DNA of 39,897 bases from Kineococcus vitellinus. GTDB lineage: Bacteria > Actinomycetota > Actinomycetes > Actinomycetales > Kineococcaceae. A program made the translations under genes and the position numbers. The stretch spans positions 1-39,897 of the forward strand of contig NZ_JAAALL010000005.1 of the NCBI RefSeq assembly GCF_009906315.1, read 5' to 3'. Below are positions 1 to 39,897 of the stretch, piece after piece; the stretch's first letter is position 1; each line of letters opens with the position of its first letter. The notes below the pieces were generated by a model, which saw only the letters and a program-made list of their open reading frames with translations, was not told where the DNA came from and made no database searches.

Positions 1-2304
1 GCCCCCGGAGCCGCGGCCGCCCCCCCCGGGTCGCGGTCCGTCCTCGGGGTGGGCGCGCACCGCGAGCAGGGCGACGTCGTCCTCGACCTGGTCGCCGATC
101 CTGGCCAGCAGCTGGTCGCAGAGCTCCTCGACGGGCAGGTGGCTCAGCGCGGTCACGGTGGTGCGCAGCCAGTCCAGCCCGGCCTGCAGGGTGGCGCGGC
201 GGCGTTCGACGAGGCCGTCGGTGTAGAGCAGCAGCGTGGAGCCCGGCGCCAGGAGCACCTCGTGGTCGTGGCGGCTCGCACCGGGGTCGACGCCCAGCAT
301 GAGGTCCGGCGGCACCTCCAGGAAGCGCACGGTCCCGTCGGGCTCGACGAGCAGCGGCGGCAGGTGGCCGGCGTTGGACCAGCGCAGCAGCCGCGCCCCG
401 GTGCGCCGCTGCTGCGGGGTCTGCTCGACGCGGGCCAGGACCAGGGTCGCGGTGGTGTCCACGGCGAGGTCGTGGGCGGCGTGGTCGAGCATCGTCAGGA
501 CCGCCGCCGGCGGGTCGCCCACGGCGTAGCCGATGCCGCGCAGCAGGTTGCGCAGCTGCCCCATCGCGGCGGCGGCGAAGCGGTCGTGGCCGGTGACGTC
601 GCCGACGACCAGGCTGGTGGCCCCGTCGGCGGTGACGAACGCGTCGTACCAGTCCCCGCCGACCTCGGCGTCGGTGGCGGCCGGGGAGTAGCGCACCGCG
701 ATGTGCAGGTGCTCCGGCTCCGGCGGGCCGGTCAGCAGGGAGCGCTGCAGCGTCTCGGAGAAGCGGGCGACCTGCGCGCTGGCCGCGGCCTCGGCGTCGT
801 GGGAGGTGATGCGGGCCAGCGCCTGCGCGGTCAGCGAGGCGAGGGCGGCCAGCAGGTCGCGGTCGCCCTGCGGCCACTCGCGGGTGCCGGGGAACCCCAG
901 CGAGAGCGAGCCCAGCAGCTGCTCGCGCGCGCGCAGCGGCACCGACGCCTGGGCCTGCACCCCCTGGGACGCGCCCACCGGCCCGGCCGCCGGGAAGCGG
1001 GCGGTCGCCCGCTCGAGGTCGGTGAAGAAGTGGGCGGTGCCGTCGACCGCGCAGTCCACCAGCGGCAGGGGGTGGCCGGCGGGCAGGTGCTCCAGCCGGG
1101 TGCGGACCCCGGTGGGCACCTCCTCCAGCGTCAGGGTGCGCACCCCGGTCCCGGTGCTCTCCAGCAGGCACAGGGCCGGGGTCGAGGCGCCGAGCAGGCT
1201 CAGGCCCCGGCCGGCGACCACGCCCAGCACGTCGGTCTCGGTCTCGGTCTGGGCGAGGGCGCGGGCCACGTCCACCAGCGCGGCCTGCTGGGCCGCGGCG
1301 GCGCGGGCGGCGGTGGCGGCGGCGCGCTCACCGGCGGCCGCGGCGCGTTCGGCGTCGCGCGCGTGCAGGCGCTGCAGGGTCTGGGCGACCTGCGCGGCGA
1401 AGGTGTCCAGCAGGACCAGCTGCTCGGTCTCGAAGGCCTGGGGGTGCTCCCAGCCGGCGGTGACCACCCCGAGGGTCTGCCCGCCGATGCGCAGCGGCAG
1501 GCTGGCGAAGGCGACCGAGCCGGTCACCTCCACGACGCGGTGCATCTCGGGGGAGTAGGCCAGGCAGGAGCCGAGGTCGGGGACGAGCACGGCGCGCCCG
1601 GTGCGGGCGGCCTCGGCCACCGGCAGCGCGGCGGACAGCGGCAGGTGGCCGTAGGTGACCTGGGCGTCCTCGCCGTAGCTGGAGGCGAGGTAGGAGCGCA
1701 GGGTGGGCTCGCCGCCCGCACCGGGCCCGGGGGCGGGGTCGACGACGGCGACGGCACCGCCGTTGCAGTCCAGCTCGGCCAGGCCGTCCTCGGCGACGGT
1801 CCGCACCAGGTCCTCGATGCTCTGCACCTGGCCCAGGGCCAGGCTGAAGTCGGCGATGCGCTGCAGGCGGCGCGCGGCGCGGTCGCGGGCCTCGAGGGCG
1901 CGCTGGCGCTCGGTGACGTCGACGAAGCACACGGCCAGCCCACCCTCCTGGGGGGCGGCGCGGACCTGCACCCACACGTCGAGGGGCTCGGGGTAGTGGG
2001 CGTCGAAGACGACGTCGACGCCGGCGGCGAGGGCGTGGCGGTAGTTGTCCTCGAAGAGGCTGCCGCGCGCGGCGGGGAAGGCCTCCCACAGGTCGCGCCC
2101 GAGCAGCTCGCGGCGGGAGCGGCCGACGACGCGCTCGGCCTCGGCGTTGAGGTAGGTGATGCGCCAGCGCGCGTCCACGTGCAGGTAGCCGACGAGCATC
2201 GACTCCAGCACCGCTCCCGCGTGGACGTCGTGCTGCTCACCGGGCTGCCCGCCGGGCTCGGCCGGCCCGCCGTCGTGGTCCCCGCGGCTGCTCCGGACGC
2301 CCAC
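1..2304 (-). CDS. PAS-GAF-GAF-PP2C (SpoIIE-type) serine phosphatase, 3' end cut by window edge
   Basis: This is a soluble multi-domain Ser/Thr phosphatase of the RsbU/SpoIIE PP2C family, which typically dephosphorylates anti-sigma-factor antagonists in response to a sensed signal. The frame is open to base 1 with no stop, so the C-terminus lies outside; the last visible residues are Gly-rich. An N-terminal PAS domain (about residues 25-130, with GYLHVDARWRITYLN) is followed by two GAF-like regions (about 140-280 and 310-450) joined by an Ala-rich helix. The PP2C domain then shows GGDWYDAF, GDVTGHD, WSNAGHLPPLL, LLYTDGLVERR and EDDVALLAVR, so the metal-binding acidic residues are present. There is no membrane segment. 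The GTG at 2304 is chosen because GGGGAGG lies just upstream and a tandem TGATGA stop closes the frame at 2356. No anti-sigma factor or antagonist gene is adjacent, so the target is unknown. Confidence 0.9.
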   Translation of the reverse strand, partial: MGVRSSRGDHDGGPAEPGGQPGEQHDVHAGAVLESMLVGYLHVDARWRITYLNAEAERVVGRSRRELLGRDLWEAFPAARGSLFEDNYRHALAAGVDVVFDAHYPEPLDVWVQVRAAPQEGGLAVCFVDVTERQRALEARDRAARRLQRIADFSLALGQVQSIEDLVRTVAEDGLAELDCNGGAVAVVDPAPGPGAGGEPTLRSYLASSYGEDAQVTYGHLPLSAALPVAEAARTGRAVLVPDLGSCLAYSPEMHRVVEVTGSVAFASLPLRIGGQTLGVVTAGWEHPQAFETEQLVLLDTFAAQVAQTLQRLHARDAERAAAAGERAAATAARAAAAQQAALVDVARALAQTETETDVLGVVAGRGLSLLGASTPALCLLESTGTGVRTLTLEEVPTGVRTRLEHLPAGHPLPLVDCAVDGTAHFFTDLERATARFPAAGPVGASQGVQAQASVPLRAREQLLGSLSLGFPGTREWPQGDRDLLAALASLTAQALARITSHDAEAAASAQVARFSETLQRSLLTGPPEPEHLHIAVRYSPAATDAEVGGDWYDAFVTADGATSLVVGDVTGHDRFAAAAMGQLRNLLRGIGYAVGDPPAAVLTMLDHAAHDLAVDTTATLVLARVEQTPQQRRTGARLLRWSNAGHLPPLLVEPDGTVRFLEVPPDLMLGVDPGASRHDHEVLLAPGSTLLLYTDGLVERRRATLQAGLDWLRTTVTALSHLPVEELCDQLLARIGDQVEDDVALLAVRAHPEDGPRPGGGGRGSGG

Positions 2305-2420
2305 CCGCGCCTCCCCACCTCGTCGTGGTGACCGCCACCGCGACGAGCGGTTCCATCATCACGCATGGCCGGTGGCGCGCGCCGGTGCCCTCCCGGACCG
2401 CCGTCGGGTCCGCCCCGCCG

Positions 2421-2903
2421 TCAGATCCGCCCCGCCGCCCGGGTGTGCTCGAAGATCAGGCTGGTCTCGGTGAGGGCCACGTCCTGGTCGCGGTTGAGGT
2501 GCTCGGCGACGAAGTCGCGCAGCGCGGCGGTGCTCTCCACCGCCACGTGCAGCAGGTAGTCGTCGGCGCCGGCGACGAAGTACACGTCGAGGACCTCCGG
2601 CTGCCGGCGCATCCTGGCCACGAACGGCCCCATGCTGCCGCGGGCGTGCGCGGCCAGCTTCACGGCGATCATCGCCTCCAGGTCCAGGCCGAGCGCCGCC
2701 GGGTCGATGTCGGCGTGGAAGCCGCGGATCACCCCCGACTCGCGCAGGGCGCGCACCCGCAGCAGGCACGTCGAGGCGGCGATGCCGACCTGCTGCGCCA
2801 GCGCGGCGTTGGTGGTGCGGGCGTCCGCGGCCAGCACGCGCAGGATGGCGCGGTCGACCGGGTCGACCACGTGCCGCAGCTTCTTCGGCGGTGCCCCCGG
2901 CAC
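2421..2903 (-). CDS. Lrp/AsnC-family regulator, probable regulator of ald
   Basis: This is a feast/famine DNA-binding protein of about 160 residues, the usual Lrp length. An N-terminal winged HTH (DRAILRVLAADARTTNAALA, then QVGIAASTCLLRVRALRESG) is followed by a C-terminal RAM/AsnC ligand domain that includes VYFVAGADDYLLHVAVES. It is divergent from alanine dehydrogenase. In mycobacteria an Lrp-type AldR sits divergent from ald and controls it in response to amino acids, so the same job is inferred here. Two starts compete. GTG 2903 has GAGGG at a 5-nt spacing and leaves the upstream inverted repeat outside the gene. GTG 2930 would add nine residues (VEDPSTRAV) with poor third-position GC and no Shine-Dalgarno sequence. 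I prefer 2903. Confidence 0.9.
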   Translation of the reverse strand: MPGAPPKKLRHVVDPVDRAILRVLAADARTTNAALAQQVGIAASTCLLRVRALRESGVIRGFHADIDPAALGLDLEAMIAVKLAAHARGSMGPFVARMRRQPEVLDVYFVAGADDYLLHVAVESTAALRDFVAEHLNRDQDVALTETSLIFEHTRAAGRI

Positions 2904-2912
2904 GACCGCCCT

Positions 2913-2959
2913 CGTCGAAGGATCTTCCACGAGAACCAGGTTCCCACGAATCTTCGACG
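2913..2959. promoter_or_regulatory. Inverted repeats between lrp and ald, candidate Lrp/AldR operator
   Basis: CGTCGAAGGAT (2913-2923) is mirrored by ATCTTCGACG (2950-2959), with one base missing. Each arm region also holds a short palindrome of its own: GAAG-GAT-CTTC (2917-2927) and GAA-TC-TTC (2948-2955), about 29 bp apart, near three helical turns. Lrp-family octamers wrap DNA over several phased sites, so these are plausible binding sites for the divergent regulator. Binding is inferred. Confidence 0.4.
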
Positions 2960-3054
2960 GGTTCCTTGCCGCCGCAGCGGCTCATCTTCACGCTGGAACC
3001 GTCAGCCCGACGACCTGACCACGACGGCGTGGTCCACCGGCAGGAGGAGTCCCC

Positions 3055-4185
3055 GTGCGCATCGGCGTGCCCCGTGAGGTCAAGAACCGCGAGCACCGCG
3101 TGGCGCTGACGCCCGCGGGTGTCCACGAACTCGTCGGCCGCGGCCACGAGGTCCTGCTCGAGGCCGGCGCCGGCGCCGGCAGCTCGCTGCCCGACGCGGA
3201 GTTCGAGGCCGCCGGCGCCAAGGTCGTCGCCGACGCCGACGAGGTGTGGGGCGCCGCCGAGCTGCTGCTGAAGGTCAAGGAACCGGTCGAGTCCGAGCAC
3301 CACCGCCTGCGCCGCGGGCAGGTGCTGTTCACCTACCTGCACCTGGCGGCCTCGCGCACGTGCACCGACGCGCTGCTGGCCTCGGGGACCACCGCCATCG
3401 CCTACGAGACCGTCCAGCTGCCCGACCGCTCGCTGCCGCTGCTGGCGCCCATGAGCGAGGTCGCCGGCCGGCTCGCCCCGCAGGTCGGCGCGTACCACCT
3501 CATGAGCGCGAACTCCGCCGGCAGCGGGGGCCGCGGTGTCCTCATGGGCGGCGTCCCCGGCGTGCGCGGCGCCGACGTGGTCGTCATCGGCGCCGGCGTC
3601 TCCGGGCAGAACGCGGCGCAGGTCGCGCTCGGCATGGGCGCCGAGGTGACCGTGCTGGACCTGTCGATCCCCAAGCTGCGCGCCGTCGACGCCCGCTTCG
3701 GCGGCGCCGTGCGCACCGTCACCTCCAACTCCTACGAGCTGCAGCGCGCCGTGCTGGCCGCCGACCTCGTCGTCGGCGCCGTCCTCGTCCCCGGCGCCCG
3801 GGCCCCGAAGCTGGTGGGCAACGAGCTCGTGGCCCGGATGCGCCCCGGCTCGGTGCTCGTCGACATCGCCATCGACCAGGGCGGCTGCTTCGCCGACTCC
3901 CGGCCCACCACCCACGACGACCCGACGTTCCCCGTCCACGGCTCGGTCTTCTACTGCGTGGCGAACATGCCCGGCGCGGTCCCGCACACCTCGACCTACG
4001 CGCTGACGAACGCGACGCTGCCCTACGTCGTCGCCCTCGCCGAGCGCGGCTGGCGCTCTGCGCTGCGCGCCGACGAGGCGCTCGCGCACGGGCTGTCCAC
4101 CCACGAGGGGCGGCTCACCAGCGCCGAGGTCGCCGCGGCGCACGGGATGCCGGCGGTCCCGGTGGCCGAGGTGCTGGCGGGCTGA
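3055..4185 (+). CDS. ald: Alanine dehydrogenase
   Basis: The enzyme catalyses NAD-dependent reversible oxidative deamination of L-alanine to pyruvate and ammonia. Its 376 residues match the family length. The N-terminus MRIGVPREVKNREHRVALTP is diagnostic. Catalytic and substrate residues are Lys75 in LLKVKEP and His96 in YLHLA. The Rossmann motif VIGAGVSGQNAAQVALGMG lies near 175, and the IDQGG loop with its conserved Asp near 270. The GTG at 3055 has CAGGAGG upstream. The gene is divergent from the Lrp-type gene and stands alone; its 3' end converges on a methyltransferase after 36 bp. Control by alanine through the neighbouring Lrp protein is likely by analogy. Confidence 0.97.
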   Translation: MRIGVPREVKNREHRVALTPAGVHELVGRGHEVLLEAGAGAGSSLPDAEFEAAGAKVVADADEVWGAAELLLKVKEPVESEHHRLRRGQVLFTYLHLAASRTCTDALLASGTTAIAYETVQLPDRSLPLLAPMSEVAGRLAPQVGAYHLMSANSAGSGGRGVLMGGVPGVRGADVVVIGAGVSGQNAAQVALGMGAEVTVLDLSIPKLRAVDARFGGAVRTVTSNSYELQRAVLAADLVVGAVLVPGARAPKLVGNELVARMRPGSVLVDIAIDQGGCFADSRPTTHDDPTFPVHGSVFYCVANMPGAVPHTSTYALTNATLPYVVALAERGWRSALRADEALAHGLSTHEGRLTSAEVAAAHGMPAVPVAEVLAG

Positions 4186-4221
4186 GCGCCCACCGGGCGG
4201 GGGTGCCGGCCGCCGCGGGGA

Positions 4222-4842
4222 TCAGCTGCGGCGCAACCGGTACCAGTGCGGTGCGCTGCCCCGCAGGAGCAGCGGGAGGCCGCTGACGTCCGCGACGGCG
4301 TCCTCGAGCAGGTCCCAGCCGGGGTAGGCCGCGGCCAGGTCGGCGCGGTCGGCGCCCCGGGGCAGCGGCCCGCGGCGCCCCGGCCGGAAGGCGAGCACCA
4401 GCATCGTCGCGCCCCCGGCCGCGCACGCGGTGACGCACCGGCCCATCGCCGCCCGCTGCGCGTCCCGCAGCCCGTGGAAGCAGCCGACGTCGAGGAAGAG
4501 GTCGACGTCGCCGCCGACCAGCTCGGGCCCCATCCTCGTCACGTCGGCCTGCACGACGCGGACGTCGACGCCGTGCGCGAGCGCCCGCGCCCGGGCCCGG
4601 GCGACCGCGACGCCGACCGCGTCGACGGCCGTCACCCGCCAGCCGCGCTCGGCGAGCGCCACGGCGTGCGCGCCGCTGCCGCAGCCGAGGTCGAGGGCGG
4701 AGCCGTGGGGAGCGCCGCGGGGGGCGCTGCGCTCGGCCTCCTCGCGGGCCAGCAGCGCGGCGGCGCGCCCGGCGCTCGCCGCGCCCGCGCGCTCCCAGGG
4801 GGTGAGCCCGATGCGGTGGGCCACGGCGTAGACGAGGCTCAC
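4222..4842 (-). CDS. Class I SAM-dependent methyltransferase, substrate unknown
   Basis: This 206-residue protein is a stand-alone class I methyltransferase. Motif I is LDLGCGSGAHAVALAERGW, followed by the acidic strand end VTAVDAVG, then QADVT and the motif IV-like strand DLFLDVGCFHGL. The C-terminus ends in SAPHWYRLRRS. It resembles the broad TehB/UbiE-like Methyltransf_25/11 group, but nothing visible fixes the substrate. The GTG at 4842 (VSLVYAVAHRIGLTPWERAG) begins where coding third-position bias begins and has a GGGGGT sequence upstream. The neighbour upstream on the same strand is glutamate-cysteine ligase, 92 bp away with a possible terminator between them, so co-transcription is uncertain. 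Confidence 0.85.
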   Translation of the reverse strand: MSLVYAVAHRIGLTPWERAGAASAGRAAALLAREEAERSAPRGAPHGSALDLGCGSGAHAVALAERGWRVTAVDAVGVAVARARARALAHGVDVRVVQADVTRMGPELVGGDVDLFLDVGCFHGLRDAQRAAMGRCVTACAAGGATMLVLAFRPGRRGPLPRGADRADLAAAYPGWDLLEDAVADVSGLPLLLRGSAPHWYRLRRS

Positions 4843-4891
4843 GGCGGACCCCCGGCCGATCGGCCCGAGCCGTTCCCGGGCGGACGTCCGA

Positions 4892-4917
4892 ACGCTCCTC
4901 CGGCGGTGGGGGAGCGT
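4892..4917 (-). terminator. Weak hairpin downstream of glutamate-cysteine ligase
   Basis: ACGCTCC (4892-4898) pairs with GGAGCGT (4911-4917) around a 12-nt loop, 18 bases past the stop of the leftward ligase gene. There is no T-tract. It is a possible GC-rich actinobacterial terminator. Confidence 0.35.
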
Positions 4918-4934
4918 CAAGCGCCGCCGGTGCC

Positions 4935-6104
4935 TCAGCCCTCGCGCAGCTCCCCGACCAGCGCGTCGACCACGCCGACCAGCGGCTGCTGCTCGCCGCG
5001 CTCGCAGGCGGCGCGGTGGGCGGCGCGCTGGCGCTGGTAGCTGGCGCCGCGGCGGGGGATGTCCGCGACGAGCGCGAGCTCCTCCTCGCACTCCAGCCGC
5101 CGCGCGACCGGCTGCAGCCGGGTCAGCCAGTCGTCGAGGTCGTCGGTGACCAGGCGCTCGGCGCCGGCGGCGTCGACGATGATCTCCGCGTCCAGGCCGT
5201 AGCGGGCGGCGCGCCACTTGTTCTCCTGCACGTGCCACGGCGGCATCGTCGGCAGCTCCTCGCCGGCCTCCAGGCGCTCGTCGAGGTGGACCACGAGGCA
5301 GTGCACGAAGGCCGTCAGCGCCCGCAGCTCGCGCAGCGTCGGGGTGCCGTCGCAGACCCGGACCTCGATGGTGCCCAGCCGCGGGGAGGGGCGGATGTCC
5401 CAGCGCACGTCCGAGAGCCCGTCGATGACCCCCGTGACGAGCATGTCGTCGACGTAGTCCTCGAACTCGCCCCAGGCCCCGAACTGGAACGGCAGGCCCG
5501 CGGTGGGCAGCTGCTGGAACATCTGCGAGCGGTTGCTGGCGAAACCGGTGTCGAAACCCGTCCAGTACGGCGAGGAGGCCGACAGCGCCTGCAGGTGCGG
5601 GTAGTGGTTGAGCAGCGAGTTCAGGATCGGCAGGACCTTGTGCACCGAGTCGATGCCGACGTGCACGTGCACGCCCCAGATGAGCATCTGCCGGCCCCAC
5701 CACTGCGTGCGCTCCAGCAGCTCCGCGTAGCGCTCGTCGGCGGTCACCAGCTGCTTGTCCCACGTCGCGAACGGGTGGGTCCCCGCGCACATGAGGTCCA
5801 GGCCCATGGGGTCGGTGACCCGGCGCACCGCCGCGATCGTGTCCGAGAGGTCCTCGGTGGCCTCCGCGACGCTGCCGCAGACCCCCGTGACGACCTCCAG
5901 GGTGTTGCGCAGCAGCTCCTTGGTGATCCGCGGCCCGCCCGCCGACGCCTCGCGCTCGACGGCCTGCATGACCTCGGTGGCCTGCGGGGCCAGGTCCCGG
6001 GTGCGGCGGTCGACGAGGGCCAGCTCCCACTCCACGCCCAGCGTGGGGCGTGGGGAGGCGTTGAAGTCGACGGTCCGGCGTCCCACCGCACGATCACACC
6101 ACAC
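4935..6104 (-). CDS. Carboxylate-amine ligase, YbdK-type glutamate-cysteine ligase (GCS2)
   Basis: This 389-residue protein belongs to the GCS2/YbdK family, which shows gamma-glutamyl-cysteine ligase activity. Motifs are GVEWELALVDRRT (ATP/Mg site strand), TKELLRNTLEVVTGVC, MCAGTHPFATW, GVHVHVGI, the segment from NSLLNHYPHL to ASSPYWTGFD, and the IRPSPRLGTIEVRVCD strand typical of the family; the end holds the conserved WHVQENKWRAARYG. Actinobacteria use mycothiol rather than glutathione, so the physiological substrate may differ from glutamate plus cysteine. The GTG at 6104 (VWCDRAVGRRTVDF) is preferred because AGAGGGG lies about 5 nt upstream; the in-frame GTG at 6086 has no Shine-Dalgarno sequence. 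It is divergent from the flavoprotein gene across 48 bp. Confidence 0.93.
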   Translation of the reverse strand: MWCDRAVGRRTVDFNASPRPTLGVEWELALVDRRTRDLAPQATEVMQAVEREASAGGPRITKELLRNTLEVVTGVCGSVAEATEDLSDTIAAVRRVTDPMGLDLMCAGTHPFATWDKQLVTADERYAELLERTQWWGRQMLIWGVHVHVGIDSVHKVLPILNSLLNHYPHLQALSASSPYWTGFDTGFASNRSQMFQQLPTAGLPFQFGAWGEFEDYVDDMLVTGVIDGLSDVRWDIRPSPRLGTIEVRVCDGTPTLRELRALTAFVHCLVVHLDERLEAGEELPTMPPWHVQENKWRAARYGLDAEIIVDAAGAERLVTDDLDDWLTRLQPVARRLECEEELALVADIPRRGASYQRQRAAHRAACERGEQQPLVGVVDALVGELREG

Positions 6105-6139
6105 CGGCACCCCTCTCGCCTCGCCGGCGGCCGGGGCCC

Positions 6140-6145
6140 TAGCGT
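6140..6145 (+). promoter_or_regulatory. -10 element of a probable leaderless promoter
   Basis: TAGCGT is followed by exactly 7 nt and then the GTG at 6153. This TANNNT-N7-start layout is typical of leaderless actinobacterial mRNAs, whose transcription starts at the start codon. Confidence 0.5.
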
Positions 6146-6152
6146 CCGGGTC

Positions 6153-7592
6153 GTGAGCACACAGGAGCGGGAAGTGGACGTCGTCGTCATCGGCGCCGGA
6201 GCGGTCGGGGAGAACGTCGCCGACCGCGCCGGGCGCACCGGCCTCGAGGTCGTCGTCGTGGAGAGCGAGCTCGTGGGCGGGGAGTGCTCCTACTGGGCGT
6301 GCATGCCCAGCAAGGCGCTGCTGCGCTCCGGGCAGGCGCTGGCCGCGGCCCGGCGGCTGCCCGGGGCCGCCGAGGCCGTGACCGGCACCCTGGACGCGGC
6401 GAAGGTGCTGGCGCGCCGCACGAGCTTCACCAGCGACTGGGACGACGCGAGCCAGGCGCAGTGGCTGCAGGGCGCGGGCCTGGGCCTGGTGCGCGGCACC
6501 GCCCGCCTGGCCGGGCCCAAGCGCGTCGAGGTCGCCACCGCCGGGGGGACGACCACGCTGCTCGCCCGCCACGCCGTGGTGCTCGCCACCGGCTCCGAGC
6601 CCGTGCTGCCCGACGTGCCGGGGCTGGCGGCCTCGGAGCCGTGGACCAGCCGCGAGGCCACCAGCGCGAAGAGCGTGCCCGCCCGCCTGGCCGTGCTCGG
6701 CGGCGGGGTCGTCGGCGTGGAGCTGGCGCAGGCGTGGGCCCGGCTGGGCTCGCGGGTCACGCTGCTCGTGCGCGGCGGCCTGCTGCGCGGGCACGAGGAC
6801 TTCGCCGGCGAGGTGGTCGCCGACGCGCTGCGCGCCGACGGCGTCGACGTGCGCCCCGGCGCCGAGCTGAGCTCGGTCTCCCGCGACGAGGAGGGCATCC
6901 ACCTCGTCCTGGGCGACGGCTCCACGCTCGACGCCGACGAGTTCCTCGTCGCCACCGGCCGCCGCCCCCGCACCGGCGGGATCGGGCTGGAGACCGTCGG
7001 GCTGGAGGACGGCGGCGGCCTGGAGGTCGACGACTCCGGCCTCGTCGCCGGGGTCGAGGGGGCCTGGCTGTACGCCACCGGCGACGTCTCCGGGCGCGTC
7101 AAGCTCACCCACCAGGGCAAGTACGAGGCCCGCGCGGCCGGGGACGCCATCACCGCCCGCGCCGCCGGCACCCTGGAGGGCACCGCGCCCGCCTGGTCGC
7201 GCTACGCGGCCACCGCGACCACCAGCGACGTCGCCCAGGCGGTGCCGCAGGTCGTCTTCACCGACCCCGAGGTCGCCCAGGTCGGCCTGACCGCCGCCGT
7301 CGCGCGCGAGCGCGGCTTCGAGGTCCGCGTCGTCGACTACGAGCTGGGGAACGTGGCCGGGGCCTCGCTGGTGGCCGACGGGTACACCGGCCGGGCGCGG
7401 ATGGTCGTCGACGAGCGGCGCCGCGTCGTGCTCGGCGCCACCTTCGTCGGCCAGGACGTCGCCGAGCTGCTGCACGCGGCGACGATCGCCGTCGTCGGCG
7501 AGGTGCCGATCGACCGGCTCTGGCACGCGGTGCCCAGCTACCCCACCATCAGCGAGGTGTGGCTGCGGCTGCTGGAGACCTACGGGCTCTGA
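6153..7592 (+). CDS. FAD-dependent pyridine nucleotide-disulfide oxidoreductase (Lpd/MerA-like)
   Basis: This 479-residue two-dinucleotide-binding flavoprotein has an N-terminal FAD motif VVVIGAGAVGENVADRAG, the redox-active disulfide Cys45-x4-Cys50 in GGECSYWACMPSK, an NAD(P) motif LAVLGGGVVGVELAQAW, the second FAD motif LYATGDVSG and a C-terminal dimerisation domain. Lipoamide dehydrogenase ends in HPTLSE with a catalytic His; here the matching stretch reads YPTISE, with Tyr in the His position. It is therefore unlikely to be a normal E3 component, and no 2-oxoacid dehydrogenase genes are nearby. A quinone, mercury-like or low-molecular-weight disulfide reductase is possible. The GTG at 6153 fits a leaderless start; GTG 6174 with AGGAG at 6 nt is the alternative. 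Confidence 0.88.
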   Translation: MSTQEREVDVVVIGAGAVGENVADRAGRTGLEVVVVESELVGGECSYWACMPSKALLRSGQALAAARRLPGAAEAVTGTLDAAKVLARRTSFTSDWDDASQAQWLQGAGLGLVRGTARLAGPKRVEVATAGGTTTLLARHAVVLATGSEPVLPDVPGLAASEPWTSREATSAKSVPARLAVLGGGVVGVELAQAWARLGSRVTLLVRGGLLRGHEDFAGEVVADALRADGVDVRPGAELSSVSRDEEGIHLVLGDGSTLDADEFLVATGRRPRTGGIGLETVGLEDGGGLEVDDSGLVAGVEGAWLYATGDVSGRVKLTHQGKYEARAAGDAITARAAGTLEGTAPAWSRYAATATTSDVAQAVPQVVFTDPEVAQVGLTAAVARERGFEVRVVDYELGNVAGASLVADGYTGRARMVVDERRRVVLGATFVGQDVAELLHAATIAVVGEVPIDRLWHAVPSYPTISEVWLRLLETYGL

Positions 7593-7603
7593 GCCCCGGC
7601 GGC

Positions 7604-7631
7604 GCGCCGCCCCGCACCCGCGGGGCGGCGC
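7604..7631 (+). terminator. GC-rich hairpin terminator of the flavoprotein gene
   Basis: GCGCCGCCCCGC (7604-7615) pairs perfectly with GCGGGGCGGCGC (7620-7631) around the loop ACCC, 11 bases after the stop codon. There is no T-tract, as is common at this G+C content. Confidence 0.65.
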
Positions 7632-7687
7632 CGGTCGTGGACGCGCCGGTCGTGGACGCGCCGGCCGTGGACGGCTCAGTCGTGGAC
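7628..7687. repeat. Four tandem 15-bp units overlapping the 3' end of the class IV aminotransferase
   Basis: Units start at 7628, 7643, 7658 and 7673. The first two are identical (GCGCCGGTCGTGGAC), the third differs by one base, and the fourth is diverged and carries the stop codon of the leftward gene. The 15-bp period keeps the reading frame: on the minus strand each unit encodes Val-His-Asp/Gly plus two residues, matching the terminal VHD of the protein. It looks like slippage copies of the 3' end that now lie beyond the stop. Confidence 0.6.
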
Positions 7688-8545
7688 GGTCAGCAGGTGC
7701 TGCAGCAGCTCGGCCTGCAGCTGCGGGTCCCACGGGCGCGCCACCCCGTCGAGGCTGCGCACCGGCGCGCACTGCCGGCCGCTGGAGACCAGCCACAGGG
7801 CCTCGGCGCCGGCGAGCTCGTCCACGTGCAGGCGGGTGACCTCGGCGCGCTCGCCGCGCTGCGCCGCCAGGCCGAAGGCGCGGCCCTGGGTGGTGCCGTC
7901 CAGGATGCCCAGCTCCGGCGGGGTGGTGGCCCAGCGGTCGGCGAACCTGGCCACCAGCGAGGAGTTCGGCCCCTCCAGCACGTCGCCGTCGGAGGAGACG
8001 AAGAGGACGTCGTGGGCGCCGCGGGCCCGCGCGTGGCGCAGCGAGGCCGTGTTGAGCGCGTACGAGAGCGTCTTGGCGCCCTGCAGCAGCCACGGCGCGC
8101 GGGTGGTGACGTCGCTGGGGTAGGCGCGCTCCAGGACGAGCACGTCGATGCCCTCGCGGCGCTCGCGGGAGTAGTCGGCGGCCGGGAAGGCGTGCACCCA
8201 GCCGGTGGGCACGCCCGTGCCCTCCACGCCCCGGGTGAGGACGAGCTTCACCAGGACCTCGGGCCGGGGCTCGTGCTCGGCGGCCGCGCGGCGCACCGCG
8301 TCCGCCCAGGCGTCCAGGTCGGGGGCCGGCAGCTCCAGCATCGCGGCCGAGCGCGCGAAGCGCTCCAGGTGGTGGCGCAGGCTCTGCACCCGGCCGCCGA
8401 CCACGCCGACGGACTCGAACACCCCGTCGCCGCGGGTGGCGCCCAGGTCGTCGACGCGCAGCTGCGGCGCGGCGGGGTCGGCGGGCGCGAAGCGCGTCGC
8501 TCCGCCGTCGGTGGACATCGTCAGGAGCACGGGGCTGGCGGGCAC
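7676..8545 (-). CDS. Class IV PLP aminotransferase, PabC-like (aminodeoxychorismate lyase or D/branched-chain aminotransferase)
   Basis: This is a fold type IV PLP enzyme of 289 residues. The start of the fold is LRVDDLGATRGDGVFESVGV, the substrate-loop region is RHHLERFARSAAML, and the Schiff-base Lys158 lies in LLQGAKTLSYALN; the phosphate-binding region is VLEGPNSSLVAR with the turn ILDGTTQGRAF. Actinobacterial proteins with this pattern are usually annotated as aminodeoxychorismate lyase, which forms 4-aminobenzoate for folate, but no pabA/pabB lies nearby, so branched-chain or D-amino acid transamination remains possible. The GTG at 8545 has AGGAT upstream; ATG 8518 is an internal alternative with no Shine-Dalgarno sequence. 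It lies 31 bp after the LysR gene on the same strand, so the two may be co-transcribed. Confidence 0.85.
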   Translation of the reverse strand: MPASPVLLTMSTDGGATRFAPADPAAPQLRVDDLGATRGDGVFESVGVVGGRVQSLRHHLERFARSAAMLELPAPDLDAWADAVRRAAAEHEPRPEVLVKLVLTRGVEGTGVPTGWVHAFPAADYSRERREGIDVLVLERAYPSDVTTRAPWLLQGAKTLSYALNTASLRHARARGAHDVLFVSSDGDVLEGPNSSLVARFADRWATTPPELGILDGTTQGRAFGLAAQRGERAEVTRLHVDELAGAEALWLVSSGRQCAPVRSLDGVARPWDPQLQAELLQHLLTVHD

Positions 8546-8576
8546 GCCGCCATCCTGCCCGCCCGCCGGGGAGGCG

Positions 8577-9461
8577 TCAGCCCCAGCCCCGCACCAGGGC
8601 GACGAAGGCGCGGGCCGCGGGGCTGAGGACCGGACCGGGCCGCCAGACGACCTGGACCCGGCCCAGCAGCGCGGGGCGCACGACGCGCAGCGCGCGCGGC
8701 GCGCCGGGCGCGTCCAGGCCCGCCGCGAACGAGGCCGGCACCAGCGCCACGCCCAGCCCCTGCGCGGCCAGCGCGGCCAGCAGCACGGGGGAGTTCGCCT
8801 CCACCTCCACCCGGGCGCGCAGCCCCGCGGCGGCGCACGCCTCGTCGAGGACGGTGCGCATCCCGCCGCCGCGCGGCACCGCCAGCAGCGGCTGCCCGAC
8901 CAGCTCGGCCAGCGCCACGGTGCGCCGGCGCCCCCACGGGTGGCCGGGCGCCACGAGCGCGACGAGCGGTTCGACGGCCACGGGGTGGCAGAGGAGGTCG
9001 GGCGGGTCGCGGTCGGCGGTCGCCACCCAGGCGAGGTCGAGGTCCCCGCAGCGCACGGCCTCCAGCAGGCCGGCGGCGTCGTCCTCGACGAGGCGGACCT
9101 CCACGTCCGGTGCGCGGTCGCGGAAGGCGCGCAGCACCGCGGGCAGCTGCATGCCCGAGCTGGAGAGCAGCATCCCCACCCGCAGCGAGCCGCGCAGCAG
9201 GCCGGACAGCTGCGCGACCTCCTCGCGCACCGCGGCGGCCGCCGCCAGGGCGGCGCGGGCGTGCGGGAGCGCGGCCTCGCCCGCCGCGGTGAGGACCGCC
9301 CCGCGGGCGGTGCGCTCGAACAGCCGCTGCCCCAGCTCGCGCTCCAGGTTGCGCACCTGCGCGCTCACCCCCGGCTGCGCCACCCGCAGGCGCTGCGCGG
9401 CCCGGGTGAACCCGCCCTCGTCGACGACCGCCACGAAGTGCTCCAGGGACCGCAGCTCCAT
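8577..9461 (-). CDS. LysR-family transcriptional regulator
   Basis: This is a 294-residue LysR regulator. The N-terminal winged HTH (LEHFVAVVDEGGFTRAAQRL, then RVAQPGVSAQVRNLERELGQ) is followed by a periplasmic-binding-protein-like effector domain starting at LRGSLRVGM. The start is either ATG 9461, preceded by TACGAT and 6 nt in a leaderless arrangement, or the adjacent GTG 9464, which differs by one codon. It is divergent from an NTF2-like gene and upstream of the class IV aminotransferase, so either may be its target. The effector cannot be deduced. Confidence 0.92.
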   Translation of the reverse strand: MELRSLEHFVAVVDEGGFTRAAQRLRVAQPGVSAQVRNLERELGQRLFERTARGAVLTAAGEAALPHARAALAAAAAVREEVAQLSGLLRGSLRVGMLLSSSGMQLPAVLRAFRDRAPDVEVRLVEDDAAGLLEAVRCGDLDLAWVATADRDPPDLLCHPVAVEPLVALVAPGHPWGRRRTVALAELVGQPLLAVPRGGGMRTVLDEACAAAGLRARVEVEANSPVLLAALAAQGLGVALVPASFAAGLDAPGAPRALRVVRPALLGRVQVVWRPGPVLSPAARAFVALVRGWG

Positions 9462-9467
9462 CACGAC

Positions 9468-9473
9468 ATCGTA
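9468..9473 (-). promoter_or_regulatory. -10 element of lysR
   Basis: On the minus strand TACGAT is followed by 6 nt and then the ATG at 9461, consistent with a leaderless or near-leaderless transcript. No clear -35 is seen. Confidence 0.35.
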
Positions 9474-9563
9474 TGGCTGCCCTCACGAACCGGTCTTGGA
9501 CTTCTGGGTGCGCCCGGCACCAGGCTGGAGGGGTCAGGACGGGACCGACGAGGGGAGAGCGCG

Positions 9564-9926
9564 GTGGGGACCGCTGCGAGGAGCGTGCGCGAGCTGGCCG
9601 AGGGCTACTTCCGCTCCTGGAACGCCGGGGACGGGGAGGCGCTGCGCGCCCTGCTCGCCCCGGACGTGACGTTCCGGGGGCCGGGGGGCGGCGCCGACGG
9701 GCGGGAGGAGTGCGTGGCGGGGCTGCTGGGCATGCGCGCCGGCGTCGTCGAGGAGGTCGTCGTCGACCGCGTGCTCGTCGACGGCGACGAGGCGTTCACC
9801 TGGTTCGAGATGCGCACCCGGCTGCCGGGCGTCGAGCCGTTCCCGGTCGTCAACAGGATGCGCACCGGCCCGCGCGGCATCGAGCGCGTCCGCGTCGTCT
9901 TCGACCCCCGCCCGCTGCTGGGCTGA
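9564..9926 (+). CDS. SnoaL/NTF2-like protein, function unknown
   Basis: This 120-residue cone-fold protein shows the typical NTF2/SnoaL opening VRELAEGYFRSWNAGDGEALRALLAPDVTF, followed by a curved sheet ending in RVRVVFDPRPLLG. The family includes polyketide cyclases, ketosteroid isomerase-like enzymes and limonene epoxide hydrolase-like proteins. The short sequence shows no clear Asp/His pair that would assign a reaction. The GTG at 9564 has GGGGAG at about 7 nt. It is divergent from lysR across about 100 bp and converges on the MBL gene 16 bp downstream, so LysR control is possible. Confidence 0.8.
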   Translation: MGTAARSVRELAEGYFRSWNAGDGEALRALLAPDVTFRGPGGGADGREECVAGLLGMRAGVVEEVVVDRVLVDGDEAFTWFEMRTRLPGVEPFPVVNRMRTGPRGIERVRVVFDPRPLLG

Positions 9927-9942
9927 GCGCCCCGGGGGCTGC

Positions 9943-10584
9943 TCAGAGCTCCAGGGGCCCGTCGTCGAAGGTGCGCAGCCGCAGGCCGCCGAGGGTGGCG
10001 ACGTGGCCGGAGTAGACGGCGCGGCCGGGGGCGGTGAGCAGGCCGTCGTGGACGGCGAACCCCGTCGGCGCGCCGACGGCGCGCACGAAGTCGACGGTCT
10101 CCCGGCTCGCCGCCCAGGGCGCGCTGAGCGGCACCGCCAGCACGTCGACGCCCTCGGGCACCGCGGCGTAGGAGTCGCCGGGGTGGAACAGCGTCGGCTC
10201 GCCCTCGGCGCGCAGCAGCAGCCCGACGTTGCCGATGCGCGGCAGGTCGGGGTGGATGAGGGCGTGCTCGCCGCCGGCGCCGGTGACGCTCGCCCCGGCG
10301 AACCGGACGCTCCGGCCCGGGTGCAGCGCCAGCGCCTCGATGCCCGAGGCGCGCAGCTGCGAGGCCGTCTCCGGCTCCGCGTGCAGCACCGTGCGGTCGT
10401 CGGCCTCCAGCAGCAGCGGCAGCCGCTCCACGTCGACGTGGTCGGGGTGGGCGTGGGTGACGACCACCGCGTCGAGGTCCACCAGCTCCTCGAAGCCGTG
10501 GCTGAGGGTGCCCGGGTCGATCAGGACGCGGGCGCCGCCCGTCTCCACCAGCAGGCAGGAGTGGCCGAAGTGCGTGACGCGCAT
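9943..10584 (-). CDS. MBL-fold metal-dependent hydrolase, UlaG-like
   Basis: This is a 213-residue stand-alone metallo-beta-lactamase-fold protein of the UlaG/YtkL-like group. MRVTHFGHSCLLVETGGARV opens the fold and VVTHAHPDHVD gives the HxHxDH metal motif; FHPGDSY and a late His (AVHDG, YSGHV) complete the metal site. E. coli UlaG is an L-ascorbate-6-phosphate lactonase, but most relatives have no known substrate. The gene shares a 104-bp divergent control region with the ureide permease, so a lactonase or amidase role in the same pathway is conceivable but unproven. ATG 10584 is preceded by TATATT at 8 nt. Confidence 0.88.
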   Translation of the reverse strand: MRVTHFGHSCLLVETGGARVLIDPGTLSHGFEELVDLDAVVVTHAHPDHVDVERLPLLLEADDRTVLHAEPETASQLRASGIEALALHPGRSVRFAGASVTGAGGEHALIHPDLPRIGNVGLLLRAEGEPTLFHPGDSYAAVPEGVDVLAVPLSAPWAASRETVDFVRAVGAPTGFAVHDGLLTAPGRAVYSGHVATLGGLRLRTFDDGPLEL

Positions 10585-10592
10585 GGTCGCCG

Positions 10593-10598
10593 AATATA
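10593..10598 (-). promoter_or_regulatory. -10 element of the MBL hydrolase gene
   Basis: TATATT on the minus strand lies 8 nt before the ATG at 10584. It is a strikingly AT-rich hexamer in this genome and fits a leaderless start. Confidence 0.45.
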
Positions 10599-10606
10599 TC
10601 CGCGGG

Positions 10607-10638
10607 GTTACGTGCAGGAAACCTGACGTCCCTAGCGT
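10607..10638 (+). promoter_or_regulatory. GlnR-type box plus -10 element of the ureide operon
   Basis: GTTAC (10607-10611), six bases, then GAAAC (10618-10622) match the GlnR half-site pair gTnAC-N6-GaAAc known from Streptomyces and mycobacteria. A -10 hexamer TAGCGT follows at 10633-10638, and the permease ATG with AGGAG is at 10689. The same stretch holds an inverted CAGG-AAA-CCTG (10615-10625), which a local repressor could use instead. GlnR activates nitrogen-scavenging genes under nitrogen limitation; its action here is inferred from the motif. Confidence 0.55.
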
Positions 10639-10688
10639 TGGCGCAGCGCCGCCGGGCAGGCCGCGCCCCGACGACCGCAGGAGCTGCC

Positions 10689-12221
10689 ATGACCGAGGTG
10701 ACCCGGGCCGGGGTGGAGATCCCCGCCCGACCGAACGCGGCGGGGGAGGGGGACGTCAAGGCCGGCTACGACCCCGCCCTGACGAACTCCGACCTGGCGC
10801 CGCTGAAGCAGCAGCGCTGGGGGTCCTACAACTTCTTCGCCTTCTGGATGTCCGACGTGCACAGCGTCGGCGGCTACGTGACGGCCGGCAGCCTGTTCGC
10901 CCTGGGGCTGGCCGCCTGGCAGGTCCTCGTCGCCCTCGTCGTGGGCATCGTCATCGTGTACTTCCTGTGCAACCTCGTGGCCCGGCCCAGCCAGGCCACC
11001 GGGGTCCCCTACCCCGTCGTCTCCCGGGTCGCGTTCGGCGTCGTGGGGGCCAACGTGCCAGCGGTCATCCGCGGCCTCATCGCCGTCGCCTGGTACGGCA
11101 TCCAGACCTACCTGGCCTCCAACGCCCTCGTGCTGCTGGCGCTGAAGGTGCACCCGGCCTGGGCCCCGTACGCCGACGTCGACCAGCACGGCTTCGCGGG
11201 CCTCAGCACCCTCGGCTGGGTGGGTTTCGCCACCATGTGGGTGCTGCAGGCGCTGGTGTTCTGGCGCGGCATGGAGGCCATCCGCCGCTTCATCGACTTC
11301 TGCGGTCCCGCCGTCTACGTCGTGATGTTCGTCCTCGCCGCCTACCTGGTGGTGCAGGCCGGCGGCCCCGCGAACGTGTCGCTGAACCTCGGCGGCATCG
11401 AGCACACCGGCCTGGGTGCGCTGGGCGTCATGGTGACCGCGGTGGCGCTCGTGGTCTCCTACTTCTCCGGCCCGATGCTCAACTACGGCGACTTCGCCCG
11501 CTACGGGCGCACCATGGCCGCGGTGAAGAAGGGCAACTTCCTCGGCCTGCCGGTGAACTTCCTCCTCTTCGCGCTGCTGTGCGTCGTCACCGCCTCGGCC
11601 ACCGTGCCGGTGTACGGGCAGCTCATCACCGACCCCGTCGAGACCGTCTACCGCATCGACAGCGTCACCGCGGCCGTCATCGGCTGCCTCACCTTCGTCA
11701 TCGCCACCATCGGCATCAACATCGTCGCCAACTTCGTCTCCCCGGCGTTCGACTTCTCCCACGTCTCGCCGCAGCGGATCAGCTGGCGGATGGGCGGGAT
11801 GATCGCGGCGGTCGGCTCGGTGCTCATCACCCCGTGGAACCTCTACAACTCCCCGGAGACCATCCACTACACGCTCGACACGCTCGGCGCGTTCATCGGC
11901 CCGCTGTACGGCGTCCTCGTCGCCGACTACTACCTCGTCAAGAAGCGCGCGATCCACGTGGACGACCTGTTCACCAAGAGCGCGACCGGCGCCTACCACT
12001 ACGTCAAGGGGTGGAACCCGATCGCGGTCGGCGCGACCGCGGCCGGTGCGCTCGTCGCCGTCGTCGTCGTGGTCTTCACCAACCCCACGGCCGCCTCGTT
12101 CAGCTGGTTCATCGGCGCGGGGACCGCGTTCGCCCTCTACCTGGCGCTGAAGAACTCGATCCCCGCACCGGCGCTCGCGCTGGTGCCCGCCCCGGCCGCC
12201 GGGTCCGAGGACCGGTCCTGA
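10689..12221 (+). CDS. NCS1-family nucleobase/allantoin/hydantoin permease
   Basis: This is a 510-residue integral membrane transporter of the nucleobase:cation symporter-1 family with about 12 hydrophobic helices. It carries the conserved N-terminal NSDLAP segment, WGSYNFFAFWMSDVHSVGGY on helix 1, WYGIQTYLASNA, FSGPMLNYGDFARYGR, and NIVANFVSPAFDFSHVSPQR near helix 8-9. Members import allantoin, hydantoins, uracil, cytosine or purines. The downstream racemase-like protein and allantoinase make allantoin or a hydantoin the likely cargo. The start is ATG 10689 with AGGAG at 5 nt. It is the first gene of an operon; its stop overlaps the next start (TGATG). Confidence 0.93.
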   Translation: MTEVTRAGVEIPARPNAAGEGDVKAGYDPALTNSDLAPLKQQRWGSYNFFAFWMSDVHSVGGYVTAGSLFALGLAAWQVLVALVVGIVIVYFLCNLVARPSQATGVPYPVVSRVAFGVVGANVPAVIRGLIAVAWYGIQTYLASNALVLLALKVHPAWAPYADVDQHGFAGLSTLGWVGFATMWVLQALVFWRGMEAIRRFIDFCGPAVYVVMFVLAAYLVVQAGGPANVSLNLGGIEHTGLGALGVMVTAVALVVSYFSGPMLNYGDFARYGRTMAAVKKGNFLGLPVNFLLFALLCVVTASATVPVYGQLITDPVETVYRIDSVTAAVIGCLTFVIATIGINIVANFVSPAFDFSHVSPQRISWRMGGMIAAVGSVLITPWNLYNSPETIHYTLDTLGAFIGPLYGVLVADYYLVKKRAIHVDDLFTKSATGAYHYVKGWNPIAVGATAAGALVAVVVVVFTNPTAASFSWFIGAGTAFALYLALKNSIPAPALALVPAPAAGSEDRS

Positions 12222-12985
12222 TGGGCGCCACGGTCCTCGTCGTCAACGTCAACACCTCCGAGGCGGTGACCGACGTGATCCGGCGCTCGGCCGAGGCGGC
12301 GGTGTCGCCGACGACGCGGGTCGTGGCGCTCACCCCCCGGTTCGGCCCGGCCTCGGTCGAGTCGAACTACGAGAGCTACCTGTCCGCCGTCGGGGTGCTG
12401 GACGCCGTGCAGAACCACCCCGGGCCCTTCGACGCGGTCGTGCACGCGGGGTTCGGCGAGGTCGGCCGCGAGGCGCTGCAGGACGTGCTGGACGTGCCCG
12501 TGGTGGACATCACCGAGGCCGCGGCGCACACGGCCTGCCTGCTCGGGCGCACCTTCGGCGTCGTCACCTCGCTGGACCGGACGGCCCCCGCCATCGGCGA
12601 CCGGCTGCTGCTGGCGGGCCTGGCCGGCCGCTGCAGCGGGGTCCGCAGCGTCGACCTGCCCGTGCTGGCCCTGGAGGCCGACCCGGAGGTCACGGCGAAG
12701 GCGTTCGTGGAGCAGGCGCGCCGCTGCGTGGAGGAGGACGGCGCCGAGGTCGTCTGCCTGGGCTGCGCCGGGATGTCCGGGGTGCACGAGGCCGTCGCGC
12801 GGGCCCTGGACGTGCCCGTCGTCGACGGGGTCGCGGCCGCGGCGCGGCTCGCGGAGTCGCTGGTGGGGCTGGGGCTGTCCACCTCCAAGGTGCGCAGCTA
12901 CGCTCCGCCGCGAGCCGGCGACGTGCGGGGGTGGCCCCTGCGCGCGGGTTCGGGAGGGCGGTCCTCGGGTGGTGTCGGCGGGTAG
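12221..12985 (+). CDS. Asp/Glu/hydantoin racemase-family protein lacking the first catalytic Cys
   Basis: This 254-residue protein belongs to the Asp/Glu/hydantoin racemase superfamily, which includes allantoin racemase (HpxA). It opens with VLVVNVNTSEAVTDVI and has the second active-site Cys182 in CLGCAGM. The first Cys, found in ACFGDPG of hydantoin racemases, is replaced: the strand reads HAGFGE, with Gly77 in that place. Two-base proton exchange would then be impaired. The enzyme may be a one-Cys relative, as arylmalonate decarboxylase is, or use another residue. The permease-to-allantoinase context argues for ureide or hydantoin handling. ATG 12221 overlaps the permease stop by one base, and its 3' end overlaps gntR by 17 bases. 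Confidence 0.88.
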   Translation: MGATVLVVNVNTSEAVTDVIRRSAEAAVSPTTRVVALTPRFGPASVESNYESYLSAVGVLDAVQNHPGPFDAVVHAGFGEVGREALQDVLDVPVVDITEAAAHTACLLGRTFGVVTSLDRTAPAIGDRLLLAGLAGRCSGVRSVDLPVLALEADPEVTAKAFVEQARRCVEEDGAEVVCLGCAGMSGVHEAVARALDVPVVDGVAAAARLAESLVGLGLSTSKVRSYAPPRAGDVRGWPLRAGSGGRSSGGVGG

Positions 12986-13679
12986 GCCGGTGCTGGCGGC
13001 GATCCGCCGCGACATCGTCGAGGGCGTCCGCCCGCCGGGTTCGGCCCTGGAGGTGGACGTCCTCGCCGCCGCGCACGACGTCAGCCGCATCCCGGTGCGC
13101 GAGGCCCTCATGACCCTCGTCGGCGAGGGGCTCGTCGAGCACCAGCCGCGCCGCGGCTACACCGTCACCCGCCTCGCCGACGGCGAGCTCGCGCAGCTGT
13201 TCGCGGTGCGCGGCAGCCTGGAGCTGGCCGCGCTGGCGGTCGCCGTCCGCCTCGGCGGCCCCGACGACGTCGCCCGCGCCCGCGCCGCGCACGAGGCGCT
13301 GCGCCGCGCCGTGCAGGACGCCGACGAGCGCGAGTACCACCGCCAGAGCCGCGCCTTCCACGCCGCGCTCACCCGGCCCTCCGCGATGCCCCGGCTGCTC
13401 GGCGTCTTCGACCGGGTGTGGGACCTCACCGACCCGTACCGGCCGATGGAGGACCTCGGCCCGGCGGAGGCGGCGCGGCTGCACGCCGAGCACGAGGTCC
13501 TGCTCGCCGCGTTCGCCGCCGGGGACGTGCAGCGGCTGCTGGCGACGGCCGCCGCGCACCAGGAGAGCCTGTCCGCTCGGGTGCGCACGCGGGACTCCCC
13601 GCCCCCGCCGGCCGCCCCGCCCGTGCGGCGCGCGCGGCACCGCACGGCCGGTGCGCCCTGGCCGGAGGAGGAGGCCTGA
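12969..13679 (+). CDS. GntR-family regulator (FadR/FCD type) of the ureide operon
   Basis: This 236-residue regulator has an N-terminal winged HTH (AAHDVSRIPVREALMTLVGE followed by GLVEHQPRRGYTVT) and an all-helical FCD ligand domain from about residue 70, with metal/ligand-type residues in EYHRQSRAFHAALTR and HAEHEVLLAAF. The tail after residue 200 is Pro/Arg-rich. FCD regulators usually bind small carboxylates or ureides and repress their own operon. It starts inside the racemase gene (GTG 12969 or the next GTG 12972, with GGGAGGG upstream), so it is co-transcribed with permease and racemase and probably controls that promoter, where CAGG-AAA-CCTG is a candidate site. Confidence 0.9.
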   Translation: MVSAGRPVLAAIRRDIVEGVRPPGSALEVDVLAAAHDVSRIPVREALMTLVGEGLVEHQPRRGYTVTRLADGELAQLFAVRGSLELAALAVAVRLGGPDDVARARAAHEALRRAVQDADEREYHRQSRAFHAALTRPSAMPRLLGVFDRVWDLTDPYRPMEDLGPAEAARLHAEHEVLLAAFAAGDVQRLLATAAAHQESLSARVRTRDSPPPPAAPPVRRARHRTAGAPWPEEEA

Positions 13680-13687
13680 GGGGCGCG

Positions 13688-13774
13688 GTGGAGGGTTCGG
13701 TGCGGGGTTCGGTGGAGGGTTCGGTGGAGGGTTCGGTGCACGTCGTGGTGGAGGGTTCGGTGGAGGTCCCGGTG
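13688..13774 (+). repeat. In-frame 12-bp array of Shine-Dalgarno plus GTG units before allantoinase
   Basis: The unit GTGGAGGGTTCG, with variants, recurs at 13688, 13712, 13724 and 13748, with GTG codons in the allantoinase frame at 13688, 13700, 13712, 13724, 13736, 13760 and 13772. GGAGG stands exactly 5 nt before the GTGs at 13700, 13724, 13736, 13760 and 13772. The array therefore offers five equivalent ribosome entry sites in one frame. Confidence 0.75.
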
Positions 13775-15136
13775 GACGTGGTGGTGCGCGCGCGGCGCGC
13801 GGTCGTGGACGGTGCGCAGCGCGCGGTCTCGGTGGGGGTGCGCGACGGCCTGGTGGCCGCCGTCGAGGGGTTCGAGCACGACTGGGGCGGTGCGCGCGAG
13901 GTCGTGCTCGCCGACGACGAGGTGCTGCTGCCGGGGCTGGTGGACAGCCACGTCCACGTCAACGAGCCGGGCCGCACCGCGTGGGAGGGTTTCGCCTCGG
14001 CCACCCGGGCCGCCGCCGCCGGAGGCGTCACGACCATCGTCGACATGCCGCTCAACAGCGTGCCGGCGACGCTGGACCCGGCGGCGCTGGAGGTCAAGCG
14101 CGCCGCCGCGCAGGGCCAGTGCGTGGTCGACGTCGGGTTCTGGGGCGGCGCCGTGCCCGGCAACGCCGACCAGCTCGCCCCGCTGCACGCGGCCGGCGCG
14201 TTCGGGGTCAAGTGCTTCCTGCTGGACTCCGGCGTCGAGGAGTTCCCGCCGCTGGACGCGGCCGGCCTGGCCGCGGCGCTCGCCGAGCTGGCCCGCGTCG
14301 ACGGGCTGCTGCTCGTGCACGCCGAGGACCCCGAGGAGATCGGCGCGCACGCGCACCCCGGCGGTCCGCGCTTCGCCGACTTCGTCGGCTCCCGCCCGGC
14401 CAGCGCGGAGTCGGTCGCGGTGCGCACCGTCGCCGAGGCGGCCGCGCACGCGGGCGCCCGCGCCCACGTCGTGCACCTGTCCTCCTCGGCGGGGCTGGCG
14501 GAGGTGCGCGCCGCCAAGGCCGTCGGCACCCGCATCAGCGTCGAGACGTGCCCGCACTACCTGACCCTGAGCGCCGAGGAGGTGCCCGACGGGGCGACGG
14601 CGTTCAAGTGCTGCCCCCCGATCCGCGACCGCGCCGAGCAGGACGCGCTGTGGCGGGGGCTGCTCGACGGCACGATCGACTGCGTCGTGTCCGACCACTC
14701 GCCGTGCACCGCGGACCTGAAGCTGCTGGAGGCCGGTGACTTCGGCGCCGCCTGGGGCGGGATCGCCTCGCTGCAGATCGGCCTGCCCGTCGTGTGGACG
14801 GCCGCCCGCGAGCGCGGCGTCCCGCTGGAGCAGGTCGTGGGCTGGATGTCGTCGGCGCCGGCGGACCTCGTGGGGCTGCGCGACCGCGGGCGCATCGCGG
14901 CCGGCTGCGTGGCCGACTTCGCGGTCTTCGCCCCCGAGCAGGAGCAGGTCGTGCGCGGCGCGCAGCTGCAGCACAAGAACGCCGTCACCCCCTACGAGGG
15001 GCGGGTGCTGCGCGGGGTGGTGCGCTCGACGTGGCGGCGCGGGGAACCCCTCGACCTCGACGCCGCCCCCCGCGGGGAGCTGCTGCGCGCCCGCAGGTGG
15101 GGCCGCGCGGGCGGCGGGGTTCCCCCGGAGGGGTGA
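13772..15136 (+). CDS. allB: Allantoinase
   Basis: The enzyme is a binuclear metal cyclic amidohydrolase that opens the hydantoin ring of allantoin to give allantoate. Metal ligands are His60 and His62 (DSHVHVNEPG), probably carbamylated Lys147 (FGVKCF), His183 (LLVHAED), His235 (VVHLSSS) and Asp308 (VSDHSPC). KCCPPIRD and the AWGGIASLQ loop are typical of AllB. GTG 13772 gives 454 residues and the N-terminus VDVVVRARRAVVDG, matching E. coli AllB length (453) and start. Upstream in-frame GTGs at 13760, 13736, 13724, 13712, 13700 and 13688 also exist inside a repeat array. It follows gntR by 92 bp, same strand, probably same operon. Confidence 0.95.
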   Translation: MDVVVRARRAVVDGAQRAVSVGVRDGLVAAVEGFEHDWGGAREVVLADDEVLLPGLVDSHVHVNEPGRTAWEGFASATRAAAAGGVTTIVDMPLNSVPATLDPAALEVKRAAAQGQCVVDVGFWGGAVPGNADQLAPLHAAGAFGVKCFLLDSGVEEFPPLDAAGLAAALAELARVDGLLLVHAEDPEEIGAHAHPGGPRFADFVGSRPASAESVAVRTVAEAAAHAGARAHVVHLSSSAGLAEVRAAKAVGTRISVETCPHYLTLSAEEVPDGATAFKCCPPIRDRAEQDALWRGLLDGTIDCVVSDHSPCTADLKLLEAGDFGAAWGGIASLQIGLPVVWTAARERGVPLEQVVGWMSSAPADLVGLRDRGRIAAGCVADFAVFAPEQEQVVRGAQLQHKNAVTPYEGRVLRGVVRSTWRRGEPLDLDAAPRGELLRARRWGRAGGGVPPEG

Positions 15137-15224
15137 CGGCGCGCCCGTCCCGCTGACGCGCCACCCGCGGCCCGGCACCGTGGAGGAGCGCGCGGACGGA
15201 CTGCGCGCGTCCCTGGAGGTCCCC

Positions 15225-15611
15225 GTGAGCCCGGTCGAGGCCGTCTCGTCGTTCTTCGCCCGCTACGCCGACTTCGGCGGTCGTTCCCGCCGCTCGGAGT
15301 ACTGGTGGGTGCAGCTGGCCCTGGCCGTGGTCTACGTCGTCGCGGCCGTCCTGGTCTCCGTCCTCGGCGCCGTCAGCGACACCCTCGGCACCGCGGCGAG
15401 CGCCCTCCTCGCGCTGGTGGCGCTGGCGGTCGTCGTGCCCAGCTACGCGCTGCTGTGGCGCCGGCTGCACGACACCGGCCGCTCGGGGTGGTGGTTCCTC
15501 CTCGGGCTCGTCCCGTTCGGCGGCATCGTCCTGCTGGTCTTCTGCTGCCTGGAGGGCCAGCCGGTCGCCAACCGCTTCGGCCCCCCGGCCCGGGCGCTGA
15601 GCCACCGCTGA
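15225..15611 (+). CDS. DUF805 small membrane protein
   Basis: This 128-residue protein has the DUF805 (YhaH/YhaI) signature FFARYADFGGRSRRSEYWWV. Three or four hydrophobic helices follow, from LALAVVYVVAAVLVSVLGAV to the GWWFLLGLVPFGGIVLLVF segment, with the conserved WRRLHDTGRSGWW turn and a C-terminal GPPARALSHR. Its function is unknown; it is an inner-membrane protein. The GTG at 15225 has GGAGG at 5 nt. It lies 88 bp after allB on the same strand but is probably unrelated to ureide use. Confidence 0.9.
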   Translation: MSPVEAVSSFFARYADFGGRSRRSEYWWVQLALAVVYVVAAVLVSVLGAVSDTLGTAASALLALVALAVVVPSYALLWRRLHDTGRSGWWFLLGLVPFGGIVLLVFCCLEGQPVANRFGPPARALSHR

Positions 15612-15632
15612 GCCACCGCTGGGCTCGCGGCC

Positions 15633-15805
15633 TCAGGCGGCCGGTGCGCCGCGCAGCCCGGCCCGGACGGTCCCGCCCCGCCCCTCCACGACCACGCCCC
15701 GGGCGGAGCCGACGGCCTCGGCGCCGAAGCGGCCGGGGGCGGAGTGGTCGAAGAGCGTCGCGCCGACGACGTGCGCCGGTCGACCACGCCGTGGGACTCG
15801 GCCAC
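15633..15805 (-). pseudogene. Possible frameshifted gene remnant between DUF805 and pucR
   Basis: Between the DUF805 stop and the pucR stop, the minus strand shows strong coding-type third-position GC in two successive frames. GTG 15805 starts VAESHGVVDRR; around 15775 the coding signature shifts by one frame and continues as AHVVGATLFDHSAPGRFG and then EAVGSARGVVVEGRGG, to a stop at 15633. The composite would be about 57 residues. I do not recognise the family. It could be the C-terminal end of a decayed enzyme gene, or chance in GC-rich DNA. Confidence 0.3.
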
Positions 15806-15841
15806 GACCCGGGGTCGTCGGTGCTCGTCGGGGGAGGTCCC

Positions 15842-17413
15842 TCAGCGCTCCGGCGCCTGCGGCCGCTGCCCGCGCGCCAGCAGCGCCAGGTGCAGCGCCA
15901 GGCGCGTCTCCGGGTCCTCCAGGTCCCGCCCCAGCCGGCGCGCCAGCCGCTCCACGCGCCCGTAGGCGGCCGGGCGCGACAGGTGCAGGCGGGCGGCGAG
16001 CCGGGTCATCGACCCGCCGGCGGCCAGGTGGTGGGCGAGCAGCTCCAGGTCGGCCGCCCCGCCGTCGGGTGCCTGCAGCAGCGGCAGCAGCTGCGCCTCG
16101 GCGAACTCCGCCAGCCGGGCGTCGTCGCGCAGGTGCCACAGCAGCCCCCGCACGCCCAGGTCGCCCGTGCGGTGGACCGCGCCCGGCGCCCGCCCGGGCA
16201 GCGCGGCCGCCACCTGCGCCACGTGCCGCGCCTCGGCGAAGCCCTCCGCCGCCTCGGCCAGCCGGCCCACCACCGGTCCCGCCGCCAGCGTCGCCCCCGG
16301 CGGCAGCGCGCGGGCCAGCCGCGGCAGCACCTGCTCGGCCAGGCGGTCGGCGGGGGCGCTGAGCAGCGCGCCGACCAGCGGCCCGCCCAGCGGGGCGGTG
16401 ATGCCGACCTCCTGCGCCCCCGCCAGCACCGAGGCCACCAGGGTGCGCTCCGCGTCCGCGGCCGCGTGCACGACGACGGCGACCAGGCTGCCGCGCAGCG
16501 GCAGCCCCAGCGCCCGGGCGCGGCTGCGCAGCTCCGCCTCGTCGACGCCGCGGGCGCGCAGCAGGTCGCGCAGCAGGTCGTCGTGGGCCTGCTGCACCAG
16601 CCGCTCCGCCGGGTCGGCGCCGTCGGCGGCCAGCAGCCGCGCCACCGTCAGCGTCTCCGCGGCGCGCTCCAGCACGAGCGCGACGTCGGCGACCTCGGCG
16701 CGCTCGGGCAGCACCAGGCGCCCCCAGCGGTCGCCGACGGCCCCCACCGGCGTCACCACCCACCCCTCGGGCCCGCCCGCCGCCGTCGCGGTCGCGGGCG
16801 GCACCCGCCGCGAGCGCGCCGACCAGTCGCGCAGCACGTCGGCGGCGGCCGCGCCGGCCGCGGCGTGCGCGAGCGCGCGGTGGGCCAGGTCCTCCAGCAC
16901 CACCGGGCGCGCCAGCAGCCGCGCGGCCCGCGCCAGCACCTCGTCCGCGGGCACGCCGGTGGTGCCCAGCGCCGCGAACGTCGCGTGCACGCGCTCGGCG
17001 AAGCGCAGCCGGGCGTACTGCTCGTGCAGGATCCGCGCGTGCACCTGCTCGGTGACCTCCACGAAGCGCACCGTCCGCGACAGCTCCACCAGGGGGAAGC
17101 GGGCCGCGCGGGCCGCGCGCACCAGCGCCTCGGGCAGCGCCGCGACGTGCTGGCCGAGCTCGACGACCAGGCCGACGGCACCCGCCTCGGCGAGCGCGGC
17201 CACGTAGCCGGTGGTGTCCACCCGCGGGTCCAGCAGGCCCATGCCGGTGGACAGCACCAGCTCACCGCCGCCCAGCGTCCCGGCCAGCTGCGTCTGCTCG
17301 CTGACGTGCACCCAGCGCACCGGTGCCGCCAGCCCCTCCTCGCCCGCGCGCAGGCGGGGCGCGCCCGCGGCCAGGACGGGCAGCGCGAGCACGTCCTCGA
17401 CGGTCAGCGGCAC
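15842..17413 (-). CDS. pucR: PucR-family purine catabolism regulator
   Basis: This 523-residue transcriptional regulator has the family's three parts. The N-terminal PucR domain (LTVEDVLALPVLAAGAPRLR to about 125, with GGELVLSTGMGL) is followed by a central GAF/GGDEF-like CdaR region, and the C-terminal helix-turn-helix reads LELLAHHLAAGGSMTRLAAR, then LHLSRPAAYGRVERLARRLG. In Bacillus, PucR senses a ureide such as allantoin and controls purine-degradation genes; the allantoinase and allantoate hydrolase nearby support the same role. The start is GTG 17413 (VPLTVEDVL), with TACCCT 6 nt upstream suggesting a leaderless mRNA. It is divergent from an aminotransferase with two palindromic sites between. 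Confidence 0.93.
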   Translation of the reverse strand: MPLTVEDVLALPVLAAGAPRLRAGEEGLAAPVRWVHVSEQTQLAGTLGGGELVLSTGMGLLDPRVDTTGYVAALAEAGAVGLVVELGQHVAALPEALVRAARAARFPLVELSRTVRFVEVTEQVHARILHEQYARLRFAERVHATFAALGTTGVPADEVLARAARLLARPVVLEDLAHRALAHAAAGAAAADVLRDWSARSRRVPPATATAAGGPEGWVVTPVGAVGDRWGRLVLPERAEVADVALVLERAAETLTVARLLAADGADPAERLVQQAHDDLLRDLLRARGVDEAELRSRARALGLPLRGSLVAVVVHAAADAERTLVASVLAGAQEVGITAPLGGPLVGALLSAPADRLAEQVLPRLARALPPGATLAAGPVVGRLAEAAEGFAEARHVAQVAAALPGRAPGAVHRTGDLGVRGLLWHLRDDARLAEFAEAQLLPLLQAPDGGAADLELLAHHLAAGGSMTRLAARLHLSRPAAYGRVERLARRLGRDLEDPETRLALHLALLARGQRPQAPER

Positions 17414-17419
17414 CCGCCG

Positions 17420-17425
17420 AGGGTA
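17420..17425 (-). promoter_or_regulatory. -10 element of pucR
   Basis: TACCCT on the minus strand stands 6 nt before the GTG at 17413, a leaderless arrangement. A palindromic site (17429-17441) abuts it on the upstream side, well placed for autoregulation. Confidence 0.45.
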
Positions 17426-17428
17426 GTG

Positions 17429-17473
17429 CGACGGAACGTCGGCGCGGCGCGCTCGGGCGCGACGCTTCGTCGC
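17429..17473. promoter_or_regulatory. Twin palindromes CGACG-N3-CGTCG, candidate PucR operators
   Basis: CGACG-GAA-CGTCG occupies 17429-17441 and GCGACG-CTT-CGTCGC occupies 17459-17473. Their centres are 31 bp apart, close to three helical turns. Both sit in the 136-bp region between pucR and the divergent aminotransferase gene. Paired, phased palindromes of one type next to a regulator gene usually mark its operators; identity as PucR sites is inferred. Confidence 0.5.
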
Positions 17474-17549
17474 TGCCGCCCGGCGCCCGCGGCGCGCACA
17501 GTGGGAGGGGGTGGGACCCACCCGTCCACCGTGCGAGGCGAGGAGCGGC

Positions 17550-18950
17550 ATGACCGTCACCGACCAGAGCGTCCAGGGCCGCAGCGGCTCCGACCTGACG
17601 ACCGCGGCCCGCGAGCACCTGTGGATGCACTTCGCCCGCATGGGCGCCTACCAGGACACCCCGGCGCCCGTCATCGTCAAGGGCGAGGGCGCGTACCTGT
17701 GGGACGACACCGGGCGCCGGGTCCTCGACGGGCTGTCCGGGCTCTTCGTCGTCCAGGTCGGGCACGGGCGCGCCGAGCTCGCCGAGGTGATGGCCGAGCA
17801 GGCCCGCCAGCTGGCGTTCTTCCCGGTGTGGGGCTACGCCACCGAGCCCGCGATCCGCCTCGCCGAGCGCGTGGCCTCCTACGCCCCGGGCGACCTGAAC
17901 CGGGTGTTCTTCACCACCGGCGGCGGTGAGGCCGTCGAGAGCGCCTGGAAGGTCGCCAAGCAGTACTTCAAGCTCACCGGCAAGCCGCTGAAGCACAAGG
18001 TGATCTCCCGCGCGACCGCCTACCACGGCACCCCGCAGGGCGCGCTGGCCATCACCGGCCTGCCCGCCATGAAGCAGGCCTTCGAGCCGCTGACGCCCGG
18101 CGGGTTCCGCGTGCCCAACACCAACATCTACCGCGCCGAGCGCATGGGCGCCCCCACCGACCCCGTCGAGTTCGGCCGCTGGGCCGCCGACCGCATCGAG
18201 GAGGCCATCCTCTTCGAGGGCGCCGAGACCGTCGCGGCCGTCGTGCTGGAGCCGGTGCAGAACTCCGGCGGCTGCTTCACCCCGCCGCCGGGCTACTTCC
18301 AGCGGGTGCGCGAGATCTGCGACCGCCACGACGTGCTGCTGGTCTCCGACGAGGTCATCTGCGGCTTCGGCCGCCACGGCACGATGTTCGCCTGCGAGAA
18401 GTTCGGCTACCAGCCCGACATCATCACCTGCGCCAAGGGCATGAGCTCCGGCTACGGGCCCATCGGCGCGATGATCGCCAGCGACCGGATCATGGAGCCG
18501 TTCCTGGAGGGCAAGAACTTCTTCCCGCACGGCTACACCTTCGGCGGCCACCCCGTCTCGGCGGCGGTGTCGCTGGCCAACCTCGACATCTTCGAGCGCG
18601 AGGGGCTCAACCAGCACGTGCTCGACAACGAGGCCGCGCTGGGCGCCACGCTGCGCAAGCTGCTCGACCTCGACATCGTCGGCGACGTGCGCGGCGACGG
18701 GTACTTCTGGGCGGTCGAGCTCGTCAAGGACAAGGCGACGAAGGAGACGTTCGGCCCGGCCGAGCGCGAGACGCTCATCAAGCAGTTCCTGCCCACGGCG
18801 CTGTTCCGCAACGGGCTGTACGCCCGCCCGGACGACCGCGGGGAGCCCGTGATCCAGGTCGCGCCCGCCCTCACCAGCGGGCAGGCCGAGTTCGACGAGA
18901 TGGAGCAGGTGCTGCGCACGACGCTGCTGCAGGCCAGCGCCCTGCTCTGA
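17550..18950 (+). CDS. Class III omega-amino acid aminotransferase
   Basis: This 466-residue PLP aminotransferase of class III (beta-alanine/GABA/omega-amino acid:pyruvate type) has VKGEGAYLWDDTGRRVLDGL at the N-terminus, the PLP-phosphate segment VFFTTGGGEAVESAWK, the cofactor Asp in SDEVICGFGR, and the Schiff-base Lys in ITCAKGMSSGYGPIGA. GYTFGGHPVSAA is typical of the beta-alanine-pyruvate group. The amino donor cannot be read from sequence. Position next to pucR suggests an amine from nucleobase breakdown, such as beta-alanine or beta-aminoisobutyrate, but this is inference. ATG 17550 has GAGGAG at 4-5 nt. It shares a divergent promoter region with pucR and is followed by 149 bp before the chemoreceptor gene. 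Confidence 0.92.
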   Translation: MTVTDQSVQGRSGSDLTTAAREHLWMHFARMGAYQDTPAPVIVKGEGAYLWDDTGRRVLDGLSGLFVVQVGHGRAELAEVMAEQARQLAFFPVWGYATEPAIRLAERVASYAPGDLNRVFFTTGGGEAVESAWKVAKQYFKLTGKPLKHKVISRATAYHGTPQGALAITGLPAMKQAFEPLTPGGFRVPNTNIYRAERMGAPTDPVEFGRWAADRIEEAILFEGAETVAAVVLEPVQNSGGCFTPPPGYFQRVREICDRHDVLLVSDEVICGFGRHGTMFACEKFGYQPDIITCAKGMSSGYGPIGAMIASDRIMEPFLEGKNFFPHGYTFGGHPVSAAVSLANLDIFEREGLNQHVLDNEAALGATLRKLLDLDIVGDVRGDGYFWAVELVKDKATKETFGPAERETLIKQFLPTALFRNGLYARPDDRGEPVIQVAPALTSGQAEFDEMEQVLRTTLLQASALL

Positions 18951-19027
18951 GCGCCCTGCTCCGAGGACTCGGCCCCGAGGGCGGTGACGGGCGGTGACGG
19001 GCGTGGGTCGTCGGTGGACCGGCCGGG

Positions 19028-19053
19028 CTCAAGTGGCCCAGCCGGACGCCGAT
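19028..19053 (+). promoter_or_regulatory. Sigma28/FliA-like promoter of chemoreceptor 1
   Basis: CTCA (19028-19031), 16 bases, then GCCGAT (19048-19053) match the flagellar sigma factor consensus of motile actinobacteria (CTCA-N15-17-GCCGAA/T), 46 nt before the chemoreceptor ATG. Two near-copies precede the other chemoreceptor and the GGDEF gene in this window. Confidence 0.7.
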
Positions 19054-19099
19054 GGGTCGGCGCGGTCACCGCGGCCGCACCGACCCGAGGAGTGTCCGG

Positions 19100-20722
19100 A
19101 TGTCCCAGGCGTCCGCAGGCGGCCGTCGCCGCTTCGCCGACCGGTCCGTGGCGACCAAGCTGGCCACGCTCGTGGCCGCGTCGTCGGTCATGGCGGGGGC
19201 GCTGCTCGCCGTCGGCCTCACCGGCGCCTCCGAGGTCAACGGGCGCGCACGGGCCATCTACGCCGAGGAGCTGGTGCCCGCCCGTGACCTGGCCGGCATC
19301 CGCGCCGGCGCGGTGGAGGCCCAGCGCGACCTGGCCAACCTCGCCCTCGCCCAGGACGACGCCGCCCGCGCCGACCTCACCGCGCGCCTGAGCGCCGACG
19401 ACGAGGCCCTCGACGGCCTCGTCGCCTCGTACTCCGCTGCCGTGACCACCCCGGCCCAGCGCGCGCAGCTGCAGGAGTTCACGACGTGGTGGGACGCCTA
19501 CCGCGCCACCCGCGACAACTTCCTGCTGCCGCTGGCCACCTCCGGGGACGCCGCGGACCGCGCGAAGTTCCAGACCCTCTACCTCGGCAACGTCGCGATC
19601 CTGGCCGGCCACGCCACCGACGCCCTGGACGCCCTGGACGCCACCAGCGACGCCGACGCCGCGGCCTCGCTGGCCGCCGCCTCCGACAGCTGGTCGCGCG
19701 CCCGCCTGACCTCGATCGTCGTCGCGCTCGTCGGCCTGGTCGTCACCGCGCTGCTGGCCGTCTGGACGACCCGCCTCGTGGTGCGCCCGCTGCGCCGCGT
19801 CGTGGACGTCCTGCACCGCGTCGCCGACGGCGACCTCACCGCGACCGCCGACGTGCGCCAGCGCGACGAGGTCGGCCAGATGGCCCAGGCGCTCGCGAGC
19901 GCCACGGACGGCATGCGCAGCACCGTCTCCGGCCTGCACGCCGAGGCCGCGGCCCTCGCCGGGGCCGCCGAGCTGCTGCGCGACAACACCCGCGTCATCG
20001 CCGGCGGCGCCGAGGACGTCTCCCAGCGCGCCGCGCAGGTCGCCCGGTCCGCCGGCGAGGTGAGCGCCCACATCGGCGGGGCCGCCGCCGGTGCCGAGGA
20101 GATGGGCGTGTCCATCCAGGAGATCTCCACCAACGCCGCCCGCGCGGCCGAGGTGGCCGGCGACGCCGTGCGCATCGCCGCCGAGACCGGCGGGACGATG
20201 GCCCAGCTGGGGCGCTCCTCCTCCGAGATCGGCGACGTCGTCAAGACGATCACCTCCATCGCCGAGCAGACCAACCTGCTGGCCCTCAACGCCACCATCG
20301 AGGCCGCCCGCGCCGGGGAGATGGGCAAGGGCTTCGCCGTCGTCGCCGGCGAGGTCAAGGAGCTGTCCGCGCAGACCGCGCGCGCCACCGAGGACATCGC
20401 CCAGCGCATCGAGGCCATCCAGCGCGACGTCGACAACGCCGTGGGCGCGATCGGCAGCATCGGCTCGGTCGTCTCCGAGATCAGCGACTACCAGGGCACC
20501 ATCGCCGCCGCCGTCGAGGAGCAGGCCGCCACCACCCGGGAGATGGGCCGCAGCGTCGCCGACGCCGCCGGCGGCGCGGGGCAGATCGCCTCCACCGTCG
20601 AGACGGTCGCCGCGGCCGCCCGGGCCACCGGCGCGGGCGCCGCCGACTCCGACCGGGCCGTCAGCGAGCTGGCGCAGATGGCGGCGCGCATGCGCACCGC
20701 GGTCTCCCGCTTCACGTACTGA
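19100..20722 (+). CDS. Methyl-accepting chemotaxis protein 1
   Basis: This 540-residue membrane chemoreceptor has TM1 at about 18-42, an extracytoplasmic helical ligand domain at about 45-195, TM2 at about 201-220, a HAMP domain starting [20 protein letters not shown], and a cytoplasmic signalling domain with the CheA/CheW-binding tip [20 protein letters not shown] near residues 388-408. There is no C-terminal CheR-tethering pentapeptide; the end is SRFTY. ATG 19100 has GAGGAG at 7 nt, and its N-terminus ([16 protein letters not shown]) aligns with chemoreceptor 2. It is expressed from a sigma28-like promoter. A sugar-binding lipoprotein gene follows 56 bp later and may present its ligand. 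Confidence 0.95.
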
Positions 20723-20778
20723 CCCGCCCGCCGAACCCCTCGCACGAGCCCGACGACCAGAACCCGGAGCCAGTCACG

Positions 20779-21864
20779 ATGAGCCGAAACACCCGCCGCG
20801 CGGCGACCCTGCTCGCCGGTGCCGCGGTGCTCGCCGGTGCCCTCGCGGGCTGCGGCGGCGACACCACCACCGCGCCGGCGGCCGCGGCGGACGGGCCGCA
20901 CGTCGCCTTCCTCATGCCCGCGACCTCGCTGCGCTTCATGGCCTACGACATGCCGAACTTCTCCGTCGAGCTGTCGAAGCAGTGCCCCACCTGCGTCGTC
21001 GACGTGCGCACCGCCGAGGACCAGGCCACCCAGAACGAGCAGGCGCAGGAGGCGCTCGACGACGGCGCGGCGGCCCTGGTCGTCGTCGCCATCGACGGTG
21101 CGCAGGCGGCCCCGCTGGCCCGGGCGGCCGACGCGGCCGACGTGCCCGTCGTCGCCTACGACCGCCTCGTCAAGGACGCCCCGCTCGACTACTACGTCTC
21201 CTTCGACGGCGGCGCGGTCGGCGAGCTCGGCGGGCAGGCGGTCCTCGACGCGGTCGGCACCGACACGGCGGGCGGCGCGATCGTCATGCTGCAGGGCGAC
21301 CCGGCCGACAACAACGCCGGGCTGTTCGCGGCCGGGGCGCACTCCGTCCTCGACGGGAAGGTCGACATCGCCAGCGAGCGCTACGTCACCGGCTGGAGCG
21401 CCGACGAGGCCGCGGTGCAGATGCGCGAGGCCCTGGGCGACCTGGGCGGTCGCCGGCTGCTCGGCGTCTACACCGCCTACGACGGCCTGGCCGCCGGTGC
21501 GCTGCAGGCGCTGACCGAGGCCGGGATCAGCGGGGTGCCGATCACCGGGCAGGACGCGGAGACCGCCGCGCTGCAGCGCATCCTGGCCGGGACGCAGACG
21601 ATGACGGTCTACAAGGACCTGCCCGGGCAGGCCCGCACGACCGCCGGCCTCGTCGCCGCCGTGCTCGCCGGCGAGGAGCCGGAGACCACCGGGACGACCG
21701 ACAACGGCGCCGGCGCGGTGCCGACGGTGCTGCTGCAGCCGCAGGCGGTGGGCAAGTCGCAGATCGCCGGCGAGGTGATCGCCGACGGCTACACGACCGT
21801 CGACGCGCTGTGCGCCGGCACCGCCAGCCAGCTGTGCGCGGACGCGGGGATCTCCGCGGGCTGA
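20779..21864 (+). CDS. Sugar-type periplasmic-binding lipoprotein (XylF/RbsB-like), no transporter partner
   Basis: This 361-residue secreted lipoprotein has the signal AATLLAGAAVLAGALAGCGG with a lipobox Cys. A Peripla_BP_4 domain binding monosaccharides follows: HVAFLMPATSLRFMAYD, ALVVVAIDGAQAAPLARAAD, VPVVAYDRLVKDAPLDYYVS and VYTAYDGLAAGALQALTEAG. The pattern is closest to xylose-binding XylF proteins. No ABC ATPase or permease gene is near. The gene lies 56 bp after chemoreceptor 1 on the same strand, upstream of a strong terminator, so the two form a transcription unit; a role as ligand-presenting subunit for chemotaxis is the simplest reading. ATG 20779 has GGAG 10 nt upstream. Confidence 0.9.
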   Translation: MSRNTRRAATLLAGAAVLAGALAGCGGDTTTAPAAAADGPHVAFLMPATSLRFMAYDMPNFSVELSKQCPTCVVDVRTAEDQATQNEQAQEALDDGAAALVVVAIDGAQAAPLARAADAADVPVVAYDRLVKDAPLDYYVSFDGGAVGELGGQAVLDAVGTDTAGGAIVMLQGDPADNNAGLFAAGAHSVLDGKVDIASERYVTGWSADEAAVQMREALGDLGGRRLLGVYTAYDGLAAGALQALTEAGISGVPITGQDAETAALQRILAGTQTMTVYKDLPGQARTTAGLVAAVLAGEEPETTGTTDNGAGAVPTVLLQPQAVGKSQIAGEVIADGYTTVDALCAGTASQLCADAGISAG

Positions 21865-21870
21865 CCCGCG

Positions 21871-21906
21871 ACCCGACCCGGGACCCGACCCGGGACCCGA
21901 CCCGGG
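21871..21906. repeat. Three tandem copies of a 12-bp unit
   Basis: ACCCGACCCGGG is repeated exactly three times (21871, 21883, 21895) directly after the lipoprotein stop codon and before the terminator. Each unit contains a CCCGGG palindrome. It is probably replication slippage. Confidence 0.8.
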
Positions 21907-21920
21907 ACCCGCACGCACGA

Positions 21921-21962
21921 GAGCGCCCGGCCCCCGCAGGAACCTGCGGGGGCCGGGCGCTC
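21921..21962. terminator. Perfect 20-bp hairpin, bidirectional terminator
   Basis: A 20-base arm (21921-21940) pairs perfectly with 21943-21962 around the dinucleotide AA. It lies between the rightward chemoreceptor/lipoprotein unit and a leftward small gene, so it can end both. There is no T-tract. It shares the left-arm sequence GAGCGCCCGGC and the preceding GCACGCACGA with the terminator at 32278. Confidence 0.85.
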
Positions 21963-22002
21963 TGGTGCTCGGGGGAGGGGTGCGCGGTGTCCGCGCGCCG
22001 CC

Positions 22003-22299
22003 TCAGCCGGCGGCGGCCGCTGCGGCGGCGGCCCGGGCGGCGGCGAACCGCGACACCGGCTGCTGCAGCTCCAGCGAGGAGATGGCGTCGCACAGCTGCG
22101 GCAGCGAGTCCAGGACCTGCTCGGCCACCTCCAGCTCGACCGGGGTGGAGGACAGGATGGTCACCGTCAGGCGGCCCGCCGTGCTCGGGCCCTGGGAGAC
22201 GAAGCAGCCCGGCATCCGGGCGGACAGCCCGCTCAGGAAGCCGTTCAGCTCGCGGGCCCCGATGGGGCGGGTGGTCTCCAGTGCCAGGACCGTCTTCAT
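22003..22299 (-). CDS. Hypothetical 98-residue protein with poly-alanine tail
   Basis: I do not recognise this family. ATG 22299 has a strong GGAGGAG at 4 nt. The protein begins MKTVLALETTRPIGARELNG and includes GRLTVTILSSTPVELEVAEQ. This looks like a small alpha/beta fold with about two strands and two helices, followed by SRFAAARAAAAAAAAG. There is no signal peptide or membrane segment. Upstream is the candidate terminator of the acetamidase unit, so it likely has its own promoter; GCCGATGA occurs about 50 nt upstream on the same strand, but without a CTCA partner. It converges on the chemoreceptor-lipoprotein unit. Confidence 0.7.
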   Translation of the reverse strand: MKTVLALETTRPIGARELNGFLSGLSARMPGCFVSQGPSTAGRLTVTILSSTPVELEVAEQVLDSLPQLCDAISSLELQQPVSRFAAARAAAAAAAAG

Positions 22300-22381
22300 G
22301 GTGCTCCTCCGTGCCGCTGTCCGGCCGTCCGTGTGCGTCGTAGGAGTCATCGGCACGCCCGGTGGGGCGCCACAGCACCGG

Positions 22382-22413
22382 GAGGGGCTTGTCCCTGTTC
22401 GGACCAAGCCCTC
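22382..22413 (-). terminator. Hairpin downstream of the acetamidase unit
   Basis: GAGGGGCTTG (22382-22391) pairs with CAAGCCCTC (22405-22413) with one bulged G; TCC and GGA extend the stem inward. It lies 45 bases past the stop of the small gene at 22459 and before the 98-residue gene, both leftward. Confidence 0.45.
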
Positions 22414-22458
22414 ACCCGCTCGCGGCGGCCGTGACGCAGCGCGAGCACGGGCGGGGCG

Positions 22459-22653
22459 TCAGCCGGCGTCGTCGGCGCCCTCGCTGGGCCAGCGGTCGGC
22501 GACGACCTCGAAGCGCTCGCGCACCGAGCGCACGTGCCGGCGCAGCTCCTCGGCGGTGGCGGCGTCCAGGCGCCCGCCGGAGGCCCAGGCCTCCACGTCG
22601 GCCTGCAGCTCGTCCAGGGCGGTGCGCACGTCGGAGATCGGAGAGGTGATCAC
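22459..22653 (-). CDS. Small helical protein translationally coupled to acetamidase
   Basis: This 64-residue protein starts at GTG 22653, whose TGA/GTG overlap with the acetamidase stop (GTGA) indicates translational coupling. The sequence ITSPISDVRTALDELQADVE, then AWASGGRLDAATAEELRRHV, then RSVRERFEVVADRWPSE is almost all helix and charged, with no membrane segment or known motif. I do not recognise it. Its coupling suggests an accessory role for the upstream enzyme, but that is inference. Confidence 0.65.
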   Translation of the reverse strand: MITSPISDVRTALDELQADVEAWASGGRLDAATAEELRRHVRSVRERFEVVADRWPSEGADDAG

Positions 22654-23717
22654 CCGGGCATCCTCGTGCCTGCGGGGCCCGACAGCTCGGCGAGGTCGGC
22701 CTTGCGCAGCAGCCCGTGCGCGCCGCTGAGGCGGTCGACGACCTGCGAGACCGCGAAGTCGCCGGCCGCCGACAGGTAGGCCAGGGCGTGCGGGGGGTCC
22801 ATCCCGCGGTCGACGAGCAGGGCGATCGCGGTGCGCACGGCGGCGCGCACGGCCTCGCCGAGGTCGGCGTCGACGCCGATGGGCACCAGCAGCTCCGGCG
22901 TCTCGCCCCACAGGGCCCCGCGCACGCGCACGGCCTCGGCGGGGACGAGGTCCAGGCGCAGGCGCGCGCGCAGCGGGGCCTCGAAGGCGGTCAGCGCCAC
23001 CTCGCCGTCGCCCTGGGCGTAGTGCGGGTCGCCGACGTAGAGGAGCGCGCCGTCGACCTGCACCGGCAGGTGCAGCGTCGAGCCGGCGCCCAGCGCGGAC
23101 ACGTCGAGGTTGCCCCCGTGCATCCCCGGCGGCACCGAGTGCAGGTGCTCGGGGCCGGGGGTGCCCACGCCCACCAGCCCCAGGAAGGGCCTGAGCGGGA
23201 AGCGGACCCGCGCGTCGGTGCCCGCCGCCGCGGGCATGCTGCCGCGCCGCGCCCCGGTGGCGGGGTCGGTCTCCACCCGGGCCAGCACCGAGAAGAGCGC
23301 GGCGCCGTCGCGGGGGTACTCCCCGGGCAGCGCGCCGCGCCCGTGGCGGTTGCTGACGACGCCGTGGTCGGCGCGCAGCTCCAGCGCCTCGACGGTGACC
23401 GAGAGCACGTCGCCGGGGCGCGCGCCGCGCACCCGCACGGGGCCGGTGACCACGTGCGGGCCCTGCACGGCCGGGTCGTGGGGGACGGAGCGGGCGATCT
23501 CGACGGCGTCGGGCAGGACGGCGGCGGCCTCGACGCCGCGGGCGGTGAAGAAGGCCACCGGGTCGCGGCCCTGGTCCTCCAGGATGCCCTCGTGGCTGAC
23601 GGTGTCCACGACGAGCACGTCACCGGGGTCGACCTCCAGCACGGGGCGGTCCCCGGCGCACGGCAGGTCGCCCCAGCGGACGGTGGACGGCGTCGAGGGC
23701 AGCTGGTGGACCGTCAA
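22650..23717 (-). CDS. Acetamidase/formamidase (FmdA/AmdA) family amidohydrolase
   Basis: This 355-residue protein of the FmdA_AmdA family hydrolyses short-chain amides to ammonia and a carboxylate. Family motifs are VRWGDLPCAGDRPVLEVDPG, VDTVSHEGI, HVVTGPVRVRGARPGDVL, VPPGMHGGNLDVSALGAGST and YVGDPHYAQGDGEVALTAFE, with the metal/active-site His and Asp residues of the family. The TTG at 23717 is chosen because AGGAGG stands exactly 5 nt upstream. It is divergent from the ureidoglycine aminotransferase-like operon, which suggests a substrate in the same pathway, for example oxamate, formamide or another ureide-derived amide. That assignment is inference. Confidence 0.9.
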   Translation of the reverse strand: MTVHQLPSTPSTVRWGDLPCAGDRPVLEVDPGDVLVVDTVSHEGILEDQGRDPVAFFTARGVEAAAVLPDAVEIARSVPHDPAVQGPHVVTGPVRVRGARPGDVLSVTVEALELRADHGVVSNRHGRGALPGEYPRDGAALFSVLARVETDPATGARRGSMPAAAGTDARVRFPLRPFLGLVGVGTPGPEHLHSVPPGMHGGNLDVSALGAGSTLHLPVQVDGALLYVGDPHYAQGDGEVALTAFEAPLRARLRLDLVPAEAVRVRGALWGETPELLVPIGVDADLGEAVRAAVRTAIALLVDRGMDPPHALAYLSAAGDFAVSQVVDRLSGAHGLLRKADLAELSGPAGTRMPG

Positions 23718-23742
23718 CGGAACCTCCTGGAGGGGGTGTGCG

Positions 23743-23764
23743 TGGAACGATCGTTGCATATGCT
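23743..23764 (+). promoter_or_regulatory. Palindrome abutting the -10 of the ureidoglycine aminotransferase operon
   Basis: TGGAACGATCGTTGCA (23743-23758) is a 16-bp palindrome with one mismatched pair. TATGCT (23759-23764) follows directly and stands 7 nt before GTG 23772, the layout of a leaderless promoter. An operator in the -35/-10 spacer would repress this operon; the last gene of the operon (RpiR) and the nearby PucR are candidate binders. Confidence 0.5.
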
Positions 23765-23771
23765 GGCCGAC

Positions 23772-25067
23772 GTGGAACAGCAGATCCGGACGTGGGCCCC
23801 GGCACCCGCCCTCTCCCGCACCGCCGTGCTCGCCCCCGTCGACCCGCCGCCGCGGCTGCTCATGGGCCCGGGCCCGATCACGGTCGACCCGCGCGTGCTG
23901 CGCGCGATGTCCGCCCAGCTCACCGGGCAGTACGACCCGTGGATGACGGCGTGCATGACCGAGACCCAGGCGCTCTACCGCGAGGTGTTCCGCACCCGCA
24001 ACGAGGCGACGGTGCTCGTCGACGGCACCTCGCGCGCCGGCATCGAGGCCGCGCTGGTCTCCCTGATCACCCCCGGCGACCGGGTGCTCGTGCCGGTCTT
24101 CGGCCGCTTCGGGCACCTGCTGCGCGAGATCGCCGAGCGCTGCGGCGCCGAGGTCCACGTGCGCGAGGTCCCCTGGGGGCGGGTGTTCACCCCCGAGGAG
24201 CTGGAGCGGGCCGTCCGCGAGGTCCGCCCGCAGCTCGTCGCCCTCGTGCAGGGCGACACCTCCACGACGATGAACCAGCCGCTGGAGGGCCTCGGCGAGG
24301 TGTGCCACCGCCACGGCGCGCTGCTCTACGTCGACTGCACCGCCTCCCTGGGCGGCAACCCCTTCGCCATGGACGACTGGGGGGTGGACGCCGCCACCGC
24401 CGGCCTGCAGAAGTGCCTGGGCGGCCCCTCCGGCAGCTCCCCGCTGTCGCTGTCCGCGCGCGCCGTCGAGGTCGTCGACTCCCGGCGCAGCGTCGAGGCG
24501 GGCCTGCGCGCCGACCCGGACGCCGAGGACGGCGCGGCGGCGGACGGGCGGCGGGTGCGCTCCAACTACTTCGACCTCGGGATGGTCCTGGACTACTGGA
24601 GCGAGGCGCGGCTGAACCACCACACCGAGGCCACGACGATGCTCTACGGCGCCCGCGAGTGCGCCCGCCTGCTGCTGGAGGAGGGCCTGGAGGCGGCCGT
24701 CGCCCGCCACCGCCTGCACGGCGACGCGGTGCTCGCCGGCGTGCGGGGCCTGGGGCTGCGGGTGTTCGGCGACGTGGCGCACAAGATGCACAACGTCGTG
24801 GCCGTCGAGGTCCCCGACGGCGTGGACGGCGAGGCGGTGCGCTCGGCGCTGCTGCACGACTACGGCATCGAGATCGGCACCTCCTTCGGCCCCCTCGCCG
24901 GGCGCGTGTGGCGCATCGGGACCATGGGCTACAACGCCCGCAGGGACGCCGTCCTGGTCACCCTCGCCGCGCTGGAGGCGGTGCTGCGCACCGCCGGCGC
25001 CCCGCTCGTCCCCGGCGGCGGCACGGGCGCCGCCCTGGAGGTCTACGCGCAGGGGGTGCCCGCGTGA
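23772..25067 (+). CDS. pucG: Class V aminotransferase, (S)-ureidoglycine-glyoxylate aminotransferase-like
   Basis: This is a 431-residue fold type I PLP enzyme of the alanine-glyoxylate/serine-pyruvate group. Signatures are PPRLLMGPGPITVDPRVLRA, VDGTSRAGIEAAL, VPVFGRFGHLLREI, LLYVDCTASLGG with the cofactor Asp, the Schiff-base Lys in AGLQKCLGGPSGSSP, and RVWRIGTMGYNA. In Bacillus, PucG transaminates ureidoglycine with glyoxylate, giving glycine and oxalurate; the next gene makes ureidoglycine, which supports that role. Start choice: GTG 23772 follows TATGCT by 7 nt, and coding-type third-base GC begins there. GTG 23742 (GGAGG at 8 nt) and ATG 23760 are alternatives that would place the palindrome inside the gene. 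Confidence 0.87.
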   Translation: MEQQIRTWAPAPALSRTAVLAPVDPPPRLLMGPGPITVDPRVLRAMSAQLTGQYDPWMTACMTETQALYREVFRTRNEATVLVDGTSRAGIEAALVSLITPGDRVLVPVFGRFGHLLREIAERCGAEVHVREVPWGRVFTPEELERAVREVRPQLVALVQGDTSTTMNQPLEGLGEVCHRHGALLYVDCTASLGGNPFAMDDWGVDAATAGLQKCLGGPSGSSPLSLSARAVEVVDSRRSVEAGLRADPDAEDGAAADGRRVRSNYFDLGMVLDYWSEARLNHHTEATTMLYGARECARLLLEEGLEAAVARHRLHGDAVLAGVRGLGLRVFGDVAHKMHNVVAVEVPDGVDGEAVRSALLHDYGIEIGTSFGPLAGRVWRIGTMGYNARRDAVLVTLAALEAVLRTAGAPLVPGGGTGAALEVYAQGVPA

Positions 25068-26341
25068 GCGCGCAGGCCCCCCCGGCCGGCGCCGCCCCCG
25101 CCGGCGCGCCACTCGCCGACGCCCGCCGCGCGCTGCGGCGCTGCGACGAGCTCGCGGGCCTGTCGGCGAGCGCGCAGGGCGTCGAGCGCGTGCACCTGTC
25201 GCCCGAGCACGCCCGCGCCAACGCCCTGGCCGCGGGCTGGATGGGCGAGCTCGGCATGCGCACCTGGAGCGACCAGGCCGGCAACCAGTGGGGGCGCCTG
25301 GAGGGCCGCGCCCCCGGCCTGCCCGCGCTCGTGCTGGGCTCGCACCTGGACACCGTCCCCGACGCCGGGCGCTACGACGGCGTCCTCGGCGTCGTCAGCG
25401 CGCTGGAGGTCGTGCGCCGGCTCGCGCCGCGCGCCGCCTCGCTGCCCTTCGCCCTGGAGGTCGTCGCCTTCTCCGACGAGGAGGGGACCCGCTTCTCCAC
25501 CGCGCTGCTCGGCAGCTCCGCGGTGGCCGGGGCCTGGCGCGAGGAGTGGTGGGAGCGCACCGACCGCGACGGCGTCAGCGTTCGCGAGGCCGCCGAGCGC
25601 TTCGGGCTGGACCCCTCCCGCGTGCACGAGGCCGCCCGCCGGCCCGAGGACCTCGTCGGCTACCTGGAGCTGCACATCGAGCAGGGCCCGCTGCTGGAGG
25701 CCGCCGACCGGCCGCTGGGCGTGGTCACCTCCATCGCGGGCGCCCGGCGCTTCACCGCCCGGGTGCTCGGCGAGGCCCGCCACGCCGGCGGCACCCCCTA
25801 CCCCCGGCGCCGCGACGCCCTCGTCGGCGCCGCGGAGGTCGTGCTGGCCGTCGAGCGCCTGGCCGTCGAGGCCGACGGCATCGCCACCGTGGGGCGGCTG
25901 CAGGCCCACCCGGGCGGGGTCAACGTCGTGCCCGGCCTCGTGGAGCTCTCCCTCGACGTGCGCGCCGAGCACGACGAGGACCGCGACGCCCTCGTCGAGC
26001 GGATCAGCGAGCACGCGCAGCGCTCCTGCGCGGCGCGCCGGCTGACCTTCGAGCTCACCGAGACGCACACCGCGGCCGGCGTGCGCTGCGACGAGGAGCT
26101 CCAGGCGTCGGTGGTGGCCGGCATCGCCGCCACCGGGGACGGCGCCCCGCTGCGCACCTGGAGCCGCGCCGGGCACGACGCGATGGCGGTGGCCGCGATC
26201 ACGCCGGTGGCCATGCTCTTCGTGCGCTGCGCGGACGGCATCAGCCACGCGCCGCAGGAGTCCGTCACCCTGGAGGACGTGGCCCACGGCATCGACGCCT
26301 TCGAGGCCGCCGTGCTGGACGTGGCGCGGCGGCGCGGGTGA
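25064..26341 (+). CDS. allC: Allantoate amidohydrolase / M20 Zn-dependent amidase (AllC/HyuC type)
   Basis: This 425-residue binuclear metallohydrolase of the M20 hydantoinase/carbamoylase family has metal-site motifs LGSHLDTVPDAGRYDGVLGV, AFSDEEGTRF, LELHIEQGPLLE and AGHDAMA, and a terminal DGISHAPQE. The lid-domain segment GEARHAGGTPYPRRRDALVG is typical. Allantoate amidohydrolase releases ammonia and CO2 from allantoate to give ureidoglycine; N-carbamoyl-amino acid hydrolases are close relatives and cannot be excluded on sequence. The flanking ureidoglycine aminotransferase-like gene and the upstream allantoinase favour allantoate. GTG 25064 overlaps the preceding stop by 4 bases (GTGA), so translation is coupled. 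Confidence 0.9.
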   Translation: MSAQAPPAGAAPAGAPLADARRALRRCDELAGLSASAQGVERVHLSPEHARANALAAGWMGELGMRTWSDQAGNQWGRLEGRAPGLPALVLGSHLDTVPDAGRYDGVLGVVSALEVVRRLAPRAASLPFALEVVAFSDEEGTRFSTALLGSSAVAGAWREEWWERTDRDGVSVREAAERFGLDPSRVHEAARRPEDLVGYLELHIEQGPLLEAADRPLGVVTSIAGARRFTARVLGEARHAGGTPYPRRRDALVGAAEVVLAVERLAVEADGIATVGRLQAHPGGVNVVPGLVELSLDVRAEHDEDRDALVERISEHAQRSCAARRLTFELTETHTAAGVRCDEELQASVVAGIAATGDGAPLRTWSRAGHDAMAVAAITPVAMLFVRCADGISHAPQESVTLEDVAHGIDAFEAAVLDVARRRG

Positions 26342-27267
26342 GCGGGCCGGGCGCCCCCGGGCCCGGCGCGAGGACCGGCGCGGAGGCCGGCCAGAAGGCG
26401 GGAACGAGGACCGGCGCGGGGGACCGGCCGGGGGACGGGAGCGTGCGCGAGCGCATCGAGCGGACCTGGACGCAGCTCAGCCCCGTCGAGCGCCGGCTGG
26501 CCGAGCTGGTGCTCGAGCACGCCGAGGACCTCGCCGGCTACACCGGCGCCGAGCTCGCCGACGCCTCCGGCACCTCCAAGGCGTCGGTCAGCCGGTTCTT
26601 CCGGCGCCTGGGCTTCGACTCCTTCGCCCAGGCGCGGGCCGACGCCCGCGGGCTGCGCGCCCGCGGCGTCCCGCTGGGCGGGCTGCCGCCGGACGCCGGG
26701 GACGCCGTCGACCTGCACCTGGCCCACGACGCGCGCAACCTCGCGGCGGCCGCGCAGGCGCTGGACCGCGACGCGCTCGAGGCCGCCGCCCGGCTGCTGG
26801 CCGGGGCCCGGCGCGTGGTGGTCGCCGGCTGGCGCAACAGCTACCCGGTCGCGCTGCACCTGCGCGAGCAGCTGCTGCAGGCGCGCGCCGACGTCGCCCT
26901 GGTGCCGCAGCCGGGGCAGACGGTCGCCGAGGAGGTCGCCTCGCTGGGGGAGCGCGACGCGTTCGTCCTCGTCGCCTTCCGCCGCCGGCCGCCCGCGGTG
27001 GCCGCCGTGCTCGGGCACGTGAGCGGGCTCGGGGTGCCCTCGGTCGTGCTCGCGGACCCCACGGCCCGGCCGGCCACCGCCGCGGCGCGGCACCGCTTCG
27101 AGGTCCCCGTCGACGGTCCCGGCGCCTTCGACAGCTACGCGGCCGCGACGGCCGTGGTCGCGGTGCTCGCCGAGGCGGTGCTGGCCCGCTGCGGGGCGCG
27201 CGGGCGCGCCCGCCGCGGCGCCGTCGCCCGGGCGCACGAGGCGCTCTCGGAGCTGGAGGTGCGCTGA
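26338..27267 (+). CDS. MurR/RpiR-family regulator with SIS domain
   Basis: This 309-residue regulator has a Gly/Ala-rich 35-residue lead, an RpiR-type HTH at about 40-115 (LSPVERRLAELVLEHAEDLA to SGTSKASVSRFFRRLGFDSF), and a C-terminal SIS domain with ARRVVVAGWRNSYPVALHL and AFVLVAFRRRPPAV. SIS domains usually bind sugar phosphates, but RpiR-type regulators are also found in ureide and hydantoin clusters. GTG 26338 overlaps the allC stop by 4 bases, making it the third gene of the operon. It probably autoregulates the operon through the palindrome at 23743-23758. A later start near 26443 (VRERIERTWTQL) is possible because the lead looks unstructured. Confidence 0.9.
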   Translation: MSGPGAPGPGARTGAEAGQKAGTRTGAGDRPGDGSVRERIERTWTQLSPVERRLAELVLEHAEDLAGYTGAELADASGTSKASVSRFFRRLGFDSFAQARADARGLRARGVPLGGLPPDAGDAVDLHLAHDARNLAAAAQALDRDALEAAARLLAGARRVVVAGWRNSYPVALHLREQLLQARADVALVPQPGQTVAEEVASLGERDAFVLVAFRRRPPAVAAVLGHVSGLGVPSVVLADPTARPATAAARHRFEVPVDGPGAFDSYAAATAVVAVLAEAVLARCGARGRARRGAVARAHEALSELEVR

Positions 27268-27291
27268 CGCCGCAGCACCGGGCCCTGCCGC

Positions 27292-28815
27292 TCAGGCCTC
27301 GTCGCCCGCCAGCACGCTGCGGCTGCCGCCGGAGCGCTTGGCGACGTACATGGCGGCGTCGGCCCGCGACAGCAGCGAGTCGGCGTCGTCGTCGCGCACC
27401 GAGGTCGTCACGCCGACGCTGGCGCCGATCGTCGCCGGGCCGGCGCTGAGCAGGAACGGCTCGCGCAGGCACGCGACGACGGCCTCGCCGACGTCCTCGA
27501 CCAGCCCGGGCAGCCGGTCCGGCAGCAGGACGGCGAACTCGTCGCCGCCCAGGCGGGCGGGCAGCCCGTCCGCGCCGACCGCCTGGGCCAACCGCCGGGC
27601 GGCCTCCTGCAGCAGCTCGTCGCCGGCCGCGTGCCCGAGGGTGTCGTTGACCGCCTTGAAGCCGTCCAGGTCGGCGAACAGCACCGCCACGCTCGCCCCC
27701 TCGGCGACGCAGCGCTCCAGCGCGGCGGTGAAGTGCCGCCGGTTCGGCAGCCCCGTCAGGGCGTCCACCAGCGCGTGGCGCTCGGACTCCTCCGACAGCC
27801 GCACGCGCACCAGGGCTGCCGCGGCCAGGGCGGCCAGGGACTCCACCGCCGTCTGGTCGATGCGCTGGGAGGCCGGGGCCGGTGCGCGCCGGGCGACGAC
27901 CCAGCGCCCGGACTCGCCGGGGATCGCGCAGCCGACCTCCTCGGCGCCGGGCGGGCGGGCGCACACCTGCAGCAGCCCCGTCGACACCAGCGCGGAGCCG
28001 TGCAGCTCCAGCGCCTGCACGAGCTCGTCGGCGCTGGCCGCGGCGTGCACCTGCACCGCGGCCTGGAAGAGGGCGTGCTGCTGGCGGCGGCGCTGGTGGG
28101 CGCTGCGCGAGGCCGACGCCGCCACGACGACGGCCAGCACGGGCACCAGGGTGAGCGCCACGACCCAGGGCGGCAGGGCCAGCTCGACGGCCGCCGCCAG
28201 GTAGCCCAGCACCGCCACGAGCAGGAACATCCCCCCGCCCACGGCCGTGCCCGGCTCGATGAGCTCGGCCACCGGGCTGCGGCCGTGCTCGACGGCGACG
28301 GAGAGCGCCGACAGCACCGCGTCGGTGACGTAGTACGCGCCGGCGCCGGTGAGGACGGCCAGCAGCTGGCGCGGGGTGAGGGGGTCGGCGGGCGCCAGCG
28401 CGCCGACGACGAGCGCGGCGACGAGGCCGGAGAGCATCGCCGAGCCGGCGTTGAAGACGCGGGAGGTCCAGGAGCGCCGGTCGAGCAGGTGGGCAGGCAG
28501 CGTCGACAGCGTCCACGTCAGCAGCGCCGTGCCGGGCGAGGCGGCCGGCGGGTGGACGGTGAGCAGGTGGAAGAGCACCACCGGTGACAGCGGCACGGAG
28601 ATGCCGGAGGCGATGCCGGTCACCAGCAGCGGGAAGCGCGCCAGGACCCAGCACAGCGGCACGCTCAGCACGAGCGCCCCCGCCAGCGCCGCGTCCGCCC
28701 CGCCCGCGCGCCAGCGCAGCAGGGCGCCCACCAGGGCGCCGAGCCCGAGCACGAGGGTCGCCGTGTCCACGGCCACCGACGCGCGCGGCCAGCCACCAGC
28801 CCGCCTGTTGTCCAC
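27292..28815 (-). CDS. Membrane-bound GGDEF diguanylate cyclase
   Basis: This 507-residue protein has about six to eight transmembrane helices (roughly residues 15-260), a GAF-like region with many Arg/Ala residues (about 270-335), and a C-terminal GGDEF domain. DALTGLPNRRHF begins near 348, FADLDGFKAVNDTLGHAAGD carries the metal Asp, and ARLGGDEFAVLLP near 420 has the intact catalytic signature. The residues preceding GGDEF (VGADGLPAR) do not show the RxxD inhibitory site. There is no EAL domain, so c-di-GMP synthesis is expected. GTG 28815 has GGAG at 7 nt and lies after a sigma28-like promoter; the open frame upstream of it reads through that promoter and is rejected. The 3' end converges on rpiR within 24 bp. 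Confidence 0.9.
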   Translation of the reverse strand: MDNRRAGGWPRASVAVDTATLVLGLGALVGALLRWRAGGADAALAGALVLSVPLCWVLARFPLLVTGIASGISVPLSPVVLFHLLTVHPPAASPGTALLTWTLSTLPAHLLDRRSWTSRVFNAGSAMLSGLVAALVVGALAPADPLTPRQLLAVLTGAGAYYVTDAVLSALSVAVEHGRSPVAELIEPGTAVGGGMFLLVAVLGYLAAAVELALPPWVVALTLVPVLAVVVAASASRSAHQRRRQQHALFQAAVQVHAAASADELVQALELHGSALVSTGLLQVCARPPGAEEVGCAIPGESGRWVVARRAPAPASQRIDQTAVESLAALAAAALVRVRLSEESERHALVDALTGLPNRRHFTAALERCVAEGASVAVLFADLDGFKAVNDTLGHAAGDELLQEAARRLAQAVGADGLPARLGGDEFAVLLPDRLPGLVEDVGEAVVACLREPFLLSAGPATIGASVGVTTSVRDDDADSLLSRADAAMYVAKRSGGSRSVLAGDEA

Positions 28816-28867
28816 GTGCACGCTCCGTGGTCGCCTCCGCGCGCCGGACGGCGCACCACCCCCGCCC

Positions 28868-28894
28868 ATCGGCAGCGGGGCGGGTCCGCTTGAG
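28868..28894 (-). promoter_or_regulatory. Sigma28/FliA-like promoter of the GGDEF gene
   Basis: On the minus strand CTCA (28894-28891), 17 bases, then GCCGAT (28873-28868). The extended boxes CTCAAG and GCCGATGGG are almost the same as at chemoreceptor 1. The start codon lies 53 nt downstream. Confidence 0.7.
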
Positions 28895-28921
28895 CGGGCC
28901 GGGAGCCCGTCGCGGCGGCGG

Positions 28922-28927
28922 TAACCT
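28922..28927 (+). promoter_or_regulatory. -10 element of purSQL
   Basis: TAACCT fits TANNNT and lies 37 nt before the purS ATG at 28965, which has AAGGAG upstream. I see no clear -35 or PurR-type box. Confidence 0.35.
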
Positions 28928-28964
28928 GGGGCTGCCGATCCCACTCCCCTAAGGAGCCCCGCGC

Positions 28965-29231
28965 ATGGGCCGCGTCGTCATCGACGTCATGCCGAAACCC
29001 GAGATCCTCGACCCGCAGGGGAAGGCCGTCGTCGGCGCCCTTCCGCGCCTGGGGTTCGACCTCTTCACCGGTGTCCGCCAGGGCAAGCGCTTCGAGCTGG
29101 AGGTGCCCGGCGAGGTGACCCCCGAGGTCCTGGAACAGGCCCGCCGGGCCGCCGAGACCCTGCTGTCCAACCCGGTCATCGAGGACGTCGTCTCCGTGCG
29201 CGACGCGAGCGCCGCCGAGGTCGGCGCGTGA
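28965..29231 (+). CDS. purS: Phosphoribosylformylglycinamidine synthase subunit PurS
   Basis: PurS is the small bridging subunit of the three-part FGAR amidotransferase of de novo purine synthesis; it passes ammonia between PurQ and PurL. Its 88 residues match the family, with [20 protein letters not shown] at the start, [14 protein letters not shown] in the middle and [13 protein letters not shown] near the end. ATG 28965 is preceded by AAGGAG. It is the first gene of purS-purQ-purL, with a 4-base GTGA overlap to purQ. Confidence 0.96.
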
Positions 29232-29920
29232 GCGAGGGCACGAGGGTCGGCGTCGTCACCTTCCCCGGCTCCCTCGACGACGGCGACGCCCGCCGCGCGG
29301 TGAAGCTGGCCGGCGCCGAGCCGGTGGTGCTCTGGCACGCCGACGCCGACCTGCGCGGTGTCGACGCGGTCGTGCTGCCCGGCGGCTTCTCCTACGGCGA
29401 CTACCTGCGCTGCGGCGCCATCGCCCGCTTCGCCCCCGTCATGGGCGAGGTCGTGCGCGCCGCCGGGGCCGGGATGCCGGTGCTCGGCATCTGCAACGGC
29501 TTCCAGGTGCTGTGCGAGTCGCACCTGCTGCCGGGGGCCCTGGTGCGCAACGACCACCAGCGGTTCCTGTGCAAGGACCAGCGGCTGCGGGTGGAGTCGA
29601 GCGCGACGGCGTGGACCTCCGCGTTCGCGCCGGGCCAGGAGATCACGATCCCGCTCAAGAACGGCGAGGGCGGCTTCGTCGCCGACGAGGCCACCCTGGA
29701 CCGCCTCGAGGGGGAGGGCCGCGTCGTCTTCCGCTACCTGGAGGGCAACCCCAACGGCTCGCTGCGCGACATCGCCGGCATCAGCAACGAGCGCGGCAAC
29801 GTCGTGGGCCTCATGCCGCACCCCGAGCACGCCGTCGAGGAGCTCTTCGGCCCCGGCCTGGACGGGCTGGGCCTGTTCGCCTCCGTGCTGAGCGCCGGCC
29901 TGCGGGCGGTGAGCGCGTGA
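29228..29920 (+). CDS. purQ: Phosphoribosylformylglycinamidine synthase subunit PurQ (glutaminase)
   Basis: This 230-residue class I glutamine amidotransferase hydrolyses glutamine to supply ammonia for FGAM formation. The nucleophile Cys lies in [13 protein letters not shown], and the His-Glu pair in [34 protein letters not shown] and [17 protein letters not shown] are family motifs. The GTG at 29228 overlaps the purS stop by four bases, and its own stop overlaps the purL start in the same way, so subunit synthesis is translationally coupled. Confidence 0.97.
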
Positions 29921-32238
29921 GCGCCCCGGCCACGAGCGCGCTGGACACCGTCGAGCGCGCCGCGCAGACGCCCGAGCACCCCCAGCCGTGGTCGGAGCTG
30001 GGCCTGAAGGCCGACGAGTACGCGCGCGTCCGCGAGATCCTCGGCCGCCGCCCGACGGGCGCGGAGCTGGCGATGTACTCGGTGATGTGGAGCGAGCACT
30101 GCTCCTACAAGAGCTCCAAGGTGCACCTGCGCACCTTCGGCGAGCACCTCACCGAGGACATGAAGGCCTCGCTCATGGTCGGCATCGGCGAGAACGCCGG
30201 CGTCGTCGACATCGGGCAGGGCTGGGCCGTCACCTTCAAGGTGGAGAGCCACAACCACCCCAGCTTCATCGAGCCCTACCAGGGCGCCGCGACCGGTGTC
30301 GGCGGCATCATCCGCGACATCATGGCGATGGGCGCGCGCCCCGTCGCGGTCATGGACTCGCTGCGCTTCGGGGCGGTCGACCACCCCGACACCGCCCGCG
30401 TCGTGCCGGGCGTGGTCTCCGGCGTCGGCGGCTACGGCAACTGCATCGGGCTGCCCAACATCGGCGGCGAGGTCGTCTTCGACCCCTCCTACCAGGGCAA
30501 CCCGCTGGTCAACGCCCTGTGCGTGGGGGCGCTGCGCCACGAGGACCTGCACCTGGCCAACGCCCGCGGCGTCGGCAACCTCGTCGTGCTGTTCGGCGCC
30601 CGCACCGGCGGCGACGGCATCGGCGGCGTCTCGGTGCTGGCCAGCGAGACCTTCGACGCGGGCGGCCCCAGCAAGCGCCCCGCGGTGCAGGTGGGCGACC
30701 CGTTCCAGGAGAAGGTGCTCATCGAGTGCTGCCTGGAGCTCTTCCACGCCGGGCTCGTGGAGGGCATCCAGGACCTCGGCGGCGCCGGGCTGTCCTGCGC
30801 GACGAGCGAGCTGGCCTCCGCCGGTGACGGCGGGATGCTCATCCACCTCGACCGCGTCCCGCTGCGCGACCCCTCGCTGGCTCCCGAGGAGATCCTCATG
30901 AGCGAGTCGCAGGAGCGCATGATGGCGGTCGTCACGCCCGCCAACGTCGAAGCCTTCCTCGCGGTGACGGCCAGGTGGGACGTCGAGGCCGCGGTGCTGG
31001 GCGAGGTCACCGACGGCGACCACCTGGTCGTGCAGTGGCACGGCGAGACCGTCGTCGACGTGCCGCCGCGCACCGTCGCCCACGACGGCCCGGTCTACGA
31101 GCGCCCGTACGCGCGCCCGGCCTCCCAGGACGCGCTGCAGGCCGACGCGCCGACGGCCGCCCGGCTGGCGCGCCCGGCCGGCGGCGAGGAGCTGCGCGCG
31201 ACCCTGCTGCGCATGGTCGCCTCGCCCAACCTGTGCTCGCGCTCGTGGGTCACCGACCAGTACGACCGCTACGTGCTGGGGCGCACCGCGCTGGCGATGC
31301 CCGACGACGCGGGCGTGGTCCGCATCGACGAGGAGAGCGGCCTGGGGGTGGCGCTGAGCCTGGACGGCAACGGCCGCTACGCGCGGCTGGACCCGCGCAC
31401 GGGCGCGCAGCTGGCCCTCGCGGAGGCGTACCGCAACGTCGCCGCCACCGGCGCGAAGCCGCTCGCGGTCACCGACTGCCTGAACTTCGGCTCGCCGGAG
31501 GACCCGGGGGTCATGTGGCAGTTCGCCGAGGCCGTGCAGGGCCTGGCGCTGGCCTGCGAGGAGCTGGGCGTGCCGGTCACCGGCGGCAACGTGTCGCTGT
31601 ACAACCAGACCGGCGACCGGGGGCTGGACTCCGCGGTCCTGCCCACGCCGGTGATCGGCGTGCTCGGCGTCCTCGACGACGTCGCCCGCCGCACCCCCTC
31701 GGGCTGGCGCGAGGCGGGGCGCAACGTCTACCTGCTGGGCACGACGCGCGACGAGCTCGGCGGCTCGGAGTGGGCCTGGGCCGAGCACGGCCACCTCGGC
31801 GGCCTGCCCCCGGCGCTGGACCTGGCGCACGAGCGGCTGCTGGCCGACGTGCTCGTGCAGTGCTCGCGCGACGGCCTCGTCGAGGCCGCGCACGACCTGT
31901 CCGACGGCGGGCTGGCGCAGGCCCTCGCGGAGTCCTCGCTGCGCTTCGGCGTGGGCGCGCGGGTGTGGCTGGACGAGCTGTGCGAGCGCGACGGGATCGA
32001 CCCCTTCGTCGCGCTGTTCGCCGAGTCCGCGGGCCGCGCGCTCGTGGCGGTGCCGCGCGAGGAGGAGGTGCGCTTCACCGACATGTGCACCGCCCGGGGC
32101 CTGGCGCACCTGCGCATCGGCGTCACCGACGCCGTCGCCGGCGAGGAGCCCGTGCTCGACGTGCAGGGGCTGTTCTCGGTGCCGCTGGCGGAGCTGGGCG
32201 CGGCGCACGCGGCCACCCTGCCGCGCCACTTCGGCTGA
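29917..32238 (+). CDS. purL: Phosphoribosylformylglycinamidine synthase subunit PurL
   Basis: This is the 773-residue small-type PurL synthase subunit, which uses ATP, FGAR and ammonia from PurQ to form FGAM. Typical segments are [20 protein letters not shown] near the N-terminus, the ATP/Mg motif [57 protein letters not shown] and [14 protein letters not shown], and in the second half [18 protein letters not shown]. It has no glutaminase domain, consistent with separate PurQ. GTG 29917 overlaps the purQ stop by four bases. A 24-bp hairpin ends the operon. Confidence 0.97.
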
Positions 32239-32277
32239 GCCGGCGCGCCCCCCGGACGCCCTCTCCGCTCGCCCACC

Positions 32278-32329
32278 GCACGCACGAGCGCCCGGCACCT
32301 GCTCGCAGGTGCCGGGCGCTCGTGCGTGC
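32278..32329. terminator. Perfect 24-bp hairpin between purL and chemoreceptor 2
   Basis: A 24-base arm (32278-32301) pairs perfectly with 32306-32329 around loop CTCG. It lies between convergent purL and chemoreceptor 2 and can terminate both. Its left arm begins GCACGCACGAGCGCCCGGC, nearly the same as the sequence at the 21921 terminator. Confidence 0.88.
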
Positions 32330-32351
32330 CGGCGGGTGCCGGCGGCGGGTG

Positions 32352-33956
32352 TCAGTAGCGGAAGCGGCTGATCAGCGCCCGCAGCTCGCCGGACATCCGG
32401 GCGAGCTCGTCGGCGGAGCGCTGCGAGCGGGAGACGCCCTCGGTGGTCGTCTGCACGGCGGTCGCGACACCGGTGATGTTGGCGGCGATCTCCTGCACGC
32501 CGCCCGCGGCCTCGGACACCGAGCGCGACATCTCGTTGGTCGTGGCGGTCTGCTCCTCCACGGCCGAGGCGATCGTGGTCTGGAAGTCGCTGATCGTGGC
32601 GATGGTCTCGGAGATGCTGCGGATCGCGTCGACCGCGCCCGCGGTGTCGGCCTGGATGGCCTCCACCCGCCGGGAGATGTCCTCGGTGGCGCGGGCGGTC
32701 TCCTGGGCCAGCTCCTTGACCTCGCCGGCGACGACGGCGAAGCCCTTGCCCATCTCGCCGGCACGGGCGGCCTCGATGGTGGCGTTGAGGGCCAGCAGGT
32801 TGGTCTGCTCGGCGATGGAGGTGATCGTCTTGACGACGTCGCTGATCTCGCGGCTGGAAGTGCCCAGCTTGGTCATCGTGTGCGTCGTCGCCTCGGCCTC
32901 GGCGACCGCCTGGGCCGCCACGCGGGCCGCCTCGGCGGCGTTGGTGGCGATCTCGCGGATGCTCAGCTCCATCTCGCCGCCGCCGGCGGCGGCGGTCTGC
33001 ACGCTGCCGGCGACGTCGTTGGCGGCCGTGGTGACGACCGCCGCCTGCGCGGAGGACTCGTCGGCGGAACGGGAGATCTCCGAGGAGGTCGCCGAGAGCT
33101 GCTCGGCCGCGCGCGAGAGGTCGCCGGAGCTGTCGCCGACCCCGCGCAGGGTGGCGCGCAGGGAGGCCAGCGCCTCGCGCAGGGCACCGGCCATCCGGCC
33201 GACCTCGTCGCGGCTGCGGACCTGCGGCTCCGCGGTCAGGTCGCCGTCGCGCAGCGCGGCGAGCACGCGCCCGACCTCCTGCACGGGGCGGGTGATGCCG
33301 CGGGCGACGAGGACGCCGGTGCCCAGGGAGCCGAGCGCGCCGGCGAGGGCGATGAGCAGCACCAGCAGCCGGCCCTGGGAGTAGGCGTCCTCGGCGGTGC
33401 CCAGGGCGGTGTCGGCCGCCTTCGTGTTGGCCTCCTCCAGCCCGGTGAGGATCTCGTCGAGGGCGTCCCACGCGGGGGCGACCTCGGAGACGTAGTGCGC
33501 CCCCGCGGCCTGGACGTCCCCGGCGAGGGAGAGCTCGGTCAGCTGCTCCTCGGCCGCCTTCCAGACCTGCCACTGCGCCTCCAGCGCCTGCAGCGCCTCG
33601 GCCTGCCCGGGGGCGGCCTGCGCCTGCACGCGCGAGAGCAGGTCCTCGACGGCCGCGACGTCGGCGGCGTAGGTCTTCGTGAACTCGGGGTCCTGCCCCA
33701 GCCCGGGCACCCACGCGATGAGGGTGGAGTCGTAGCGGGCCTGGGAGGTGAGCTGGCGGAAGTCGCTGGAGGCGCCCTGCCCGACGTTCACGGCGTGCAG
33801 GGCGACGGCCTGGTCGCGCTGGGAGGCCAGCTCGGCCACGGCGATGCCGGTGACGGCTCCGGTGGCGACGAGCCCGACCAGCACCGAGGAGGCCACGCGC
33901 AGCGCGACGGGCCGGTCGGCGAAGGTGCGGCGGGGTCCTGCGGGGGCCTCGGGCAT
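32352..33956 (-). CDS. Methyl-accepting chemotaxis protein 2
   Basis: This 534-residue chemoreceptor is a paralogue of chemoreceptor 1. TM1 is at about 18-40; the four-helix-bundle type ligand domain at about 42-190 includes [22 protein letters not shown]2 is at about 192-214, then a HAMP domain ([20 protein letters not shown]). The signalling tip [20 protein letters not shown] is identical to that of chemoreceptor 1, while the ligand domains differ, so they sense different cues. The end is ISRFRY, without a CheR pentapeptide. ATG 33956 is favoured because its N-terminus ([16 protein letters not shown]) aligns with the paralogue; ATG 34001 is part of the promoter GCCGAT box. Shine-Dalgarno spacing is long (GAGGAG at 13 nt). 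Confidence 0.94.
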
Positions 33957-33999
33957 GGCGGGGACAGCGCTCCTCGTGCGTGGGGGTGGTCCCGGTGTC

Positions 34000-34026
34000 A
34001 TCGGCAGGCGGCGGCCGGTCCTTGAG
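34000..34026 (-). promoter_or_regulatory. Sigma28/FliA-like promoter of chemoreceptor 2
   Basis: On the minus strand CTCA (34026-34023), 17 bases, then GCCGAT (34005-34000), 43 nt before the ATG at 33956. The extended -35 is CTCAAG, as in the other two copies. Confidence 0.7.
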
Positions 34027-34084
34027 GGGCGGGTGCCCGCCACGTCGTGCCGGACGGTCCCGGTGGCCGTCCCGGGCGGTCGGC

Positions 34085-35719
34085 TCAGCCGTCGAGGGCC
34101 GCGGAGGCGTGCCGCGCGGCGGGCGGGCGCCCGGTGGGCCCGGTGCGGGCGGTGGCCAGCACGTGCACGAAGGTCTGGTCGTCGCGGCGGGGCAGCGGGG
34201 CGCTGTGGCGCACGACGGCGGCGGCGACCGCGTCCACCAGGCGCGCGCCCTCGCCCAGGTCGCCGGACCGCTCGGCACCGCCGAGCACCTGCGCCAGGCC
34301 GTCGGCGCCGAACTCGCGGCCGCGCCCGTCGCGCGCCTCGAGGATGCCGTCGGTGCAGGCGAGCAGCACGTCGCCGTCGGCGAAGGGGTGCACGTCCTCC
34401 TGCCAGCTCCAGCCGCTGGTGACCGGTGAGAGCAGCGGCCCGGTGGCGCCCAGCTCGACGGCGTCGCGGCGGCGGCCCTGCGGCAGCAGCAGCGCGGCGG
34501 GGTGGCCGGCGTTGGCGCACGTCAGCGTGGCGGCGGCGGTGTCGAGGGTGGCGAGCAGGACCGTCGCGAATAGGTCGGGGGGCACGTCCGCCAGCTGGCG
34601 GCTCACCTGCTCCAGGGCGCGCGCGGGGCTCGCGCCGCCGCGCAGCGCGGTGGCCAGGGAGTGCTTCAGGCGCAGGGCGAGGACGGCGCTGACGGGGCCG
34701 TGGCCGGCGACGTCGCCGAGGACGAGGACGAGGCGGTCGTCCCCGACGCGCACGGTGTCGTACCAGTCGCCGGCCAGCAGGCCCTCGGCCGGGTCCAGGC
34801 GGGCGCTGACCCGCAGGCCGTCGACGTGCTCGTCGAAGGGCTGCAGGGCCGCGCGCAGGGCGCCGATCGCGGGGCCGCTCTGCTCCAGGGCGCCCAGCGC
34901 CTCCCGCGTGGTGTGCAGGTCCGCGGTCAGCCGGTCGCGCATCGCCTGCACGTCCGCGGCCAGCGAGCGCACCTCGGGCGCGACCCGGGGTCCCGGCCGC
35001 CAGGCGGGGGCGGACAGGTCGCCGTCGGCGACGGCGCGCGCCGCGCGGGCCAGCCGGCCCAGCGGGTGGGTCAGGGTGCGCGAGACGACGAGGCAGCCGG
35101 CGACGACGACGGCCAGCAGCGCGGCCAGGCTGGTGCCGAGCAGGGCGAACAGCCGCCGCTGCTGCACCTGCACGGCGCGCTGCTCGCGCCGGTCGGCGGC
35201 CTCCAGCCAGTCCACGACGGCGGTGTTGCGCTCGCGGATCTCCTCGAAGAGCTCCCGGCCCCGCTCGGTGGCGGCCCAGGTGCGGGCCGCCTCCAGCTGC
35301 CCGCTGCCGGCGAGGGCGATGAGCCGCTGCGCGTGGGTGGACCAGCGCCGGTGCGCGTCGGCGACGCCGCCGACGAGCGAGGGCGGGCCGCCGAGGTCGC
35401 GCACGTGGGTGCGCAGCGCCGTGGTCGTGGCGGGCAGCTCGGACTGGGCGTCGCGGTAGGGGTCCAGGAAGCGCCCGTCACCGGTCAGCAGGTAGCCGCG
35501 CAGGCCGGTCTCCTCGTCGACGAAGCCGCGCAGCAGCTCGGTGTCGGCCCGCAGGGCGTGGTCGACGGTGTCCTGGGCGCGCTGGGCCTGCCGCAGCTGC
35601 CAGCCGGTGCCGCCGAGCAGGGCGCCCGCGAGGAGGACGAGGACGACGAGCACCGCGCCGGTGCCGAGCACCCGCCGGGTCAGCGACGGCCGCCGGTGCG
35701 GCCGTGGCCGGGTGCCCAT
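34085..35719 (-). CDS. CHASE3-HAMP-PP2C (SpoIIE-type) membrane phosphatase
   Basis: This is a 544-residue membrane-anchored RsbU-like phosphatase. TM1 (about 18-40) is followed by an extracytoplasmic CHASE3 domain with [22 protein letters not shown]2 (about 187-208), a HAMP segment ([20 protein letters not shown]) and a C-terminal PP2C domain with [48 protein letters not shown] and [11 protein letters not shown], so the metal ligands are present. It should relay an outside signal by dephosphorylating a partner protein, probably an anti-sigma antagonist, but none is encoded nearby. ATG 35719 is preceded by only a weak GGCGGG. It lies between the dioxygenase-like gene and chemoreceptor 2, all leftward. 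Confidence 0.92.
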
Positions 35720-35726
35720 CCCGCCA

Positions 35727-35755
35727 TTGTCGTCGCACTCCGTGGTGCACGACAA
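35727..35755 (-). other. Imperfect inverted repeat between dioxygenase-like gene and phosphatase
   Basis: TTGTCGTCGCAC (35727-35738) is mirrored by GTGCACGACAA (35745-35755) with a one-base bulge and a 6-nt spacer. It occupies most of the 48-bp gap. It could be a weak terminator of the upstream gene or an operator of the phosphatase. Confidence 0.4.
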
Positions 35756-35767
35756 CGACGGGCCGCC

Positions 35768-36994
35768 TCACCCGGTGCTCGCGGGCCGGTCCGCACCTCC
35801 TCGCCGCGGCCCGCCGCCGCGGCGCTCCTGCGCGGCGTCGAGCTCGTCGTCCAGCCGCCGCTGGTCCCAGTCCTCCACCAGGGCCCGCCACAGCAGGTCC
35901 GCCTGGGAGGCCGGGGCGAGCCCGCCGACCGGCTGGTCGCGGTCGAGGTCGGTCGGGAACGCGTACCCCTCCGCCGCCACGGCCACGACGTCGCGCAGCC
36001 AGCTCTCCGGCGCTCCGGCGGCGCGCCGCTCGCGCAGCACCCCGAACACCGCCGAGCTCACCGACCGCGTGTCGACCGTCTCCATCGCCCGCCCGAACGC
36101 GGAGGAGACCTGCAGCAGGTTCGCCATCCGCTCCACGTCCGCGGAGGTGTTCGAGCCCGCGCCGTGGAGGAGGGCGGGGTTGAAGAACACCGCGTCGCCC
36201 TTCGCCAGCGGCAGCTGCACGCGGTGCTCCTCGAAGTACGCGGTGAACTCCGGCTGGTGGAAGGCGACGTAGCCGGCGGGGTGCTTCTGCGAGTGCGGCA
36301 GGTAGAGGGTCGGCCCGCTCTCGACGGGCATGTCGACGTGGGCGACGGCGCCCTGCAGCGTCAGCGCGGGGGAGAGCGCGTGCACGTGCGCGGGGTAGCG
36401 CAGCGCCTGCTCGCGGTCCATGAACCCCAGGTGGTAGTCGCGGTGGGCGCGCTGGGCCGTGCCGCCCGGGTTGACGACGTTGACCTGCGAGGTGACCTGG
36501 TAGCCCGGGCCCAGCCACGCCTCGCAGACCAGCGCGAGGACGTCGGCGGCGTAGTAGTCGGCGAACGCCGCCGGCTCGCGCAGGGCGAACTTGTCCAGCG
36601 CTCCCCAGACGCGGTCGTTGGCCCCGGGCTTGGCGAAGTGGTCCCCGCCGCCCGTGCCGGCGGCCTTCTGCTCGGCGATGAGCGCGCGGAACACCGCCGT
36701 GGCGCGGTCCACCACCCGCGGCGCGAAAGCGCCGCGGAAGACGACGATCCCCGGCCCGTCGGCGAGGGCGCGCACCAGCTCGGCCTGCACCTCGCGGCGG
36801 GCGGCGAGGTCGCCGGGGTCGGCGAGGCGGGCGCGCAGCCGCTCGCCGTAGACGGGCACGCCCCGTTCGAGGTCCTCGGCGTGCGGGTGGTCCTCGGCCC
36901 GCGTCGCCACCTCGACGAGCGTGCGGAAGGCGTCCAGGTCGCAGTCGCCGGGACCGAACCACACGGGGGTGCGGGCGCTGGTGGGGGTGCTCAT
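35768..36994 (-). CDS. Phytanoyl-CoA dioxygenase (PhyH)-family protein
   Basis: This 408-residue protein is an Fe(II)/2-oxoglutarate dioxygenase-fold enzyme. The iron facial triad is His and Asp in RAHRDYHLGFMD and the distal His in NPALLHGAGSNTS; the 2-oxoglutarate-binding Arg may be one of those after GSNTSADVERMANL. ADGPGIVVFRGAFA and VAHVDMPVESGPTLYLPHSQ are family features. The family hydroxylates CoA esters, ectoine and secondary metabolites; the substrate is unknown here. ATG 36994 has AGGAGG at 8 nt. It is 85 bp after a GntR gene that faces the inositol operon, so co-regulation with inositol use is possible. Confidence 0.88.
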   Translation of the reverse strand: MSTPTSARTPVWFGPGDCDLDAFRTLVEVATRAEDHPHAEDLERGVPVYGERLRARLADPGDLAARREVQAELVRALADGPGIVVFRGAFAPRVVDRATAVFRALIAEQKAAGTGGGDHFAKPGANDRVWGALDKFALREPAAFADYYAADVLALVCEAWLGPGYQVTSQVNVVNPGGTAQRAHRDYHLGFMDREQALRYPAHVHALSPALTLQGAVAHVDMPVESGPTLYLPHSQKHPAGYVAFHQPEFTAYFEEHRVQLPLAKGDAVFFNPALLHGAGSNTSADVERMANLLQVSSAFGRAMETVDTRSVSSAVFGVLRERRAAGAPESWLRDVVAVAAEGYAFPTDLDRDQPVGGLAPASQADLLWRALVEDWDQRRLDDELDAAQERRGGGPRRGGADRPASTG

Positions 36995-37079
36995 CGGGTC
37001 GGCCTCCTCGCCGTCGGGGTCCCTCGGGGTCGTGGCGCGCGGCGTCCTCGCCGCGCGCCCGCCGCGCCTCGCCGCCGCG

Positions 37080-37817
37080 TCAGCGGTCGACGAGCGTGAC
37101 CTCGAACGCGTAGCGGCTGGCGCGGTAGACGTGCCGCCCCCACTCCACCGCGCGCCCGGAGTCGTCGTGGGTGGTGCGCTCCATGGTGAGCAGCGGGCTG
37201 CCGCGGTTCTCCTGCAGCAGCCGGCACTCCTCGGTGGTGCCGCGGCGGGCGCCGATGCGCTGGCGGGCCACGCGCATCCCGACGCCCCGCGAGCGCAGCA
37301 GCTGGTACATGCCGCGCTCGCCGAGGCTGGCCTCGGTGAGGTCGGTGAACTGCTCGGGCAGCCAGTTCTCCAGCACCGCCAGCGGCTCGTCGCCGGAGCA
37401 GCGCAGCCGCCGCAGGTGCAGCACGGGGCTGCCCTCTGCCACGGCCAGCGAGGCCGCGACCTCGCCGGGGGCGGGCACGACCTCGTGCAGCAGGACCTGC
37501 GTGCTGGGCCGCTGGCCGTGCGCGGCCAGGTCGTCGTGCAGGCTGGTCAGCTCGACGGGGCGGGTGACCTGCCCGTGCACGACCTGGGTGCCGACCCCGC
37601 GCTTGCGCACGAGCAGGCCCTTGTCGACCAGCTGCTGGATGGCCCGGCGCATCGTGGGCCGCGACAGCCCGAGGCGGTCCGCCAGGGTGATCTCGTTCTC
37701 CAGGCGGGAGCCCGGGGGCAGCTTGCCGCCCTCGATCGCCTGCTCGATCTGGCGGGCGACCTGGAAGTAGAGGGGGACCGGGCTGGACCGGTCCAGGTCG
37801 TCGAAGAGGTCGTCCAC
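37080..37817 (-). CDS. GntR-family regulator (HutC/UTRA type), probable inositol regulator
   Basis: This 245-residue regulator has an N-terminal winged HTH (PLYFQVARQIEQAIEGGKLP to LGLSRPTMRRAIQQLVDKGL, then VRKRGVGTQVV) and a C-terminal UTRA ligand domain (about 90-245) with ASLGERGMYQLLRSRGVGM. It is divergent from the inositol kinase gene, the usual position of a GntR-type iol repressor in actinobacteria, so it probably responds to an inositol intermediate. GTG 37817 has AGGAG at 7 nt. The in-frame ATG at 37871 overlaps the proposed -10 TAGCAT and is less likely. Confidence 0.92.
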   Translation of the reverse strand: MDDLFDDLDRSSPVPLYFQVARQIEQAIEGGKLPPGSRLENEITLADRLGLSRPTMRRAIQQLVDKGLLVRKRGVGTQVVHGQVTRPVELTSLHDDLAAHGQRPSTQVLLHEVVPAPGEVAASLAVAEGSPVLHLRRLRCSGDEPLAVLENWLPEQFTDLTEASLGERGMYQLLRSRGVGMRVARQRIGARRGTTEECRLLQENRGSPLLTMERTTHDDSGRAVEWGRHVYRASRYAFEVTLVDR

Positions 37818-37869
37818 CGGGAGGCTCCTGTGCTCAGCGTCGCTGCCAGCCGCGACCGGCCGGATCGAC

Positions 37870-37899
37870 ATGCTAGCCCGCGGGTGCCCTTCACGTCAG
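37870..37899 (-). promoter_or_regulatory. Promoter of the GntR gene
   Basis: On the minus strand CTGACG (37899-37894), 18 bases, then TAGCAT (37875-37870). Transcription would begin near 37863 and leave about 46 nt of leader before GTG 37817. Confidence 0.4.
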
Positions 37900-37909
37900 T
37901 ACGTCTATT

Positions 37910-37919
37910 TGTCATGACA
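37910..37919. promoter_or_regulatory. Palindrome TGTCATGACA, candidate GntR operator
   Basis: A perfect 10-bp palindrome lies in the AT-rich centre of the gntR/iolC divergent region. It keeps the GT-N4-AC core of GntR/HutC-type sites (GTMTAKAC). It sits five bases before the -35 of iolC. Confidence 0.5.
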
Positions 37920-37924
37920 TATCC

Positions 37925-37954
37925 TTGACAGTGCTGCGGGAGCCGGTCCAGGCT
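37925..37954 (+). promoter_or_regulatory. Promoter of the iolC operon
   Basis: A perfect TTGACA (37925-37930) is followed after 18 bases by CAGGCT (37949-37954), a weak -10. The GTG of iolC lies at 38030 with GGGAGG upstream. Confidence 0.45.
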
Positions 37955-38029
37955 GGGCCCGTCACCGCGCCGCTGCGGCTCCGGGCCAGGCGCCGCGCGG
38001 ATCCGCCGACGATGACGAGGGAGGCTCGC

Positions 38030-39004
38030 GTGAGCAGCAGCGCCGCGTTCGACGTGGTGACGATGGGCAGGGTCGGCGTCGACCTGTACCCGTTGCAGGA
38101 CAACGTCGGGCTGGAGGACGTGGAGACCTTCGGCAAGTACCTGGGCGGCAGCGCGACGAACGTCGCCGTCGCCGCGGCCCGCCACGGCCGCTCCTCGGCG
38201 GTGATCACCCGCACCGGCAACGACGCCTTCGGCACGTTCGTGCACAAGGCGCTGGCCGAGCTCGGCGTGTCCGACGCCTTCGTCTCCGGCGTCGACGGGC
38301 TGAACACCCCGCTCGCCTTCTGCGAGATGTACCCGCCGGACCACTTCCCGCTGCTGTTCTACCGCCTGCCCACCGCTCCCGACCTGCAGATCCGCGCCGA
38401 GGAGCTGGACCTGGAGGCGATCCGCGGCGCCGGGGTGTTCTGGGCCACCGTGACGGGCCTGAGCGAGGAACCCAGCCGGGGCGCGCACCACGCCGCCTGG
38501 CAGGCGCGCGAGCGCGCCCCGCTGACGGTGCTGGACCTGGACTACCGGCCGATGTTCTGGAGCGACCCCGCCACCGCGGGGGAGCAGGTGCGCCGCGCGC
38601 TGCCGCACGTCACCGTCGCGGTCGGCAACAAGGAGGAGTGCGAGGTCGCCGTCGGCGAGACCGAACCCCGCCGGGCCGCGCAGGCGCTGCTGGAGGCCGG
38701 TGTCGAGGTCGCGATCGTCAAGCAGGGCCCGAAGGGGGTGCTGGGCATGACGCGCGACGGCTCCGGGACCCGCGTCGTCGAGGTCCCGCCCACCCCCGTG
38801 CAGGTGATCAACGGCCTGGGCGCCGGCGACGGGTTCGGCGGCGCCCTGTGCCACGGCCTGCTGGCCGGCTGGGACCTCGAGCACGTCCTGAGGTTCGCCA
38901 ACGCGGCCGGGGCCATCGTCGCCACCCGCCGCGAGTGCTCCACCGCCATGCCCACGACCGTCGAGGTCGAGGCGCTGCTCGAGGAGGTCTCCACCCGTGC
39001 CTGA
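38030..39004 (+). CDS. iolC: 5-dehydro-2-deoxygluconokinase
   Basis: This 324-residue PfkB-family sugar kinase phosphorylates 5-dehydro-2-deoxy-D-gluconate in myo-inositol catabolism. It opens FDVVTMGRVGVDLYPLQDNV and has the substrate motif FGKYLGGSATNVAVAAARHG, a mid-domain LDLDYRPMFW and the PfkB ATP/anion-hole signature INGLGAGDGFGGALCHGL with the catalytic Asp near residue 265. These, with the following aldolase, fit IolC rather than ribokinase. The GTG at 38030 has GGGAGG at 5 nt; an upstream ATG in the same frame lacks a Shine-Dalgarno sequence. The 3' end overlaps the next gene by 8 bases. Confidence 0.93.
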   Translation: MSSSAAFDVVTMGRVGVDLYPLQDNVGLEDVETFGKYLGGSATNVAVAAARHGRSSAVITRTGNDAFGTFVHKALAELGVSDAFVSGVDGLNTPLAFCEMYPPDHFPLLFYRLPTAPDLQIRAEELDLEAIRGAGVFWATVTGLSEEPSRGAHHAAWQARERAPLTVLDLDYRPMFWSDPATAGEQVRRALPHVTVAVGNKEECEVAVGETEPRRAAQALLEAGVEVAIVKQGPKGVLGMTRDGSGTRVVEVPPTPVQVINGLGAGDGFGGALCHGLLAGWDLEHVLRFANAAGAIVATRRECSTAMPTTVEVEALLEEVSTRA

Positions 39005-39896
39005 GGACACCGCTCCCGCCTTCGCCAGGGACTACGCGGAGGTCTCGCACGTGCGCGCCTTCGAGCCTGCGCGCATCGCCGAGCTCTCCCGCGCCCGCCG
39101 CCGCCGCGAGCAGGTGCTGCCCGCCGACGGCCGGCTGATGATCGTCGCGGCCGACCACCCGGCCCGCGGCGCCAACGGCGTCGGCGGCAGGCCCATGGCC
39201 ATGGCCAGCCGCACCGAGCTGCTGGACCGGCTGCGCACCGCCCTGGCCGATCCGGGGGTGGACGGCCTGCTCGGCAGCGCCGACGTCATCGAGGACCTCA
39301 CGCTGCTGGGGGCGCTGGAGGGCAAGGTCGTCTTCGGCTCCATGAACCGCGGCGGCTTGCAGGGCGCGGCCTTCGAGCTCGACGACCGCTTCACCGGCTA
39401 CGACGCCCGCTCGATCGCCGAGGCGAACCTCGACGGCGGCAAGTTCCTCACCCGCATCGCGCTCGACGACCCGGGCACCCTGCCGACGCTCACGGCCTCC
39501 GCCGACGCCATCAGCGACCTGGCCGCGCACCGGCTCATCGCCATGGTGGAACCGTTCTGGTCGCGCCACGAGGGCGGCAAGGTGGTCCACGACCTGTCCG
39601 CCGACGGCGTCATCAAGTCCGTCAACGTGGCGCAGGCGCTGGGCCGCACCACCGCCTACACCTGGCTGAAGCTGCCCGTGGTGGAGGAGATGGAGCGCGT
39701 CATGGAGGCCACCACCCTGCCGACCGTGCTGCTGGGCGGGGACCCGACGACCTCCCCGGAGGAGACGTTCGCGACGTGGCGCAAGGCGCTGGCCCTGCCC
39801 TCGGTGCGCGGGCTGACCGTCGGCCGCACGCTGCTGTACCCGCCGGACGACGACGTGGCCGCCGCGGTGCGCACCGCCGCAAGCCTCGTGCACTGA
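38997..39896 (+). CDS. Cgl0158-family inositol aldolase (IolJ/DeoC-like TIM barrel)
   Basis: This 299-residue TIM-barrel protein is of the Cgl0158 type found in actinobacterial iol operons, where it is thought to cleave 2-deoxy-5-keto-gluconate-6-phosphate to dihydroxyacetone phosphate and malonate semialdehyde. Seen motifs are GRLMIVAADHPARGANGVGG, GKVVFGSMNRGGLQGAAFEL, FLTRIALDDPGTLPTL, IAMVEPFWSRHEGGKVVHDL and YTWLKLPVVEEMERVM, where the Lys of WLKLP is a candidate Schiff-base residue. GTG 38997 overlaps the iolC end. The stop is one base before the window edge, so further iol genes probably follow. Confidence 0.9.
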   Translation: MPEDTAPAFARDYAEVSHVRAFEPARIAELSRARRRREQVLPADGRLMIVAADHPARGANGVGGRPMAMASRTELLDRLRTALADPGVDGLLGSADVIEDLTLLGALEGKVVFGSMNRGGLQGAAFELDDRFTGYDARSIAEANLDGGKFLTRIALDDPGTLPTLTASADAISDLAAHRLIAMVEPFWSRHEGGKVVHDLSADGVIKSVNVAQALGRTTAYTWLKLPVVEEMERVMEATTLPTVLLGGDPTTSPEETFATWRKALALPSVRGLTVGRTLLYPPDDDVAAAVRTAASLVH

Positions 39897-39897
39897 C

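Follow-up and report, generated by a model that had tools for sequence, protein, structure and literature searches.

A twin palindrome between pucR and an aminotransferase gene in Kineococcus as a candidate PucR operator

Two palindromes set three helix turns apart in a divergent intergenic region of Kineococcus are, as a whole, best explained as the operator of the PucR-type regulator encoded beside them, a reading we hold with good confidence and for which we infer binding, oligomeric state, regulatory sign and ligand. Judged from sequence, this candidate operator is very likely aimed at the neighboring class-III aminotransferase gene rather than at pucR or the allantoin genes.

Results and Discussion

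The pucR/aminotransferase intergenic region

The window (the whole stretch of DNA analyzed, 39,897 bp) contains only two matches to CGACGN3CGTCG, and both lie in the 136 bp that separate the GTG of pucR from the ATG of a divergent aminotransferase gene. Palindrome 1 (CGACGGAACGTCG; CGACG-GAA-CGTCG) occupies 17429-17441 and is centered at 17435; palindrome 2 (CGACGCTTCGTCG; CGACG-CTT-CGTCG) occupies 17460-17472 and is centered at 17466, a centre-to-centre distance of 31 bp (about three helix turns). The preliminary description of this DNA reported twin palindromes of this design and spacing in a 136-bp divergent region, one of them abutting the pucR -10, and the sequence bears out each of these points. 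The features are as follows.

15842..17413, minus strand: PucR-family regulator, the presumed binder, with PucR_N, GGDEF-like and PucR C-terminal HTH domains
17420..17425, minus strand: predicted pucR -10, TACCCT, read from the sequence; ends 3 bp from palindrome 1
17429..17441, no strand: palindrome 1, putative distal PucR box; centre about -74 relative to the predicted aminotransferase start; arms 98% identical across 10 congeners
17442..17459, no strand: linker of 18 bp; length invariant, letters drifting (42% pairwise identity)
17460..17472, no strand: palindrome 2, putative proximal PucR box; centre about -43 relative to the predicted aminotransferase start; followed by CT in 10/10 congeners
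17497..17502, plus strand: predicted aminotransferase -10, CACAGT; first base 31 bp from the box 2 centre
17540..17545, plus strand: aminotransferase ribosome-binding site, GAGGAG, read from the sequence
17550..18950, plus strand: class-III aminotransferase, the presumed target gene; passes the PRK06541 model

All three domains of the regulator exceed curated cut-offs (PucR_N, PF07905, 122.8 bits; GGDEF-like, PF17853, 48.2 bits; PucR HTH, PF13556, 49.6 bits), and a Protein Data Bank sequence search at E 0.01 (P0001) returned no match. The closest solved relatives of the aminotransferase are aminotransferase-family proteins, one of them named a Streptomyces aminotransferase. Only 6 nt separate TACCCT from the GTG at 17413, suggesting that the pucR message may be leaderless. 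A further palindrome, GGGTGGG-A-CCCACCC (17510-17524), lies straight after the predicted aminotransferase start and is absent from nine aligned congeners.

Conservation within the genus and promoter geometry

A pucR gene with a divergent aminotransferase is found in 10/11 genus genomes, with 89-93% identity outside the window's own. The preliminary description took the palindromes as a same-face pair of putative dimer sites for the adjacent PucR, and named their absence from relatives with the same gene pair as grounds for refutation; both boxes are present at exactly 31 bp in all ten congeneric intergenic regions, so this prediction survives in every close relative that has the gene pair. Seven of the ten match both 13-mers exactly, while G004 has one mismatch and G009 and G002 have two each. 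Between species pairs, the arms are 98% (box 1) and 93% (box 2) identical, compared with 35% for the N3 spacers and 42% for the linker.

The generic exact twin, defined as GACRN3YGTC-N20-GACRN3YGTC, has one or two matches per genome in the 10 pucR-bearing congeners, one of which is always at pucR/aminotransferase. There are none in G010, which also has neither a PF07905 protein nor an aminotransferase match. The reversed pattern, used as a control, gives one match across the 11 genomes, and no twin lies upstream of an aminotransferase paralogue found in seven genomes.

Box 2 is centered 31 bp from the aminotransferase -10 (NANNNT) in 7/10 congeners and 32 bp from it in the other 3/10, whereas the gap between box 1 and the pucR -10 takes values of 0, 0, 0, 0, 3, 4, 4, 10, 10, and 22 bp. 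As the -10 distance is constant at the aminotransferase and variable at pucR, the pair would appear to be mainly an operator of the aminotransferase promoter. A box approximately 43 bp upstream of the predicted transcription start, like box 2 here, is in a usual place for an activator.

Allantoin or an amino acid as the signal

The preliminary description laid its emphasis on the pucR -10 and favored allantoin as the signal, which would make the pair mainly an autoregulatory site of pucR, and PucR a regulator that controls the purine cluster in response to allantoin. We consider this unlikely. The window does encode a confirmed AllB (TIGR03178) and an allantoate amidohydrolase, pucR adjoins the confirmed allantoinase gene, and the pair stands beside allantoinase in 6/8 fetched congeneric neighborhoods, which favors some tie to allantoin; the mere 3 bp between box 1 and the pucR -10 also speaks for autoregulation. 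Against this, that gap ranges over 0-22 bp among the ten species, and no near-exact twin besides the one at pucR/aminotransferase was found in the 40-kb window, which includes the allantoin genes. A purine or allantoin regulon should place the operator before catabolic genes of those pathways, and no such arrangement was seen in the 40-kb window. G007 and G008 keep the operator while the queried allantoin genes are absent from the fetched 19 kb, and the allantoin gene group of the window also contains a putative GntR-like gene. Given the lack of any other near-exact twin among the allantoin genes, and with the box pair recurring at mmsA (below), catabolism of a beta-amino acid or semialdehyde is a better guess than allantoin. 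From pathway knowledge, the combination of an aminotransferase with a semialdehyde dehydrogenase would fit beta-alanine or 3-aminoisobutyrate breakdown.

The twin box beside PucR homologues across the class

Upstream regions were taken from 152 PucR homologues (10 from the genus, 13 from the order, and 129 from the class), and removal of near-duplicates left 139, of which 132 lie outside the genus. The cut-off for a twin was at least 7/8 and at least 6/8 matches to GACR-N3-YGTC, spacings of 12-79 were tried, and order-level loci without boxes were retained in the counts. Among the 132 non-genus regions, a twin is present at 31 bp in 53 and at 30 bp in 22, against an all-spacing mean of 8.6. 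The letters GACR-N3-YGTC were chosen after loci L011-L023, and the held-out test is confined to L074-L202 (119 non-redundant regions). Here the twin occurs at 31 bp in 45/119 regions and at 30 bp in 21, with all other spacings averaging 7.0 (sd 3.3, maximum 16); these loci share descent and the counts are not independent events. With a stricter cut, the held-out set gives 25 at 31 bp, where other spacings average 1.0. In the same set, no control motif (mirrored, direct-repeat or altered-spacer) exceeds 13 at 31 bp, and shuffled held-out sequences average 1.9 at that spacing (maximum 5). At the main cut, 74/119 held-out class homologues have no 31-bp twin.

Motif-free scoring of palindrome pairs ranks 31 bp first in 6/9 scoring shapes for the genus set and in 3/9 for the 13 order-level loci (6+3+6 not among them), and shows no 31-bp peak in the class set (42/132 versus a mean of 34.8, with 21 as the top spacing). 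The class-wide spacing signal emerges only once the GACR-N3-YGTC letters are specified.

Sorted by linked gene, a twin at 30 or 31 bp accompanies 41/51 MmsA/aldehyde-dehydrogenase, 19/43 aminotransferase, 0/1 nitrilase, and 14/47 other loci. Of 68 class twins, 22 are followed by a [CT]A...T that starts at +31 from the centre of the proximal box, with 3 at the next best offset; 43 have A at +32 and 44 have T at +36. Although its HLSRPA.Y.R core is retained, the HTH differs in Kineococcus, where the box goes from TGACA to CGACG. In reverse searches with MmsA-linked PucR proteins, the window PucR was the best among its genome's PucR-type loci in all 7 tried.

A second, unlinked site upstream of mmsA

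In G001 and G008, the additional generic twin precedes mmsA, a gene of the MMSDH family (TIGR01722, 618.9 bits). Seven of the nine pucR-bearing congeners with an mmsA match have this upstream twin, five of them with one distal-box mismatch; G009 and G002, both pucR-bearing, have mmsA without the twin, and G003 has no mmsA match. The mmsA -10, CATGAT, is 31 bp from the proximal box centre. Outside the genus, where the 20 of 47 rows with loci were examined, the mmsA twin is present in 5/5 PucR-adjacent cases, in 1/5 unlinked cases from PucR-bearing genomes, and in 0/10 cases from genomes with no PucR match; the five adjacent positives had contributed to spotting the motif, and one of them (G026) is weak and lacks the -10 at +31. 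Overall, the mmsA twin occurs in 13/19 cases from PucR-bearing genomes versus 0/11 from genomes without PucR, G010 included (Fisher p 0.0003). Its presence at the gene for methylmalonate/malonate-semialdehyde dehydrogenase suggests one small regulon leading from amino acid to semialdehyde to acyl-CoA.

G010, which has no PucR, nevertheless retains the mmsA proximal box at 8/8. A palindrome of the form TTGTC-N2-[GT]ACAAA overlaps the proximal box in 10/10 genus mmsA promoters (L217-L226), that of G010 among them. The retained box and the overlapping palindrome indicate that another factor may act at mmsA.

A different regulator might bind the boxes and control the pair, with PucR binding elsewhere, and the genome does hold 10 HTH_30 matches and many other regulators. 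This is improbable, as the twin accompanies PucR homologues class-wide whichever gene is linked, and no twin is found in the PucR-less congener or in any of the 11/11 examined mmsA promoters without a PucR match.

Chance occurrence

Single copies of CGACGN3CGTCG are not rare, with 49 in the source genome (4,855,962 bases in 698 contigs) and an average of 0.88 in shuffled windows, at least two being present in 21/100 shuffles. Chance, or an RNA hairpin or terminator of a GC-rich intergenic region, is nonetheless a scarcely credible source of the pair, given that about 0.0005 pairs are expected genome-wide at exactly 31 bp (0.015 at 31 bp or less) and that spacing and arms stay exact in 10/10 species while the linker drifts. 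This conservation in all ten congeners is the decisive evidence for not attributing the pairing to chance.

Proposed mechanism

In the mechanism we propose for a PucR operator, each box (GACR-N3-YGTC in general, CGACG-N3-CGTCG here) would take one PucR dimer, and the 31-bp spacing, at three turns, would place two dimers on one face of the DNA, where they could join in a higher oligomer. The proximal box stops immediately before the -35 region, with 31 bp between its centre and the -10, as might be expected of an activator touching RNA polymerase. PucR would then activate the aminotransferase in the presence of its ligand, for which our guess is not allantoin but a beta- or omega-amino acid, or else the corresponding semialdehyde. 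Box 1 lies between the pucR -10 and -35, and its occupation may repress or tune pucR itself.

It seems to us rather likely, if less so than the operator assignment itself, that these elements make up a PucR-activator promoter code of the Actinomycetes, in which GACR-N3-YGTC boxes 31 (sometimes 30) bp apart are combined with a weak NANNNT -10 exactly 31 bp past the proximal box. Distal box, proximal box and -10 would thus fall on one three-turn period. Such a code would serve genes of the amino-acid-to-semialdehyde-to-acyl-CoA route (aminotransferases and mmsA), the Kineococcus boxes and HTH having shifted together to CGACG. The 31-bp twin may be a general control element in actinobacteria.

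Comparison with known PucR-type systems

By analogy, the nearest precedent of the twin operator is that of Corynebacterium glutamicum GabR. According to the accessible text of its description (PMC7652997), GabR forms octamers and activates gabTDP; it recognizes two inverted repeats located from -87 to -23 of gabT, and binding is weak with a single site and strong with both. As at gabR-gabT, a PucR-family regulator here diverges from an aminotransferase gene with two inverted repeats in between, an arrangement present in 10/10 congeners with the pair; the box centres fall at about -74 and -43, with the start predicted from the -10, compared with the -87 to -23 of the accessible GabR account. 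The systems differ in that the window PucR has a GGDEF-like domain, described there as absent from GabR, and in that the GabR repeats are given as 21 bp and its pathway as that of GABA (available portion of PMC7652997). The same portion states neither a 31-bp rule nor a class-wide pattern for GabR. The remark in the preliminary description that DNA sites of actinobacterial PucR proteins are poorly described is therefore fair in general, but passes over GabR as a described two-inverted-repeat precedent (PMC7652997, accessible text).

MabR/FasR proteins are likewise PucR-type and use palindromic inverted repeats as fasII operators (accessible parts of PMC5541348 and PMC11617747); MabR activates fasII and occurs as dimers and tetramers (PMC11617747, accessible part). 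Their site, given as TTTTGT-N9-ACAAAA in the part of PMC5541348 available, is unrelated in its letters to the window boxes, and these proteins are described as having an N-terminal globin-like domain and lipid genes as targets, whereas the window protein has PucR_N (PMC5541348 and PMC11617747, same parts).

Bacillus subtilis PucR, PutR and AdeR are summarized in the accessible text of PMC7652997 as mostly activators of nitrogen-compound catabolism. The PutR and AdeR sites are described there as inverted repeats, 17 bp and 24 bp long, and the PucR box as non-palindromic, in a protein that governs purine catabolism; that text makes no mention of a twin box for the three. A literature search, with subscription papers largely outside its reach, found no published account of the twin-box rule.

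PucR-type regulators are numerous in actinobacteria, with DNA sites known for few. A fixed geometry of box, box and -10 that can be searched by spacing would make PucR regulons predictable genome by genome, and would provide structural studies of PucR assembly with a convenient DNA target. For this subfamily, "purine catabolism regulator" would be a misleading name.

Other occurrences of the motif

A scan of the whole collection for the exact CGACG twin returned 21 stretches, of which only L059 (Kineococcus indalonis) is PucR-linked, and we take the remaining 20 to be chance occurrences or unrelated. With one PucR-linked stretch in 21, the CGACG letters appear to be the Kineococcus form of the box and not a wide signature.

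In the source genome, an exact generic twin (L216, G000:C674:3734-3775) lies upstream of a nitrilase-family gene. Nitrilase homologues have an upstream twin in 1/9 cases (G000), and the gene is not claimed as a regulon target. Another exact generic twin (L214, G006:C12:164928-164969) stands between phosphotransferase-like and chemotaxis-receptor-like genes, named by eye, the latter resembling the window gene at 19100-20722; it could not be given a convincing gene assignment and is not counted as a target site. A CGACG twin with one mismatch (L050, G004:C3:66366-66409) is found at the 3' end of the G004 pucR, and a lone GACR-N3-YGTC site matching at 8/8 lies inside the aminotransferase gene of the window, at 17727-17737.
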